DNA from: Rhodocaloribacter litoris
Lineage (GTDB): Bacteria; Bacteroidota; Rhodothermia; Rhodothermales; ISCAR-4553
DNA length: 64,000 nucleotides
Direction: 5' to 3'
NCBI RefSeq assembly: GCF_011682235.2
Contig: NZ_CP076718.1
Coordinates: 3,396,400-3,460,399, forward strand
Part shown: piece after piece, positions 1 to 64,000 of the stretch
Numbering within the stretch: position 1 is the stretch's first letter
How the letters are laid out: every line of letters begins with the position of its first letter
The notes under the pieces: generated by a model
What the model was told of the DNA's origin: nothing
Database searches by the model: none
What the model saw: the letters and a program-made list of their open reading frames with translations, nothing else
Translations under genes and position numbers: made by a program

Positions 1-171
1 AGGGCGTCGGGCGGCCCGGCGGGCGGGCACGGCGGGAGACGGGTAAAAATAAAGCGCCTGCCGCCGAAATGCGCCCCCTCCAACGCCCGTAACCCGTCCC
101 GGATCGCAAAGAAACCGGGAATTCCCCTCCGTTTTCGTGCGAAGCAGGCGGCCGGGCTGCCGGGCCTGTGC

Positions 172-200
172 TTGGCTCCGTTCCGGCTGCATGCTATCTT
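172..200 (+). promoter_or_regulatory. Candidate sigma70-like promoter of the met-zincin gene
   Basis: A TTGGCT box (172-177) and a TATCTT box (195-200) are separated by 17 bp. Transcription would begin near 207, which leaves a short leader before the candidate start codons at 238, 256 and 259. The match is by eye only. Bases 1-171 upstream hold no gene that I can recognise. Confidence 0.4.
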
Positions 201-237
201 GCGGGCACGTTCCTTCACGATCAACATTGGACGTCTC

Positions 238-2811
238 ATGCGTCCGGCAGGTGTCATGATGGGTTTCCTCCGTCCCGGTTACGTGTTGTTGCTTTGCTGG
301 TTCGTCCCGTTGATCGCCGCGGCGCAGGGCCTGCCGTCCATCGCCGAGAAGACGCGCGGCTTCGAGCGGCAGGACGGCTTCTTCCCGCTCTACTGGGACG
401 CGGCGGAAGGCAAGGTGTGGCTGGAGATCCCGCGCTTCGACGAGGATTTCCTGTACGTGGTCTCGCTGCCGGCGGGGCTGGGGTCGAACGACGTGGGGCT
501 GGACCGCCACCAGCTCGGCGATGAGCGGGTGGTCCGCTTCGAGCGGGTCGGGCCGAAGGTGCTGCTCGTCGAACCCAACCTGCGGTTCCGGGCCGGGACG
601 GACAACCCCGCCGAGCGAAAGGCCGTCGAAGAGGCTTTTGCACCGGCCGTGGTGTGGGGCTTCAAGGCCGAAGCCGAAACCGCCGGCCGTGTGCTCGTGG
701 ATGCGACGGACTTCGTCGTGCGGGATGCCCACGGGGTCATCCGGCGCCTTCGCGAGACGGGGCAGGGCACGTTCCGGCTGGATGCGGCCCGCAGTGCGCT
801 CCACGTGCCGATGCTCAAGGCCTTTCCCGAAAACACTGAGATGGAGGCACGCCTGACGTTCGTGAGTGACGATCCGGGCCGGTTCGTGCGCGACGTGGCC
901 GCGGATCCCTATGCCGTCACGCTGCGGGTGCGTCATTCGTTCGTGAAACTGCCTTCGCCGGGCTACGAGCCCCGCGCTTTCGATCCCCGCGCCGGCTTCT
1001 ACCCTCTGACGTACGCCGACTATGCCGTGCCCATCGGGGAGGAAAAGGAGCGGCGCTTCATCACGCGCCACCGCCTCGCGTGTGCCGGCCCGCGGGGCGC
1101 CGACGGCCTGTGCGATCCCGTCGAGCCCATCGTCTATTACCTGGATCCCGGCACACCGGAGCCGGTCCGCTCGGCGCTGCTCGAGGGCGCGCGGTGGTGG
1201 AACGAGGCCTTCACCGCCGCCGGCTACCGCAATGCGTTTCGCGTGGAAATGCTGCCGGAGGACGCCGACCCGATGGACGTGCGCTACAACGTCATCAACT
1301 GGGTGCACCGGGCGACGCGCGGCTGGAGCTACGGCTCTTCGGTGACGGACCCGCGCACCGGCGAGATCATCAAGGGGCACGTGCTCCTCGGCTCGCTCCG
1401 CGTGCGGCAGGACTACCTGCTGGCCGAGGGGTTGCTGGCACCCTACACCGGCGAGCGCGCCGCCGGCCCCCCGCCCGAAGACGATCCGATGCTGGCCATG
1501 GCCCTGGCCCGCCTGCGCCAGCTCTCGGCCCACGAGGTGGGCCACACGCTCGGCCTGGCTCACAACTTCGCCGCCTCCGTCAGCGATCGGGCCTCGGTGA
1601 TGGACTACCCCGCCCCGCTCGTGACGCTCGATGAGGACGGGCAGGTCGTGCTCGATGGGGCCTATGCCACCGGCATCGGCGCCTGGGACAAGGTCGCCAT
1701 CCGCTACGGCTACACCGACCTTCCCGACACGGTGGACCGGAAGGCCGCGCTGGAGGCCATCCTGCATGAAGCGCACGCAGCCGGGCTGCAGTACGTCACC
1801 GACGCCGATGCCCGGCCGGCCGGCGGTGCGCACCCGGCCGCACACCTCTGGGACAACGGCGACGACGCCGTCCGCACCCTGGCGCAGGAGATGGCCGTTC
1901 GCCGTGCGGCCCTCGAACGGTTCGGGCTCTCGAACATTCGGGTGGGGCGGCCCCTGGCCACGCTCGAAGAGGTGCTCGTGCCGCTCTACCTGCGCCACCG
2001 GTATCAGGTCGAGGCCACGGTGAAGCTCGTCGGCGGGGTGCACTACACGTACGCCCTCCGGGGCGACACGCAGTCGCTACCCGAGCCGGTGCCCGGCGCC
2101 CGCCAGCGGGCGGCCCTCGAGGCGCTGCTGGCCACGCTCGCCCCCGAGGCCCTCCGCCTGCCCGGGCAGCTCCGCACCACGATCCCGCCGCGCCCCCCCG
2201 GCTATGGCCCCCACCGTGAGCTGTTCGACCGACACACGGGCCTCGTCTTCGATCCCTACGCTCCCGCGGCCGGGGCGGCCGAACTGGTCCTCGGCCTGCT
2301 CGTCCACCCGGAGCGTGCCGCACGGCTCACCTATCAGAAAGACTTCGACCCGTCGCTGCCGGACCTGAGCGAGGTGCTCACGACCGTCTCCGAGTTCGTC
2401 TGGGAACGCAGCGTGCCAGACGACCCCTACGACGCCGAGTTGCAGCGCACCGTGCAGCAGGTGTGGACGGACGCCCTGCTCGATGTGTCCACCCGGGACG
2501 ACCTGGCGCCCGCCGTCCGCGCCCGCATGACACAGCACCTCCGCGAGGTGCACGCGTGGCTGCAGGATCACCCCGGTAACCCGCGGGACCATGAAACCGT
2601 CGCCCACCGCGCCTTCGTCTTCGACCAGATCGACCGCTACCTCTTCCGCGAATACCGGCCGGATGAGCCCCGGGCCGACCTGACCCTGCCTCCCGGTTCG
2701 CCCATCGGGCAGGACGCGCCCGGCTTCGTACACCGCCGGCACGCCCGGCGAGCCTATCTCGAACACCACGCCCCCGCCGCGTTGTGCACCTTCTCCGACC
2801 TTCAGAGATGA
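238..2811 (+). CDS. Secreted zinc-dependent metalloprotease (met-zincin, DUF4953/DUF5117-type)
   Basis: Predicted exported zinc peptidase of about 857 residues. The N-terminus has a hydrophobic signal sequence ending near AAAQG. The zinc site is HEVGHTLGLAHN, an HExxH motif starting near residue 432, followed by a met-turn (SVMDYP). This combination is typical of the large DUF4953 (EcxA-like) met-zincins of Bacteroidota, which carry a DUF5117-like region N-terminal to the protease. The start is uncertain: ATGs lie at 238, 256 and 259, and an AGGTG at 249-253 suits 259 best. The stop overlaps the start of the GH9 gene by 4 bp (ATGA), so the two are probably translated together. The natural substrate is unknown; with an endoglucanase partner, degradation of external polymers is a reasonable guess. 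Confidence 0.85.
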   Translation: MRPAGVMMGFLRPGYVLLLCWFVPLIAAAQGLPSIAEKTRGFERQDGFFPLYWDAAEGKVWLEIPRFDEDFLYVVSLPAGLGSNDVGLDRHQLGDERVVRFERVGPKVLLVEPNLRFRAGTDNPAERKAVEEAFAPAVVWGFKAEAETAGRVLVDATDFVVRDAHGVIRRLRETGQGTFRLDAARSALHVPMLKAFPENTEMEARLTFVSDDPGRFVRDVAADPYAVTLRVRHSFVKLPSPGYEPRAFDPRAGFYPLTYADYAVPIGEEKERRFITRHRLACAGPRGADGLCDPVEPIVYYLDPGTPEPVRSALLEGARWWNEAFTAAGYRNAFRVEMLPEDADPMDVRYNVINWVHRATRGWSYGSSVTDPRTGEIIKGHVLLGSLRVRQDYLLAEGLLAPYTGERAAGPPPEDDPMLAMALARLRQLSAHEVGHTLGLAHNFAASVSDRASVMDYPAPLVTLDEDGQVVLDGAYATGIGAWDKVAIRYGYTDLPDTVDRKAALEAILHEAHAAGLQYVTDADARPAGGAHPAAHLWDNGDDAVRTLAQEMAVRRAALERFGLSNIRVGRPLATLEEVLVPLYLRHRYQVEATVKLVGGVHYTYALRGDTQSLPEPVPGARQRAALEALLATLAPEALRLPGQLRTTIPPRPPGYGPHRELFDRHTGLVFDPYAPAAGAAELVLGLLVHPERAARLTYQKDFDPSLPDLSEVLTTVSEFVWERSVPDDPYDAELQRTVQQVWTDALLDVSTRDDLAPAVRARMTQHLREVHAWLQDHPGNPRDHETVAHRAFVFDQIDRYLFREYRPDEPRADLTLPPGSPIGQDAPGFVHRRHARRAYLEHHAPAALCTFSDLQR

Positions 2812-4658
2812 CGGGTTCATCGTACGTTCGCCTGCGCCTCGCCGGCGTGCTGATGGCCGGTCTGTGGGGAGCGGTCGCGGCCACTTGCGCGGGTACCTCC
2901 GGCGGCGTGCGGCCTGCCGTGCCCGCCGACACGGTCTTCGTGCGCGTCAACCTCGTCGGTTACCTGCCGGGAGACGCCAAGGTCGCCGTCGCTTTTTCCG
3001 AGGCTCCGGTGCACGGCGCGTTCACGGTCGTCGAGGAGCCGGCCGGGGCGGTCGTCTTTCAGGGGGAGGTGCGGCCCGCACCGGCAAAAGGCTGGGGGCG
3101 GTTCGCCCACTACTATGAACTGGACTTCAGCGGGCTCGCCACGCCGGGCCGCTACCGCGTCCGCATGGAGCAGACGGGCGACGTGTCGGCCCCCTTCACG
3201 ATCGGGCCGGACGCCTACGGGGCCTACCACGAAGACCTGCTCGGCTTCCTGCGCCAGCAGCGCTGCGGCTACAACCCCTTCCTGGACCGCGTCTGCCACC
3301 GGCGTGACGGGCGCACCTTCTATGGCCCGGTGCCGGACTCCACCTACCTCGATGTCAGCGGCGGCTGGCACGACGCGGGCGACCAGCTCAAATACCTCAT
3401 CACCGGCAGCAATGCCACGGCACGCCTGCTCCTGGCCTATCTGCTCGAGCCCGACAAGTTCGGTGACGTCGTCAACGACCTGGGGCAGCCCCGGCCGAAC
3501 GGCCTGCCCGACGTGCTCGACGAGGCCCGCTGGGGACTCGACTGGCTGCACAAGCTGCACCCCGAACCGCATCTGCTCGTCCATCAGGTGGCCGACGACC
3601 GGGATCACATCGGCTGGAAATGGCCGGACCGCGACCCCTCGGACTATGGCTGGGGGCCGAACAGCTATCGCCCCGCCTACGTCGCCACGGGGCGGCCGCA
3701 GGGCCTGCGCCAGTACCAGAGCGAGGCCACGGGAATGGCCAACCTCGCCGGACGTTTCGCCGCGGCCATGGCCCTGGCGGCCCGTCTCTGGCAGGACCTC
3801 GATCCGGCCTTCGCGGCGAAATGCCTGGCGGCGGCTAAGTCCGCCTACGCCCTGGGACGGGCCCACGAAGGCTACCAGCAGGGGAACTCCTACGGCGCCC
3901 CCTATCGCTACGCCGAGCGCACCTGGGCCGACGACATGGAATGGGGCGCCGCCGAACTCTATGCCGTGACGCGGGATCCGGCCTACCTCGCCGATGCCCG
4001 GCGCTACGCCCGCCTCGCCGGAGCGACCTCCTGGATGCCCCGCGACACCACGGAACACTACGAATACTACCCGTTCGTCAACGTCGGTCACTTCGCCCTG
4101 TATCCCCACGTGGACGGAGCCTTCCGGGACACGCTGGCCGGCTACTACCGCGACGGCATCGAACACGCGCTACGGCGCGGCCAGACCAATCCCTTCCGCA
4201 TCGGGGTGCCCTTCATCTGGTGCTCGAACAACCTGGCCACGGCCCTCATCACCCAGATCCTCCTCTACGAGCGCATGACGGGCGACACTCGGTACCACGA
4301 CTTCATGCTGGCCCAGCGCGACTGGCTCCTCGGCCGCAACCCCTGGGGGACTTCCATGTTCATGAGCATTCCGCGCGACGGGGAATACCCGCAGGACGTG
4401 CACACGAGCATCTGGGCCCTGACGCGCCGTGAAGTCCCCGGCGGCCTCGTGGACGGCCCCGTCTACGCCACGATCTTCAACAGCCTGCGGGGCCTGCACC
4501 TGACCGCCCCCGACGAGTTCGCCCGCTTCCAGAACCCCTACGTGGTCTATCACGACGACATCGGCGACTACGCAACGAACGAGCCGACGATGGACGGCAC
4601 CGCCGGCGCCGTCTATTTCATGGCCCATTTCGGCTCCGCGGCGCACCTCGCACGCTGA
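2808..4658 (+). CDS. Glycoside hydrolase family 9 endoglucanase with N-terminal CelD-type Ig domain
   Basis: Predicted exported beta-1,4-glucanase of 616 residues. A hydrophobic export segment is followed by an Ig-like CelD N-terminal domain (about residues 40-135) and a GH9 (alpha/alpha)6 barrel. The GGWHDAGD signature places the catalytic aspartates near residues 189 and 192. The C-terminal DYATNEPT motif supplies the acid glutamate near residue 592. All hallmark residues of the family are present, so the enzyme should be active on cellulose or related beta-glucans. The ATG at 2808 sits inside the stop of the protease gene; an in-frame upstream start at 2784 would lie within that gene and is less likely. 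A cysteine follows the hydrophobic segment (AATC), but this is a poor lipobox. Confidence 0.9.
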   Translation: MTGSSYVRLRLAGVLMAGLWGAVAATCAGTSGGVRPAVPADTVFVRVNLVGYLPGDAKVAVAFSEAPVHGAFTVVEEPAGAVVFQGEVRPAPAKGWGRFAHYYELDFSGLATPGRYRVRMEQTGDVSAPFTIGPDAYGAYHEDLLGFLRQQRCGYNPFLDRVCHRRDGRTFYGPVPDSTYLDVSGGWHDAGDQLKYLITGSNATARLLLAYLLEPDKFGDVVNDLGQPRPNGLPDVLDEARWGLDWLHKLHPEPHLLVHQVADDRDHIGWKWPDRDPSDYGWGPNSYRPAYVATGRPQGLRQYQSEATGMANLAGRFAAAMALAARLWQDLDPAFAAKCLAAAKSAYALGRAHEGYQQGNSYGAPYRYAERTWADDMEWGAAELYAVTRDPAYLADARRYARLAGATSWMPRDTTEHYEYYPFVNVGHFALYPHVDGAFRDTLAGYYRDGIEHALRRGQTNPFRIGVPFIWCSNNLATALITQILLYERMTGDTRYHDFMLAQRDWLLGRNPWGTSMFMSIPRDGEYPQDVHTSIWALTRREVPGGLVDGPVYATIFNSLRGLHLTAPDEFARFQNPYVVYHDDIGDYATNEPTMDGTAGAVYFMAHFGSAAHLAR

Positions 4659-4698
4659 CCGTCCCGTCCCGGTTTGGGGGGCACGAAGCGGATGCGGC

Positions 4699-7575
4699 TT
4701 ACGGTCCCGGAGGGGGTTGCGGTGCCGGGCGGCCGAGCATCTGGTCGTAGAGCCGCCGTAGTTCTTCCGCGTCCTGCCGGTAGGTCGAGTCTTCCAGCGT
4801 TTCCGCCAGGCGGGTGCTGAAGGCGGCGGCGGCCTCGAAGTCGCGCGCGTCCAGGTAGGCCAGTTGCAGCATCTGGACGAAGCGGGCGGCCATCTCGAGG
4901 TCGCGTTCGCTGCGGGGATGGCGGAGGCGGTGCAGCACCACCGGTTCGGCCTGTTGCAGGATCGCGATGGCACGGGCGCTGTCCCCGGCGGCCTGGTAGG
5001 CGCGGGCCATGAAAAGGAACGAGCGCTCGTCGCCGGGGATGGTGTCGAAGGGGACCGCCTCCATGAAGTCGTCGAGCAGGGTGCGGGCTTCCTCCGCGTG
5101 CCCCTGTTCGGCCAGGCTCTCGGCCGTGTGGGAGAAGACGGTGCGGTAGCCGTCCACCATCCGCCGGATGTTTTCGTCGTAATAGACGTCCGGGTCGTTC
5201 AGGTTGGTGAAGCGGAACTGGCGGAGGCGCCGGGGGGTGATCTCCGGCACCACGCGGCCCAGGGGGTCGTCGGTCTTGATCGGCACGACGCGGTAGGCCT
5301 GTCCTTCGAGCTGGAAGTAGTCCTGCAGGTCGAGTTGCCCGTCCGGGCTGACGGTGACGGCGAAATAGACGGGCCGCTCCCAGTTCTGGCGGGCGTTGGT
5401 CGTCAGGATGTCGAGCACCACCTGGTCGGCCACGTAGAGGATGTTGATCTCCTGCCCGTTCTCATCCCGTCCGAAGGGGCGTCCCCGGAGGGTCCAGCGC
5501 ATCGGGCTTTCGATCCGGTTCGTGTCCGGCGCGGGGATGGGGAACTCCGGGTTGTCGAAGAGTTTCTGCCGGTCTACGGGCAGGGCCAGCTCGCGCGGTT
5601 GCCAGCGTACGACGTTCAGGCTGGCGATCTCGCGTTCGGAGAGGGAGATCGGCAGCGGGGCCGACTCGCGGGACCACTGGTTCTTGAGCTGGCGGATGTA
5701 CCAGTCCGTGTTCAGCAGCGACAGGTTCACCACGCGCACGTCGCGGCGGATGCCCTCGACCTCCTGCAGGTACCACAGCGGGAAGGTGTCGTTGTCGCCG
5801 TTGGTGAACAGGATGGCGTTCTCCTCGACGCTCATGAGCATGTTGTAGGCGTAGTCCGGTGCCACATACCGGCCGGAGCGGTCGTGGTCGTCATAGTTGA
5901 CGTACGTCATCCAGAACGGCACGGCGGCGGCCAGGACGGCGGCGATGCCCAGCGGGGCCGCCAGGGGCAACGTCCCGAGGCGGCGCCGCAGGCTGTGGGA
6001 GGCGGTCTCGATCAGGCCCGAGGCGCCGATGCCGACCCACAGGCTGAAGGCGAAGAAGCTGGCGACGTAGGAATAGTCCCGTTCACGGGGCTGGAGCGGC
6101 GGCTGGTTCAGGTAGAGGATGATGCCGATGCCCGTGACGAAGAACAGGATGAACACGGCGAAGGCCCGCCGCCAGTCCCGCCAGAAATGGAAGGCCATGC
6201 CGATGAGGCCCAGCAGCAGCGGCAGGCCGTAGTAGGCATTGCGGCTGGCCCGCTCGCTGGGCGTCTGTTGCAGGTACGGTTTCGCCCGGGCATCCGAGAA
6301 GGTCACGATGTGGGGAGCGTCCTGTACGTCCGCCGCCCTGCCGACGAAGTTCCACAGGAAGTAGCGGACGTACATGTGCCCGAGCTGGTAGTGCAGGAAG
6401 AAGTCCAGGTCGGAGTCGTACTGGGCGTAGACGCGTTCGTGGTTCGGATCGGGCGAGTGACGGCGGGGGAAGAGCACCTCGCGGCGGGTGTCCACGCGGC
6501 GGAGGCGGTTGTCGAAGGTGGGGCCTTTGAGGATCGGGGTGTTGCCGTACTGCTCGCGTTTGAGGTAGTAGACGATGGCCTCGGCCGTCTCCGGGTCGTT
6601 CTCGTCGATGGGCGGATCGGCCATGCTGCGGATGAAGATGAGGGCGTACGTCGAGTAGCCGATGAGCACCAGGGTGATCGACAGGGCCACCAGGTTGGCG
6701 GCCTGCAGGCCCCGTGTGTGCGTGTAGTAGACGGCGAAGGCGACGAGCGCGACGACGGCGAAGAAGAACAGGAACGGCGCGCCCGAACGGCCGGCCCAGT
6801 CGGGCAGCCACTGGACGATGACGGGGAAGATCAGGAAGAAGGCGAGCGTGGAGACGAGGCCCGTCCCGAGCAGGCCGAGCCAGCGCTGGCGCGGGGTCCA
6901 GTCCGGCTTCTCGAACTCGGTGTAGAAGAAGATGAGGGCGATGAAGAAGATCGCCAGCAGGTTCAGCAGGTGAACCCCGATGGCCAGGCCGAACAGATAG
7001 GCGATGAGCAACAGGTAGCGGTTGGTCGCCAGGCCGAAGGGGTGTTGCCCGCGCCCGGCCAGGGCTGCTTCCTCCTGCAAGGCCTCCTCCCGCCATTTCA
7101 GGATGAGCCAGACCACCAGCGCCGTGAAGAGCATCGACAGGGCATACACCTCGGCCTCGACGGCGTTGAACCAGAACGAGTCGGTTGCCGCGAAGGTGCA
7201 GGCGCCGATGACGCCGCCCGCGAGCGCCGCGAGGCGGTCCCCCGTCGTCCACGTGGCGGGTGCCCCCTGCCATTCGCGCACCAGCCGCACGATGATCAGG
7301 TGGGTCAGCAGTACGGTGAGGGCACTGGCCAGGACGGAGACCAGGTTCACCGCCAGCGCCACGTGAGGAGCCGGCACGAACATCGAAAAGAGCCGCCCGA
7401 TGAGCATGTAGAACGGCGCACCGGGCGGGTGGGAGACCTCCAGCCGGTTCGCGATGGCGATGAACTCACCCGAATCCCAGAACTCCGCCGTGGGGGCGAC
7501 CGTCAGGACGTAGAGGACCAGCGCGTAGAGAAAAACAGCGGCGGCGACGAGCCGCTCCGTCAGCTTCCAGTTCAT
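4699..7575 (-). CDS. DUF2723 family membrane glycosyltransferase-like protein with C-terminal TPR-like region
   Basis: Integral membrane protein of 958 residues. The N-terminus matches the DUF2723 (GT117/TMEM260-like) signature: a first transmembrane helix, then EFWDSGEFI and SHPPGAPFYML, an acidic loop typical of GT-C fold enzymes. About twelve hydrophobic helices fill the first 560 residues. A large soluble part contains an NGDNDTFPLWYLQ segment common in this family, and the last 120 residues look like TPR helices (ARAYQAAGDSARAIA). By homology to GT-C enzymes it probably transfers a sugar from a lipid carrier on the periplasmic side; donor and acceptor are unknown. The ATG at 7575 is chosen because the first helix begins there. 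The open frame continues upstream without homology. The gene lies tail to tail with the GH9 gene, 40 bp apart. Confidence 0.85.
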   Translation of the reverse strand: MNWKLTERLVAAAVFLYALVLYVLTVAPTAEFWDSGEFIAIANRLEVSHPPGAPFYMLIGRLFSMFVPAPHVALAVNLVSVLASALTVLLTHLIIVRLVREWQGAPATWTTGDRLAALAGGVIGACTFAATDSFWFNAVEAEVYALSMLFTALVVWLILKWREEALQEEAALAGRGQHPFGLATNRYLLLIAYLFGLAIGVHLLNLLAIFFIALIFFYTEFEKPDWTPRQRWLGLLGTGLVSTLAFFLIFPVIVQWLPDWAGRSGAPFLFFFAVVALVAFAVYYTHTRGLQAANLVALSITLVLIGYSTYALIFIRSMADPPIDENDPETAEAIVYYLKREQYGNTPILKGPTFDNRLRRVDTRREVLFPRRHSPDPNHERVYAQYDSDLDFFLHYQLGHMYVRYFLWNFVGRAADVQDAPHIVTFSDARAKPYLQQTPSERASRNAYYGLPLLLGLIGMAFHFWRDWRRAFAVFILFFVTGIGIILYLNQPPLQPRERDYSYVASFFAFSLWVGIGASGLIETASHSLRRRLGTLPLAAPLGIAAVLAAAVPFWMTYVNYDDHDRSGRYVAPDYAYNMLMSVEENAILFTNGDNDTFPLWYLQEVEGIRRDVRVVNLSLLNTDWYIRQLKNQWSRESAPLPISLSEREIASLNVVRWQPRELALPVDRQKLFDNPEFPIPAPDTNRIESPMRWTLRGRPFGRDENGQEINILYVADQVVLDILTTNARQNWERPVYFAVTVSPDGQLDLQDYFQLEGQAYRVVPIKTDDPLGRVVPEITPRRLRQFRFTNLNDPDVYYDENIRRMVDGYRTVFSHTAESLAEQGHAEEARTLLDDFMEAVPFDTIPGDERSFLFMARAYQAAGDSARAIAILQQAEPVVLHRLRHPRSERDLEMAARFVQMLQLAYLDARDFEAAAAFSTRLAETLEDSTYRQDAEELRRLYDQMLGRPAPQPPPGP

Positions 7576-7748
7576 TTTCAGGGTTTTATTGCACCGTGCA
7601 TGTGGCGTGGGAACGGCACCCGTGCGCGATCCGGAATACGCGATTCCCGGCCCGTTTCGGGGCCTGAGCGGGCCGCTGCGTGTACCGTGGCGGGTTCCGG
7701 ACACGCCCGCTATGAACGCAGCCGGTGCCGGTTTGATTCGCCCGCCGG

Positions 7749-8417
7749 TCAGCGGTTGCCGCCGACGACGAGCACGATCTCCCCGCGTACCCGCTCCTGC
7801 CCGGCATAGGCGGCATGCAGGTCGGCCAGCGTGCCGCGGCGGATCTCTTCGAACTTTTTCGTCAGTTCGCGGGCGACGGCCGCCGGGCGTTCCGCCCCGA
7901 AGACCTCGACGAACTGCGCCAGCGTTCTGACCAGCCGGTGCGGCGACTCGTAGAAGACCATCGTGCGGGGTTCGGCCGCCAGGGCCTGCAGCCGCGTCCG
8001 GCGTCCTTTTTTGACGGGGAGGAAGCCCTCGAAGACGAAGCGCTCGCACGGCAACCCGCTTGCTGCCAGGGCCGGCACGAAGGCGGTTGGCCCCGGCAGG
8101 GCCTCGACGGGCAGGCCCGCCTCCAGGCAGGCCCGCACGAGGTAGAAGCCGGGATCCGAGATGCCGGGTGAGCCGGCGTCGGTGATCAGGGCCACGCGGG
8201 CGCCGGCCTGCATCCGGGCGATGAGCTGCGGCGTCTTGCGGGTCTCGTTGTGGTCATGGTAGCTCGTCCGTGGCGTCTCGATGCCGTAGTGGTCCAGCAG
8301 CACCCCCGAGGTGCGGGTGTCCTCGCAGGCGATCAGGTCCACCTCCTTCAGGATGCGCAGGGCCCGGAGGGTGATGTCCTCCAGGTTGCCGATCGGTGTG
8401 GGAACGAGGTACAGCAA
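7749..8417 (-). CDS. rsmI: 16S rRNA (cytidine(1402)-2'-O)-methyltransferase RsmI
   Basis: 222-residue SAM-dependent tetrapyrrole-methylase-fold enzyme that 2'-O-methylates C1402 in the ribosomal decoding centre. The N-terminal LYLVPTPIGNLEDIT, ACEDTR, ITDAGSPGISDPG and ALPGP(T/S)A motifs are diagnostic. The reading frame appears to start at a TTG (8417), because no ATG or GTG lies in frame close upstream and homologues begin at this point. It is slightly short compared with many RsmI proteins (about 230-290 residues) because the C-terminal extension is reduced. The upstream neighbour on the same strand is the LptF/G-like gene, 128 bp away. Confidence 0.93.
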   Translation of the reverse strand: MLYLVPTPIGNLEDITLRALRILKEVDLIACEDTRTSGVLLDHYGIETPRTSYHDHNETRKTPQLIARMQAGARVALITDAGSPGISDPGFYLVRACLEAGLPVEALPGPTAFVPALAASGLPCERFVFEGFLPVKKGRRTRLQALAAEPRTMVFYESPHRLVRTLAQFVEVFGAERPAAVARELTKKFEEIRRGTLADLHAAYAGQERVRGEIVLVVGGNR

Positions 8418-8545
8418 GGCGTGTTCGTGGCTGTCAGCGGGATCGGGAGTTCGGGTTCCGGGGCGTCGCGTTCGCGACCCGTGATCGGGTTCCGGCCACC
8501 GCGCCCGACCTGGTCCCTCATCCGAACCGCACCCTACCCTACAAA

Positions 8546-10093
8546 CTACGGGCTGCGATCACGGCGTTCCACGTCGCGGGGGCGAAGGGCTGCCGGATCG
8601 TTCGTCGAAGGCCGCCCGGCGGCCGGGGGGGCGTCGGTGCTCTGTCCCCGGCGGCGGCGCAGGTAGGTCGCCAGCCGGGTGCGCAGGCGGGGCGTGGCGC
8701 GCAGGTCGAGCGTCACGTAGAGCACCAGCCACAGGCCGGCCACGAGCGTGACGAGGTTGGCGGCCCACATGCCGACCCACGGTGAGAGCAGGTTGCGGTC
8801 GGCGAGCTTTTCGCCCTGCACCAGGGTGACCCAGTAGAAGAGGAACAGGCCGAGGGCCAGGGCGCCGGCCGTACCGAGACCACCGCGCCGGATACTCAGG
8901 CCCAGCGGGGCGCCCACGAGCACGAAGATCAGGCAGGCCAGGGCGATCGAGCGTTTCTTGTGGATCTCCACCCGGTAACGGTTGGCCTGTTCCTCTTGCC
9001 ATTGCAGCGTGCGCCGGGCGTTGTCGATCTCGGTGCGGGTCTGGCGGGCCCGTTGCACGGCCACGTCATAGACCTCGTACTGCCGGCTTCTCGGGAGGTC
9101 GCGGAGCACGGCCCGGGCGGCACGGTGCAGGGTGTCGGGGCCGGCGGCGACGGTCGGCAGGGCCGGCGGGCGGTCCGCCCCGCGCGACGTCGTGTCCCGG
9201 GCGGTGGCCAGCCGCAGCGTCTGCGCCAGGAGGGCCTGCCGTTCCCGGGCGAGGCTCTGCTCCAGCGAATCCACGACACGAAGCATCTCGGCCGAGCGCA
9301 TCGTCCGGTCGGAGCGCCGGGTGCGGTCCGGGTCGCTGCGTTCGAAGATAAAGTCGGAAAGGTCGAGGCGGAGGCGATACCGTTCGAAGGCGAGGCGTTC
9401 GTAGCGCTCCGGCTCCCGCATCGAAGGGGGGCGGTTGCGCCGGTGGATCTCGCCGTCGTGGAGGATCAGGTCGACCCGCTGGCCGTCCTCCAGGGGGCGG
9501 ATACGCCCCTGCCGTGCTTTGATGTCCACGCGTTGCCGGGAGCCCTCCGTGTAGTCGTAGATGAGCACGTCCTGAAGCCGGTTGGGGTCGTCGGGCGGGA
9601 TGTGCTGCACCAGGATGCTGTAGTTGTTGAGTCCCTCGTAGAAGACGCCGGGCCGCAACTCGAAGCCGGGTTTCTTCTTCCGGATGTCCCACCACAGGTT
9701 GCGGGCGCGAAAGTTGGCCTCGGGAAGGACCTCGTTGTTGAAGTACCACATGCCTCCGGCCAGCAGGGCACCGGCCACGAGGACGGGCCAGACCAGCTGG
9801 GGCAGCGACACGCCGGCACCCTTGATCACCGCGTAGGCGTTCGACTCGGCCAGGCGGCCAAAGGTCATCAGCGTGGCGATGAGCACCGACATGGGCACGG
9901 CCAGCACCAGCATGTAGGCCAGATTGTAGACGATCAACTCCAGCACCACGGCCAGCGGCAAGCCCTTGCCGACCAGATCCGGCAGGTACCGGATCAGAAA
10001 CTGCATCAGCAGCAGAAACATGAGGATCCCCAGCCAGCCCAGGAACGGGCCGGGCAGGAGGCGGAGGATCATCCGGTGAAAACGGGTCAGCAT
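8546..10093 (-). CDS. LptF/LptG (YjgP/YjgQ) family permease with an enlarged periplasmic region
   Basis: Membrane subunit of the lipopolysaccharide export ABC transporter, 515 residues. Three hydrophobic helices lie in the first 110 residues and three in the last 150, as in LptF/LptG, with a soluble beta-jellyroll-like part between them. The middle is longer than in E. coli proteins (about 360 residues): roughly residues 270-400 form a charged, helix-rich, probably coiled-coil insertion (SLEQSLARERQALLAQ). A single large permease of this kind is common in Bacteroidota. No LptB ATPase gene is in the window. The ATG at 10093 lies directly before the first membrane helix. The gene follows the metallophosphoesterase gene by 35 bp on the same strand. 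Confidence 0.85.
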   Translation of the reverse strand: MLTRFHRMILRLLPGPFLGWLGILMFLLLMQFLIRYLPDLVGKGLPLAVVLELIVYNLAYMLVLAVPMSVLIATLMTFGRLAESNAYAVIKGAGVSLPQLVWPVLVAGALLAGGMWYFNNEVLPEANFRARNLWWDIRKKKPGFELRPGVFYEGLNNYSILVQHIPPDDPNRLQDVLIYDYTEGSRQRVDIKARQGRIRPLEDGQRVDLILHDGEIHRRNRPPSMREPERYERLAFERYRLRLDLSDFIFERSDPDRTRRSDRTMRSAEMLRVVDSLEQSLARERQALLAQTLRLATARDTTSRGADRPPALPTVAAGPDTLHRAARAVLRDLPRSRQYEVYDVAVQRARQTRTEIDNARRTLQWQEEQANRYRVEIHKKRSIALACLIFVLVGAPLGLSIRRGGLGTAGALALGLFLFYWVTLVQGEKLADRNLLSPWVGMWAANLVTLVAGLWLVLYVTLDLRATPRLRTRLATYLRRRRGQSTDAPPAAGRPSTNDPAALRPRDVERRDRSP

Positions 10094-10128
10094 GAGGCCG
10101 GCGGCGGTCGACACTCCGGATCGGGGCT

Positions 10129-11412
10129 TCAGGCTCGCCGGAGGGTCAGCAGGGTGATTTCGGGGCGGATGCCCAGCCGGACCGGCGGCCCGACGGTGCC
10201 CAGCCCGCGGTTGACGTAGAGGAACTGGCGACGCCCGGTGCCGGGGTGGTCTTCGGCGTAGAGACCGGCCCAGCGCGGGTAGACGACGCGGGCCAGGCTC
10301 CACCGGAGCGGCCCGGCCTCGATGCCGAGCTGCCCGCCGTGGGTATGCCCGCAGAGCATCAGGTCGATCTCGGGATGGTGCGGCCGCACGTGGGTATCCC
10401 AGAACGAAGGGTCGTGTGCGAGCAGGAGCGTGGTGCTGTCGTCGCCGGGGACGACGCCGTCGAGGGCGGCCGGCAGGTCGGCATAGTTCTGGCGGAAGCC
10501 CGTGTTATCGGTGCCGACGACGTAGAGCCGGGCGCCGTCGATCTCCAGGATGCGGTTTTCGTTGACGAGCAGGTCCACGGGCGTTGCCCGCACGGCGTCG
10601 ACGACGGCCGGGGTGTGGGCGTAGTGGTCGTGGTTGCCCAGGCAGCCGAAGACCCCCAGCTCGGCCCGGAGCGTGCGCAGCGCCGGCAGGATCAGGTCCA
10701 GTTCGCGCTCGTCGTTGTTGACGAAGTCTCCGGTGACGGCCACCAGGTCCGGTTGCAGTTCGCGCACGAGGGCGACGGCCTCGTGCATGGGCCGCGGGCT
10801 GAAGAACGAGCCGGCGTGCAGGTCCGAGAGCTGGGCGATGCGCAGCCCGTCGAGGGCGCGGGGCAGGCCCGGGATCGGCACCTCCACGCGGAAGAGGGTG
10901 AAGTCGTAGAGGGTGCGAAAAACCCCGTAGCCGACGATCACGAAGGGCACGGAGGCGGCACTCCAGCCCAGCTTCTGCAGGAAAGCCCGGCGGGGCATGC
11001 GTTTCATGTCGGAGAGGTCGAGGGCCGGTTCGCCGGGCGCATCGGCCGGGGCGGAGGACGCCGTCGCCGGGAGCAGCCGCTGCTGGAACCACCCGAACAG
11101 CCAGATCACGAAGCGGATCGCATCTTTCACGAGCAACCCGGCGGCAATGACGACACGGGGCAGGTAGTAGATGACCCACACGCCGACCACCAGCCCCCGC
11201 ACCAGCTTGGGCTCGACCTCCCACCAGCGTGAGACGGAAAAGTACGCCGGCAGGAGAAACGGCATTACCCAGAGAGCAACCCGGTAGACCGGCAACGTGC
11301 GGCGGGCCCAGCGCCGGAGTCCGGCGAAACGCCGCCAGTTCCGGTACACGTAATAGTCGAGCAGGAAAAGGCCGGCGGCAAGGCCGAGTGCCAGGAAAAC
11401 AAAGTTCAGCAT
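10129..11412 (-). CDS. Membrane-anchored metallophosphoesterase (calcineurin-like, YkuE type)
   Basis: 427-residue protein. The first about 140 residues contain several hydrophobic helices, then a short linker and a further hydrophobic segment (SVPFVIVGYGVF) resembling a twin-arginine-like anchor preceded by PRRAF. The C-terminal 250 residues form a calcineurin-like phosphoesterase domain with all metal-binding motifs in order: SDLHAG, GDFVNND, GNHDHY, AHDPSF and GHTHGGQ. Related YkuE-type enzymes act on cell-surface or lipid phosphates, such as UDP-diacylglucosamine-like substrates, but the substrate here cannot be read from the sequence. The ATG at 11412 is chosen because it begins the first membrane helix. 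It is probably co-transcribed with the LptF/G-like gene downstream. Confidence 0.87.
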   Translation of the reverse strand: MLNFVFLALGLAAGLFLLDYYVYRNWRRFAGLRRWARRTLPVYRVALWVMPFLLPAYFSVSRWWEVEPKLVRGLVVGVWVIYYLPRVVIAAGLLVKDAIRFVIWLFGWFQQRLLPATASSAPADAPGEPALDLSDMKRMPRRAFLQKLGWSAASVPFVIVGYGVFRTLYDFTLFRVEVPIPGLPRALDGLRIAQLSDLHAGSFFSPRPMHEAVALVRELQPDLVAVTGDFVNNDERELDLILPALRTLRAELGVFGCLGNHDHYAHTPAVVDAVRATPVDLLVNENRILEIDGARLYVVGTDNTGFRQNYADLPAALDGVVPGDDSTTLLLAHDPSFWDTHVRPHHPEIDLMLCGHTHGGQLGIEAGPLRWSLARVVYPRWAGLYAEDHPGTGRRQFLYVNRGLGTVGPPVRLGIRPEITLLTLRRA

Positions 11413-11591
11413 GGCCGTGATCGTCGGAGAGGCGACGAGGCAGGGAAGAGACGGGCCCGTCGCGCACGCGCTTATCGTTTGCCCGGTCCTATTGTTCCAC
11501 GAGAAAAGCCGAGGGCGGCGCGGGATCCCGGCAGGCCGTATGGCATACCACCGCACCGGTTTTCTCTGATTCCAGCAGAACGGCAGGCCGC

Positions 11592-12242
11592 ATGACGATC
11601 AAGACCTTCACCTTCAACCCCTTCATGACGAATTGCTACGTCTGCCACGCCGCCGGCGAGGCGGTGCTCGTCGACGCCGCCGCCTCCACGCCGAAAGAGC
11701 AGCAGGCCGTGCTCGACTATGTCGAGGCCAACGACCTGACGGTGCGGCACCTGCTGCTGACGCATGCACACATCGACCACATCTTCGGCTGTGCCGCCTT
11801 TGCCCGGCACTTCGGCCTGTCGTTCAAGATGCACCGGGACGACCTGCCGCTGCTGGACCGGGCGCAGGACCAGGGTATCCTCTTCGGCCTGGAGGTCGAA
11901 CCGCCCCCGCCCGTGCAACACTTCCTCGACGAAGGCGATACCCTCCGTTTCGGCGGGCATGCCTGGGAGGTGTTGCATACCCCCGGCCACTCCCCCGGCT
12001 CCATCTGCTTTTACGATGCCGCGGGCGGCTTCGTCCTCTCCGGCGACGTGCTCTTCCAGGGGTCGATCGGCCGCACCGACCTCTGGCGCGGCTCCCTGCC
12101 CGAACTCATGGCGTCCATCTACCAGAAGCTGATGCCCCTGCCCGACGAAACCCGCGTCTATCCCGGGCACGGCCCGGCCACGACCATCGGCCGCGAACGA
12201 ACCCATAACCCTTTTCTCACCGGCAGCTTCTCGTCGTTTTGA
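11592..12242 (+). CDS. MBL-fold metallo-hydrolase (glyoxalase II-like, YcbL type)
   Basis: 216-residue cytosolic metallo-beta-lactamase-fold hydrolase. The THAHIDH motif (residues 57-63) supplies the two-metal site, and HTPGHSPGS, LSGDVLF and YPGHGP supply the remaining ligands. The order and the short C-terminus (GHGPATTIGRERTHNPF) match the YcbL/glyoxalase II-like group, which hydrolyses thioesters such as S-lactoylglutathione. Since this genome makes bacillithiol (bshA in the same window), a bacillithiol thioester is a possible substrate, but that is inference. It stands alone on the + strand, divergent from the metallophosphoesterase gene and convergent with the DUF6588 gene. Confidence 0.9.
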   Translation: MTIKTFTFNPFMTNCYVCHAAGEAVLVDAAASTPKEQQAVLDYVEANDLTVRHLLLTHAHIDHIFGCAAFARHFGLSFKMHRDDLPLLDRAQDQGILFGLEVEPPPPVQHFLDEGDTLRFGGHAWEVLHTPGHSPGSICFYDAAGGFVLSGDVLFQGSIGRTDLWRGSLPELMASIYQKLMPLPDETRVYPGHGPATTIGRERTHNPFLTGSFSSF

Positions 12243-12292
12243 CGGTCGAAGGCCCGGGCGATCCGGGTGGGTGTGCGAGATGGTTTCAGGTT

Positions 12293-12307
12293 CCGGTTTG
12301 AAACCGG
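12293..12307. terminator. Small hairpin between convergent genes
   Basis: CCGGTTTGAAACCGG is a perfect inverted repeat (6-bp stem, TGA loop) in the 92-bp gap between two convergent genes. No clear U-tract follows on either strand, so it is only a candidate bidirectional terminator. Confidence 0.3.
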
Positions 12308-12334
12308 CCCCCCCCTTCTTCCCCGGAGCCGGTG

Positions 12335-13351
12335 TCAGAAGGTCAGCCCCAGGCCTGTCGAGAACGTGGTCATGTGGCCGAGGCCGGCGTCGGCGTTGAA
12401 GGTCACCGGGCCGAGGAGCAGGCTCAGGCCTGCGATGCCCCGTGTCTTGTTGATGCCCTTCAGCGTGAAATGGATCGGGACGGGTCTTCGCCCCCGCACC
12501 GAGGGGTCCAGCGTGTAGCGGATGGTGACGGTGGATTCCTCCCTCTGAAGCCCGCCGTAGAGTGTGAGCACGCCCAGGCGCTTGCTGACCTGCACGTTGG
12601 CGGCAACGGTCTCCAGCTCCACGACCCGGCTGCCCGTCGCGTCGTCGGCCGTGACGCGTTGCCAGGCGGCCTGTACGGCCAGGTCGAAGGGGAGCAGCGG
12701 AACGTACTGCGCCAGGCTGTGGCGTACGCCGACCCCGTAGAGGGCCACCCCGCCGAAGTCGGACACGGTGGTTTGCGGGAGCCAGCGGACCATCACGTCC
12801 GTGCCCAGCACGGTGCCGAGACCCAGTTGCAGCACCGCCGATGGCAGGGCGGGCAGGTCCACGAGCCCGCCTATGGTGGCATAGTCCATCGTCGTGTCGA
12901 ACGCCGCCGGGAGGACCAGCCCCAGGTAGTGGAGCGTCGTGTCGTGATCGACCACGATGGCGGCTTCGGGGGCCTGCGTCTCGCCGAAGATCGTCGGGGC
13001 ATCCTGCAGGACCACGGTCCCGGGCACGTCGACGGGGATGGTGGTCGAGCCGATCCTTTGCTCCAGCGTCACGCTGTCGGTCAGAATCAGGTCGAACCGC
13101 TTGCCGGCCTCGGGGATGAGGGTGCCGAAGGCCTTGATACCCAGGTACACGTTGAGCCCGAAGCGTTCGTTACCCACGCGGGCGGTGTGGAACAGCCCCG
13201 TGTTGAGGTTGGCTCCGGCGGCGTCGGCAAAGGGTTGCGTGTAGGCCCGGGCATAGGCCTCGCCGACCCGGCTCAGGGTCTCCCGGAGGTCCTGGGCGTG
13301 CAGGAGGGGGGCAGGCAGGAGCAACAGGAGTGACAGCAGGAAAAGGCGCAT
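12335..13351 (-). CDS. DUF6588-like exported protein, probably outer-membrane associated
   Basis: 338-residue protein with a clear signal peptide (LLLLLPAPLLHAQ) and then beta-rich sequence with alternating hydrophobic residues and glycine turns, ending in an aromatic residue (GLGLTF). This pattern and the overall layout resemble DUF6588 proteins of Bacteroidota, whose function is unknown. The start is 13 bp after the stop of the upstream propeller gene on the same strand, so the two likely form an operon. Outer-membrane insertion is inferred from the strand pattern and terminal phenylalanine. Confidence 0.65.
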   Translation of the reverse strand: MRLFLLSLLLLLPAPLLHAQDLRETLSRVGEAYARAYTQPFADAAGANLNTGLFHTARVGNERFGLNVYLGIKAFGTLIPEAGKRFDLILTDSVTLEQRIGSTTIPVDVPGTVVLQDAPTIFGETQAPEAAIVVDHDTTLHYLGLVLPAAFDTTMDYATIGGLVDLPALPSAVLQLGLGTVLGTDVMVRWLPQTTVSDFGGVALYGVGVRHSLAQYVPLLPFDLAVQAAWQRVTADDATGSRVVELETVAANVQVSKRLGVLTLYGGLQREESTVTIRYTLDPSVRGRRPVPIHFTLKGINKTRGIAGLSLLLGPVTFNADAGLGHMTTFSTGLGLTF

Positions 13352-13364
13352 GGTGGATCGCAGA

Positions 13365-16148
13365 TCAGCGTAGGCGGAGCATCGTCCGGACCTCGGCAGA
13401 CGGCCCGGCCTTCAGCCGGTAGAGGTAGACGCCTGCCGGCACGCGGGCACCGGCATGGTCGAGGCCGTCCCAGGTCACCGCGTACGTGCCCGGCGGCTCC
13501 ACCCGGTCGACGAGCCGGGTCACCTCGCGCCCCAGCACGTCGAAGATCACCAGTTCGACGTGATGCCGGGCGTGCAGCCGGTAGCGGATCGTCGTGGCAT
13601 CCTGAAAAGGGTTGGGATGGTTCGGCTCCAGCGCAAACGTCCCGGGCGGGGTGGAGACCCGGTGTGCCGGGTCGGCCGCGAAGGCTTCGGTGCCGATCAG
13701 GATACGCAGGAGGTAGGGCTCCCCCGCCTCCGGCGACAGCCGGAACCCCCCGGGCCCGGCCGGCAGGAAACGGCCCGTCTGCCGGTCTACGACGTAGATC
13801 CGGAAGCCGTCCGGCAGCGGCTGTTCCATGTCGATCTCGAACTCGATTGGAAGCGACGGTTCGGTTGCGACGACCTCGATGTCCCACGCCTGTCCCGGTT
13901 CCTGCAGGGGTTTGAAGTTGCCGGCATAGCGTCGCCCTTCCTCGACGATGGAGAGCCGGAGCGAGGATTCCACGGGGGGCGGCTCCAGGAAGTCGAACGG
14001 GTCCCGGCCCACCGTGGCCCCGGGGAGGAGGCCGATCCAGTTCCAGGTGTCGCGGAGGGCACCCGGCCCCCGGGCCTGCAGGCGCACCACCGGGCCGCCG
14101 GGCGGCGAGCTGCGGAATCCGGTCGCCGTCGTTTCGCCGGCGGCCTCGTGCGGCGGAATGATCATGCGCACCGGCTCGTCGCTGTCGTTCCGGATGAAGT
14201 ATCCCGTCCAGGGCTCCATCCAGGGGGTACGCCCGGGAGCTGCGACGAACTCCCCGTCGAAAGCGTAGATCTCGTTCCGGTTGATGACGTCAGGCTCGAA
14301 GCGGACCTCGTCCCAGGCGACACGGAAGGCGAAGGGGTTGCCGATCTGGGTCCAGGCGTTCGGAGGCAGGGAGAGCGTGTACGGCGTCGACGTGTCGACC
14401 GAGTGCCCGCTGCCGGTGCCGAAAGGCTGCCCGTCTGCAGTGATCAGAAAGAAGGCCGTGCCGGGGGTGAAGCCTTCGCCGGTTTCGGGGTGTTCGACGT
14501 AGGCGTTGCGGGCCGGGCTCCACCGGAGCAGGCGCCACCGCGCGCGGTCGTAGGGACCGTAGTCGTCGGCCAGGACGGCGTCGGTGCCCGGGGCGTCGAG
14601 CACGAGCGGGACGGACACCATCCGGTAGGCCCGCGGGGGCGGTGGGACGGGCGGCTCCAGCGTGCCGACGCGCACCGGAAGGACGGCCGGGCGGTTCCGG
14701 GGGTCGCGCGGGGGAAAGGTGGTGCCGTCGCCCAGTTCGATCCAGTACTCGAGGCCGCGTGCGGTGACGAAGGGACCGGGGATCTCGACCATGCCGTTCG
14801 TGATCGGGATCGGGGGCTGGTACGTGCGCGCACCGCCGGGCCGGAAGTACAGGGTGCCGCCGGCCGGACGGCCGTCGAACCGGCTGACCTGCAGGCGCAC
14901 GCTGGTCCCGGCCGTGGCGTCGCCGGCGTCGACGCGCACGGTGGTCGAGGCGATGGCCAGGAGGTGGGCCCGCGCGCCCGTGGTGTCCGTGGCGGCCACG
15001 TAAAGCGTGCGGTCGGAACCGAGGGCCGGAGAGGACCAGACGACGTCGTGCCCGGTCGGGAACGACCACCGGGCCGAACCGTCCGGCCCGACGGCGTAGA
15101 GGCGGCCGTCGAAGGCGCCAAAGTAGGCGACCCCTTCCGCATCGACGGCCGGAGACGAGGTGACGGGCGCGCCGACCGGAAAGCGCCAGCGCAGCGTGCA
15201 GTTCGGGGCGACGGCATAGAGGTGGCCGTCGAAGGAGGCGACGTAGACCGTGCCGTCGGGTCCGATGGCCGGGGAGGCGACGATCCGGCCGCCGGTGACC
15301 TGGCAGGGAACCGGGGTGTCGCTGCCCGGCCGGAGGGCATAGAGGGTGCCATCGAAGGCGCCGGCGTAGACCGTGCCGTCGGGCCCGATGGCCGGAGAGG
15401 CGACGACGTCGCCCTGGAGAAACCACGCCTGCCGGCTCTGGTCCGGGCGGCAGGCGTAGAGGTGGCCGTCGAGCGAGCCGGCGTAGACCGTGCCGTCGGG
15501 TCCGACGGCCGGGGAAGCGACGACGTCACCGTCGAGGTGGCACACGGCCCGGGGGACGTTGCCGCCGGGGGCGACGGCGTAGATCGTGCCGTCGAAGGCG
15601 GCGACGTAGACCGTGCCGTCGGGCCCGACGGCCGGGGAAGACCAGACCTCACTCCCGGCGGCAAAGGAAGCCGGTGTCGGGGTCCCGGCGGCCGCATCGA
15701 GCCCGTAGATCGTCTCGTCGAGCGAGCCGATGTAGACCATGCCGTCTTCGGTGAGGGCCGGGGAGGAGAGCGCCGGCGCGTCCAGGGCCGTGGCCCACCG
15801 GAGGGTGCCGTCCGCGTGGAGGGCGTAGACCTGCGTGGCCGAGCCGATGTAGATCGCCCCGTCGGCCCCGACGGCCGGTGAAGAGAACGTGGGACCGATC
15901 AGGGCATACGACCAGGCCAGGGCCGGTTGCTGCGGGCCCAGGTTGCCGGTGCGGCCGGTGCGGGCGGCGTCGTGCCGGAACATCGGCCAGGGACCTGCCG
16001 CCGGGCGGGGCGACCGGACGGCGGTGCCGGCCGAATCCGCCGGCTCGCCTCCGGAAGCCGGGAGCATCCCGGCCTCTCGCATGGAGGCGGGGCTGCTGAA
16101 CCACATGGCCACCAGGACAAGAAGAACCCGGATCGTCGCGACGGTCAT
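13365..16148 (-). CDS. Secreted PQQ-type beta-propeller protein with FlgD-like (Por-secretion-type) C-terminal domain
   Basis: 927-residue exported protein. The N-terminus has a hydrophobic signal segment. Residues about 85-420 contain eight consecutive propeller repeats of the form SPAxGPDGTVYxxS/A...YA, predicting an eight-bladed PQQ-like (PF13360-type) propeller. Beta-sandwich-like segments follow. The last 90 residues (HPNPFQ...IFDVLGREV...GVYLYRL) form a FlgD-Ig-like domain of the kind used as a type A sorting tail in type IX secretion. No PQQ-binding catalytic residues are evident, so a binding or structural role at the cell surface is more likely than dehydrogenase activity. The ATG at 16148 is preceded by a GAGAG-type ribosome binding site (CGAGAGAG). 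It is followed closely by the DUF6588 gene. Confidence 0.82.
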   Translation of the reverse strand: MTVATIRVLLVLVAMWFSSPASMREAGMLPASGGEPADSAGTAVRSPRPAAGPWPMFRHDAARTGRTGNLGPQQPALAWSYALIGPTFSSPAVGADGAIYIGSATQVYALHADGTLRWATALDAPALSSPALTEDGMVYIGSLDETIYGLDAAAGTPTPASFAAGSEVWSSPAVGPDGTVYVAAFDGTIYAVAPGGNVPRAVCHLDGDVVASPAVGPDGTVYAGSLDGHLYACRPDQSRQAWFLQGDVVASPAIGPDGTVYAGAFDGTLYALRPGSDTPVPCQVTGGRIVASPAIGPDGTVYVASFDGHLYAVAPNCTLRWRFPVGAPVTSSPAVDAEGVAYFGAFDGRLYAVGPDGSARWSFPTGHDVVWSSPALGSDRTLYVAATDTTGARAHLLAIASTTVRVDAGDATAGTSVRLQVSRFDGRPAGGTLYFRPGGARTYQPPIPITNGMVEIPGPFVTARGLEYWIELGDGTTFPPRDPRNRPAVLPVRVGTLEPPVPPPPRAYRMVSVPLVLDAPGTDAVLADDYGPYDRARWRLLRWSPARNAYVEHPETGEGFTPGTAFFLITADGQPFGTGSGHSVDTSTPYTLSLPPNAWTQIGNPFAFRVAWDEVRFEPDVINRNEIYAFDGEFVAAPGRTPWMEPWTGYFIRNDSDEPVRMIIPPHEAAGETTATGFRSSPPGGPVVRLQARGPGALRDTWNWIGLLPGATVGRDPFDFLEPPPVESSLRLSIVEEGRRYAGNFKPLQEPGQAWDIEVVATEPSLPIEFEIDMEQPLPDGFRIYVVDRQTGRFLPAGPGGFRLSPEAGEPYLLRILIGTEAFAADPAHRVSTPPGTFALEPNHPNPFQDATTIRYRLHARHHVELVIFDVLGREVTRLVDRVEPPGTYAVTWDGLDHAGARVPAGVYLYRLKAGPSAEVRTMLRLR
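14990..15890 (-). repeat. Eight near-identical in-gene repeats encoding propeller blades
   Basis: Within the propeller gene, a core encoding SPAxGPDGTVY recurs about every 110-125 bp. The four central copies (near 15250, 15370, 15490 and 15610) are almost identical at the DNA level, for example sharing gaccgtgccgtcgg. The outer copies are more diverged. This indicates recent duplication or gene conversion of the central blades. Confidence 0.8.
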
Positions 16149-16299
16149 AAGACTCTCTCGTTCTCTGCAAGGGAGCAGCCGGAACCAGCGCTGCGATGCG
16201 GGGCACAGGGATCGAAGCAGGGTTAATCTACTGCACGGCGGGCAGATTTGCCGCCTGGACCCGATAAAAGGAGTGACGGGGTTGCCGGAGAGACCGGCA

Positions 16300-17364
16300 T
16301 CAGGGCCAGGTGGGTTGCAACAGCGGGTTCGGGGTGCCCTTACGGTCGAAAAGGCGGTGGATGGACGCATAGACCAGTTCGCCCATGGTGACGCACCGCT
16401 CAAAGGTTTCGTCTTCGTAATGTGCGGCCAGCTGCGCGCCCAGCCGTCGCACGTGTTCGTCCGGAGCGATGAGGTCTTCCTGCATCACCTCCATGAGCCG
16501 GTCGAAACGCCCGTGCGAGACACGTACCCGCCCCGTGATCAGGGCCCGCTCCTCCCGCTGGTACTGGTCCACGTTTTCGGGCGAGAGGTAGCGGCGTGTG
16601 GCCCGGAGGAAGGGGCCGTTCTGGGGGTAGCACTCCGGGATGTAAGTCTCCTTGCGCCAGTGATGACACTGCTGGTCGAAGTCGATCGGACGCATGTGGA
16701 AATGCCATTTCTCGAAGTCGCGCGTGATGTCGATGACGAAGTTGCCCGAGTGCATGTCGCCCAGCAGGCAGATGAAGCTCCGCTCGTTGAACTTGACGAA
16801 TTCCTTGGCCAGGCGTACGAGGTCGAACCGGGTCATGGGCATGCTCTCCCGCGCGAAGTCGTTCGCCGGGATGCCGATGACGTGCTCCTCGATGACGGTG
16901 TTTTCGTGGATGAAATAGTTGATGCGGTTCGGGGAGAGGATGTGTTCGAGTTCGAGGCCGTAGATCCGGTTGGCATCCACCCGTTTGATGTAGAAATAGT
17001 CGAAGTTTTCGTTGAGCCGGTTGACGATGCGCACGCGAAAGGGCAGCGTGTTGCCGTAGTTGCACACATCGATGCGGTCGATGTAGAGGTTGCGTGCAAA
17101 AGAAAGGTCTCCCTCGGCCTTGAGGATGGCGTAGGTGAGGAGCAGGTGGTGGTGGATCTCTTCCTGCTCGGTGGGTGGATAGAAGACGGTGGACCAGAGC
17201 GTATCCTCGCCGGCCTCGTTGTAGACGGGGATCTCTTTGTCGAAGCGGCGCAGGTCTTCGTACCGGATACCAGCCGACGAGAGACGGCCGTACCGCAGCA
17301 GGTATTCCCGGAAGAAGTCGCTGATCGGGTAGACCGCCTTTTTCCGGCTGATGAGGTGCTTCAT
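16300..17364 (-). CDS. Uncharacterised protein with kinase-fold-like motifs, upstream partner unknown
   Basis: 354-residue soluble protein that I cannot assign to a named family. It has motifs reminiscent of the aminoglycoside phosphotransferase/ABC1 kinase fold: a possible ATP lysine (FYIKRVD), a hinge-like EEHVIGIP, a catalytic-loop-like GDMHSGNF and a metal-binding-like PIDFDQQ. The spacing of the last two (about 20 residues) is right for this fold. The gene is 19 bp downstream of bshA on the same strand and is probably co-transcribed, so a link to bacillithiol or to phosphorylation of a small molecule is possible but unproven. The ATG at 17364 is the first in frame. It has no signal peptide or membrane helix. 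Confidence 0.6.
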   Translation of the reverse strand: MKHLISRKKAVYPISDFFREYLLRYGRLSSAGIRYEDLRRFDKEIPVYNEAGEDTLWSTVFYPPTEQEEIHHHLLLTYAILKAEGDLSFARNLYIDRIDVCNYGNTLPFRVRIVNRLNENFDYFYIKRVDANRIYGLELEHILSPNRINYFIHENTVIEEHVIGIPANDFARESMPMTRFDLVRLAKEFVKFNERSFICLLGDMHSGNFVIDITRDFEKWHFHMRPIDFDQQCHHWRKETYIPECYPQNGPFLRATRRYLSPENVDQYQREERALITGRVRVSHGRFDRLMEVMQEDLIAPDEHVRRLGAQLAAHYEDETFERCVTMGELVYASIHRLFDRKGTPNPLLQPTWP

Positions 17365-17383
17365 GGCGAACGCGGTCCCCGGG

Positions 17384-18535
17384 TCAGACGCTGTGCGAGA
17401 GCATGCGCTCCCGGACGCGCTCGTAGTAGGCCTCGTAGAGCGGGACGATGTGGCGCACGTCGAACGTGTTCACCGCCCGGGCCCGGGCGGCCTTCGCCAT
17501 GCGGGCATGCAGCGCCTCATCCAGGAGGATTTCCCGTGTGCGGGCCGTGAAGGCCTCGATGTCGCCGAGGGGGCAGAGGAAGCCCGTCTCGCCGTCGACG
17601 ACGAGTTCGGGCAGTCCGCCGATGTTGCTGGCCACGACCGGCACCTCGCACGCCATGGCTTCGAGCGCCGCCAGGCCGAACGTCTCGGAGCCGCTGGGCA
17701 TCAGAAACACGTCGGCGATGGAGAGAATCTCCTCGACCGGCTCCTGCTTGCCCAGAAAGCGGATGTCCTCGTAGACGCCGCGTTGCCGGGCCAGGTGCTC
17801 GGTGGGAACGCGGTCCGGGCCGTCCCCGACCAGGATCAGCTTCACCGGAAGGTTTTCCGACCGGAGCCGGTGGAAGACCTCCACCACCTCCGGAGCACGC
17901 TTGACGGGGCGGAAGTTGGACACGTGCACCAGCAGTTTTTCCCCCTTCGGGCAGATCGCCTGCTTGAAGTGCTCCTTGTTGGTCCGCCGAAACCGCCGGG
18001 TGTCGATAAAGTTGGGGATCACCTCGATCTCGGCCGTGACGCCGCCGCAGCAGCAGAGCGTCTCCTGACGCAGGTATTCCGAAACGGCCGTCACGCCGTC
18101 CGACCGGTTGATCGAGTAACTGACCACGGGGGCGAAGGAGGGATCCCGCCCGACGATGGTGATGTCGGTGCCGTGGAGCGTGGTCACGACCGGAACGTGG
18201 AGGCCTTCGGTGGCCAGGATGTCCCGGGCGAGCACGGCGCTGGTGGCGTGCGGGATCGCATAGTGCACGTGCAGCAGGTCCAGCCGCTCGTACTTCACCA
18301 CGTCCACCATTTTGCTCGTCAGGTTGAGCGTGTAGGGCGGGTACTCGAAGAGCGGGTAGGCATTGACGTTCACCTCATGGAAGAAGATGTTTTCCTGCAC
18401 GCTTCCGAGCCGGAACGGCATGGAATAGGCGATGAAGTGAATCTGGTGCCCGCGCGCGGCAAGGGCCTTGCCCAGCTCGGTGGCGACGACGCCGCTTCCG
18501 CCGTAGACGGGATAGCACGTGATGCCGATTTTCAT
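17384..18535 (-). CDS. bshA: N-acetyl-alpha-D-glucosaminyl L-malate synthase BshA
   Basis: 383-residue GT4-family glycosyltransferase that joins UDP-GlcNAc and L-malate, the first step of bacillithiol synthesis. The protein opens with KIGITCYPVYGGSGVVATELG, the BshA nucleotide-binding start. It contains HVHYAIPHA, TTLHGTDITIVG and, near the C-terminus, the GT4 donor motif SGSETFGLAALEAMA. Length matches the family. The ATG at 18535 is placed by homology; the open frame extends further upstream without similarity. bshB and bshC are not in the window. Confidence 0.95.
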   Translation of the reverse strand: MKIGITCYPVYGGSGVVATELGKALAARGHQIHFIAYSMPFRLGSVQENIFFHEVNVNAYPLFEYPPYTLNLTSKMVDVVKYERLDLLHVHYAIPHATSAVLARDILATEGLHVPVVTTLHGTDITIVGRDPSFAPVVSYSINRSDGVTAVSEYLRQETLCCCGGVTAEIEVIPNFIDTRRFRRTNKEHFKQAICPKGEKLLVHVSNFRPVKRAPEVVEVFHRLRSENLPVKLILVGDGPDRVPTEHLARQRGVYEDIRFLGKQEPVEEILSIADVFLMPSGSETFGLAALEAMACEVPVVASNIGGLPELVVDGETGFLCPLGDIEAFTARTREILLDEALHARMAKAARARAVNTFDVRHIVPLYEAYYERVRERMLSHSV

Positions 18536-18665
18536 GCGACGGCGGGTTGGGTGGATGCAACGGGGCCGGCAATCTTTCCCATGAACGCGACGTCCGGGTA
18601 CAGGTTGCAACGGCCGGTTGTTACGAGGCCCCGGCTGTTGTGCGGCTTTTGTCTCACGAAGCGGA

Positions 18666-18692
18666 TTGCCACGGCGCCGTTTGGTATACTTG
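18666..18692 (+). promoter_or_regulatory. Candidate promoter of the outer-membrane barrel gene
   Basis: TATACTTG (18685-18692) matches the Bacteroidota -7 consensus TAnnTTTG at all but one position. A TTG (18666-18668) lies 16 bp upstream. The site sits 48 bp before the ATG at 18741. TTGGTAT is repeated at 18681 and 18693, which could be part of an operator. Confidence 0.3.
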
Positions 18693-18740
18693 TTGGTATG
18701 TTGGTTTGCGTCCTTTCGTATCTCATCCCTGACCCGAACC

Positions 18741-19367
18741 ATGCGACGAACACTTCTCTGGATCCTGGGAGCCGGCCTGCTGATGCTGGGTACGACGAGG
18801 CCTTCACGGGCACAGCTCGTCGTCGCTGCCGGCCTCAACTTCGACGATATCACGGACATCGAGGTGCTCGACCGGGAAGCCACCTTCGAGAACGCTACGG
18901 GGTGGCATCTGGGCGTGCTTTACGACATCGCCCTGGGGCCCGTTGCCCTGCGGCCCGGCGTCATCTACCGGGACATGAGCAACGTCGAGTTTGACCTTGC
19001 CGGCATGCCCGAGCACTTCGGCTTCGACGTGAGCATGATCGACGTCCCCATCGATGTGCGTTTCCGGCTGGCCGCCACCCCCCTGGTCAAGCCCTATGCG
19101 ACGGTGGGGCCGGTCTTCAGCTTCGTCTCGAACGTCGATGAGGAGTTCGAGGATGCCGTGGAGGATTTCCGGCTCTCCGCCGACGTGGGGGTGGGCCTGG
19201 AACTGGCGATCCCGGGGCTGGGCCTGCGGCTCTATCCCGAGCTGCGCTATGCCTTCGGCGTCTCGAAGTTCATCAACGACGAGTTCACCCTCCTCGGGCA
19301 GCAGGTCCGGGCGGAAGAGTCGGCCCGGTTGAACTCGTTCATGCTCCGGCTCGGGGTCGGGCTGTAG
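18741..19367 (+). CDS. Small outer-membrane beta-barrel protein
   Basis: 208-residue protein with a signal peptide (LLWILGAGLLMLG...SRAQ), then alternating beta strands with glycine-rich turns ending in GVGL. This fits an eight-stranded OmpA/OmpX-like or 'outer membrane beta-barrel' family porin. No peptidoglycan-binding domain is present. It is divergent from bshA and convergent with the SleB-like gene, so it appears monocistronic. The ATG at 18741 is the first codon of the signal peptide; the open frame upstream has no such sequence. Function is unknown. Confidence 0.75.
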   Translation: MRRTLLWILGAGLLMLGTTRPSRAQLVVAAGLNFDDITDIEVLDREATFENATGWHLGVLYDIALGPVALRPGVIYRDMSNVEFDLAGMPEHFGFDVSMIDVPIDVRFRLAATPLVKPYATVGPVFSFVSNVDEEFEDAVEDFRLSADVGVGLELAIPGLGLRLYPELRYAFGVSKFINDEFTLLGQQVRAEESARLNSFMLRLGVGL

Positions 19368-19436
19368 GGTATGCCGCTTCGGGCCGGTGGAAAAAATCTT
19401 CGGCCCGGAAGCCTATCCCGCCCGGAGGCACGGTCG

Positions 19437-19474
19437 AAAAAAAGGGCACGCTTCGGTTCGGAAGCGTGCCCTTT
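19437..19474 (-). terminator. Strong rho-independent terminator of the SleB-like gene
   Basis: A perfect 14-bp stem (AAAGGGCACGCTTC at 19441-19454, pairing with 19461-19474) has a 6-nt loop. Reading the minus strand, it is followed by a run of seven T (19443-19437). It ends the leftward gene and could also stop rightward transcription from the barrel gene, though with a shorter U-tract. Confidence 0.85.
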
Positions 19475-19499
19475 GCATGGTTGGTTTCGGTGCGGCCCG

Positions 19500-20168
19500 C
19501 TACGAGACGCCCTCGAAGAAGCGGAAACGCCGTTCGTCGATCTCGTACCGCCGGTTCGGGCGGATCGGCTCACGCCCCAGCGCCCAGTTCGGGTGCGGGA
19601 CGTCGCCCAGCGACCGCTCGCTGTAGAAGTGGCGTGTGTGCAGGGAGAACGGGCGCAGCGAGTCGGGCGCATGGCGCACGTAATGCGCGATCCAGAGCGC
19701 CCGCTGCCAGCCCGGCACGTTGGATTCGGGCGTGAGGCTCATGTAGAAGTCCCGTTTGTAGTAGCCGGGCCGGAACGCGCTGAACTGGTAAGGATCCAGC
19801 ACCACGTCCCGGTAGGTCTGCCGGCCGCGATACTGCGTCTCGACGCGGTTGCGCACCACCCAGGCAATGAGTTCCTGCTCTTCCGGCCGCTTCGATTCGG
19901 AGAAGATGCAGCGGGCCAGCCAGAGGGTTTCGGTGTCGATCAGGTCAGGGGGAAGCGGCGCGAGCCGCCTGGGATTGCGAAGGATCTCTTCTATCGGAGG
20001 TATCCGGAGGGAGGCGGTCGGGATCGCCGTGCTGTCCGGGATGGCCAGGCTATCGGCGCGCGGCGGGGTGCCGGCACCGGAAGCCGCCAGGCCGACGAGA
20101 CCTCCACTCAATGCAATCACACCCGCGAAAAGGGAAGGCACGGCAAAGGCCGTAAGCTTCTTTCGCAT
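19500..20168 (-). CDS. SleB-like cell wall hydrolase domain protein
   Basis: 222-residue protein with a hydrophobic signal/anchor segment (VPSLFAGVIALSGGLVGLAAS) and, from about residue 85, a SleB/Hydrolase_2-like domain: LARCIFSESKRPEEQELIAWVVRNRV with the conserved glutamate, then FSAFRPG. Such domains cleave peptidoglycan glycan strands; a transglycosylase-type activity is likely. The ATG at 20168 is chosen because AGGAG lies 5 bp before it; another in-frame ATG at 20192 lacks this. The domain is short, so partial loss of the catalytic part is possible. It follows a long leader containing inverted repeats. Confidence 0.75.
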   Translation of the reverse strand: MRKKLTAFAVPSLFAGVIALSGGLVGLAASGAGTPPRADSLAIPDSTAIPTASLRIPPIEEILRNPRRLAPLPPDLIDTETLWLARCIFSESKRPEEQELIAWVVRNRVETQYRGRQTYRDVVLDPYQFSAFRPGYYKRDFYMSLTPESNVPGWQRALWIAHYVRHAPDSLRPFSLHTRHFYSERSLGDVPHPNWALGREPIRPNRRYEIDERRFRFFEGVS

Positions 20169-20199
20169 GGGCTCCTGCGGTTGGTTCAACATAAAGAAA

Positions 20200-20228
20200 T
20201 CGTCACCTTAAGGTCGTTAAGGTGACGA
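20200..20228. repeat. Perfect 12-bp inverted repeat, 5-bp spacer (operator or leader hairpin)
   Basis: TCGTCACCTTAA (20200-20211) is mirrored by TTAAGGTGACGA (20217-20228) with spacer GGTCG. It lies 31 bp upstream of the SleB-like start codon, in its probable leader. There is no U-tract, so it is not a standard terminator. A repressor operator or an RNA hairpin are both possible. Confidence 0.75.
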
Positions 20229-20232
20229 CGAG

Positions 20233-20249
20233 CGTGTGCTTACCACACG
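20233..20249. repeat. 6-bp inverted repeat next to the larger palindrome
   Basis: CGTGTG and CACACG flank a 5-bp spacer, 4 bp after the previous repeat. The two together look like tandem protein-binding sites. Confidence 0.5.
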
Positions 20250-20560
20250 ATGACGTCCTACGGAAACACCATCCGGGTGTTCTGATCTGAAAATAAAATT
20301 CAAATCCTTGAAAAACAGTCGTGTGAAAGATATGCGACACTTTATTCACCCCCCGTTCATCCGGTGTTCACGTCGTATTGGAGCGTCGGGGGAGGGGCCG
20401 TGCCGTATGCCCGTGTGCCGGGGATGCTTTTGCATGGACGGATCGTAGGGTGCGATTTGTCTTGTGTGCGTCCGGTTCGACCTGCCCGGGGTCGAAACCG
20501 GCGAGCCTCCCCGGCGTTGCCCTGCGGTTCAACGTCCTGTCGTATCAGACCGGTTCCCGG

Positions 20561-21778
20561 ATGGCTTTTCGGATCCTTGCCGACGAAAACATTCCCTTTG
20601 TGCGTGAGGCGTTCGGGGCTTTCGGCGAGGTGCGCCTGGTGCCGGGCCGGTGCATCCGCCGGGACGTGCTCCGTGCGGTGGACGTCCTGCTGGTGCGCAG
20701 TGTCACCCCGGTGGGGGCCGCGCTGCTCGCGGGTACGCCGGTGCGTTTCGTCGGCACGGCTACGATCGGGACGGATCACGTGGACGTGGACTGGCTCCGG
20801 CGGGAGGGGATCGCGTTTGCCCATGCGCCGGGTTCCAACGCCGGGTCCGTCGTCGAGTACGTGCTGGCGGCGCTGCTCCGGCTGGCGGTGCGGCGGGGGG
20901 TGGCGCTGCGCGGGCGGACGGCGGGGATCGTAGGGTGTGGTCACATCGGGGGGCGGCTGGTCGGGCGGCTCCGGGCGCTCGGGATGGAGGTGCTCGTGAA
21001 CGACCCGCCCCTGGTCGAGGCCCTTGCGCGGGGGGAGCGGCCGCCGGCCTGCCCGCTGCGGGAAGGGGACCTCCACTTCGTCCCGTTCGACGAGGTGCTG
21101 GCCACGGCCGACGTGCTCTCGTTGCACGTGCCGCTCACCCGCTCGGGGCCGTATGCCACGGACCACCTCATCGACGCGGCGGCGCTGGCCCGGATGAAGC
21201 CCGGCGCCTGGCTCGTCAACACGGCGCGCGGGGCCGTGGTGGACGGTGCCGCGCTGCAGGAAGCCCTGCGGCAGGGAACGATCGGGGCCGCCGTGCTCGA
21301 CGTGTGGGAAGGCGAGCCGGCACCCGACCCGGCGCTGATCGCCCGCGTGGATCTGGGTACCCCCCACATCGCCGGCTATTCGTACGACGGAAAGGTAGCC
21401 GGCACGGTGATGCTGTACCGGGCGTTCACGGCGCATTTCGGCCTGGCGCCCGCCTGGGATGCCGGGACGGCGCTGGCGCCCGCTCCCACCGACCGCCTCA
21501 CCCTCACCCCGCCGGACCCCGCGCTGGACGAGACCGCCTGGCTCGATGCCGTCGTCCGGCAGATGTACGACATCGAGGCGGACGACCGGCGGTTTCGTCC
21601 CCTGGCAACCCTGCCGCCGCCCGAGCGGGCCGAGCACTTTTCCTTGCTGCGTAAGACGTACCCCCGTCGCCGTGCTTTCGCCTGCCACACCCTGCCCGCC
21701 GCCGTACCCGGGGCCTATCGGACGGCGCTCACGCACGGGCTGGGGGTGCGCCTGCCGGACGAGGCGGAGGGGCCCTGA
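20561..21778 (+). CDS. pdxB: 4-phosphoerythronate dehydrogenase PdxB
   Basis: 405-residue NAD-dependent dehydrogenase of the D-2-hydroxyacid family; it oxidises 4-phosphoerythronate in the DXP-dependent pyridoxal phosphate pathway. The opening (RILADENIPFVREAF) and the ATIGTDHVD motif are specific for PdxB. The nucleotide-binding motif GCGHIGGR, the arginine of NTARGAVVD (R223), the glutamate of GEPAPD and the histidine of TPHIAGYS (H269) form the active site. The C-terminal PdxB dimerisation domain is present. The ATG at 20561 follows homology; the frame upstream has no similarity. pdxJ, another gene of the pathway, lies about 5 kb away. It is convergent with the STAND gene, 35 bp apart. Confidence 0.93.
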   Translation: MAFRILADENIPFVREAFGAFGEVRLVPGRCIRRDVLRAVDVLLVRSVTPVGAALLAGTPVRFVGTATIGTDHVDVDWLRREGIAFAHAPGSNAGSVVEYVLAALLRLAVRRGVALRGRTAGIVGCGHIGGRLVGRLRALGMEVLVNDPPLVEALARGERPPACPLREGDLHFVPFDEVLATADVLSLHVPLTRSGPYATDHLIDAAALARMKPGAWLVNTARGAVVDGAALQEALRQGTIGAAVLDVWEGEPAPDPALIARVDLGTPHIAGYSYDGKVAGTVMLYRAFTAHFGLAPAWDAGTALAPAPTDRLTLTPPDPALDETAWLDAVVRQMYDIEADDRRFRPLATLPPPERAEHFSLLRKTYPRRRAFACHTLPAAVPGAYRTALTHGLGVRLPDEAEGP

Positions 21779-21813
21779 AACATCCGGGCGGGCAGGGGCG
21801 AGGGGACGGCGAC

Positions 21814-24741
21814 TCAGAAGAGCTTACCGAACCGTCGGGCCTCGATCAGCCGGTAAATGTCGAACAGGTTGAGTCCCAGCGTCAGCTGCACGAACGTCTG
21901 GTGACCCCGGCTGAAGAAGGAGGCATCGACGTTTTGGACGCGCCCGGCATGGAGGGTGTAATGCACCAGCCCGCGTTCGTAGATCAGCGTCAGCCCGAAG
22001 AGGCGTTCGTCCGTGTTGGCCGACTGGAGCGATTCGAGGGCCACGCGGAAGACACCGCTGGTGACGGGGCCCCGGTGGGTTTCGCCGAGGCGGTAGGAAA
22101 GGCGCAGCCCCGCGAAGTTGGCGCTGCGGATGTCTTCGAAGCGGGCTCCCGTGACGGCAAACGAGGGACCGAAGCGGAAATGCCCGCCGATGAGGTCGAA
22201 GCCGATGTCGAAGTTGATCCGGGGCCAGAGGATCGGGGTGAAGTCGCCGCCGTCGCTCAGAAGGAAGCCGGGGCTTGGCAGTTCGAGCGTGACGGCGGGG
22301 ACCTCTACCGGGGCGTAGTAGTCGATCGATTCGATGGCGGCGCGGCGCCCGAACGAACGCTGGCCGCCGGCCTTGTAGGTGCGTTCGAGTTCGTTCAGCA
22401 CGGCGATCTGGCCCGGGTCATTGCCGAGCCGTTCCCACAGCGGCCAGGCCGAGGCATACGCCGTGAGGGAGGCTTCGTAGGCGTCCGCCTTTTCCGAAGG
22501 CTTCGTGGCCGGGAGCGCGTTGCCCTTTTTGCGTAGCATGGCCCCTCGTTTCATGTGGAGCCGTGCCCGGGTTTCTTCTGAGGGGGCGTCGGCGAGGGCC
22601 TCGTCGTAGTGGGCCAGCGCCCGGTCGTACCGGGCGAGGCCGGTCTGGCGTTGTCCCTGCTCGGCCAGGGCATCCCCCCAGGCGCCGTACACGTCCCCGA
22701 GCTGCTCGACGATGTCGGTCCGATTGCCTTTGCCGCGGGTGAGTTGGAAGTCGAAGGCGGTCTGGAGTGAGTCCCGGGCCTGTGCGAATCGTCGCATCCT
22801 GAGCAGGATGTCGCCCGTGAGGATGAGGGCCCGGGCCACACCGGCGGGTCGCCGGGCGAAGCGGTAGAGGCTGTCGGCTTGCTGTGCCAGGGTCAGGGTA
22901 TGGTGCAGGCCGGGCGTGCCTGCGTCGAGGGACCGGGCGGCATCGTCCATGAGGTCGTCGGCCTCCCGTCCGGCCCGTTCGCGGGCGAGCAGGGATTGTG
23001 TTCGTGTCAGGAGGCCGTCCGTCACGGCGAGCAGGCTGTCCGTCGTGGCCCGGGCGGTTTCCGCCTCGCGGCGGCGGTACTCGGCGAGCCGGAGGGCCAT
23101 GCCCAGGGAGTCGAGCAGTCCCTGCTGCCGGAAGGCCAGGCGCTGGATCGCCAGGCGCTGGGTTTCCGAGGTGTGCAGGTTGGCGGCCAGGACGCGGCCC
23201 AGGGAGTCGGCGTGTTCCTTCTCGACGGTCAGCGCGGCCAGCGTGCCTTTCAACTCGTCGTTGAGGTGGGAGGATTGCTGGAGGAGGGTCTGGATGCTGT
23301 CGCGGGCGGCGGCCAGGCGTTCGGCGGCGGCGACGGCCCGGCGCTGCTGGTCGAAGGCATAGGCGGAAGCCAGCAAGGCGAGGCCCAGGGCAACGAGGGC
23401 GGCGATGGCCAGGCGTTTGTTTCTCCGGGCGGCCCGCGCCTTCGCCTCGGCCAGGCGGCGCAGGGCCTCGGCTTCGGCTTCGGCGGCCGCCTGGGCCAGC
23501 GTGCGTTGCCGTGCCAGCGCCTCACCCTCCCGCCGGATCAGCGGGATCAGATACTCGCTCGACACCTCGTAGTAATAGGTGCCCCGCTGCGGTTTCTGGT
23601 TGACGAACCGGCGGCGGTCCAGGAAGGCAAACGTGTCCCGGAGGCGTTCCTCGTCCAGCCGGCCTTCGAGGTCCTCTTCGAGAAAGGCCCGGAGCTTGTC
23701 CTCACTGACCACGTCGCGCGTGCCGGACTTGGTGATCAGCCGGCTCAAGAGGAGCACCGCCAGGTAGCGCAGGTCGGGGTCGAGGCGGTCGAGTTCGGCT
23801 TTCCAGAAGTCTTCCAGGATACGCTCGACGCCGCCCTCGGCCTCGTAATGCGTGACGTCGATGACGGGGTGGGTGGCGGCATACCGGTCCCAGAGGCGCC
23901 GGCAGACGATCTGGAGCTGGGTCGGCTGGATCTGCGTCTCTTCACCGGTGCGTGTGAGGTCGGCAATCAGGCGGCCGGCCAGGGCGGGGGTCAGCTGTGC
24001 CGGGAAAGCCGGGCAGGGTTCGCGGCGGTTGCCCGTCTCCGGCCTTCGGAAGGGCCCGCAGATCGCTTCACGTGCCTCGGCTTCGTCCAGCCGGCGCAGT
24101 CGCACGCGGTGGTCGAAGATGCGGGGGTAGGCGGTCGCCAGCGTTTCCAGCTTGCCAAGGAAGTCCTCCCGGATGATCAGGAGCACCTTCACCTTCAACC
24201 CGCTGTTGACCAGGTCGAGGAGGGTAGCCAGGAGCCGGCGTTGCAGGGCCAGCTCTTCGGCCGGGGATGCCTGTTTGCCCTGGCCGAAGAGGGTGAACAG
24301 CTCCTCGAACTGGTCGAAGATCAGAACCGGCCGGACGACCCCGGAGCCGGTTTCGATCAGGTGGCGGAACCGTTCGAGCGAGCATTGCACGGTCGTTCCG
24401 GGGGCATCGCCGGCCAGGAGGGAAGGCAGGTAGACCGGCTGCCCGTCCCGGTCGTCGGTGATGCGCTCGATGGAGAGCGGCTCGTCGGGGAAGGGCATGA
24501 CGCGGAGGCGCTCCGGCTGCATCCCTTCCCGGAGCAGGGCCGGGATCAGCCCCGCATTGATCAGGGACGACTTGCCCGCCCCCGATTCCCCGAAGAGGAT
24601 CACCAGGCGTGAGACCAGGATCTGGGCCAGGAGGGCATCGGTGGCCTCCTCCCGTCCGAAAAAGCACCGCCGGTCCGCATAGCGGAAAGGGTCGACGCCA
24701 CGGTAGGGGGAGGGGGGCGGGAGGTCGTCAGCACGAGTCAT
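21814..24741 (-). CDS. Membrane-anchored nSTAND1-type ATPase with coiled coil, TPR-like region and beta-rich tail
   Basis: 975-residue protein with an unusual architecture. Residues 12-400: nSTAND1-type NTPase with the YRGVDPF...FFGRE entry motif, Walker A GESGAGKS (51-58), Walker B VLIFDQFEELF (139-149), IIREDFLGKL (189-198) and a winged-helix-like end. Residues 405-442: charged helix. Residues 443-462: one transmembrane helix. Residues 463-600: coiled coil. Residues 620-790: helical repeats resembling TPRs. Residues 795-975: glycine- and aromatic-rich beta strands ending in phenylalanine, as in outer-membrane barrels. With the ATPase in the cytoplasm the C-terminal 500 residues would be periplasmic. 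It overlaps the SIR2 gene by 4 bp (24738-24741). STAND ATPases act as ligand-triggered switches; a defence or envelope-sensing role is inferred. No WD40 or protease domain is seen. Confidence 0.82.
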   Translation of the reverse strand: MTRADDLPPPSPYRGVDPFRYADRRCFFGREEATDALLAQILVSRLVILFGESGAGKSSLINAGLIPALLREGMQPERLRVMPFPDEPLSIERITDDRDGQPVYLPSLLAGDAPGTTVQCSLERFRHLIETGSGVVRPVLIFDQFEELFTLFGQGKQASPAEELALQRRLLATLLDLVNSGLKVKVLLIIREDFLGKLETLATAYPRIFDHRVRLRRLDEAEAREAICGPFRRPETGNRREPCPAFPAQLTPALAGRLIADLTRTGEETQIQPTQLQIVCRRLWDRYAATHPVIDVTHYEAEGGVERILEDFWKAELDRLDPDLRYLAVLLLSRLITKSGTRDVVSEDKLRAFLEEDLEGRLDEERLRDTFAFLDRRRFVNQKPQRGTYYYEVSSEYLIPLIRREGEALARQRTLAQAAAEAEAEALRRLAEAKARAARRNKRLAIAALVALGLALLASAYAFDQQRRAVAAAERLAAARDSIQTLLQQSSHLNDELKGTLAALTVEKEHADSLGRVLAANLHTSETQRLAIQRLAFRQQGLLDSLGMALRLAEYRRREAETARATTDSLLAVTDGLLTRTQSLLARERAGREADDLMDDAARSLDAGTPGLHHTLTLAQQADSLYRFARRPAGVARALILTGDILLRMRRFAQARDSLQTAFDFQLTRGKGNRTDIVEQLGDVYGAWGDALAEQGQRQTGLARYDRALAHYDEALADAPSEETRARLHMKRGAMLRKKGNALPATKPSEKADAYEASLTAYASAWPLWERLGNDPGQIAVLNELERTYKAGGQRSFGRRAAIESIDYYAPVEVPAVTLELPSPGFLLSDGGDFTPILWPRINFDIGFDLIGGHFRFGPSFAVTGARFEDIRSANFAGLRLSYRLGETHRGPVTSGVFRVALESLQSANTDERLFGLTLIYERGLVHYTLHAGRVQNVDASFFSRGHQTFVQLTLGLNLFDIYRLIEARRFGKLF

Positions 24742-25640
24742 GGCGGGTAGGCGCGTCCGGTGACGGCTTCATAGAGGGCGGGAACGAACTTCCACAGGTC
24801 GTCTTCGACGAAGCGCACCATCTCCTGAAAAATGGAAACGATGAGCTGGTCGGGATAGGGGTCGATCGAATAGGAGAGCGGCAACGTGGCCGGGTCCAGG
24901 TACCAGCGCATCGTCCGGTAGAGCAAGCGCAGGTTGTAGTCTTTCAGGCTGTAGCCGATGAACAGGACCGGCCAGGTGTTGATGCGGGAACGGATGTTGA
25001 GATGGATCGGGTGCTCCTTCTCATTGCTCATCTTTTCGATGAAGCAAAGGTAGTCTTCCTCCGTGACCACGATGGAGTCCCGGTTTTCGATGTCTCCGTG
25101 GAGCTTGAGCAGGACCGGGTTGCGCTCGGAGGGGTCGAGCGTGACGTATTCGGGGGCCCCGTCGGGGTTGTAGACCTTCACGATCGGGTCTTTTTCGCGT
25201 CCGTCCAGGGTCAGGGCGCGTTTGAGGGCCCGGTCGAAGAGCCGGTCATAGTTGGTCGTGATGATGATGGGGAAAGGAAGGGCGGCCAGCATGTGCAGGG
25301 CCGGGGAGGGGTCGTATTCGATCCGCCCCGTTCCATCGGGCGCGTTGCAGCCCGTGATCTCACGCTGGATGGCCTCGACGAGCCGGCTCCGCGACGTCTG
25401 GATCTGGTAGTAGAGGGAGACGCGCAGGAGATTCCAGGTATCGTCGTACGGGTAGTTGCAGGCACGGGCCAGCCGCCGGGAGAGCTCGGCCCCGCCGGGC
25501 GGGGCGGTCCGGTAGGTGTAGGGACAGCCCGCCGGCGACGGCGCCGAAGCCATGGCGCCGAGAAAGAGAATACACCGCCCCTGGCGAACACTTTCGGCCA
25601 CGTCGGCAAGGTTCGGGATCGGGTATGCGGGGACCTGCAT
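24738..25640 (-). CDS. SIR2-like domain protein (putative NAD hydrolase effector)
   Basis: 300-residue protein consisting almost only of a SIR2-like (SIR2_2) Rossmann domain. Visible motifs are ILFLGAMAS (residues 24-32; the usual GAGAS with Met for the second Gly), TTNYDRLFD with the catalytic-type Asn130, LKLHGD with His181, and GYSLKD (229-234). There is no zinc module, so it is not a protein deacetylase of the classical type. SIR2-like domains of this class in defence systems degrade NAD. The gene overlaps the STAND ATPase gene (ATGA), which suggests effector and sensor are made together. The ATG at 25640 is chosen by the domain start, although no good ribosome binding site precedes it. 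Confidence 0.85.
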   Translation of the reverse strand: MQVPAYPIPNLADVAESVRQGRCILFLGAMASAPSPAGCPYTYRTAPPGGAELSRRLARACNYPYDDTWNLLRVSLYYQIQTSRSRLVEAIQREITGCNAPDGTGRIEYDPSPALHMLAALPFPIIITTNYDRLFDRALKRALTLDGREKDPIVKVYNPDGAPEYVTLDPSERNPVLLKLHGDIENRDSIVVTEEDYLCFIEKMSNEKEHPIHLNIRSRINTWPVLFIGYSLKDYNLRLLYRTMRWYLDPATLPLSYSIDPYPDQLIVSIFQEMVRFVEDDLWKFVPALYEAVTGRAYPP

Positions 25641-25884
25641 GGGCACGCACGTCGGGAAAGGGGTTGAAGGGGACGGTCTACCACACGGTGCAGGGACAGG
25701 ACGCGGCATGCACCCCCGGCACGGTATCCGCGCCACCGGAGCGATCGGAAGACCCGGCCCACCGGGTGACATGAGCGACCCCGTGCGCCGTTTCAGGCAG
25801 GCCGTCCAGGGAGGGCAAAAGCAGGGGATGGCGCGCCGGTCGTTCTTCCGTGATGCCGTGGCGTTGCGGTGCGTGAGGTGTCCG

Positions 25885-25915
25885 TAAAGGTAAAAGATTG
25901 AGGCGGATAATGAAA
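25885..25915 (-). promoter_or_regulatory. Candidate Bacteroidota-type promoter of the SIR2-STAND pair
   Basis: On the minus strand TTTC (25915-25912), 19 bp, then TACCTTTA (25892-25885) resembles TTTG-N19-TAnnTTTG with one mismatch in each box. It lies in the AT-richer part of the 290-bp gap after era. The leader to 25640 would be about 240 nt. Nothing else is recognised in the gap. Confidence 0.3.
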
Positions 25916-25930
25916 GCCGCCCGGCAGGGC

Positions 25931-26848
25931 TCAGGGCTGGTAGCCGTAGGCGCGCAGGTACGTATCGGTGTTGCGCCAGTCCGCCCGGACCTTGACGTGC
26001 AACTGCAGGTAGACGGGCTTGCCCAGGAAAGCTTCGATGTCTTCACGGGCGGCCTGCCCGACGCGCTTCAAGGCCCGCCCCCCCTTACCGATCAGGATGG
26101 CCTTCTGCGTGTCGCGCTCCACCACGATCTCGGCGTCGATGAAGTCCTTGCCCTCCGGACGCTCCTGATACGTAACGATGTTCACCTGCGTCGAGTACGG
26201 GATCTCGTCGCGGTATTGCTGGAAGATTTTTTCCCGGATGATCTCGGCGATGAAGAAGCGTTCGGGGTGCTCGCTGAGCATGTCGCGCGGGTAGAACGGC
26301 GGGCCGACGGGGAGGCGGGCGATGATGGCTTCGAGGAGCCGGTCGAGGTTGGTGCCCTGGAGGGCCGAGATGGGGATGACCTCCTCGAAGGATCGGAGTT
26401 CGGTATAGGCCTTCACCAGCGGCAGGGCCTCCTCCTGCCGGATCAGGTCCATCTTGTTGAGTACCAGCAGGGCGGGCCGGTCGCCGAGGTGTTCGAGGCT
26501 GAAGGTGTCCGGGCGGTCCCGGGTGGCATCGGCCATGAAGAGCAGCAGGTCGGCGTCCCGGATGGCGCCGGCGACGTCGCGCATCATGGCTTCCTGGAGC
26601 CGGTAGCGCGGCTTGATGATGCCGGGGGTATCCAGGAAGATGATCTGGGCGCGCTCGTCGGAGCGAATGCCGAGGATGCGGTGCCGGGTCGTCTGCGGCT
26701 TCGGGGTGACGATGGCCAGCTTACGGCCGAGCAGGGCATTCAGGAGGGTGCTCTTGCCCACATTGGGTTTGCCAATGATGGCCACGTACCCGCTGCGGTG
26801 GTCGGCCGGCACGTCGTCCAGGTTGATGATCGGAGGGGTTTCGCTCAC
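25931..26848 (-). CDS. era: GTPase Era
   Basis: 305-residue GTPase needed for 30S ribosome maturation; it binds the 16S rRNA 3' end. The G1 motif GKPNVGKST, switch region PQTTRH, G3 DTPG, and G4 NKMD are all present, followed by the Era KH domain with the GKGGRALKRVG RNA-binding loop and a normal C-terminus (QLHVKVRADWR). No ATG is available in frame: a TTG (26854) or a GTG (26848) must serve; the GTG gives the usual N-terminus length. It follows pdxJ on the same strand after 166 bp. Confidence 0.95.
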   Translation of the reverse strand: MSETPPIINLDDVPADHRSGYVAIIGKPNVGKSTLLNALLGRKLAIVTPKPQTTRHRILGIRSDERAQIIFLDTPGIIKPRYRLQEAMMRDVAGAIRDADLLLFMADATRDRPDTFSLEHLGDRPALLVLNKMDLIRQEEALPLVKAYTELRSFEEVIPISALQGTNLDRLLEAIIARLPVGPPFYPRDMLSEHPERFFIAEIIREKIFQQYRDEIPYSTQVNIVTYQERPEGKDFIDAEIVVERDTQKAILIGKGGRALKRVGQAAREDIEAFLGKPVYLQLHVKVRADWRNTDTYLRAYGYQP

Positions 26849-26990
26849 GGGCAATGACGGTGTCGGGCAGGGAAGTACACGGCGGATGAGACGCCCGGCC
26901 GTCGTACTTTGCTCCCGCCGGGCGGCGTTGCGTGCCGGGGCGGGCGTGTTGATGATGCGGGGGGGTGGAGAGAAACATTCGGGGGCCGGT

Positions 26991-27012
26991 GTCGTGCCCC
27001 CGGAGGCACGAC
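26991..27012 (-). terminator. Hairpin after pdxJ
   Basis: GTCGTGCC and GGCACGAC form a perfect 8-bp stem with a 6-nt loop, 2 bp past the pdxJ stop. No U-tract follows, so it may stabilise or attenuate the message rather than terminate it. Confidence 0.4.
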
Positions 27013-27014
27013 GC

Positions 27015-27740
27015 TCAATAGCCTTTCACGACGCGGCGCATCTCGCGGACGGCCCGGTCGAGGCCGACGAGCACCGCCCGGGCGACGACGGCGAAGCCGA
27101 TGGAGACCTCCGCTACGTGCGGCACGGTGCGCTTGAACAGGCCGAAGTTGTTGTAGTTGAGGCCGTGTCCGGCGTGGATGCGGAGGCCGAGGGCATGGGC
27201 CCGCTCGGCGGCGGCGGCCAGGCGCTCGGCCTCGGCACGCCGGTCCTCGAACGTCGGCGCGTTGGCGTAGTCGCCCGTGTGCAGTTCGATGGCGTTGGCG
27301 CCTACCTCCCGGGCCGCCTCGACCTGGTCCGGGTTCGGATCCACGAAGAGGGCGACTTCGGGGATGCCGGCGTCGTAGAGCCGGGGGATCAGCGCCCGGA
27401 GGCGGGGCCGTTCGGCCAGCACGTCGAGCCCGCCCTCCGTGGTCACCTCTTCGCGCCGTTCCGGGACCAGCGTGGCCAGGTCCGGCTGCGTGGCGCAGCA
27501 GATCTCGACGACCTCGGGATTCGTCGAGAGTTCAAAATCCAGCTTGCCCTGTACCGTTTCCCGGAGCAGGCGCACGTCCCGGTCCGTGATGTGGCGGCGG
27601 TCCTCACGCAGGTGGAACACGATGCCGTCGGCGCCGGCGGCTTCGCAGAGGGCCGCGGCATGGACGGGGTCCGGAAACGTCTCACGGCGTGCATTGCGCA
27701 GCGTCGCAATGTGGTCGATGTTGATGAGCAGGTCGATCAC
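27015..27740 (-). CDS. pdxJ: Pyridoxine 5'-phosphate synthase PdxJ
   Basis: 241-residue TIM-barrel enzyme that condenses 1-deoxyxylulose 5-phosphate with 3-amino-2-oxopropyl phosphate to give pyridoxine 5'-phosphate. Diagnostic motifs: LLINIDHIATLRNAR at the start, GADGIVFHLREDRRHI, FELST, ELHTGDYA and HAGHGLNYNN with the catalytic His, and a C-terminal EVSIGFAVVARA phosphate-binding part. It begins with GTG at 27740, the natural position for the family. Together with pdxB it shows the DXP-dependent vitamin B6 route. Confidence 0.95.
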   Translation of the reverse strand: MIDLLINIDHIATLRNARRETFPDPVHAAALCEAAGADGIVFHLREDRRHITDRDVRLLRETVQGKLDFELSTNPEVVEICCATQPDLATLVPERREEVTTEGGLDVLAERPRLRALIPRLYDAGIPEVALFVDPNPDQVEAAREVGANAIELHTGDYANAPTFEDRRAEAERLAAAAERAHALGLRIHAGHGLNYNNFGLFKRTVPHVAEVSIGFAVVARAVLVGLDRAVREMRRVVKGY

Positions 27741-27855
27741 GGCGATGTATTCCTGATGAAGAGAGCAACGTGCGGCGGGGTGGCTAGTCTAGAACAGAAC
27801 GACGTGTTCATGCAAGCCCCGGCGGCCGCCCGGGTGGGGGCGCTTGCGGGTGCGG

Positions 27856-27884
27856 TTGCATTTCGGGGGGGCTTCCTGTATTTT
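27856..27884 (+). promoter_or_regulatory. Sigma70-like promoter of the DUF3822-rsmD-coaD cluster
   Basis: TTGCAT (27856-27861), 17 bp, TATTTT (27879-27884). Transcription would start near 27891, about 90 nt before the first ATG at 27983. It is well placed to drive the downstream genes. Confidence 0.5.
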
Positions 27885-27982
27885 CGCCCGGTGAGGCCGC
27901 TCGACCCCTCCGCTTTTCACCGGGCGGCCTCGTGCTGCCTTGATCAACACCATCCTCAACCATAGCCGGAGCAAGACGCACC

Positions 27983-28435
27983 ATGGGCCAGGGTACCCGT
28001 ATTGCCCTTCAAGTCGTTCTGGGCATCGTCATTCTCGTGCTTGCCTATTTCCTCTACGTCTCCATCACGGAGCCGTACCAAGCGGTCGAGCGGCAAAGAG
28101 AACTGACCCGCCTGACCCGGGAACGGATGGACGATGTCCGGCAGGCCCTGGTGTATTACCGGCAGGTGAACGAGCGTTTCCCGAGGACGCTGGACTCGCT
28201 CGTCATGTTCTTGAAGACCGACTCGCTGGCCCAGGCACGGACCGACAGCCTCTTCGGCGAACCGGTCAACTTCGACTCGTTGATCTATTCTCCACGCACC
28301 GGCAAACCGTTCGAATACGCCCTCAACGACACCTCGCAGGTGATGATCTACCTGCTCAAAGATCCGGATTCGGACGACCAGATCGGCTCGCTCATCCCCG
28401 ACGTGACGCTGCTGAATGCGGCCAGCTGGGAGTGA
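27983..28435 (+). CDS. Small single-pass membrane protein of unknown function
   Basis: 150-residue protein with one N-terminal transmembrane helix (residues 7-26, LQVVLGIVILVLAYFLYV) and an acidic soluble domain that begins with a helical, charged segment (RQRELTRLTRERMDDVRQALVYY) and continues with a SYxxLN-like C-terminal part. The layout resembles a pseudopilin-like small protein, but the canonical prepilin peptidase site is absent. It lies 60 bp upstream of the DUF3822 gene and probably in the same transcript. A GGAG box lies 11 bp before the ATG. I cannot give a function. Confidence 0.7.
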   Translation: MGQGTRIALQVVLGIVILVLAYFLYVSITEPYQAVERQRELTRLTRERMDDVRQALVYYRQVNERFPRTLDSLVMFLKTDSLAQARTDSLFGEPVNFDSLIYSPRTGKPFEYALNDTSQVMIYLLKDPDSDDQIGSLIPDVTLLNAASWE

Positions 28436-28495
28436 GGCCGGCGGCCGGCGCAGGCACCGGGGCCCGACCAACCCAACCGCAACGCGCCACAGGCT

Positions 28496-29410
28496 ATGGA
28501 TGCGCAGGCACGGGCAGGCATCGACCTCTACGGGCGTGTCATGCGCTATGCGGAGGTAGAGCAGTTCAACGGGCGATACCGGCTGCTCCGGCTCGGCAGC
28601 TGTGATTTCGAGTTCGAGGCGGCACGGGAGCTCTTCGAGGAGGAGAACCCCGCGCATCTGGATACGGTGGCCGAGGCCATCGGCGACGTCTTTAGCGGGA
28701 CCGTGGCGACGGAGCTGCGCCTGGCGGTGCATCCGCCCGTCGGGCAGGTGTTCTTTTCCCCGTGCGAGGCGTCGCTGCCGGAGGCGGCGTGCCGGGCCCG
28801 CTTCGAGCGCGAGGCGGCGTTGCTCGGCGGGCAGGAGCCTGCCGCCTTCCACCTGGCCGTCGACGCCGCGCGGGAGCAGGTGCTTGCCGACGAGACGGTG
28901 CGCTGGTACCAGGTGTTGATGTTGCCCCGGCGGATTCACACCCGCCTTGAAAAGGTGCTGCGGGTTTTGCCCGCCCCCCGGCGACGATCCGTGACGAGCA
29001 TGCAGGGTGTGGCACAGGTCGTCAACAGGCTGGCACAGCGGGCGGCGCTCACCCCCGCCGGGCGCCCGTTCGTTCTGGCCGTGGGCTGGTATCCCTCGCA
29101 CACGGAATACTGCCTCTGCGAGGGCGGGGCGTGGCAGTTCTGCCACCATGCCCCGGCCGGGCCGCCCTCCGACGCCCTCTACTTCGCGCTCGCCCTGCTG
29201 GTCCGGCAACGCATCGAGCCGGGGCAGGTCGGCCGGGTCTTTTTCTACGGGGTGGGCCTTGCAGACGGGGCCGGTGACCTCTTCGCGCAGGTCTTTGGCG
29301 TGACGCCGGAGAAGCTCAATGCGGTGCCCGTCGTCGACCTCGATCCGGGCAGCCTTTCCGCCAGCTTCGACGTCGAGGCGTACGCGCCGTGCCTGGGTAT
29401 CACGCTCTGA
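28496..29410 (+). CDS. DUF3822 family protein (ASKHA/PilM-like fold)
   Basis: 304-residue soluble protein matching DUF3822, a Bacteroidota family often found directly before rsmD and coaD, as here. The N-terminal half has a beta-rich ASKHA-like ribonuclease-H-type pattern and the C-terminal half repeats it (FVLAVGWYPSHTEYCLCEGG), reminiscent of PilM/FtsA-like folds. No catalytic motif can be named. The conserved gene order suggests a role linked to ribosome or envelope biogenesis, but that is only guilt by association. Confidence 0.75.
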   Translation: MDAQARAGIDLYGRVMRYAEVEQFNGRYRLLRLGSCDFEFEAARELFEEENPAHLDTVAEAIGDVFSGTVATELRLAVHPPVGQVFFSPCEASLPEAACRARFEREAALLGGQEPAAFHLAVDAAREQVLADETVRWYQVLMLPRRIHTRLEKVLRVLPAPRRRSVTSMQGVAQVVNRLAQRAALTPAGRPFVLAVGWYPSHTEYCLCEGGAWQFCHHAPAGPPSDALYFALALLVRQRIEPGQVGRVFFYGVGLADGAGDLFAQVFGVTPEKLNAVPVVDLDPGSLSASFDVEAYAPCLGITL

Positions 29411-29504
29411 GCCCGAAACCGGGCCTCGCCCCGCCGGTTGACCCGGTGCATACGCGCCGAACGTGAAGCGAAACCCATCGGCCGCGCCAGGCGGCCCATC
29501 GAAC

Positions 29505-30065
29505 ATGCGCATCATTGCCGGACGGCTGCGAAGGAGGAGCCTGCGGGCCCCCGCCGGTCATCTCACCCGCCCGACGACGGACCGCACGCGCGAATCTCTT
29601 TTCCACCTCGTCGAGAGCCGGCTCGACCTCGAGGGGGCCGACGTGCTCGACCTCTTTGCCGGCACCGGTGCCCTCGGCTTCGAAGCCCTCAGCCGGGGCG
29701 GGCGGGCCGTGACGTTCGTCGAACACGACGGGCGGGTGCTCCGGTACACCCGCCAGAACGCCGAAGACCTGGACGTGCTCGAGAGCTGCACCTTCCTCCG
29801 GGCCGATGCGGTGACCTATCTCCAGCGGTACGACGGCCCCCCCTTCGACCTGATTCTGGCCGATCCGCCGTATACCCTGCCGGCGATTCCGCGCCTGCCC
29901 GGGCTCGCGTTGCCGCATCTGAAGCCCGGAGGGCTCTTCGTGCTCGAACATGACCGCCGCCACCGTTTCACCGACCATCCCGCCCTCGATACGAGCCGGC
30001 CCTACGGGCGTACCACCGTCTCGGTGTTCCGGCGTGTGGACGAGGGGGCGGATGCGCCTGCCTGA
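29505..30065 (+). CDS. rsmD: 16S rRNA (guanine(966)-N2)-methyltransferase RsmD
   Basis: 186-residue SAM-dependent methyltransferase modifying G966 in the small ribosomal subunit. Motifs: MRIIAGRLRRRSL at the start, PTTDRTRESLF, the SAM-binding DLFAGTGALGFEALSRG, and the catalytic DPPY (residues 120-123). The ATG at 29505 matches the family start; an in-frame GTG at 29463 would add 14 unrelated residues. Only 5 bp separate its stop from coaD, so they are co-transcribed. Confidence 0.93.
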   Translation: MRIIAGRLRRRSLRAPAGHLTRPTTDRTRESLFHLVESRLDLEGADVLDLFAGTGALGFEALSRGGRAVTFVEHDGRVLRYTRQNAEDLDVLESCTFLRADAVTYLQRYDGPPFDLILADPPYTLPAIPRLPGLALPHLKPGGLFVLEHDRRHRFTDHPALDTSRPYGRTTVSVFRRVDEGADAPA

Positions 30066-30070
30066 ACCCC

Positions 30071-30541
30071 ATGGCCCTCGCCCTTTATCCCGGCACCTTC
30101 GATCCCTTCACCTACGGCCACCTCGACATCCTGGAACGGGCCCTGCGCCTCTTCGACCGGGTGGAGGTGACGGTGGCCGTCAACACGAGCAAGACGCCCC
30201 TCTTTACGCTGGAGGAGCGGTGCGAGCTCATCCGGCGTTGCACCGGCCACCTGACCGGCGTCTCGGTGGTACCCTTCGAGGGGCTGCTCATGGAGCACGC
30301 CCGCCGCCGGGGCGCCGTCGCCCAGGTGCGCGGCCTGCGACAGGTGAGCGACTTCGACTATGAATACCGCATGCTCTTCGCCAACCGCCGCCTCTTTCCC
30401 GAGCTCGAGACCGTCTTCCTGATGCCCTCCGAGGCCCACCTGCACATCCATGCCTCGCTCGTCCGGGAGATCCACCGCTGGGGCGGGGACGTCTCCTCGT
30501 TCGTGCCGCCGCCCGTGCTGGAAGCGCTTCAGCGGAAATAG
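30071..30541 (+). CDS. coaD: Phosphopantetheine adenylyltransferase CoaD
   Basis: 156-residue nucleotidyltransferase that makes dephospho-CoA from 4'-phosphopantetheine and ATP. The N-terminal GTFDPFTYGH carries the T/HxGH signature (residues 14-17). RGLRQVSDFDYE and the family end motif are present; the common ISSSLVRE is IHASLVRE here, a modest variation. Length is normal. It is the last gene of the DUF3822-rsmD-coaD block. Confidence 0.95.
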   Translation: MALALYPGTFDPFTYGHLDILERALRLFDRVEVTVAVNTSKTPLFTLEERCELIRRCTGHLTGVSVVPFEGLLMEHARRRGAVAQVRGLRQVSDFDYEYRMLFANRRLFPELETVFLMPSEAHLHIHASLVREIHRWGGDVSSFVPPPVLEALQRK

Positions 30542-30658
30542 AGCAAAGTTCAAGGACCGGGGTTCCCCCTGTGGGGCCGGCCCGTTAACTTGTGATGCGG
30601 GAGGACGGCCGCCCCGTCCCGTTCGTCGATCCCCGCCGTACCTCGATCCGAAGCCGAT

Positions 30659-31867
30659 ATGTCCGTTTCCGTATTGCAGTTCAACCCGAACGTGGCCGCG
30701 ATGCAGCCGTCGGCCACGCTGGCGATGACGGCGCGTGCCAAAGAGCGGCGACGTGCCGGGCATCCGGTCGTCAGCCTGAGTGCCGGCGAGCCCGACTTCG
30801 ACACGCCGGCACCCATCCGCGAGGCCGCCATCGAGGCCATCCGGGAAGGGTTTACCCACTACACGATGAACGCCGGTATGCCCGAGCTGCGCGAGGCGAT
30901 CTGCGAGAAGCTCCGCCGCGATAACGGGCTCGACTACACGCCGGAACAGATCCTTTGCTCCAACGGTGCCAAACAGTCCGTCGCGCTGGCGATCCTGGTG
31001 CTCTGCCGTCCGGGAGACGAGGTGCTGATCCCGGCGCCGTACTGGGTGAGCTACCCCGAGATGGTGCGCCTGGCCGGTGCCGAGCCGGTCGTCGTCCCGA
31101 CCTCGGTCGAGCACGACTATCGCCTGACGCCCGAAGCCCTCGAAGCCGCCCTCACGGAGCGGACGCGCCTGCTGATCCTGAACTCGCCGTCGAACCCGAC
31201 CGGCTCGGTCTATACCCCGGCCGAGCTGGAAGCCCTGGCCGACGTGCTTCGCCGCCACGAGCAGGTCTTCGTGCTCTCCGATGAGATTTACGAATACATC
31301 CTCTACGACGCCGCCCACGTGGCCTTCGCTTCGCTGCCGGGCATGAAGGAACGGACCATCACGGTCAACGGGTTCTCGAAGGGATATGCCATGACGGGAT
31401 GGCGCCTGGGCTACCTGGCCGCCGAAGCCCCCATCGTGAAGGCGGCCGGCAAGGTGCAGGGGCAACTCACCTCCGCGCCGTGCAGCATCACCCAGAAAGC
31501 CGGCATCGCCGCCCTGGCGATGGGCATGGAGCCGATCCGCGACATGGTCGCCGCCTTCCGCCACCGGCGCGACTACGTCCTCGAACGCCTGCAGGCCCTC
31601 GACGGGGTCGTGTGCCCCCGGCCCGAAGGGGCCTTCTATGTGTTTCCGGACGTCTCGGCCTACTACGGGCGGACGGCCCCGGACGGCCGCGTCGTTGCCG
31701 GCAGCGAGGACCTGTGCTTCTACCTGCTCGAAGCCCACGACGTGGCCCTTGTGCCCGGCCATGCCTTCGGCGCCCCGGACGGCGTCCGGCTCTCCTATGC
31801 CGCCTCCATGGACGACCTGTCCACGGCGCTCGATCGCATCGAGGCCGGTCTGGCGGCGCTGCGGTAG
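30659..31867 (+). CDS. Pyridoxal phosphate-dependent aminotransferase (aspartate aminotransferase, class I subgroup Ib)
   Basis: 402-residue fold-type I aminotransferase. The catalytic lysine is K241 in NGFSKGYAMTGWRLGY; SNGAKQS, NSPSNPTGS and SDEIYEYILY bind the cofactor, and the C-terminal arginine that pairs with substrate carboxylate lies in RLSYA. These are the features of thermophile-type AspC/AspB enzymes that use aspartate and 2-oxoglutarate, though prephenate activity is also possible in this subgroup. It stands 117 bp after coaD. Confidence 0.92.
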   Translation: MSVSVLQFNPNVAAMQPSATLAMTARAKERRRAGHPVVSLSAGEPDFDTPAPIREAAIEAIREGFTHYTMNAGMPELREAICEKLRRDNGLDYTPEQILCSNGAKQSVALAILVLCRPGDEVLIPAPYWVSYPEMVRLAGAEPVVVPTSVEHDYRLTPEALEAALTERTRLLILNSPSNPTGSVYTPAELEALADVLRRHEQVFVLSDEIYEYILYDAAHVAFASLPGMKERTITVNGFSKGYAMTGWRLGYLAAEAPIVKAAGKVQGQLTSAPCSITQKAGIAALAMGMEPIRDMVAAFRHRRDYVLERLQALDGVVCPRPEGAFYVFPDVSAYYGRTAPDGRVVAGSEDLCFYLLEAHDVALVPGHAFGAPDGVRLSYAASMDDLSTALDRIEAGLAALR

Positions 31868-31989
31868 GCCGCCGCGGGCAAAAAAAGCGTGGGGCGGGTT
31901 AGATGCGGGGGGCGCAAGGTGTTTTGGTAGCAGCGGCCCCGGTCACGGGAGGGGCCGCCCGCTGCGATCACCAGCCGCCACGTTGCCGT

Positions 31990-32739
31990 ATGTCGTCCTC
32001 CGATGCGCTTGCACCGATCCGGCCGGCCGGGGAGCCGGAGATCCGCTATCGCGTCCCGATCAACCAGTGGGACGAGTCCGACCGCCCGCGGGAGAAGCTG
32101 ATGCGGCGCGGGCCGTCCGCGCTGACCGACGCCGAACTCATTGCGTTGATCTTTGGTACGGGCACGCGCACGAAAGAAGGGCCGATCTCGGCCGTGCAGC
32201 TCGGCCGGGCGCTGTTGCAGGCCTACCGCTCCCTGCACAACCTTTCCCGGCGCGAGCTGAAGGAGCTGATGCGGGTTGCCGGGGTAGGGCCGGCCAAGGC
32301 GGTGCAGCTCGTGGCGGCCTTCGAGATCGGGCGGCGCGTCGAGTCGCAGCGGAGCGGCGAGCGGGTGCAGGTGCGCACCCCGGCCGATGTGGCGGCCGTC
32401 TACGGGCCGCTCATGCGCGACCTCAGGCGGGAAGTCTTCAAGGTAGTGCTGCTGAACACCGCCAACGTCATCATCGGGGACGAGACGGTGAGCGAGGGCG
32501 GGCTGGCCGCCAGCATCGTGGAGCCACGCGGGGTTTTCCGCCGGGCCATCCTCGAGAATGCGGCCGCCATCATCTGCCTGCACAACCACCCGTCGGGCAA
32601 CCCCGAGCCAAGCCGCGAAGACCTCCGCGTCACACGGCAACTCGTCGAGGCCGGCAAGCTCATGGGTATCCCGGTGCACGACCACCTGATCATCGCCGGC
32701 ACACAGTACACCTCGCTCGCCGAACGCGGGCTGATTTGA
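31990..32739 (+). CDS. radC: RadC family JAB/MPN domain protein
   Basis: 249-residue protein with an N-terminal helix-hairpin-helix region (LSRRELKELMRVAGVGPAKA) and a C-terminal JAB1/MPN (RadC) domain. The JAMM zinc site is visible: HNHPSGNPEPSRED, with H198 and H200, plus the upstream conserved glutamate. The true function of RadC is unsettled; the JAMM residues would support a metalloenzyme. The ATG at 31990 is chosen by homology; an in-frame ATG at 31903 would add 29 unlike residues. Confidence 0.9.
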   Translation: MSSSDALAPIRPAGEPEIRYRVPINQWDESDRPREKLMRRGPSALTDAELIALIFGTGTRTKEGPISAVQLGRALLQAYRSLHNLSRRELKELMRVAGVGPAKAVQLVAAFEIGRRVESQRSGERVQVRTPADVAAVYGPLMRDLRREVFKVVLLNTANVIIGDETVSEGGLAASIVEPRGVFRRAILENAAAIICLHNHPSGNPEPSREDLRVTRQLVEAGKLMGIPVHDHLIIAGTQYTSLAERGLI

Positions 32740-32794
32740 GCCCGGATCCGGGGCACAATCCCCCCGAATCTTCGAGAATTTCAACCGCTGCGCG

Positions 32795-32823
32795 TTGCGC
32801 TCCGAAGGCGAACGTGCTAGCAT
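32795..32823 (+). promoter_or_regulatory. Sigma70-like promoter of glyQS
   Basis: TTGCGC (32795-32800), 17 bp, TAGCAT (32818-32823). A start near 32830 gives a leader of about 49 nt before the ATG at 32879. No T-box or other leader structure was found. Confidence 0.5.
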
Positions 32824-32878
32824 GCTTCGCCCCGCATGCGTGGGGGGCACGCCACCCTGGAATTCACCACAGCCCGAC

Positions 32879-34324
32879 ATGACCGACCTTTTCGATAAGA
32901 TCGTCTCGCTGAGCAAGCGGCGCGGCTTCATTTTTCAGTCGTCCGAGATCTACGGGGGCCTGGCCGCCACGTACGACTACGGACCGCTGGGCGTCGAACT
33001 CAAACGCAACGTGCAACAGCGCTGGTGGAACGCCATGGTCTACCGGCACGACAACATCGTGGGGCTCGACGCGGCCATCCTCATGCATCCGACCGTCTGG
33101 AAGGCTTCCGGCCACGTCGACGCCTTCAACGACCCGCTCATCGACGACCGGCAGTCGAAGATGCGCTACCGGGCCGACCAGCTCATCGAACAGCACATCG
33201 AAAAGCTGCGCCGCGCCGGGCAGGAGGCCCGCGCCGAAGCCGTGCACCGGCGGCTGGTCGAAGCGCTGCACCTGGAGGATCAGGCGATGTGCCGGGCCCT
33301 CTACGAACTCATCATGGAGGAGGAGATCCGGGCCCCCGACTCCGGCGCCTTCGACTGGACCGAGGTCCGCCAGTTCAACCTGATGTTCACGACGCACGTC
33401 GGCCCGGTGGCCGATGCCGAGAGCAAGATCTACCTGCGCCCGGAGACGGCCCAGGGCATCTTCGTCAACTTTCACAACGTGCGCGAGACGGCCCGCCAGC
33501 AGATCCCCTTCGGGATTGCGCAGATCGGCAAGGCGTTCCGCAACGAGATCGTGGCCCGGCAGTTCATCTTTCGCATGCGCGAGTTCGAGCAGATGGAGAT
33601 GCAGTACTTCGTCCGGCCGGGGACGCAGATGGAAGCCTACGAGGCCTGGCGCGAAAAGCGCATGCAATGGCACCTCGACAACGGCATCCGCCCGCAGAAG
33701 CTGCGCTGGCACGCGCACGAGAAACTGGCCCACTACGCCGATGCCGCCCACGACATCCAGTACGAGTTCCCCATCGGCTGGCAGGAGGTCGAAGGCATCC
33801 ATTCCCGGACCGACTACGACCTGCGCAACCACCAGCAATACTCCGGGAAGAAGATGGAATACTTCGACCCGCAGACGCAGGAGCGTTACATCCCTTACGT
33901 CGTCGAAACTTCGGCCGGGCTCGACCGCACCGTGTTGATGTTGCTGTGCGAGGCCTACCGGGAGGAAGAAGTCGGCGAAGAGACCCGCACCGTGCTGTGC
34001 TTCCATCCGGCCATCGCCCCGGTCAAGGTGGCCGTCTTCCCGCTGGTCAAAAAGGACGGGATGCCCGAAGTGGCCCGCGCCATCGCAGACGACCTGCAAC
34101 CCCACTTCAACACGTTTTATGACGAAAAAGGGGCCATCGGGCGACGCTACCGGCGCATGGACGAGATCGGCACCCCCTTCTGCATCACCGTCGACGGCGA
34201 CACACTCGAAGACGGCACCGTCACGGTCCGGGAGCGGGATTCCATGGCCCAGGTGCGCATTCCCCGTGACAACGTCGTCGCCTACGTGGCCGACCGGATG
34301 CGTTCCTGGACGCCGGCCGGCTGA
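32879..34324 (+). CDS. glyQS: Glycyl-tRNA synthetase, single-chain alpha2 type
   Basis: 481-residue class II aminoacyl-tRNA synthetase of the eukaryote-like homodimeric type. The N-terminal MTDLFDKIVSLSKRRGFIF and GGLAATYDYGPLG motifs are characteristic. Class II motif 2 (GKAFRNEI...FRMREFEQMEMQ) and motif 3 (GLDRTVL) are intact. The anticodon-binding domain ends in VADRM. The ATG at 32879 matches homologues; an in-frame ATG further up would add 28 residues encoded over the promoter. Confidence 0.95.
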   Translation: MTDLFDKIVSLSKRRGFIFQSSEIYGGLAATYDYGPLGVELKRNVQQRWWNAMVYRHDNIVGLDAAILMHPTVWKASGHVDAFNDPLIDDRQSKMRYRADQLIEQHIEKLRRAGQEARAEAVHRRLVEALHLEDQAMCRALYELIMEEEIRAPDSGAFDWTEVRQFNLMFTTHVGPVADAESKIYLRPETAQGIFVNFHNVRETARQQIPFGIAQIGKAFRNEIVARQFIFRMREFEQMEMQYFVRPGTQMEAYEAWREKRMQWHLDNGIRPQKLRWHAHEKLAHYADAAHDIQYEFPIGWQEVEGIHSRTDYDLRNHQQYSGKKMEYFDPQTQERYIPYVVETSAGLDRTVLMLLCEAYREEEVGEETRTVLCFHPAIAPVKVAVFPLVKKDGMPEVARAIADDLQPHFNTFYDEKGAIGRRYRRMDEIGTPFCITVDGDTLEDGTVTVRERDSMAQVRIPRDNVVAYVADRMRSWTPAG

Positions 34325-34364
34325 CGTCCCGGCACGGGCGCCCGCCGGAAGTCTATGCCGGGCA

Positions 34365-34412
34365 GGACGTTAAAAAAAATCGTGATAACTGGACATTGGA
34401 TGAAAAACGTCC
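34365..34412. repeat. Spaced inverted repeat in the glyQS-histidine kinase gap
   Basis: GGACGTT (34365-34371) and AACGTCC (34406-34412) flank 34 bp of AT-rich sequence including a run of eight A. It could be an operator pair, or part of the kinase promoter region. A TGGACA box at 34390-34395 may be a -35 element without a good -10. Confidence 0.4.
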
Positions 34413-34555
34413 GAGATTAGGGCTGCCCGGCGTATGCGCGCTTGCGGCCAGGCCGGGTTGCACGTGCTTGCCGATGTGACGCCCTCCCCACCCACCGGGC
34501 GACATCGTGTGGTGCGAGAAGCCGTAGTGTGTCGGAGCCCTTATCCCTGGACGAC

Positions 34556-36244
34556 ATGGTAGGCCGGACGGGAACACGTAGGTCGATGGTGGATCCGTCG
34601 GAGGCTGCGCCTGCCTGGGAGATTTTTCTGGGACGCCTGGCCCGCATCGCGGCCCGTGCCTGCCGGTGTCCCGTGTCCGTGGTCACGCTGGTGGATGCGT
34701 CGGGGCGTCATCAGCTGGCGGCCTGCGCGGGTGTCGAGCCCGGACCGGAGGGCTTCCCGATGACGTTTGCCGGGCAGGTGCTGGCCGGGGGGCAGCTGCT
34801 TGCCCGTCAGATGGACGGGGACGTTTCCCTGTCGCTGGCGGGGCAGCCGGAAGCAACCCCGGTACGCTTTGCGGCCGGCCTGCCCATTCGGGATCGCCAT
34901 GACCGGCCGGTCGGCACGCTCTGTCTTTTCGACACCCGGCCGCGTACCCTGAGCGGAGAGGAGCGTTTCAGCCTGCACGACCTGGCCCATCTGCTGGCCG
35001 AACGCCTGGAAGAGCGGCAGGGCCTGTTGAAGGCGGAGGCGGAAACGGCGGTGCTCCGGGCTTTCTATGAGGACGTGCTCAACGAACTCCCCGTCGAGGT
35101 GGAGGTGTTCGATCCGGCCGGGCGCTACGTGTGGGCCAACCGGGCCGTCGCGCCGGAGGAGCGGCTCGCCCGCATGATCGGCAAGACGCCGCTCGAATAC
35201 GGCCGGGCCTTCGGGCTCGACGATGCCCTCTACCGCCAGCGCCACGAGTGGATCATGCAGGTGGTGGAGACGGGCGAGATGGGGTCCGTGGATGAGACGG
35301 TGCTCATGCCCGACGGGACGGTGCGGCACATGCTGCACGTGGCCACCCCGGTGCGGGATGCGCAGGGCCATGTGCACGCCGTCATCGGCTACCGCATCGA
35401 CCAGTCCGAGGCGAGGCGATACCAGCAAGAGTTGATCGCGGCCAAAGAGCAGGCCGAAGCCCTCAGCCGGCTCAAGTCGGCCCTCCTGGCGAACATGAAC
35501 CACGAGGTACGCACGCCGCTGACGTCGATCATCGGCTTCGCCGACATTCTGCAGCAGCGCACCAGCGGCGAAAACCGGGAATTCGCCGAACTCATCCGGA
35601 AGAACGGCCGGCGGCTGATGGATACGCTCAATGCCGTGCTGGACATGGCCCAGCTCGAGAGCGGCACCATGAAGCTGCGACCTTCCTTCTTCGAACTCAA
35701 TGCGTTCTTGCTGGAGGTGGCCGCCGGATACCGGCAAGACGTCGAGCGGCAGGGCCTCTGGTTCCGCCTCGAACTGCCCGATATCCCGGTGCATCTCTTT
35801 CAGGATTATATGGCCCTGCAACGGGCGCTGTCGCATCTGCTGGCCAATGCCGCCAAGTTCACCAGCCAGGGCGGTGTGACGCTCCGGAGCCGGGCCGAAA
35901 CCGGCCATGTCTGCATCGAGATCGAGGATACGGGGATCGGCATGCAACCGGCCTTCCTGGAGCAGGTCTTTGAAGCCTTCAGGCAGGAGTCGGACGGCAT
36001 CGGGCGCCACTTCGACGGCATGGGACTGGGCCTGACGATCACCCGAAGCCTGCTGGCGCTGATGGGGGGGACGATCGCCGTGGAAAGTGAGAAGGGCACC
36101 GGCAGCTGCTTCCGGATACACCTGCCCTACCAGATGCCGGGTCAGTGGGTGCAACTGGACCGGCTCGAGGTGGTCTCCGCGCCGCACGGGGACGGCGCCG
36201 TACCGGTACGTGAACGCCTGCACGAGGATCAGGCAGGACGTTGA
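34556..36244 (+). CDS. GAF-PAS sensor histidine kinase
   Basis: Soluble sensor kinase of about 562 residues with no membrane helix. Order of domains: GAF (about residues 20-150, WEIFLGRLARIAARA), PAS with PAC (about 165-290, VFDPAGRYVWANRA), HisKA with the phospho-accepting H316 in NMNHEVRTPLTSI, and HATPase_c (about 410-530) with N-box LANAAKFT, G1 EDTGIGM and G2 GMGLGLTI. The signal is probably a cytoplasmic small molecule or redox state. No response regulator is adjacent, so it is an orphan. The start is uncertain: ATGs at 34556 and 34586 and a GTG at 34529 are possible. Its last 16 bp overlap the end of the convergent BtuF-like gene. Confidence 0.85.
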   Translation: MVGRTGTRRSMVDPSEAAPAWEIFLGRLARIAARACRCPVSVVTLVDASGRHQLAACAGVEPGPEGFPMTFAGQVLAGGQLLARQMDGDVSLSLAGQPEATPVRFAAGLPIRDRHDRPVGTLCLFDTRPRTLSGEERFSLHDLAHLLAERLEERQGLLKAEAETAVLRAFYEDVLNELPVEVEVFDPAGRYVWANRAVAPEERLARMIGKTPLEYGRAFGLDDALYRQRHEWIMQVVETGEMGSVDETVLMPDGTVRHMLHVATPVRDAQGHVHAVIGYRIDQSEARRYQQELIAAKEQAEALSRLKSALLANMNHEVRTPLTSIIGFADILQQRTSGENREFAELIRKNGRRLMDTLNAVLDMAQLESGTMKLRPSFFELNAFLLEVAAGYRQDVERQGLWFRLELPDIPVHLFQDYMALQRALSHLLANAAKFTSQGGVTLRSRAETGHVCIEIEDTGIGMQPAFLEQVFEAFRQESDGIGRHFDGMGLGLTITRSLLALMGGTIAVESEKGTGSCFRIHLPYQMPGQWVQLDRLEVVSAPHGDGAVPVRERLHEDQAGR

Positions 36245-37041
36245 GGAGCTGACGCCGGTGCGGCCATGGCCCGGCGCAACCGCGTGAAGTAGGCCGGCGC
36301 GTGCCGGAGGCGGCTCCCGTACCACGAGAAGAACTCGCCATCGACCAAGTGGAGGGGAAGGTCGGGCAGCACGGCCCGTAGCGCGTCCCGGTGCTTCTCC
36401 CGGAACGGGTAGGGCTCGCTCGAAAGCAGGATCACGTCCGGCGCGGCCGCCGCCATCTCGGCCTCGGTGACGACCGGATAGCGCGTGTGGCCGGCAAAGA
36501 CGTTGACGAACCCGGCCCGGGCCATCATGTCGTGGATGAACGTGTCGCCTCCGACGGTCATGTAGGGGTTCCGCCAGATGAGGTAGACGGCCCGGCAGGG
36601 GGGGAAGGGGGGAAGCGCGGCAAAAGCCGAGGCGATGCGGCCGGCGAGGCGTTCGGCCCGTTCGGCCCGGCCCGTCAGCCGGCCCACGGTGCGGATCATC
36701 GCCAGGGCGCCGGGAAGGTCGCATACGTCCGTCACGAAGACGGGCGCGAACGTTTCGATGGCCTCGACGTCGGCGCGGGTGTTCTCCTCCCGGTTGGCCA
36801 GCACGAGGTCGGGTTGCAGCGCGCGTACCCGGTCGATGCGGACCTGCTTCGTGCCGCCGACGATCGTTTTCCGGCTTTTCCATGCGGCGGGGTGCACGCA
36901 GAAGCGTGTCACGCCCACGACGGCCGCGTCGAGGCCGAGTTCGGCCAGGAGTTCGGTCTGGCTGGGGACGAGCGAGACGATGCGGCGCGGTGGGGTTTCG
37001 AGGCGGAGGGTATGGCCGCGTGCGTCGGTGCAGTCGATCAT
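36229..37041 (-). CDS. BtuF-like helical-backbone substrate-binding protein, apparently cytoplasmic
   Basis: 270-residue protein of the periplasmic-binding (BtuF/TroA-like) class: RIVSLVPSQTELLAELG, VGVTRFCVHP, IVGGTKQVRIDRV and LVLANREEN are typical of cobalamin-binding BtuF. No signal peptide is seen, so it is probably cytoplasmic or the export signal is atypical. No permease or ATPase gene is next to it. The stop overlaps the histidine kinase gene by 16 bp, tail to tail. Ligand cannot be named with confidence; corrinoid or iron chelate is the family norm. Confidence 0.75.
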   Translation of the reverse strand: MIDCTDARGHTLRLETPPRRIVSLVPSQTELLAELGLDAAVVGVTRFCVHPAAWKSRKTIVGGTKQVRIDRVRALQPDLVLANREENTRADVEAIETFAPVFVTDVCDLPGALAMIRTVGRLTGRAERAERLAGRIASAFAALPPFPPCRAVYLIWRNPYMTVGGDTFIHDMMARAGFVNVFAGHTRYPVVTEAEMAAAAPDVILLSSEPYPFREKHRDALRAVLPDLPLHLVDGEFFSWYGSRLRHAPAYFTRLRRAMAAPASAPQRPA

Positions 37042-37069
37042 GGGGTCGGGAGGCGGGGCGGGTGTTTCC

Positions 37070-38587
37070 TCATGAAGACGGCTTCAGGGGGGCGGTTTCC
37101 CGATCGGCCAGGGCCGTGAGCAAGCGTTCGTGCAGGTTGTCGAAGCTGCCGTTGCTCATGATCAGCACCACAGTGGGGCCGGTACGGGCCGCGCCGGCCT
37201 GCAACTGGTCGAGCAGCGGCGGCAGGAGGGCGCCGGCGTTCGGGAACGCACCGGCCGGCACACCGCGCCGTTGCAGGCCGGCCACGAGCACGTCCATGTC
37301 CATGAAATCCTCCGGCCGGTCGTTGTGACGGAAGGGCGGGGTGCTGAAGAACACGGCGTCGGCGTCGTCGAAAGCTTCCGTATACCCCTGTTCGAAGACC
37401 TTGCGGCGGCTGGAGTTGGAGCGGGGCTCGAAGACGGCCACCAGGCGGCGGGCGGGCCATCGCTCGCGGGCGGCACGGATCGTCTCGCGAACCGCCGTGG
37501 GGTGGTGCGCGAAGTCGTCGACGACGAGGACGCCGGCCGCCTCGCCGCGCACCTCCAGCCGGCGTTTGATGCCCCGAAACGAGGCCATGCCGGCCGCGAT
37601 CCGGTCCGGGGACAGCCCCTCGTCGAGGGCGAGGGTGCACACGGCCAGGGCGTTGAGCAGGTTGTGCCGGCCGCTCAGGGGAAGGAAGAGCTCGCCGGCC
37701 GCCGTGGCGTCCACGACGAGCGTGAAGTGCTGACCGGCTTCGGTGCGGCGTACGTCGCGGGCCGTCACGTCGGCGCCGGGGGCAAGGCCGTAGCGCCGGA
37801 CGCGGGCCGGCGTGTGGTCTGCCAGGGCCGTCACCTCGGGGTCGTCGTTGCAGAGCGCCAGCAGCCCGTGTGGCGGCACCAGGGCCACGAAGGCACGGAA
37901 GGCGTCCCGGTAGTCCTCCCACGAGGCATAGATGTCGGCATGGTCGAACTCCATCGACGTGACGACGGCGCTCGTGGGGCGGTAGTGCATGAACTTGGGG
38001 CGCTTGTCGAAGTAGGCGCTGTCGTACTCGTCCCCTTCGACGACGAAGTAAGGCCCGCTCCCGACGGCGTAGCTGTCGTTGCCGTTGCGCATGATCCCGC
38101 CGACGAGGAAACCGGGATCGAGGCCCGCCGTGCGCAGCACGTGCACGAGCAGGCTGGTGGTGGTGGTCTTGCCGTGCGTGCCGGCGACGACCAGCGAGCG
38201 GCGATCCCGGATGAAGAAGTGCGCCAGCGCTTCCGGCAGCGACTGCTGCACGAGGCCGTGCTCGCGGGCATACGTCGCCTCCACGTGTTGCGGCGTGCAG
38301 GCGTTGCCGACGACCACGAGGTCCGGTGCCGGGTCCAGGTGGGCCGCGTCGTAGCCGTGGTGGACGGGGATGCCGAGTTCGGCCAGGCGGGTGCTCATGG
38401 GCGGGTAGACGCCCGCGTCGGCCCCTCGCACCCGGTAGCCGGCCTGCTGAAACAGCCCGGCAAGCGATCCCATCCCGGTGCCGCAGATGCCGATGAGGTA
38501 GACGTCTTCGATCGCATCGGGCGCCGGCACGGGCGGGCGCTCAAAGATCCGGAGGTGGGCGTCGGGCAGGTCGGCGATGTTTTTCAT
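37070..38587 (-). CDS. mpl: UDP-N-acetylmuramate:L-alanyl-gamma-D-glutamyl-meso-diaminopimelate ligase Mpl
   Basis: 505-residue Mur-ligase family enzyme that recycles murein tripeptide by joining it to UDP-MurNAc. The N-terminus has the Mpl-type nucleotide-binding loop (LIGICGTGMGSLAGL), the ATP loop GTHGKTTTTS (136-145), the EGDEYDSAYFDKRPKF motif specific to Mpl/MurC and the DDFAHHPTA motif. Its stop is 28 bp before the BtuF-like start. Its start overlaps the stop of the CNNM/CBS gene by 4 bp, so the two are translationally coupled. Confidence 0.93.
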   Translation of the reverse strand: MKNIADLPDAHLRIFERPPVPAPDAIEDVYLIGICGTGMGSLAGLFQQAGYRVRGADAGVYPPMSTRLAELGIPVHHGYDAAHLDPAPDLVVVGNACTPQHVEATYAREHGLVQQSLPEALAHFFIRDRRSLVVAGTHGKTTTTSLLVHVLRTAGLDPGFLVGGIMRNGNDSYAVGSGPYFVVEGDEYDSAYFDKRPKFMHYRPTSAVVTSMEFDHADIYASWEDYRDAFRAFVALVPPHGLLALCNDDPEVTALADHTPARVRRYGLAPGADVTARDVRRTEAGQHFTLVVDATAAGELFLPLSGRHNLLNALAVCTLALDEGLSPDRIAAGMASFRGIKRRLEVRGEAAGVLVVDDFAHHPTAVRETIRAARERWPARRLVAVFEPRSNSSRRKVFEQGYTEAFDDADAVFFSTPPFRHNDRPEDFMDMDVLVAGLQRRGVPAGAFPNAGALLPPLLDQLQAGAARTGPTVVLIMSNGSFDNLHERLLTALADRETAPLKPSS

Positions 38588-39714
38588 GAGTTTTCCTGTT
38601 CCGTACGGCTTTGCGGTGTCCCCGTCAGCCGGCGGGAATCCTGGTTCCCTTCAGCGGGCACCTCGAAATCCCGGGGGACGAGGCCCAGCCGCTGCGCACG
38701 CCGGATCCATTGCTGGCGTGCAAGGGCCTGCATGTCCTCCACAGAGTCGACCTCATCGACGATCTCCAGTCCCAGCAGCGTCTCGACGATGTCTTCCATG
38801 GTAACGATCCCTTCCGTACCGCCATATTCATCGACGACGAGCGCGATGTGCTCGGTCTCCTCGAGGAGGCGCTTGAAGAGATGCGGCAGTTGCATCGAGT
38901 CGGGCACGATCTGAATCTCGCGTTTGATCTCGCGGAGCGGCAGGTGTTCCTGCCCTTGCGCGGCTTTCAGCAGAAGGTCGTCTTTGAGGACGTAGCCGGT
39001 GATGTCGTCCTTGTTGCTTCGGTAGACGGGCAGGCGTGAGAAGCGGAGCGTCGGATGCTCGTTCAGCACCTCGGCTACCGGCCTGGTCTCGGGCAGCGCG
39101 AAGAGCACGATGCGCGGCGTCATGACGTCGCGGGCGCGCAGCGAGCGGAAGCGGAAGAGGTTTTTGAGGATACGGGACTCCTCCTCTTCGAAGACGCCTC
39201 TTTCGGTGCCGAGCTCGGCGAGGGCCGTGATCTCTTCGCGACTGATCCCGGGGTGCCGCTCGCCATGCGAGAGCAGCCGCGTGATGCCCTGCGACAGCTT
39301 CACCAGAGGCCACATCAGCCAGATGGTCGGCACGAGGACGCGCACGAGCACCGGGGCGAGGGCGCGCCAGTAAAGGGCGCCCAGGGTTTTGGGGATGATC
39401 TCGGAAAAGACCAGGATCAGCAGGGTGAGCACGGCGGAGAAGATCCCCAGGGGCACGCTTTCCCAGACCAGGGCGGCCTGGGCGCCTGCCCCGGCGGCGC
39501 CTACCGTGTGGGCTATCGTGTTAAGGCTCAGGATGGCTGCCAGCGGCCGGTCGATGTCTTCTTTGAGCCGGCGCAGGTGGGAGGCGACAGGGACGCCTCG
39601 TCGCTCCAGCATCGCTACATACGACGGCGTCACGCTCAGCAACACCGCTTCCATGATCGAACACAGAAACGAGACGCCGAGTGCCAGCAGTACGTAGAAG
39701 ATGAGAAGCGTCAT
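38584..39714 (-). CDS. Hemolysin-family CNNM/CBS membrane protein (CorC/YtfL-like)
   Basis: 376-residue protein. Residues 1-190 form a CNNM (DUF21) domain with four hydrophobic helices (starting LLIFYVLLALGVSFLCSIMEAVLLSV), followed by a CBS pair (VMTPRIVLFALPE; LVVDEYGGTEGIVTMEDI). No CorC_HlyC C-terminal domain is evident. Family members take part in magnesium or cobalt efflux or homeostasis. The ATG at 39714 begins the first membrane helix. It overlaps mpl by 4 bp. Confidence 0.85.
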   Translation of the reverse strand: MTLLIFYVLLALGVSFLCSIMEAVLLSVTPSYVAMLERRGVPVASHLRRLKEDIDRPLAAILSLNTIAHTVGAAGAGAQAALVWESVPLGIFSAVLTLLILVFSEIIPKTLGALYWRALAPVLVRVLVPTIWLMWPLVKLSQGITRLLSHGERHPGISREEITALAELGTERGVFEEEESRILKNLFRFRSLRARDVMTPRIVLFALPETRPVAEVLNEHPTLRFSRLPVYRSNKDDITGYVLKDDLLLKAAQGQEHLPLREIKREIQIVPDSMQLPHLFKRLLEETEHIALVVDEYGGTEGIVTMEDIVETLLGLEIVDEVDSVEDMQALARQQWIRRAQRLGLVPRDFEVPAEGNQDSRRLTGTPQSRTEQENS

Positions 39715-39918
39715 GGAAGCGTCGGACCGGGGGGCCGTTTCCGGTGGTTGAAGCGTGGAAGGAAACGCGAAGCGAAGCATTCCCGGCAGGAAGACCGGTT
39801 TTCTTCGTCCGCTACCCGACATGAATGCGCCGCCTCCGTCCCGGTTTCGCCGGTGCGAAGGCGGCGCCGATCTCCGGGGGTGAAGCCGCGGGTCCGTGCC
39901 GGGTTTCCGTCCCGGTGC

Positions 39919-39955
39919 AAAAGAGAACCGCAGGCCCGGGGAGGGCCTGCGGTTC
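39919..39955 (-). terminator. Rho-independent terminator of the efflux operon
   Basis: A perfect 13-bp stem (GAACCGCAGGCCC at 39925-39937 pairing with 39943-39955) with a 5-nt loop, followed on the minus strand by TCTTTT. It lies just past the RND pump gene stop. The rest of the 264-bp gap to the CNNM gene has no recognisable gene. Confidence 0.85.
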
Positions 39956-39978
39956 GAGGTGCCGGCGCCGGAGGGGGG

Positions 39979-42900
39979 TCAGGGTGTTTCGGCCGGCCGG
40001 GGAACGGGCCGGTCGCTGCCGTTCCCCGACAGTTCGGATACCGGCAGCGGCGCTTTGCCGTCGACCGGCTGCCCGGCTTCGGGCGTCTCCGGTCGATGCC
40101 CGAAGAGGGTGCCCAGGCGTATTTCCAGCGAGTCGAAGACCGAATACATCACGGGGACGATCACGAGGGTCAGGAACGTGGCGAAGGTCAGCCCGCTGAT
40201 GATGGCCGTGCCCATCGGTCCCCAGAACTGGGTGTTTTCCGAGCCGAGCTGGAAGTCGGGGTCGAGGTCGGTCAGCAGCCCCACGAAGTCGACGTTGATG
40301 CCGAAGGTGAGGGGGACCAGCCCGATGATCGTGGTCAGCGCCGTCAGCAGCACCGGGCGCAGGCGCGTGGCGCCGGCCTCGATGATGGCGTCGTGCTTGG
40401 AGAGGCCCCGGTCACGCAGCTGCATCGTGTAGTCCACGAGCACGATGCTGTTGTTGACCACGATGCCGGCCAGCGAGATCACCCCGATGAAGGTCATCAG
40501 GCCGAAGGGGGTGCGCGTCAGGATCAGCCCGAGCATGACGCCGATGAGGCTCAGGCCCGTGGCCACCATGATGATGAAGGGAGAGCTGACGTGGTTGAAC
40601 TGGGCCACCATGATCAGGAAGATCAGCGCGCCGCCGATCATGAGCACCACGGTCAGGAAGCCGAAGCTCTCCTGCTGTTCCTCGTTCTCGCCGGTGTAGG
40701 CGAGTTCGTAGCCGGGCGGCAGGTTCTGCTCGTAGTCGGCCAGGTAGGCCTGGACTTGCTGCAGGATGGCCTGCCCGTTGTAGCCGGGGGCCGCGTTGCC
40801 GGAGACGGTGGCCACGCGCGCGAGGTCGAGCCGGGTGATCGAGCCGAGGCCGCCGGTCATCTCCAGGTCGGCTACGGCCACGAGCGGGATCTGCTGGCCT
40901 TCGTGGAGGATCGTCAGGTTGCGCAGGCTCTCCAGGCTGGCCCGGTCGGCCTCACGGAGGCGCACCGTGATGTCGTACTCGTCCTCCCCTGTGCGGTACT
41001 TGCTGGCCTCGATGCCGTTGATGGCCGCCCGCACCGTCGAGGCGATCTGCGAGGTGTTCAGGCCGAAGCGGGCGGCCCGCTCCCGGTCGATGACCACCTT
41101 CATCTCCGGCCGGCCCGTGTTCAGGTTGTCCGTCACGTCGACCAGGCCGGGGATGCGGCCCGTCTCCGACGCTTCCACGAGCATCCGGCGGATCTCCTTC
41201 GTGATGCGCACGATCTGGTCGAAGTCGTCCCCGGAGATCTCGATGTTGACGGGGGCGCCGGTGGGCGGGCCGGCATCGTCCTGGTCGAACTCGATCGTGA
41301 CGCCGGGGATACCCTGGAGCTGGGCCCGGAGCTTGGCGAGCGTGTTCTGGCTGGATTCCGCCCGGTCCTTGTAATCGACGATGTTGAGCGTCATGCGGGA
41401 GCGCTCGGGGCTGGCCGCGCCACCGCCGAACATGGCGTCGCCGCCCACGCCCACGTTCACGAGCAGGTTCTTGATGTTCGCCTTGACCTCCGGGTTCTCG
41501 TCGAGGAGCCGGTTGATGCGGTCTTCCAGGGTGAGGGCCACCCGGTTCGAGGCCTCGAGGTTCATGCCGAGCGGGCCTTCGGCCGTGATCATGACCTGGC
41601 GCGGATCCGTCGTCGGGAAGAACTCGACCCCCGTGGGAGCCAGGGCATACATGATGACGATGGCGAAAAGCCCGCCCAGGGTGCCGTTGAGCAGGCGCGC
41701 GCGGTTGTCCGTCAGGATCAGGTAGCGACGGCCCTTCCGGTTGAAGAGCATCCCGAGCAGCCCCACGCCGACGATCACCAGCGGGAGGATGAGCAGCTCG
41801 GCGATGGTCGTGAGGGCGACCTCGCGCGGGCTCAGGTACATCAGGCTCAGGATGACGAGCACCACGGCGCCGAAGATCAGGCCGGCCTTGACGCTGCTCT
41901 TGCCGCCGAGGAAGAGGCTCTCGAGCGTGTGGACGAAGATACCCAGGAGGCCGAGCACGAGCAGCAAGCCGCCCGGCGCCAGGAGGATCAGCCCCGCCAT
42001 CGAGCCGGCGGCCGAGGCGACGAGCCCGCCCAGGGCCAGCAGCACTACGCCCAGCGTGAGGCTGCCCAGGGCGAACGTGTTACGCAGCAACGCCCGGCGC
42101 GGCGTGTAGTCCCGCTGGAGCATCCAGTCCAGGAAGCGACGGTAACGGGCCACCAGAGCCGGCAGGCCCGAGCGCACGAACCGGTCTGCGATGGGCTTGA
42201 AGGCCCGCGTGTGCAGCAGGTAGAGCACCGGGATGGCGACCGAGAGCACCAGCAGCGTCCGCCAGTTGGCAAAGCCGAGCACCATCGCCAGCAGCACCAT
42301 CACCACGGCGGCGACGAACTTCGTCGTGCGGGGCAACGGGGCACGCTCCTCGTCCTCCAGCTTCACGAAGATGCCGGTGATAACCGGGTTGATGACGATC
42401 GCGACGAAGAGCGAGCACGAGAGCGTCACGATGAGCGTCAGCGGCATGTAGGACATGAACTCGCCGATGATGCCGGGCCAGAAAAGCATCGGCACGAAGA
42501 CGGCGACCGTGGTGGCCGTCGAGGCGACGACGGCTCCGCCCACCTCGGCCGTGGCCAGGCGGGCCGCCTCGAACCGCGTGTGGCCTTCCTCCCGGTACCG
42601 GTAGATGTTCTCCACGATCACGATCGCGTTGTCGACGAGCATGCCGAGCGCGATGATCAGGCTGAACAGGATGACGAAGTTGAGCGTGTAGCCGAGCGCC
42701 TGCAGCACGATGAACGAGATGAACATCGAGAGCGGGATGGCGATGCCCACCAGCGTGGCGTTGCGCACGCCCAGGAAGAACAGCAGCACGGAGATCACGA
42801 AGATCAGCCCGCTGATGATGTTGTTCTCCAGGTCCTTGATCAGGTCGCGCACGAACTCGCTCTGATCCCCCGTGATGACGATCTGCGTGCCGCTGGGGAA

Positions 42901-43875
42901 GGGGAACGTGTCCAGTTTCTGCTGCACGGCCTCGACCGTCTCGAGGATGTTCTCCCCCGAGCGCTTCTTGACGTTCAGGCTGATGACCTGCACGGCGCCC
43001 GTCTTCTCGTCAGGGAGCCGGATCAGGTGCCCGTCCTCGTTCTCGCGCTGGAGTTCGCGCAGGCGGGCGTAACTCTCACGTTCCTTGAATCCGAAGACGA
43101 CCTCGGCCACGTCGCGTACGTAGACCGGCGTGCCGCCCGGGGCGTCGAGGACCAGGTTCTCGATCTCGGCAGGATCGCTGAACTCGCCGTCGACGCGCAC
43201 CAGGTAGTTGAGGCGGTCCACGTCCACCGAGCCGCCGGGCAGGTTGGTGTTCTCGTTGCGGATCGTCTCGACGAGGTCGTTGAAGGTCAGGTTGTAGCCC
43301 TGGAGGGCCTTGAGGTCCACGTTGACCTGTACCTCGCGCTCGAGCCCGCCGATGAGGTCCACCTCGAGCACACTGGGGATGCTCTCCAGCTCGTCCTGCA
43401 GATCCTCGGCCACCTCCTTGAGACGGGCCAGCGAATAGGTGGCGCCCAGGTTGATCGTCAGGATGGGAAACTCCTCGAAGTTGATCTCGCTGACGATCGG
43501 CTCTTCCGCATCGGTGGGCAGTTCCGGCTTGGCGATGTCCACCTTGTCCCGCACCTTCTGAAAGGCATCGTCCATCGAGACGTCCGGGTCGAACTCGACG
43601 ATGATGGTCGAGACGCCCTCGGTGGAGGTGGAGCGGATCTCCTGGATGCCATTGATGCTCTGAAGCTCCTGTTCGATCTTCTGGGTGATGAGCGACTCGA
43701 TGTCGCTCGGGCTCGCACCCGGGTAGAGCGTGGTGACGACGATGTTCGGGACCTCGATCGAAGGCTGGGCTTCTTTGGGGATCGTCAGGTAGCTGTAGAG
43801 CCCGCCGATGATCAGGATCACCGTCAGCACCATGACGGCGGTGCGGTATTTGATCGCGGTGTCGGTGATTTTCAT
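39979..43875 (-). CDS. RND efflux pump inner-membrane subunit with extra transmembrane helices
   Basis: 1298-residue proton-driven pump of the AcrB/MdtB superfamily, normally about 1030-1050 residues. The N-terminal helix (AVMVLTVILIIGGLYSYL), periplasmic porter domains, DNAIVIVENI in TM4 with the proton-relay aspartates and a C-terminal LLTALTTIIGLVPL are intact. Around residues 510-745, between the two halves, lie about five hydrophobic helices beyond the usual count (VAAVVMVLLAMVLGFA; LLILPLVIVGVGLLGMLF and others). The start at 43875 matches the first helix. An inserted tnpB element separates it from the adaptor gene of the same operon. Confidence 0.92.
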   Translation of the reverse strand: MKITDTAIKYRTAVMVLTVILIIGGLYSYLTIPKEAQPSIEVPNIVVTTLYPGASPSDIESLITQKIEQELQSINGIQEIRSTSTEGVSTIIVEFDPDVSMDDAFQKVRDKVDIAKPELPTDAEEPIVSEINFEEFPILTINLGATYSLARLKEVAEDLQDELESIPSVLEVDLIGGLEREVQVNVDLKALQGYNLTFNDLVETIRNENTNLPGGSVDVDRLNYLVRVDGEFSDPAEIENLVLDAPGGTPVYVRDVAEVVFGFKERESYARLRELQRENEDGHLIRLPDEKTGAVQVISLNVKKRSGENILETVEAVQQKLDTFPFPSGTQIVITGDQSEFVRDLIKDLENNIISGLIFVISVLLFFLGVRNATLVGIAIPLSMFISFIVLQALGYTLNFVILFSLIIALGMLVDNAIVIVENIYRYREEGHTRFEAARLATAEVGGAVVASTATTVAVFVPMLFWPGIIGEFMSYMPLTLIVTLSCSLFVAIVINPVITGIFVKLEDEERAPLPRTTKFVAAVVMVLLAMVLGFANWRTLLVLSVAIPVLYLLHTRAFKPIADRFVRSGLPALVARYRRFLDWMLQRDYTPRRALLRNTFALGSLTLGVVLLALGGLVASAAGSMAGLILLAPGGLLLVLGLLGIFVHTLESLFLGGKSSVKAGLIFGAVVLVILSLMYLSPREVALTTIAELLILPLVIVGVGLLGMLFNRKGRRYLILTDNRARLLNGTLGGLFAIVIMYALAPTGVEFFPTTDPRQVMITAEGPLGMNLEASNRVALTLEDRINRLLDENPEVKANIKNLLVNVGVGGDAMFGGGAASPERSRMTLNIVDYKDRAESSQNTLAKLRAQLQGIPGVTIEFDQDDAGPPTGAPVNIEISGDDFDQIVRITKEIRRMLVEASETGRIPGLVDVTDNLNTGRPEMKVVIDRERAARFGLNTSQIASTVRAAINGIEASKYRTGEDEYDITVRLREADRASLESLRNLTILHEGQQIPLVAVADLEMTGGLGSITRLDLARVATVSGNAAPGYNGQAILQQVQAYLADYEQNLPPGYELAYTGENEEQQESFGFLTVVLMIGGALIFLIMVAQFNHVSSPFIIMVATGLSLIGVMLGLILTRTPFGLMTFIGVISLAGIVVNNSIVLVDYTMQLRDRGLSKHDAIIEAGATRLRPVLLTALTTIIGLVPLTFGINVDFVGLLTDLDPDFQLGSENTQFWGPMGTAIISGLTFATFLTLVIVPVMYSVFDSLEIRLGTLFGHRPETPEAGQPVDGKAPLPVSELSGNGSDRPVPRPAETP

Positions 43876-43977
43876 AAAATTACGTTTCAGGTTAAGAGGC
43901 ACGGAGACCGCCGTTTCGGCCGTGTAACACGGCCCCAGGCGGCGGAGAAAGTGCCGGTCGGGAACAAGCGTCACATG

Positions 43978-43995
43978 GCGGCGCGTACGCGCCGC
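43978..43995. repeat. Perfect 18-bp GC-rich palindrome, candidate left-end hairpin
   Basis: GCGGCGCGTACGCGCCGC is fully self-complementary and lies 16 bp before the tnpB start codon. IS200/IS605 ends carry such hairpins, recognised by TnpA when present. Confidence 0.55.
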
Positions 43996-44011
43996 TGAGG
44001 CTGGCAACCCC

Positions 44012-45166
44012 ATGCAGACGCTGACAATCAAATGCAAGCCGATTCTCTCCGACGAGGAACGCGGGGCGATCGACGCCACGATGGAGGCGTTCGCCGCCGC
44101 GTGCAATGACGCCATCCGCGTCGGGCGCGAGATGGGCACCACGTCGAACGTGCGTATCCACCACGCCTGCTACAAAGACCTGCGAGCCAATCACGGGCTT
44201 ACCGCCAACCTCGCCGTGCGTGCCATCGCCCGGGCGGCGGGCATCCTGAAAGTCAGGAAGCGCAGGCGTTCGACGGTTCGCCCGACGAGCATCGACTACG
44301 ACGCCCGCATCTTCTCCTTCCGCGAAGCCGACTGGACGGTCAGCCTTTCCACTATAAGCGGGAGGATTCGCGTTCCCATCCGCGTCGGAGACTACCAGAA
44401 GCAGCTTCTCAGCGGAAGGAAGCCCAAGAGCGCCGTCGTCTGGAAAACGCGGCAGAACGAGTACTACATCGGCATCCACGTGGACGTCGAAGCACCCCCG
44501 CCCGGCTTTGAAGAAAAGCATGGGACGCATGACGCGTCCCGGTGGATCGGTGTTGATCTGGGTATCGTCAACATCGCCACGCTGGATGACGGTACGGCAT
44601 TCAGCAGCGATACTCTGGAGGAAACCCGTACCCGGTACCATCGCACGAGGCGTTCGCTCCAGCGAAAAGGCACGAGAGGCGCACGGTGCGTCTTGAGACG
44701 GCTTTCGGGGAAGGAGCGGCGCTTCCAGCAGGCGGTCAACCACGAGATCAGCAGGCGCATCGTAGACAAAGCCGCCGCCGAAGGTAAAGGCGTTCGGCTC
44801 GAAGACCTGAGCGGGATCCGTGATCGGATGCGCGTCAGGAAGTCGCAGCGCCGCAGGCACCACGGTTGGGCGTTCTACGATCTGCGATCCAAGATCGAGT
44901 ACAAGTGCGCTCTTGCCGGCGTGCCTTTCGAGATGGTTGATCCCCGCTACACTTCTCGCCGGTGCCCCGTCTGCGGACATACCGAGAAGGCCAATCGCAA
45001 GAGCCAGAGCGAATTTCGCTGTCGCTCTTGCGGGTTGGAAGCGCACGCCGACATGATCGGCGCGATCAATATCTCCCTCGGGGGCGCTGTCAACCGTCCC
45101 GAAGTAGCGCTCAGGACGTTCGGCCGATTGGACGATTGGACGCGCCACGCGTCCAGACGCGTCTAG
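44012..45166 (+). CDS. tnpB: RNA-guided nuclease TnpB
   Basis: 384-residue TnpB/OrfB protein, ancestor type of Cas12. The split RuvC nuclease is intact: D182 in WIGVDLGIVN, E264 in VRLEDLSGI and D347 in HADMIGAINI. The zinc finger has CPVC (318-321) and CRSC (337-340). Length is normal. It is read opposite to the efflux operon it is inserted in. It should use a right-end RNA as guide scaffold. Confidence 0.93.
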   Translation: MQTLTIKCKPILSDEERGAIDATMEAFAAACNDAIRVGREMGTTSNVRIHHACYKDLRANHGLTANLAVRAIARAAGILKVRKRRRSTVRPTSIDYDARIFSFREADWTVSLSTISGRIRVPIRVGDYQKQLLSGRKPKSAVVWKTRQNEYYIGIHVDVEAPPPGFEEKHGTHDASRWIGVDLGIVNIATLDDGTAFSSDTLEETRTRYHRTRRSLQRKGTRGARCVLRRLSGKERRFQQAVNHEISRRIVDKAAAEGKGVRLEDLSGIRDRMRVRKSQRRRHHGWAFYDLRSKIEYKCALAGVPFEMVDPRYTSRRCPVCGHTEKANRKSQSEFRCRSCGLEAHADMIGAINISLGGAVNRPEVALRTFGRLDDWTRHASRRV

Positions 45167-45272
45167 ACGCGGCTCAATGCGTCCATTGATGTCTTGGCGG
45201 TGTTGCTTAGTCAGCATCGGGCTGAGACGGGGAGCAGCTACAAGCCACCCTCTTCAGGGGGTGGTAGTTGAC
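45130..45272 (+). ncRNA. Candidate omega (right-end) guide RNA of the tnpB element
   Basis: In TnpB elements a guide RNA overlaps the 3' end of the gene and runs to the right end, with the guide being the flanking DNA just outside. Here the region contains a palindrome CGCGTCTAGACGCG (45158-45171) covering the stop codon, and the terminal hairpin (45245-45264, loop TTCA with a G.U pair) before GTTGAC. The guide would start at about 45273 (aagtcgggacgg). The 5' boundary is a guess. Confidence 0.5.
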
Positions 45273-45312
45273 AAGTCGGGACGGTCCGGAGATGGTCGGA
45301 AAAGAGGCGGGG

Positions 45313-46464
45313 TCAGCGGGCGGCCAGGCTCGAGTCCCGGCGGACGACCTCGACGGCGTCGCCCTCGGTCACTTTCGTCTGGCCGACGACGATGACCTCG
45401 TCGCCCGGCTCGAGGCCTTCCTCGACGACGACCCGGCCGCCGTAGGAGGGGCCGAGCGTGACCGTGCGGCGCCGGGCCACCCGTTGCGCTTCCTCCTGCT
45501 CGACGACGTACATGGTCTGGCCGTTTTCGTCACGAAGCACGGCCGTCTGGGGAACCACAAGCCGGTTTTCGTAGGTGGCCCGCGTCAGGTAGACCTCGGC
45601 AATCATTTCGGGCTTGAGGCGACCGTCCCGGTTGTCGAGTTCGATCTCGATGCGGAAGGTGCGGTTCTGCGGGTTGATGACCCGTCCGGCGAACGTGACC
45701 CGGGCCGGGCGACGGGCCATGCCGTAGGCCTTGAAGCCGACCTCGACGGGCGTGCCGGCTTCGATGTCGTTCGCGTAGCGCTCGGGCACGCCGGCGACGA
45801 CCTTCACCCGGTCCGTGTTCACGAGGCGGACGACGGGCGTGCCGGGCATGACCTGCTCGCCCACCTCGACCAGGTGGGCTTCGACGGTGCCCGCGAACGG
45901 CGCCCTGATCCGGGTCTGGCGGAGCTGCTCCTCTGCCTGGCTGAGGGCGGCCCGGGCCTGGGCCAGCTGGGCCTTGGCCTGGTTGCGTTGCGTGCGCACG
46001 TTCTCGAACTCGATGGCGCTGATGATCGAGTCCCGGTAGAGCGGCTCCTGGCGGCGGAAGGTGTCCTCGGCCAACTCATACTGTGCCTGGGCCGCTTCCA
46101 CCTGCGCCCGTGCCTGTTCCACGGCGGCCCGGGCCAGCTCGGCGTCCAGTTCGGCGACCACCGTGCCCTGGCGCACGGCCTGGCCCAGCGGGGCCAGCGA
46201 GAGGATCGTGCCGGCCGTCTCGGCCGAGAGCGTGGCATCGAAGGCCGTCTCGACGGCGCCGGTCAGCTCGACGATCTCGGTGAACGAGGCCGGCGCCAGC
46301 ACGAGCGTCTCGACGCGGACGGTGCGTTTGCCGGGCAGCGGGGCGGCGGCTTCTTCGGCGGCGCTGGCGTCTTCACTTCTGGCACAGCCGGAGAGCACCG
46401 GCCCCAGGGCCAGCAGGCCCGCAAGCAGCAGAGGTGTGGATCTATGGAGCATCGTGATCTTCAT
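45313..46464 (-). CDS. RND efflux periplasmic adaptor (membrane fusion) lipoprotein
   Basis: 383-residue HlyD/AcrA-type protein that links pump and outer-membrane channel. The signal peptide ends in a lipobox LSGC. A lipoyl/barrel-sandwich half (AETAGTILSLAPLGQAV), a helical hairpin (residues about 95-165, AQAQYELAEDTFRRQEPLYRDS) and the second lipoyl half (IRAPFAGTVEAHLVEVGEQV) follow, then beta-barrel and membrane-proximal domains. The start is 32 bp past the TolC stop and its own stop is 40 bp from the tnpB element's right end. Confidence 0.93.
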   Translation of the reverse strand: MKITMLHRSTPLLLAGLLALGPVLSGCARSEDASAAEEAAAPLPGKRTVRVETLVLAPASFTEIVELTGAVETAFDATLSAETAGTILSLAPLGQAVRQGTVVAELDAELARAAVEQARAQVEAAQAQYELAEDTFRRQEPLYRDSIISAIEFENVRTQRNQAKAQLAQARAALSQAEEQLRQTRIRAPFAGTVEAHLVEVGEQVMPGTPVVRLVNTDRVKVVAGVPERYANDIEAGTPVEVGFKAYGMARRPARVTFAGRVINPQNRTFRIEIELDNRDGRLKPEMIAEVYLTRATYENRLVVPQTAVLRDENGQTMYVVEQEEAQRVARRRTVTLGPSYGGRVVVEEGLEPGDEVIVVGQTKVTEGDAVEVVRRDSSLAAR

Positions 46465-46496
46465 GTTCGTTGCCGGATTGCGCGCCACGGGCGCGT

Positions 46497-48125
46497 TCAG
46501 TTGCGTGTTTCGGTGAGGTTGAAGCCGGGGAGCCCCTCCCGGTCCGGCAGACCGACGGCCGCTTCGAAGGCGGCCCGGGCCCCGAGCAGGTCGTGCATGG
46601 CCTGCAGGTAGTTGAGGCGGGTCTGGTCGAGTTGCTCGGAAGCCTCGCGTACCTCCAGCGGGCTGGCAACGCCTTCCTGCAGGCGGGCCAGGGCATAGTC
46701 GTAGTTGAGCTCGGCCCGGTCCACGTTCCGGCGCTGCGCCTCGATACGTTGCCGGGCGGCCTCCAGGTTGCGAAGCGCCTGTTCCACCTCCAGCTTCACC
46801 TGCTGGACCAGCTCGTCGTACTGCAGGCGGGCCTGGCTCACGGCGATCTTGCGCTGCTGCACCTGCTGGCGCCGCTGGAAGCCGTCGAAGAGGGTCCACG
46901 AAAGCCGGAAGCCGACGTTGACGTTCCAGTCCCAGTAGGCATCGCTGAAGAAGTCGTTGCGCTGCGTGGTGAAGCGGAACGGGTCGTCCGGGTCCGAGAG
47001 CACGACCAGGCGGTTGTCCGGAACGTTACCGAGGTAACCGATGCTGGCAAAGGCGTCGAGTGTCGGGAAATACTGGGCCCGCGTCGCCTGCTCCTGCACC
47101 TTTTGCAGCTCCACGTTGATCCATGCCTGTTCCACGTCCGGCCGGCGTTCGAGCGCCAGCGCGAGGGCGCGTTCGGCCGAGATCTGGATGAACTGGCCGG
47201 GATCTTCGGCTTCCAGGCGGCCGCGCAGCGAGACCGGCTGCTCGATCGGGAGGCCGAGGAGCAGCTTGAGGTCGTCGGTGGCCTGTGCCGCCGCGTTCTC
47301 GGCCTGCACGAGCTGGGTTTCCAGGTTGGCCAGCTCCACCTCGGTGCTGAGGCGGTCGAACTTGGGCGTAACCCCCTGGGCGACGCGCTTGCCCACTTCC
47401 TCCAGGGTCCGGCTCGTGCGGGCCACGCTCTGACGCGCCACCTCGACGCGGGCCTGGGCCAGCAACGCCTGGTAAAAAGCCTGTTTCACCCGGGCGATGA
47501 GCAGCTGCTCCTCCCGTTCCAGCCGGCGTTCCGTGAAGGGTTCGAGGTATTTGTCGGCGCCCGCGGCGCCCCAGATGGCCCGTCCGTCGAAGATCTTCTG
47601 GGTGATGCTGATGGTGTTGCTGAACTGGTTCGGCACCGAGAAGGGGTTGCCGCCGCCGGTCAGGGTGGCGCCCGCCTCGTCCAGCCCGGCCTGCCGGCGG
47701 GAAAAGAACTCGGCCAGCGAGATCGGGTTGGTGGCCGGGTCGTCGTCCGTGCGGGCCTGCTCGTTAAAGGCCAGCCAGTCGATGAAGGCAAACGAGTTGA
47801 ACAGGCTGCCGGCCTGGCTGCCCGCAAAGGGGTTGGCCGATTCGAGGTTTCGCGTATAGCTGGAATTCAGGGCAATCTGGGGCAAGAGCTGCCCCCATCC
47901 CTCTTTGACCTGTGCACCGGCGTTCTTGAGATCCAGCCGGGTTCGCTGGAGAGCATAGTTGTTCGCCAGGGCAACCTGAATCGCTTCGTCCAGGGTCAGG
48001 CTGATCGGGGCGGCGGAGGGGGTAACCTGGGCCCGCGCAGGCAGGGCAAGGAGCACGGCCAGCAGCAACACCGCAAGACCGCCGTGCCGCAAACAACCTT
48101 TGAAAGCGAGATCTATCCGGTTCAT
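46497..48125 (-). CDS. TolC-family outer-membrane channel
   Basis: 542-residue outer-membrane efflux protein with a signal peptide (LAVLLLAVLLALPARAQ) and two OEP repeats: SLTLDEAIQVALANNYALQ and a later ALERRPDVEQAWINVEL, separated by long alpha-helical coiled coils. Length is slightly greater than TolC (about 490) because of a loop near residues 60-180. It begins 2 bp after the TetR stop and is part of one transcript with regulator, adaptor and pump genes. Confidence 0.92.
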   Translation of the reverse strand: MNRIDLAFKGCLRHGGLAVLLLAVLLALPARAQVTPSAAPISLTLDEAIQVALANNYALQRTRLDLKNAGAQVKEGWGQLLPQIALNSSYTRNLESANPFAGSQAGSLFNSFAFIDWLAFNEQARTDDDPATNPISLAEFFSRRQAGLDEAGATLTGGGNPFSVPNQFSNTISITQKIFDGRAIWGAAGADKYLEPFTERRLEREEQLLIARVKQAFYQALLAQARVEVARQSVARTSRTLEEVGKRVAQGVTPKFDRLSTEVELANLETQLVQAENAAAQATDDLKLLLGLPIEQPVSLRGRLEAEDPGQFIQISAERALALALERRPDVEQAWINVELQKVQEQATRAQYFPTLDAFASIGYLGNVPDNRLVVLSDPDDPFRFTTQRNDFFSDAYWDWNVNVGFRLSWTLFDGFQRRQQVQQRKIAVSQARLQYDELVQQVKLEVEQALRNLEAARQRIEAQRRNVDRAELNYDYALARLQEGVASPLEVREASEQLDQTRLNYLQAMHDLLGARAAFEAAVGLPDREGLPGFNLTETRN

Positions 48126-48127
48126 GT

Positions 48128-48841
48128 TCAGCTTGTCGGTCGTTCTGGGGAGGGCCGGACACCGGCCGGATCGGCCAGCAGCCCGTCGAAAAGCATCGTC
48201 GTCAGAAAGCGCGCCATCGACTGTGCCGTCTCCTCGACGGGACAGCAGGACGGATCCTCCCGGCACTCGAGCATCATGTGCATCTGGCAACCGTTGATGT
48301 TGCCCATGATCATGTGCGCGACGGCCTGCGCCGGCAGCGGCTTGAGTTCGCCGCGGCGCATGGCCGTCTCCAGGGGCGGTACCAGCGCTGCGTTGATGCG
48401 CTCCTTCTGCCGCAGGAAGTAGGCCGTCTTCTCCGGGTCGTCGCCAAAGATCATGCGGTGGGCTTCCTTCATCAGAATCTTGAACAGATCCTGCCGGTCG
48501 AGGAAGAACTGGAAGCAGGACGCGATGAACTGCTCGAACAGCTCGCGGGTCGGATACTGCCTGGTGCGTTCCGGCGAGAACGAGCGCACGATCAGGTGGT
48601 AAAGGTCGTCGTAGATCTCGTCGAAGATGGCGAAGAGGAGATCCTCCTTCCCCCCGGTGAAATAGTTGTAGAGCGTGCCTTTGCCGAACTCGGCCCGCTG
48701 GGCGATTTCATCGACGGTTGCCTGCAGATAGCCTTTTTCGGCGAAGACGGCCCGGGCCGCCTCGAGCATGGCGCGCCGTCGCATGAGCCGTTCTCGCTCG
48801 CGACGCGGCAGGGCGGTTTCGGATACGTCCGGTTCGTACAT
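48128..48841 (-). CDS. TetR-family regulator of the efflux operon
   Basis: 237-residue repressor. The N-terminal HTH is clear (AARAVFAEKGYLQATVDEIAQRAEFGKGTLYNYF). The ligand domain ends in a cysteine-rich stretch (NGCQMHMMLEC, then DPSCCP) with four cysteines and a histidine. The position at the head of the tolC-adaptor-pump operon fits AcrR-like autorepression by pump substrates. The ATG at 48841 begins MYEPDVSE; an upstream in-frame start would add a basic extension of doubtful value. Palindromes with GGTC/GACC half-sites lie upstream. Confidence 0.9.
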   Translation of the reverse strand: MYEPDVSETALPRRERERLMRRRAMLEAARAVFAEKGYLQATVDEIAQRAEFGKGTLYNYFTGGKEDLLFAIFDEIYDDLYHLIVRSFSPERTRQYPTRELFEQFIASCFQFFLDRQDLFKILMKEAHRMIFGDDPEKTAYFLRQKERINAALVPPLETAMRRGELKPLPAQAVAHMIMGNINGCQMHMMLECREDPSCCPVEETAQSMARFLTTMLFDGLLADPAGVRPSPERPTS

Positions 48842-48912
48842 CGGATCAGGGTTCAACGTGCGGGAAGGTGAGCGTCGTCTGCCAGGATACACCCGTACCC
48901 GTGACAACCCTC

Positions 48913-48943
48913 GGTCATGACCTTCGACCGGCGGAGGCCGGTC
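48913..48943. promoter_or_regulatory. Two palindromes in the tetR leader, candidate repressor sites
   Basis: GGTCATGACC (48913-48922) and GACCGGC-GGAG-GCCGGTC (48926-48943) are both perfect inverted repeats. They share the GACC/GGTC half-site with the palindrome at 49012. They lie between the proposed tetR promoter and its start codon. Confidence 0.5.
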
Positions 48944-48967
48944 TCCATGTCGTATTCAAAGAAAGAA

Positions 48968-48996
48968 TTCTTAATGTGCAAACGGTTTGTAAACAA
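48968..48996 (-). promoter_or_regulatory. Candidate promoter of the tetR-tolC-MFP-RND operon
   Basis: On the minus strand TTGTTT (48996-48991), 17 bp, TAAGAA (48973-48968). The surrounding stretch 48950-49030 is AT-rich, unlike its neighbours. The 356-bp gap 48842-49197 contains this promoter, three palindromes and the promoter of the rightward gene, and no other gene. Confidence 0.4.
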
Positions 48997-49011
48997 TGAT
49001 TTATAAAATTA

Positions 49012-49021
49012 TGACCGGTCA
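49012..49021. promoter_or_regulatory. TGACCGGTCA palindrome, candidate TetR operator
   Basis: Perfect 10-bp palindrome, extended to TGACCGGTCAGTCA, resembling operators of many TetR-family repressors. It is 16 bp upstream of the proposed -35 box of the efflux operon and in the upstream region of the divergent gene at 49198, so it may serve both. Confidence 0.55.
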
Positions 49022-49112
49022 GTCACTTTTCGACTGCTACGTCATTTCATCGAAATGGATGCACACCGCGTGTTAAGAAATCGGAAAGAAGGACGGGCGT
49101 GTCGAGGCCGGT

Positions 49113-49141
49113 GTGACAGGGTTTCTCCGTCTCGTTGTAAC
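49113..49141 (+). promoter_or_regulatory. Candidate promoter of the GAGN-repeat protein gene
   Basis: GTGACA (49113-49118), 17 bp, TGTAAC (49136-49141). A start near 49148 gives a leader of about 50 nt. Confidence 0.35.
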
Positions 49142-49197
49142 CCGGCGATGAACATTGCGTAAAGCCGGATCGGACCCTGCCATTTTTCTGCGATGTC

Positions 49198-50100
49198 ATG
49201 AAGTACGTGTTTTCGTTTCGCTGCCTTCTGGTGCTTTTGCTGATCGGAGTGACCGGTGCGCCGGCCCATGGTGGTCCGGCGGAAGCCTGGGATACGGTCA
49301 AGCGTACCTTCAAGGTGCGGCCCGGCGGCACCCTGTTCATCGATCTCGATCACGGCAACGTCACGGTCGAGGTGGGCCGCGACGATCTCGTCCACATCGA
49401 GGTCGAGCGCATCGTGGAAGCGGACAGCGAGGAAGAAGCCAAGCGCATCCTGGACCGGCACGAGCTTGATTTTTTGCAGGACGGCAACAATGTGCATTTC
49501 CGCTCGCGTTTCGAGGACCAGCGGTGGACGCGCAAGCTCTGGGGGCGTAGCACGCGGTTCAAAATGGAGGTGCGGGTCAAGGTGCCGGAGCGTTTTAACG
49601 TCGACTTCAGCAACGGGGCGGGTAACCTTGTCATCGCGGACGTGGTGGGTCGGGTAGCGGGGCGCACCGGCGCCGGCAACGTGCGCATCGGCACCGTGCG
49701 CGGGCCGGTCGAGGTCAGTTCCGGAGCCGGCAACATCGAGGTAGATGGGGCGGTAGGCCGGGTCGAGGTCAGCTCCGGGGCCGGCAACATCACCCTGCGG
49801 CGTATCGAGGGACAGATCCTTGCGCACACGGGGGCCGGCAACATCACGGCCCAGATCACCAGCCAGCCGGAGGATGCCTCCCGGCTTGAATCCGGCGCCG
49901 GCAACGTGACGGTGTACCTCGACCGGGACGTAGGGGTCTATGTCGATGCCGTGGCGGGACTGGGGTCGGCCGAATGTGAATATGGCCTCGAGATCGAAGG
50001 GAAATGGATGAAGAAGTCCTTCGGAGGGCGTGTCAACGGCGGGGGACCCGAGCTGACGCTGCGCTCCGGGGTTGGCAACGTGGCGCTCAAGAAGATGTGA
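49198..50100 (+). CDS. Secreted DUF4097-like (toastrack) protein with GAGN repeats
   Basis: 300-residue exported protein. A signal peptide (LLVLLLIGVTGAPAHG) precedes a beta-rich domain. From about residue 138 a motif of the form (S/T/N)GAGN(I/V/L) recurs seven times at 12-28 residue spacing, the last as SGVGN; this periodic pattern predicts a beta-helix-like or DUF4097 toastrack structure. It is probably periplasmic or surface exposed. Its gene is divergent from the efflux operon and ends at a strong terminator, so it is monocistronic. Function is unknown; DUF4097 proteins are often stress- or envelope-linked. Confidence 0.78.
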   Translation: MKYVFSFRCLLVLLLIGVTGAPAHGGPAEAWDTVKRTFKVRPGGTLFIDLDHGNVTVEVGRDDLVHIEVERIVEADSEEEAKRILDRHELDFLQDGNNVHFRSRFEDQRWTRKLWGRSTRFKMEVRVKVPERFNVDFSNGAGNLVIADVVGRVAGRTGAGNVRIGTVRGPVEVSSGAGNIEVDGAVGRVEVSSGAGNITLRRIEGQILAHTGAGNITAQITSQPEDASRLESGAGNVTVYLDRDVGVYVDAVAGLGSAECEYGLEIEGKWMKKSFGGRVNGGGPELTLRSGVGNVALKKM

Positions 50101-50122
50101 CCGCCTTTTCCGGGTCTACGGC

Positions 50123-50152
50123 AAGGGTCTCGCTCCGGTGAGACCCTTTTTT
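50123..50152 (+). terminator. Rho-independent terminator after the GAGN-repeat gene
   Basis: AAGGGTCTC (50123-50131), 8-nt loop, GAGACCCTT (50140-50148), then T-rich TTTTCTTT. This is a textbook intrinsic terminator. Confidence 0.93.
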
Positions 50153-50220
50153 CTTTGGGCATACCGGAGGCCGGAGGCGCCGTGCGGGCAGCACGGTGTT
50201 TGAAGTCCGTCGGGGAGGGC

Positions 50221-50260
50221 TTGACAAAAACTTGAAACTTTGCTTGCTTAACACTGTTAA
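50221..50260 (+). promoter_or_regulatory. Promoter with embedded palindrome for the beta-oxidation operon
   Basis: TTGACA (50221-50226) is a perfect -35 box; the -10 is weak (TTGCTT at 50244, 17 bp spacing). TTAACACTGTTAA (50248-50260) is a perfect 6-1-6 palindrome just after it, 12 bp before the regulator start codon. A TetR-family protein bound there would block transcription. Confidence 0.6.
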
Positions 50261-50272
50261 CCCCGGTGTGTC

Positions 50273-50905
50273 ATGGAGCCTTCTGCACAGGATAGCGGCG
50301 ATCTCCGGCGGCGGATCCTGGATACGGCCCGGTGCCTGCTCGTCGCCGACGGGTACAAGCGCCTGTCGATGCGCAAGATCGCGCGGGCCATCGGATACAG
50401 CGCCACGAGCATCTATCTCCATTTCGAGAGCAAGGATGCGCTGGTGCACGCCCTGATCGAGGAGGGCATGGAACGCCTGTACGGGGCCTTTCGGCGCGTG
50501 TGGGCCGCCCACCCCGACGATCCGTATGCCCGGCTGGAAGCGCTTTGCCGCTGTTACGTCGATTTCGGGCTGGAGCACCCGGAATATTACGAGATCATGT
50601 ACCTGCTGCACCCGGAGCAGATGGCCCGCTTTCCTGCCGAGAAGTATCGCCGGGCTCGTCGCAACCTGGAGCTCCTCGTCGAGACGCTGGCCGAGGGGGC
50701 GGAGCGCGGGGTGTTTGTGCCGGAGGATCCGCTCCGGGCGGCCAGTGCCATCTGGGCGTCGTTGCACGGGGTCGTCTCGCTGTTGCTCTCTCGCCGTGTG
50801 GACGTGCGGGTGGAGCCCCGGCAACTGGTCGATGCCACCATCCGGCAGGTGCTGCGCGGCTATGCAGTCACCCCGCTCGACGTAGACCTACCGGCTTCCG
50901 GTTAA
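50273..50905 (+). CDS. TetR-family regulator of the beta-oxidation operon
   Basis: 210-residue repressor with a typical HTH (MRKIARAIGYSATSIYLHFESKDAL) and a C-terminal ligand domain of the TetR_C 'WHG' kind (AIWASLHGVVSLL). As first gene before fadD, it probably senses acyl-CoA and releases DNA, like FadR of Gram-positive bacteria and thermophiles. The ATG at 50273 directly follows the palindrome. Confidence 0.88.
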   Translation: MEPSAQDSGDLRRRILDTARCLLVADGYKRLSMRKIARAIGYSATSIYLHFESKDALVHALIEEGMERLYGAFRRVWAAHPDDPYARLEALCRCYVDFGLEHPEYYEIMYLLHPEQMARFPAEKYRRARRNLELLVETLAEGAERGVFVPEDPLRAASAIWASLHGVVSLLLSRRVDVRVEPRQLVDATIRQVLRGYAVTPLDVDLPASG

Positions 50906-51044
50906 AGCCCGCCTTCGCGGGTGCATAGATCGCCGGCCGGCAGGCCGGCACCTGACCCGGCTCGCGCCGTCCTTCGCGTGACGGGCGCTGGAAGGGCGCC
51001 GTGCCGGAAGCCCGTTCCCTCGAAACCGAAGTCGCCAGCCCGCC

Positions 51045-52940
51045 ATGCCCGCTCGCATCTACACGGCCCCTCCGGAAGAGGGCGACCCCGTGCTGGGACG
51101 CACGTTGCCCTCCCTGCTCTACGAGGCCCTCGCCCGCTATCCCAATGACCGTGCTTTCAACCAGCCCCGGGGGGACGACTGGCGGCCCATCAGCCTGGAT
51201 GCTTTCCGCGACGGCGCCGAGGAACTGGCCCTCGGGCTGCTGGCCTTCGGGTTGCAACGGGGCGACCGGGTGGCCTTCTATCTGGAAAGCGACGCCTATT
51301 TTTGCCTGGCGGATATGGCCTGTCTCATCGCCGGGCTGGTCGACGTGCCGGTTTACCTCTCGCAACCCCTCGAAGCGATCCATTATGTGATCGAACATGC
51401 CGAGGCAAAAGCCGTGTTGGTCTCGAACGTCGAGCGGCTGGCCGAGATCGCGCCGGTGCTGGCCGAGACGCCGCAGGTGGAGACGGTGATCGTCGTCGAG
51501 GCGGAGCAGGGGGGCACCTGGCCCTCGCTGCCCGAGCGTGTCGGTCTGCTGACCCTCTCGGCCATCCGGCAGGCCGGTCGCACCCGGCGCGGGCAGGACC
51601 CCGGGGCCGTCGGCCGCCTGCTCGAACAGATCGATCCGCACGACCTGGCGACGATCATCTACACGAGCGGCACCACGGGCCGGCCCAAGGGGGTGATGCT
51701 CTCCCACGAAAACATCTCGTCGAACGCGCTGACCTCCTTCCGGTGCCTGGGCGACTACCGGCCCGGCCCGAAAGGGGAGACGGTGCTCTCCTTCCTGCCG
51801 CTGACGCACATCTTCGCCCGGACGCTGTACTACGGCAGCGTCGCCTACGGGTCGTGCATCTACTTCACCACGCCCGAGGCACTGGGCACGGCCCTGCCGC
51901 GGGTACGCCCGACGATCTTCGCCACGGTGCCCCGCCTGCTAGAAAAGGTCTACGGGCGTATCCTGGAGCGAGCGCACGACCTGCCCGCGATGAAACAGCG
52001 CATCTTCCGGTGGTCGCTGGAGGTTGCCCGGGCGTACGAACTGGGGGAGAAACCGTCGCCGGTGTACCGGATCAAGCGGCGGCTGGCCGACGGGCTCGTC
52101 TTCGACAAGTGGCGCGAAGCCCTCGGCGGGCGTGTCAAGTACGTTATCTGTGGCGGTGCGGCCCTCAACGCGGACCTGGCCAACCTGTACGCCGCCGCCG
52201 GCATCGCCGTCCTGCAGGGCTACGGCCTCACCGAGACCAGCCCCGTCGTCTCTTTCAACCGCCCGAAGCGTAACCGCGCCGGTACCGTCGGGCAGCCCAT
52301 CCCCGGCGTCGAGGTCATGATCGCCGAGGACGGCGAGATCCTCGTGCGCGGGCCTAACGTCATGCTCGGCTATTACCGCGATGCGGAGACCACCGCCGCC
52401 GTGCTCGAACCCGACGGCTGGTTCCACACGGGCGACGTGGGAGACTTCACCGAGGACGGGTTCCTTCGTATCACCGACCGGAAGAAGGACCTCTTCAAGC
52501 TCTCCACCGGCAAGTACGTCGTGCCCCAGCCGCTCGAAAACCGCCTCGTGGCCGAGCCGCTCGTCGAGCAGGCGGTGGTGGTGGGACCCGAGCGCAAGTT
52601 CGCCGCCGCCCTCATCTTTCCCGAGGAACAGGCGCTCCGGCGGGAGGCGAAGTCGCTGGGGTTGCCGGCCGATCAGCCCCTCGAAACGCTCGTCGAGCAC
52701 CCGCAGATCGTGGCCCGTTACCAGCAGCTCGTGGACCGGGCCAACGAGGGCATGGACCCGTGGTCGACGATCAAGCGCTTCCGGATCGTACCGGCACACC
52801 TGACCGTCGAGGACGGCCTGCTTACCCCTACCCTGAAGGTGAAACGGCGGAAGGTCTACGAGCGCTTCGCCTCCGAGATCGACGCCCTCTATGCCGACGC
52901 GGCGTCGCCCCATCCATCCGAAGCATCGCATTCAACCTGA
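51045..52940 (+). CDS. fadD: Long-chain fatty acid-CoA ligase
   Basis: 631-residue ANL-superfamily enzyme that activates fatty acids with ATP and CoA. The phosphate loop is TIIYTSGTTGRPKG (203-216). GYGLTETSP, WFHTGDVG, and the hinge RITDRKKDLFKLSTGKYV are present. The size and the last motif indicate the long-chain (FACL) group. It starts the catabolic part of the operon; 15 bp separate its stop from the next gene. Confidence 0.93.
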   Translation: MPARIYTAPPEEGDPVLGRTLPSLLYEALARYPNDRAFNQPRGDDWRPISLDAFRDGAEELALGLLAFGLQRGDRVAFYLESDAYFCLADMACLIAGLVDVPVYLSQPLEAIHYVIEHAEAKAVLVSNVERLAEIAPVLAETPQVETVIVVEAEQGGTWPSLPERVGLLTLSAIRQAGRTRRGQDPGAVGRLLEQIDPHDLATIIYTSGTTGRPKGVMLSHENISSNALTSFRCLGDYRPGPKGETVLSFLPLTHIFARTLYYGSVAYGSCIYFTTPEALGTALPRVRPTIFATVPRLLEKVYGRILERAHDLPAMKQRIFRWSLEVARAYELGEKPSPVYRIKRRLADGLVFDKWREALGGRVKYVICGGAALNADLANLYAAAGIAVLQGYGLTETSPVVSFNRPKRNRAGTVGQPIPGVEVMIAEDGEILVRGPNVMLGYYRDAETTAAVLEPDGWFHTGDVGDFTEDGFLRITDRKKDLFKLSTGKYVVPQPLENRLVAEPLVEQAVVVGPERKFAAALIFPEEQALRREAKSLGLPADQPLETLVEHPQIVARYQQLVDRANEGMDPWSTIKRFRIVPAHLTVEDGLLTPTLKVKRRKVYERFASEIDALYADAASPHPSEASHST

Positions 52941-52955
52941 GTCCCGATACGCATC

Positions 52956-55373
<2,418 letters not shown>

Positions 55374-55433
55374 GGCCGTCCGAAGGATGTGCCAGGGACC
55401 CTTTCGTTTTGATCTGAACAGGAGAGAAGAGCC

Positions 55434-56621
55434 ATGCAGGCAAAAGAAGCATACATCGTCAGCAGCGTGCGGACGGCCGTGGGAAAGGCCAAAAAAGGCA
55501 CGCTCCGCAACATGCGCCCGGAGGAGATGGGCGCGGTGGCCGTCCGGGGTGCCCTCGAACGGGTGAAGGGGCTGGCGCCCGAGATGGTGGACGACGTCCT
55601 CATCGGGTGTGCCATGCCGGAGGGGGCCCAGGGGATGAACATGGGCCGCCTCATCGCGCAGAAGGCCGGCTTGCCCGACGCCGTGCCGGGGGCCACCATC
55701 AACCGGTTCTGTTCCTCAGGGCTCCAGACCATCGTGATGGCCACACAGGCGATCATGACCGGCCAGGCCGACGTGATCGTGGCGGGCGGGTCCGAGTCGA
55801 TGAGCCTGGTGCCCATGACCGGCTTCTACTTCCAGCCGGACCCGGACCTCGTCGCCCGCGACATCGACGCCTACATCAACATGGGCAATACAGCCGAGAA
55901 CGTGGCCGAGAAGTACGGCATCACGCGGGAGGAGCAGGACCGCTTCGCCCTCCGCTCCCACGAGCGGGCCATCGCGGCCATCGAGGCCGGGCGCTTCGAC
56001 GAGGAGATCGTGCCGCTGCCGGTGCACGATGTGGTCTATGCCGGCGGCGCCACGCAGGCCGTCGAGACGGTGTTCACGGTGGATGAGGGGCCGCGGGCCG
56101 ATACGAGCCTGGAGGCGCTGGCGCGGCTGAAGCCGGTCTTCCGCGCCGGGGGCACCGTCACGGCCGGCAACGCCTCGCAGATGTCGGACGGCGCGGCGGC
56201 GGCGGTGGTCATGAGCGGCGAGACGATGCGGGAGCTGGGCGTGGACCCGATGGGGCGGGTGCTGGGCTTCGCCGTGGCCGGCGTGGCGCCCGAACTGATG
56301 GGCATCGGCCCCGTGGACGCCATCGCGAAGGTGCTGCGGCTGACGGGCCTTTCGCTCGCGGACATCGGTCTCATCGAACTGAACGAGGCCTTCGCGGCGC
56401 AGGTGCTGGCGGTCATCAAAGAGGCCGGGCTGGACGAGGAGATCGTCAACGTCAACGGGGGGGCCATCGCGCTCGGGCACCCGCTCGGCTGCACCGGGGC
56501 CAAGCTCACGGCCACGCTCCTGCACGAGATGAAGCGGCGCGGCACCCGCTACGGCATCGTGACGATGTGCATCGGCGGGGGGATGGGGGCGGCGGCCGTC
56601 ATCGAGAACCTGATGCGGTGA
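55434..56621 (+). CDS. fadA: Acetyl-CoA C-acyltransferase (3-ketoacyl-CoA thiolase)
   Basis: 395-residue thiolase that cleaves 3-ketoacyl-CoA. The acylated cysteine is C93 in NRFCSSGLQ, the general base H349 lies in GHPLGCTGA and C379 in CIGGGMG. Length and residues indicate the degradative class. AGGAGAG lies 7-8 bp before the ATG. It follows the fadN-like gene by 60 bp. Confidence 0.95.
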
Positions 56622-56679
56622 GGCACGGGGACGTCCGGGCACGCGCCCGTGCGCTTCCTGCCTGCCGCGCTCATGAGAC

Positions 56680-56687
56680 AAGGAGGT
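56680..56687 (+). promoter_or_regulatory. Perfect Shine-Dalgarno sequence that sets the fadE start
   Basis: AAGGAGGT is 6 bp upstream of the ATG at 56694. Other in-frame candidates (GTG 56649, ATG 56673) have no such site. Confidence 0.85.
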
Positions 56688-56693
56688 GTTGTC

Positions 56694-59192
56694 ATGAACC
56701 TGCCTTTTTATGATTTCCTGGCCGGGATGCCGGTGGCCTGGGTGGTGGCCGGCATCGTCGTCGTGGCGCTCGTGCTCGGCTACACCGGGGCGCCGCTGTG
56801 GCTGTGGACGCTCGCGGCGGCGGCGCTACTCTACGGCTTCGGCGCGCCGCTGTGGCTGTGGGTCGTCTTCGGCCTGGTGGCGGTCGTCTTCAACGTGGCG
56901 GCCGTGCGGCGGGTGCTCCTCACGCGCCCGATCATGCAGCTGATGAAGGCGCTCAACTTCCTCCCGTCCATCTCCGAGACGGAGCAGACGGCCATCGAGG
57001 CGGGGACGGTGTGGGTCGAGGGCGAGTTGTTCTCCGGCAAGCCCGATTTCAAGCGCATCCTGAATGAACCCTACCCCGGCCTGACCGAGGAAGAACAGGC
57101 CTTTCTCGACGGCCCGGTAGAGGAACTCTGCCGGATGTGTGACGACTGGACGGTCTGGCAGCACCGCGACCTGCCGCCCGAGGTGTGGCGTTTCATCAAG
57201 GAGCATCGCTTCTTCGGGATGATCGTGCCGAAGGAGTACGGCGGGCTGGGGTTTTCGGCCCTGCTCAACAGCGCCGTCGTGCAGAAGCTGGCGACGCGCT
57301 CGGGGCCGCTCTCGGTGACCGTGATGGTGCCCAACTCGCTCGGTCCGGCGGAACTGCTCATCCACTACGGCACGCAGGCCCAGCGCGACTATTACCTGCC
57401 GCGCCTGGCCACGGGCGAGGAGATCCCCTGCTTCGCCCTGACGGAGCCGGAGGCCGGGTCCGACGCCGGGGCCATCTCGTCGCACGGCGAGGTGTTCCGG
57501 GGCGAGGACGGCCGGCTCTACCTGCGGCTCAACTGGAAGAAACGGTACATCACGCTCGGGGCGGTCGCCACGCTCATCGGGCTGGCCTTCAAGCTGCGTG
57601 ACCCGGACAACCTGCTGGGCAAAGGCACGGACCTGGGCATCACCTGTGCGCTCATCCCGGCCGACACGCCGGGGGTGGTGCAGGGCTACCGGCACGATCC
57701 GATGGGGGTCCCGTTCTACAACAGCCCGCTCGAAGGGCACGACGTGGTGGTTCCCATCGACGCCATCATCGGCGGGGCCGAGGGGGCGGGGCAGGGCTGG
57801 CGGATGCTCATGGAGTCGCTGGCGGCCGGGCGCGGCATCTCGCTGCCGGCCACCTCGGCGGGCGGCGCCAAGCACGTCTTCCGCGTCGCCTCGGCCCATG
57901 CGGCCGTGCGCCGGCAGTTCGGGCTCCCCATCGGCAAGTTCGAGGGGATCGAGGAGCCGCTGGCCCGTATCGGCGGGTGGAACTACCTGATCGAGGCGGC
58001 GCGCACGTACACCTGCGGAGCGCTCGACCGGGGCTCGAAGCCGGCCGTCGTCACGGCCATCATGAAGTACAACACCACCGAACTGGCGCGCAAGATCATC
58101 AACGATGGGATGGACATCCTGGCCGGCAACGCCATCTCGCGCGGGCCGCGCAACCTGCTGGCGCACGGCTACATCAACCAGCCGGTGGCCATCACCGTCG
58201 AGGGGGCCAACATCCTCACGCGCACGCTGATGATCTTCGGGCAGGGCGCCATCCGGTGCCATCCGTATGCCTACGCGGAGATCAAGGCGCTGCTCGATGA
58301 CGACGCGAAAGCGTTCGACCGGGCCTTCTGGCGCCACATCGGTCACGTGGGGCGGAACAAGGTGCGGGCGTTTCTGCTGAGCCTGACGCGCGGCTACCTG
58401 GCCGGCTCGCCCGTCGGTGGCCCGTCGGCGCGGTACGTGCGCAAGCTGGCCTGGGCCTCGGCCTCGTTCGCCTTCCTGGCCGACGTCGCCATGGGCACGC
58501 TCGGCGGCGATCTCAAGCGCAAGGAGAAGCTCACCGGCCGTTTTGCCGACATTTTCTCGTGGATGTACCTGGCCGCGGCGACGATCCGCCGCTTCGAGGC
58601 CGAAGGGCGGCCGAAGGAGGACCTGCCGTACTTCCACTGGGCGATGCAGTACGCGCTCAAGCAGATCCAGGACGCCTTCGACGGGCTCTATGCCAACCTC
58701 CGGGTGCCCGGGCTGACGTGGTTCGTGCGCGGGCCGATGGCGCTGTGGTCGCGCCTGAACCCGATCTCGCGCGGGCCGAGCGACCGGCTCGGGCACGAGG
58801 TGGCCCGGCTCATGCAGACGCCCGGCCCGCAGCGCGAGCGCATGGCGCAGGGCGCCTACGTGCCGGACGACCCGGACGAGGCGCTGGGACGGCTGGAACG
58901 GGCCTTCCGCCTGGCCGCGCAGGCGCAGGACGTCGAGCGCAAGCTGCGCGACGCCGTCAAGGCCCGGCAGCTCCCGAAGGCCGCGCCGGCGGAGCTGGTG
59001 AAACGCGCGCTGGAGAAGGGTCTCCTCACGCCGGACGAGGCCGCCCTGCTCGAGCAGGCCGAGGCGGCCCGGAACGACGCCATCCAGGTCGATGCCTTCA
59101 CGCTGGACGAATACCTGCAGACGGCCATTCCGTTCGAAGCGGTGAAGGAGGGCGGCGACGGAGCGGTTCGCTCGCCGGCCTCGACCCGGTGA
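56694..59192 (+). CDS. fadE: Long acyl-CoA dehydrogenase of the FadE type
   Basis: 832-residue flavoprotein doing the first step of the cycle. Like E. coli FadE (814) it has an N-terminal hydrophobic part (three helices within residues 1-75) that ties it to the membrane, a central acyl-CoA dehydrogenase fold (PKEYGGLGFSA, FALTEPEAGSDAGAI, YHDPMGVPF-like segments) and a long C-terminal helical domain (DUF1974-like, LEKGLLTPDEAALLEQAE). The start is fixed by the strong Shine-Dalgarno site. It ends the fad operon and is convergent with the next gene. Confidence 0.93.
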   Translation: MNLPFYDFLAGMPVAWVVAGIVVVALVLGYTGAPLWLWTLAAAALLYGFGAPLWLWVVFGLVAVVFNVAAVRRVLLTRPIMQLMKALNFLPSISETEQTAIEAGTVWVEGELFSGKPDFKRILNEPYPGLTEEEQAFLDGPVEELCRMCDDWTVWQHRDLPPEVWRFIKEHRFFGMIVPKEYGGLGFSALLNSAVVQKLATRSGPLSVTVMVPNSLGPAELLIHYGTQAQRDYYLPRLATGEEIPCFALTEPEAGSDAGAISSHGEVFRGEDGRLYLRLNWKKRYITLGAVATLIGLAFKLRDPDNLLGKGTDLGITCALIPADTPGVVQGYRHDPMGVPFYNSPLEGHDVVVPIDAIIGGAEGAGQGWRMLMESLAAGRGISLPATSAGGAKHVFRVASAHAAVRRQFGLPIGKFEGIEEPLARIGGWNYLIEAARTYTCGALDRGSKPAVVTAIMKYNTTELARKIINDGMDILAGNAISRGPRNLLAHGYINQPVAITVEGANILTRTLMIFGQGAIRCHPYAYAEIKALLDDDAKAFDRAFWRHIGHVGRNKVRAFLLSLTRGYLAGSPVGGPSARYVRKLAWASASFAFLADVAMGTLGGDLKRKEKLTGRFADIFSWMYLAAATIRRFEAEGRPKEDLPYFHWAMQYALKQIQDAFDGLYANLRVPGLTWFVRGPMALWSRLNPISRGPSDRLGHEVARLMQTPGPQRERMAQGAYVPDDPDEALGRLERAFRLAAQAQDVERKLRDAVKARQLPKAAPAELVKRALEKGLLTPDEAALLEQAEAARNDAIQVDAFTLDEYLQTAIPFEAVKEGGDGAVRSPASTR

Positions 59193-59272
59193 TGCGCTGT
59201 TCCCGGGCGCCGGGCGCGTGTCGCATACGCGTGATCACGGCACCGGCACGGCGGCCCCGGCAGGGAACGGTC

Positions 59273-60064
59273 TCAAAGCCGCAGCGGTGCCAGATGGCGG
59301 ATCGTGACGTGCCGGCTCTCCGGGGCAAAGCGCTCGTACAGGCCGGGGAGATGATGCTCCACGTCGTCGAGGAAGGCGTCGAGGAAGGGGAGACGGCCGG
59401 CGGGCAGGTCGCAGACGAGGGTGGTTCCCGGCCGTGTCCGGCGGTAGTGGGAGGCGTCACAGGTTTCTGTGAGCAAGGCCGGGAGGTACCGTTCCAGGTG
59501 TTCCGGCGTGAACTGGGCGAGGACGCGCTCGACGTACCTCCGATGTTCGGGCGGGGGCACGTCGCCGGGGTCCGGTACACCGCCTTCGAGGGGGAAGCGG
59601 TAGGTCTGCCGGCGGCGTTCCAGGCTCCGGCAGTCGTAGGCTACGACCGAGAGGACCTCGACGGGTAGCGGTGCGATGGCCTCTTGCTCCAGCCGGGCGT
59701 TCCAGGGCCGGCAGAGCCGGTAGAGCACGTCGACGTGGTCGGGTGTGAGGAGCCGGTCCTGGTGCCGGGCGGCCAGGGTCACCTTGGGCCAGCGGCTGCC
59801 CGGTTCCTCGGGGTAGAGGTCGGGAAAAGCCCGTTCGAGGTCCCGCTTGAGGGCCAGGATCGAAGCCGGAAAGCCCGAGAAGGCCAGGGTCAGTACACCC
59901 GAACGAGCGACGAAGAAGGCACGGGGGAAGAGCCGGGTTCGGGGGCGGGGGTGGAGGTGTTCGGCCAGGGCTGCCAGTACCTCCTCTCCGGACGGTACGG
60001 AGGGCCGGGCACGGAGGGTGCGGGGCCTGTCATTCGAAGGTGACGGTGACGTCGACGGGTTCAT
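59273..60064 (-). CDS. Uncharacterised protein, last gene of a three-gene overlapping operon
   Basis: 263-residue soluble protein that I cannot assign. Its end contains an HVTIRHL motif and the middle has WPKVTLAA, in positions a little like the two HxT motifs of 2H phosphoesterases, but the first histidine is a lysine, so the resemblance is weak. The start at 60064 lies 35 bp inside the previous gene, in a different frame; no later in-frame ATG exists near. The proline/serine-rich first 25 residues look disordered. Confidence 0.55.
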   Translation of the reverse strand: MNPSTSPSPSNDRPRTLRARPSVPSGEEVLAALAEHLHPRPRTRLFPRAFFVARSGVLTLAFSGFPASILALKRDLERAFPDLYPEEPGSRWPKVTLAARHQDRLLTPDHVDVLYRLCRPWNARLEQEAIAPLPVEVLSVVAYDCRSLERRRQTYRFPLEGGVPDPGDVPPPEHRRYVERVLAQFTPEHLERYLPALLTETCDASHYRRTRPGTTLVCDLPAGRLPFLDAFLDDVEHHLPGLYERFAPESRHVTIRHLAPLRL

Positions 60065-60917
60065 CGGCCAGCCCCACATAACGTGCCGTGATGGTTTGCC
60101 CGGGTTGAACGGGCAGGAGGGGGGTCAGGCTCCCGAGTGAGAGCAGATCACCTTTTTTTAACCGGATACCGTCGGCGTGCAGGGTGTCGCGGAGCCAGCG
60201 GACGACGTGGAGGGGGTGGTCGAGCAGGTAGGTGCCTTCGCCTTCGGCCACGACGGTGCCGGCCGTGTCCAGCAGCATGACGCGGAGTGCGGCCAGGCGC
60301 TCGTAGGCGTCGCCGGATGCGGGCAGGGGGATCGGGGGGCCGAGGATGCCGAGGCGGGCGCCGGCGTTGGCGGCCGTGAGGGCACGGGCGTCGAGCAGGT
60401 AGGCCGGGTCGTACAGCAGGTCGGGCAGCTCGATGAACGGGATCGCGGCGTCGAGTGCGGCGAGCAGGGCGGTGTCCGTTGTCGCCGTGTTGATGGCCTC
60501 GTCCCCGACGCGCACGACCAGGTCGCCCTCGAAGACCGGCCGGGTACCGAACAGGGTGGCGACGGTGTCCCCGGAAGGCCGGAGCATGTCCCGGAGCAGC
60601 ACGCCCCGGATGGGCTCCGTGGCGCCGAAGCGGGCCTGGGTGGTGGGGGTCGTCAGGCCGGCCTTGTAGCCGACCGGCGGGCCCAGGGCGGGGGCGAGGG
60701 CTGCCACGAAGGCGGTCTGCAGGGCTTTCGCGCCCTGCATCGTGAGCGTGTCGGGAGGTGGGGAAAGCAACTGCCGGGCCAGGTAGTCTGCGGCCATCTG
60801 GCGTGCCAGGGCCTGCAGGGGCGCGTAGGACGAGCCGGCGTTTTCGTGCTTGCCGCAGCCGAGCAGGAGGACGGCCAGAAGGCCCATCAGCAGCCGGACG
60901 GCCCGGGGTTCAGGCAT
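60030..60917 (-). CDS. MhpD-like (2-keto-4-pentenoate hydratase/FAH fold) protein with lipoprotein signal
   Basis: 295-residue protein. The first 20 residues form a lipoprotein signal with lipobox LLLGC. The rest matches the FAH/MhpD fold: GYKAGLTT, a FEGDLVVRVGD metal-ligand-like segment, FIELPDLLY, and a C-terminal SLGSLTPL with the usual LLPVQPG turn. Cytosolic homologues hydrate or decarboxylate 2-oxo acids; an exported, lipid-anchored version is unusual. It overlaps the SDR gene by 8 bp and the downstream gene by 35 bp. Confidence 0.75.
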   Translation of the reverse strand: MPEPRAVRLLMGLLAVLLLGCGKHENAGSSYAPLQALARQMAADYLARQLLSPPPDTLTMQGAKALQTAFVAALAPALGPPVGYKAGLTTPTTQARFGATEPIRGVLLRDMLRPSGDTVATLFGTRPVFEGDLVVRVGDEAINTATTDTALLAALDAAIPFIELPDLLYDPAYLLDARALTAANAGARLGILGPPIPLPASGDAYERLAALRVMLLDTAGTVVAEGEGTYLLDHPLHVVRWLRDTLHADGIRLKKGDLLSLGSLTPLLPVQPGQTITARYVGLADEPVDVTVTFE

Positions 60918-61767
60918 TTGTCTCTGCTGCCGAGCTGGGGTCGGGATCTTCGACATGGACGACCCTTTTTCGAGCGAGGAGGGAACGCCACTCGGTGCCG
61001 AGGTGGCGCCGCAGGTAGGCCCCGAGTGCCGAGCGACCCAGGCTGGCCAGCACCCGGTAGATCAGGCGGGGAATGACGATGATCCGCCCGCGTTCCAGCG
61101 CTTCCAGCGAGGCCTGAACGACCTCGTGGGTCGTCAGCCAGAGGAAGTCCGGGATCAGGCTGCGGTCGAAGCCCGTGAACGTCTCCGTGTCATGAAACTC
61201 GGTCCGGGTGAAGCCAGGGCAGAGGGCCTGCACGGTCACGCCGGTGCCGCGCAGCTCGTGTGCCAGGGCTTCGGAGAAGGCATTCAGATAGGCTTTGGTG
61301 GCGCTGTAGGTGGCACTGCCGGCATTGGGCCAGAAGGCGGACACCGACGAGACGTTGATGATGCCGCCGGCGCCGCGGGCCATCATACCCGGCAGGGCGG
61401 CCCGGATCAGGCGCACCGGCGCGATCACGTGCACGTGGATCATGGCCAGTTGCGGCGCCAGGTCGATCTCGGCAAAACGTCCCGTGGTGCCGAAGCCGGC
61501 GTTGTTGACGAGCAGGTCCAGCGTGTCGCAGTCCACGATGCGGGCCTCGACGCGGCGGATGCCCTCGTCGGTGGCCAGGTCGGCCGGGAGCCCTTCCGCC
61601 TCGATGCCGTGGCGGGTCTGCAATTCTTCCGCCAGCTCGGCCAGGCGATCGGCCCGGCGGGCCACCAGGATCAGGTTGTAGCCGCGTTCGGCCAGGCGAC
61701 GGGCAAACCCCGCGCCGATACCACTGGAGGCTCCGGTGATGAGGGCGGTTCGGGCGTCATGAGCCAT
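60910..61767 (-). CDS. Short-chain dehydrogenase/reductase
   Basis: 285-residue classical SDR with TGASSGIG, NNAG, a catalytic serine in NVSSVSAF and YSATK. The C-terminus is extended by about 50 basic residues. Such enzymes reduce or oxidise ketone or alcohol groups with NAD(P); the substrate is unknown. It is the first gene of the overlapping three-gene set. The ATG at 61767 precedes the Rossmann start. Confidence 0.9.
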   Translation of the reverse strand: MAHDARTALITGASSGIGAGFARRLAERGYNLILVARRADRLAELAEELQTRHGIEAEGLPADLATDEGIRRVEARIVDCDTLDLLVNNAGFGTTGRFAEIDLAPQLAMIHVHVIAPVRLIRAALPGMMARGAGGIINVSSVSAFWPNAGSATYSATKAYLNAFSEALAHELRGTGVTVQALCPGFTRTEFHDTETFTGFDRSLIPDFLWLTTHEVVQASLEALERGRIIVIPRLIYRVLASLGRSALGAYLRRHLGTEWRSLLARKRVVHVEDPDPSSAAETNA

Positions 61768-61842
61768 GTCGGAAAAGGGGATGGGTGAACGAAGCACACG
61801 GACCTGTTACCCCGGTGCGACGGCCGAGGTTGCGGGGATTCC

Positions 61843-62010
61843 TCAGGCTTTGACCGAAAAAACCACCGCCCGGAGCGCCCGGACCGCCTCCGTGACGTGG
61901 CGGGTGCGGACGAGCACGTAGTCGGTGTCGGACGTGGAGAGCGCAAACACCGGGATGCCGGCGTCGGCCAGCACGCCCGTCAGGTCGAAGTCGAGCGTGC
62001 CGGTGTGGTC
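61843..62010 (-). pseudogene. Truncated ACT-domain remnant between the SDR gene and thrS
   Basis: In the minus-strand frame ending at 61843, about 55 residues read as the C-terminal half of an ACT_7-type domain (LDFDLTGVLADAGIPVFALS, then TSDTDYVLVRT and AVRALRAV). A few residues normally lying between GVLA and AGI are missing. No start codon precedes it: upstream the frame reaches a stop inside the thrS end. The N-terminal part of the original gene is gone, consistent with a deletion that removed it and joined the rest to thrS. Confidence 0.7.
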
Positions 62011-62014
62011 GCGC

Positions 62015-63976
62015 TCAGGCCGTCACGGCCGGCTGCATCGCCGTGTCGATCTCCTTCAGGATATGCGCCGTGAAGTCGGCCAGCGACATGCTGCCCCGGT
62101 CCCCCTCGCCGTGGCGGCGGACGGAGACGGTGCCCTGTTCTTCCTCGCGCGCGCCGACGATGAGCATGTACGGGATCTTCTGCACCTCGGCGCTGCGGAT
62201 CTTGTAGCCCACCTTCTCGTTGCGCCGGTCCACCTCGACGCGGAGGCCGGCCTGGCGCAGCGCCTCGCCCACCTTTTCGGCGTAGGCTTCGAAGTCCTGG
62301 CCGACGGGCAGCACGGCCACCTGCACCGGGGCCAGCCACGTCGGGAAGTTGCCGCCGGTGTGCTCGATCAGCACGCCGATGAAGCGTTCGAGCGAGCCGA
62401 AGGGTGCGCGGTGGATCATCACCGGGCGGTGTTTCTGGTTGTCCTCGCCCACGTACCAGAGGTCGAACCGCTCGGGGAGGTTGTAGTCGAGCTGGACGGT
62501 GCCGAGCTGCCATTCGCGGCCCAGGGCGTCCTTCACCATGAAATCGAGCTTGGGGCCGTAGAAGGCGGCCTCGCCGGGCACCTCCACGGCGTCGAGGCCC
62601 ATCTCGGCCGCCGCCTCGCGGATGGCCTGCTCGGCGCGGTCCCAGGCGGCCGGGTCGCCGATGTACTTTTCTTGGTTGGCGGGATCGCGCAGGGAGATCT
62701 GCGCCTTGAAGTCGTCGAACCCCAGGGCGCCGAAGACGAACAGCGTCAGGTCGATGACGTTCTTGAACTCGTCCTTGACCTGTTCGGGGGTGCAGAAGAT
62801 GTGGGCGTCGTCCTGCGTGAAGCCGCGCACGCGGGTCAGCCCACCCAGCTCGCCGGACTGTTCGTAGCGGTAGACCGTGCCGAACTCGGCGTACCGGATG
62901 GGCAGCTCGCGGTACGAATGCGGCCGGTCCGCATAGATCATGACGTGGTGCGGGCAGTTCATCGGCTTGAGGAGGTAGCCCTCTTCCCGCTCCGCATCCT
63001 CGAGCATGGGGGGGAACTGGCTCTCCTTGTAGTACGGGTAGTGCCCGCTGGTGCGATACAGCTCCAGGCGACCGATGTGCGGGGTCACGACCGGCTCGTA
63101 GCCGCGCCGGAGCTGTTCGCGCTTGAGGAACTCGGCCAGCGTATCGCGCAGCGTGGCGCCGCGCGGGAGCCACAGCGGCAGGCCCGGCCCCACCTTCGGG
63201 TTGAAGGTGAACAGCTCCAGCTCCCGGCCCAGCTTTCGATGGTCGCGTTGCCGGGCCAGCTCGAGCCGCTCCAGGTACTCGTCCAGTTCCTTCTTCTTCG
63301 GGAAGCTGATGCCGTAGATGCGTGTCAGCTGCGGGCGTTTCTCGTCCCCGCGCCAGTACGCCCCGGCGATGTTGAGCAGCTTGGGGTACTTGATGACGCC
63401 GGTCGAGGGGACGTGCGGGCCCCGGCAGAGGTCGGTGAAGTTGCCCTGGGTGTAGAAGGTGATGGTGCCGTCCTCCAGCTCCTCGATCAGCTCGAGCTTG
63501 TACTCGTCTCCCTTTTTCCGGTAGTAGGCCAGGGCTTCTGCTTTCGAGACGGGTCGCCGTTCGTAGGGCACGTCGCGCCGGGCCAGCTCCACCATCTTTT
63601 CCTCGATGCGTTCGAGGTCCTCCGGGCCGATCTTGCGCCCGCCGAGGTCGACGTCGTAGTAGAAGCCGTGTTCGATGGGCGGGCCGATGCCGAACTTGAC
63701 GCCGGGATAGAGGGCTTCGAGGGCCTCGGCCATCAGGTGGGCCGTCGAGTGCCAGTAGGTGGCTTTGCCCTCGGGGTCGTTCCAGGTGTAGATCCGGACG
63801 TGTGCGTCCTCCTCGATGGGACGGCTCAGGTCGCGCACCTCCCCGTCGACGCCGATGGACAGGGCGGCGCGGGCCAGTCCCGGCGAAATGCTCTCGGCCA
63901 CCTCGCGGCCGGTGACGCCCCGGGGGTATTCACGGGTGGATCCGTCGGGAAACGTGAGTCGGATGGTGTCGGGCAT
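62015..63976 (-). CDS. thrS: Threonyl-tRNA synthetase
   Basis: 653-residue class II synthetase. Domains in order: TGS (residues 1-62), the editing (second additional) domain with THxxH-like [11 protein letters not shown] and the SAD C-terminal part, the catalytic core with MNCPHH and RYAEFG (zinc ligands cysteine and histidines) and [10 protein letters not shown], and the C-terminal anticodon-binding domain ([12 protein letters not shown]). The ATG at 63976 is the normal start, 24 bp from the window end, so its promoter and any leader regulation lie outside. Confidence 0.96.
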
Positions 63977-64000
63977 GTTCGGGGTGGGCTTGCGGTTGGT

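Follow-up and report, generated by a model that had tools for sequence, protein, structure and literature searches.

Which DNA sequence controls the efflux operon headed by a TetR-family gene in Rhodocaloribacter litoris? A sequence-only reading of the window, by which we mean the whole 64-kb stretch of DNA analysed here, had drawn attention to three palindromes ahead of this operon and had taken their shared GACC/GGTC half-site as a sign that one regulator, probably the TetR protein, binds several sites there and possibly also controls the divergent gene. Comparison of the region with its counterparts in related genomes points instead to a pair of tandem sites, one of which contains one of the three palindromes.

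The efflux operon and the palindrome cluster

The first gene of the operon encodes the TetR-family regulator (48128..48841, minus strand; PF00440, E 2.7e-15) and is separated by a gap of 2 bp from the gene for a TolC-like outer membrane efflux protein (46497..48125, minus strand; PF02321, E 9.1e-63). Genes for an HlyD-like membrane fusion protein (45313..46485, minus strand; PF16576, E 2.2e-25) and an AcrB-type RND pump (39979..43875, minus strand, with an approximate start; PF00873, E 1.9e-196) follow, so that a regulator with a TetR_N domain is found adjoining TolC, HlyD, and RND genes. An IS605-type TnpB gene (44012-45166, plus strand; PF07282 and PF01385) separates hlyD from the pump gene and runs on the opposite strand, and the pump gene may therefore be severed from the operon promoter. 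The plus strand carries the divergent DUF4097 gene (49198..50100, plus strand; PF13349, E 2.8e-7), described earlier as a GAGN-repeat gene, followed by a second TetR gene and fatty-acid genes. This second regulator, TetR2 (TetR_C_33, 50273-50905), stands ahead of an acyl-CoA ligase gene and beta-oxidation genes, and a palindrome just upstream of it, TTAACACTGTTAA at 50248-50260, is a candidate operator of the fatty-acid regulator. The order tetR, DUF4097 gene, TetR2, ligase recurs in the nearest relative, genome G148 (L128, 148-5100), so that the gene neighbourhood is a conserved one in this family.

The window contains all three palindromes at exactly the reported positions: P1, GGTCATGACC, at 48913-48922; P2, GACCGGC-GGAG-GCCGGTC, at 48926-48943; and P3, TGACCGGTCA, at 49012-49021. 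Counting perfect inverted repeats that contain GACC/GGTC, with arms of at least 5 and spacers of 0-6, we find 18 in the 64-kb window, and this site is the sole place in it where three fall within 110 bp. Under this cluster definition, which was made post hoc, a cluster of at least three repeats also appears in 4 of the 300 dinucleotide-shuffled versions of the window, so that the cluster is mildly unusual and alone constitutes weak evidence.

Tandem TGAC-N6-GTCA sites and their conservation

TetR orthologs (E<=1e-20) occur in 83 of the 244 genomes of the class, and the 86 tetR loci were oriented by tblastn; 85 of them have upstream sequence, the remaining one (L092) being cut. Within 500 bp upstream of tetR, the 14-bp pattern TGAC-N6-GTCA is found at 78 of the 85 loci, compared with 0/82 far-upstream and 1/85 downstream control windows. 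With the same half-sites, every other spacer gives at most 12/85, the maximum belonging to spacer 2, which is the type of the P3 10-mer. The pattern is absent from this 500-bp range at seven of the 85 loci (L079, L087, L088, L090, L091, L093, and L094). In the window, predicted operator C, TGACTGACCGGTCA (49012..49025, minus strand), matches at 8/8 positions and contains P3; its distance from the assigned tetR start, 171-184 bp upstream, is greater than in most orthologs. Predicted operator B, TGACGTAGCAGTCG (49031..49044, minus strand), starts 19 bp upstream of C and matches at 7/8 positions, with one mismatch; it falls beyond 49021, outside the range considered earlier, and had gone unreported. 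A palindromic operator candidate upstream of the regulator's own gene is thus conserved together with the regulator.

The spacing between the two sites is itself conserved. At 72/85 loci the site is accompanied by another copy whose start is exactly 19 bp upstream, when at least 13 of the 15 fixed positions of the pair are required to match, and the 19-bp pair appears in the controls at 0/85, 0/82, and 0/425 shuffles. At these 72 loci, weaker copies (at least 6/8 positions) occupy the next 19-bp step downstream in 40% and upstream in 21%, with mean-match z values against other offsets of 13.6 and 8.6, respectively, and at two loci (L042 and L049) three exact copies follow one another in 19-bp steps. 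The window itself shows just the two central sites (49012-49025 and 49031-49044) in recognisable form, and a further 6/8 match at 49091-49104 does not keep to the 19-bp register; in G148 the pair is spaced by 20, not 19. Judged from the aligned loci, the tandem register is unusually strict, with most ortholog loci of the class keeping to 19 bp. Beyond the class, among 10 loci of relatives whose best tblastn segments are 24.7-40.4% identical, two have an exact TGAC-N6-GTCA, and one of these (L130) has a 7/8 copy 19 bp on. A protein search of the genome contigs yielded one distant relative only.

Across whole genomes, 61 of the 244 in the class contain the tandem pattern and 0/244 its reversed control. 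For 57 of these 61, it lies upstream of a TetR ortholog, including one genome (G220) in which the gene is cut by a contig edge; two cases at contig edges were inspected individually. The places in the other four (G015, G116, G119, and G138) come without a TetR ortholog match and look like chance. One genome (G211) has a single extra tandem place elsewhere. In the window's own 4.5-Mb genome this locus is the sole exact tandem match, and single TGAC-N6-GTCA sites number 18 versus 16 for the control, which is background level, so the regulator looks local. A genome-wide TetR regulon was rejected on the same grounds, with single sites at background and no second exact tandem place.

A tolC relative lies downstream of tetR at 80/86 loci, a DUF4097 gene lies upstream of it at 2/86 (the window and G148), and the upstream neighbour is co-directional with tetR at 45 of 70 tandem loci by a longest-ORF heuristic, the other two of the 72 being too short to judge. 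For these reasons we assign the array to the tetR-efflux operon and not to a shared divergent promoter. The suggested co-control of the divergent DUF4097 gene finds no support here, given that this gene is the upstream neighbour at only those two loci and the array persists with many other neighbours; incidental repression of DUF4097 may occur in this one family.

A promoter-like element, TGCATC (49063-49058)-N16-CGTA (49041-49038), spans 49038..49063 on the minus strand and overlaps operator B, and the aligned ortholog upstream regions also reveal a conserved CTTAACA (49071..49077, minus strand) upstream of it. CTTAACA also occurs in TTAACACTGTTAA, the palindrome ahead of TetR2. Both halves of the element (TGMATC-like and CGTA/CGTT) are found at 37/72 tandem loci, one alone at 7/72, and neither at 28/72. 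SigW-like ECF promoters have the form TGAAAC-N16-CGTA, with a −35 of TGAA(A/T)C, a −10 of CGTA, and a 16-nt spacer. By analogy, TGCATC-N16-CGTA resembles an ECF-type −35/−10 pair, from which we infer the position of the promoter. A sigma-70 promoter scan returned none. The extended form TTAAC-N8-TGMATC-N16-CGTA was also considered as a general promoter class and rejected, with one exact copy in the genome and near-matches at about control level.

All 78 motif-bearing loci have the recognition helix KGT[LIV]YNY. Three loci without the motif, all of family f14 (L088, L090, and L091), have KGTLYLYF together with a TGAATA/TATTCA-type palindrome upstream, imperfect in L091; other motif-less loci have KGTIYNHV, KGTVYLHF, or SQTLYSYF. 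The exception is L079, which keeps KGTLYNYF without the motif and breaks the correlation between helix and operator. On this comparison, helix and operator changed together in one lineage, and the f14 loci are possibly a natural specificity switch; as a single lineage event, the change is suggestive only. Most TetR proteins of the class also have one extra residue between the recognition helix and helix 4 (YFxGGKE versus the usual YFxSKE), which is absent in the two f21 genomes and in the 10 more distant relatives.

Explanations for the site

We consider it very probable that the region is the autoregulatory operator of the TetR repressor heading a tetR-tolC-hlyD-RND operon, acting through the tandem predicted sites B and C. 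The sites, their register, their conservation, and their linkage to tetR-tolC are directly established; we infer binding of this TetR at B and C, repression, cooperativity, and an inducer. In the proposed mechanism, two 14-bp TGAC-N6-GTCA operators, head-to-tail with 19 bp between their starts, would each receive one ligand-free TetR dimer upstream of tetR. The bound dimers would keep the operon off by stopping RNA polymerase at the promoter or shortly beyond it, until a pump substrate or other small molecule bound to TetR and caused the dimers to leave, whereupon tetR and the pump would be expressed. This is most likely an ordinary kind of bacterial TetR switch, now well defined. A more elaborate array for the efflux TetR of the class is possible, though we regard it as doubtful: as many as four TGAC-N6-GTCA sites would follow one another every 19 bp, the central pair near-invariant and the outer two degenerate, overlying a dedicated ECF-type promoter. 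If it holds, repression would hinge on side-by-side packing of TetR dimers, and the induction signal would come from a stress sigma factor.

That all three palindromes serve as operators of one TetR over 110 bp, through looping or multiple occupancy and with co-control of the DUF4097 gene, seems very unlikely to us. The GACC/GGTC half-site is indeed common to all three, they form the sole such cluster in the window, with its counterpart in 4 of 300 shuffles, and DUF4097 is divergent in both the window and G148. P1 and P2, however, each occur in 1/85 ortholog upstream regions, namely the window itself, whereas the operator pair is kept in G148, which lacks both; the P3 10-mer occurs in 2/85. 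Their geometry is wrong as well: the half-sites of P1 are everted (GGTCA-TGACC rather than TGACC-GGTCA), and P2 has GAC-N12-GTC where the operator has GAC-N6-GTC. The rarity of DUF4097 as a neighbour (2/86 loci) also speaks against this explanation. P1 and P2 were judged to lie outside the operator and were rejected as operators because of their conservation and half-site geometry. When genomes retaining the operon were searched for loss of the palindromes, such loss was found for P1 and P2 and not for the operator. The cluster as a whole is, by these comparisons, no functional unit, and only P3 is part of a conserved site. A single regulator for all three palindromes on the strength of their shared half-site finds no support, whereas the idea of TetR acting at several sites survives in altered form, as two predicted TGAC/GTCA operators that track TetR and exclude P1 and P2.

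P1 and P2 both fall in the long leader that separates operator C from the tetR start and that, compared by eye, has no evident likeness to the leader of G148. P2, and perhaps P1, might fold in the RNA and so influence translation or transcript stability without involving the operators. We hold this to be unlikely. In the predicted fold, P2 does pair into a G+C-rich stem of 7 bp capped by a 4-nt loop, but the leader taken as a whole is no more stably folded than its shuffles (z -0.29; 70/200 shuffles as good) and was rejected as an unusually structured RNA; moreover, P2 is not conserved. As a terminator, P2 was rejected, with no terminator-like site found there. As a repeated genomic element it was likewise rejected: the leader (48842-49045) matches itself only, and P2-like sequences with at most one mismatch number 26 across the genome versus 43 for the reversed control pattern, so that P2 is not an enriched motif.

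The least probable explanation, in our estimation, is that the tandem sites are bound by another TetR paralog, such as TetR2 at 50273, or by several TGAC-type TetR proteins. TetR2 lies ≈1.2 kb away, and overlapping sites of SbtR and TTHB023 in Thermus, as described in the available text of PMC7022988, offer a precedent; against this, across genomes the array goes with the efflux TetR and its tolC, and TetR2 has a candidate palindrome of its own.

Overall, autoregulation through the tandem sites is the reading we prefer. The earlier analysis had identified the promoter region correctly and the regulator probably so; two of its palindromes do not hold up, and it had missed the second site. Short half-sites shared within one genome can mislead, as two of three palindromes fail once relatives are compared. 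One exact operator now replaces a loose palindrome cluster and lets efflux control in these bacteria be readily predicted, and the change of helix from YNY to YLY with that of half-site from TGAC to TGAATA may provide a small natural series for studying TetR specificity. The modestly interesting parts are the conserved 19-bp register and the promoter-like motif.

Relation to known TetR systems

NalC, TtgR, MtrR, and AcrR are local TetR-family repressors tied to RND pumps, and their operators have other sequences. Among PDB sequences, the window TetR matches NalC (8KE8) best (E 7.2e-10), and TtgR and MtrR also match. None of the NCBIfam models scores above its cut-off against the window TetR (MtrR reaches 38.1 bits versus a cut-off of 280), and we therefore do not file it as AcrR, MtrR, or TtgR. 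In QacR of Staphylococcus aureus, two dimers occupy neighbouring or overlapping sites at an efflux promoter; both its operator sequence and its pump type differ from those of the window. Among the titles and abstracts listed on TetR in Rhodothermus, on TetR and efflux in Salinibacter, and on tandem-operator TetR proteins of efflux systems, none concerned this operon.

Likenesses in operator sequence come from Thermus thermophilus. One is TTHB023 (PfmR). This TetR-family protein has a related palindromic operator, with two sites at each of two promoters; in the available text, the outer bases of its consensus are different and it is tied to fatty-acid genes, not efflux (PMC7022988). The other is SbtR, for which the available text describes a 14-bp palindromic operator, TGACYRNNYRGTCA, bound with nanomolar affinity, and lists TGACTGACCGGTCA among its genomic sites (PMC4948773). 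Operator C is identical to that genomic site letter for letter and fits TGACYRNNYRGTCA, whereas operator B, TGACGTAGCAGTCG, mismatches this consensus at inner positions and at the last base (PMC4948773). The word "tandem" is absent from the main text of that paper, and the available text does not place SbtR at an RND efflux operon (PMC4948773). The helix-turn-helix of the window TetR resembles that of SbtR (TTHA0167, T. thermophilus HB8, PDB 3VUQ) over ≈55 residues (E 7.5e-9), and the match to 3VUQ covers only residues 21-80, the DNA-binding domain, falling short of whole-protein orthology. Although we do not file it as SbtR, the window TetR is, to judge from its predicted sites, like SbtR in its choice of operator.
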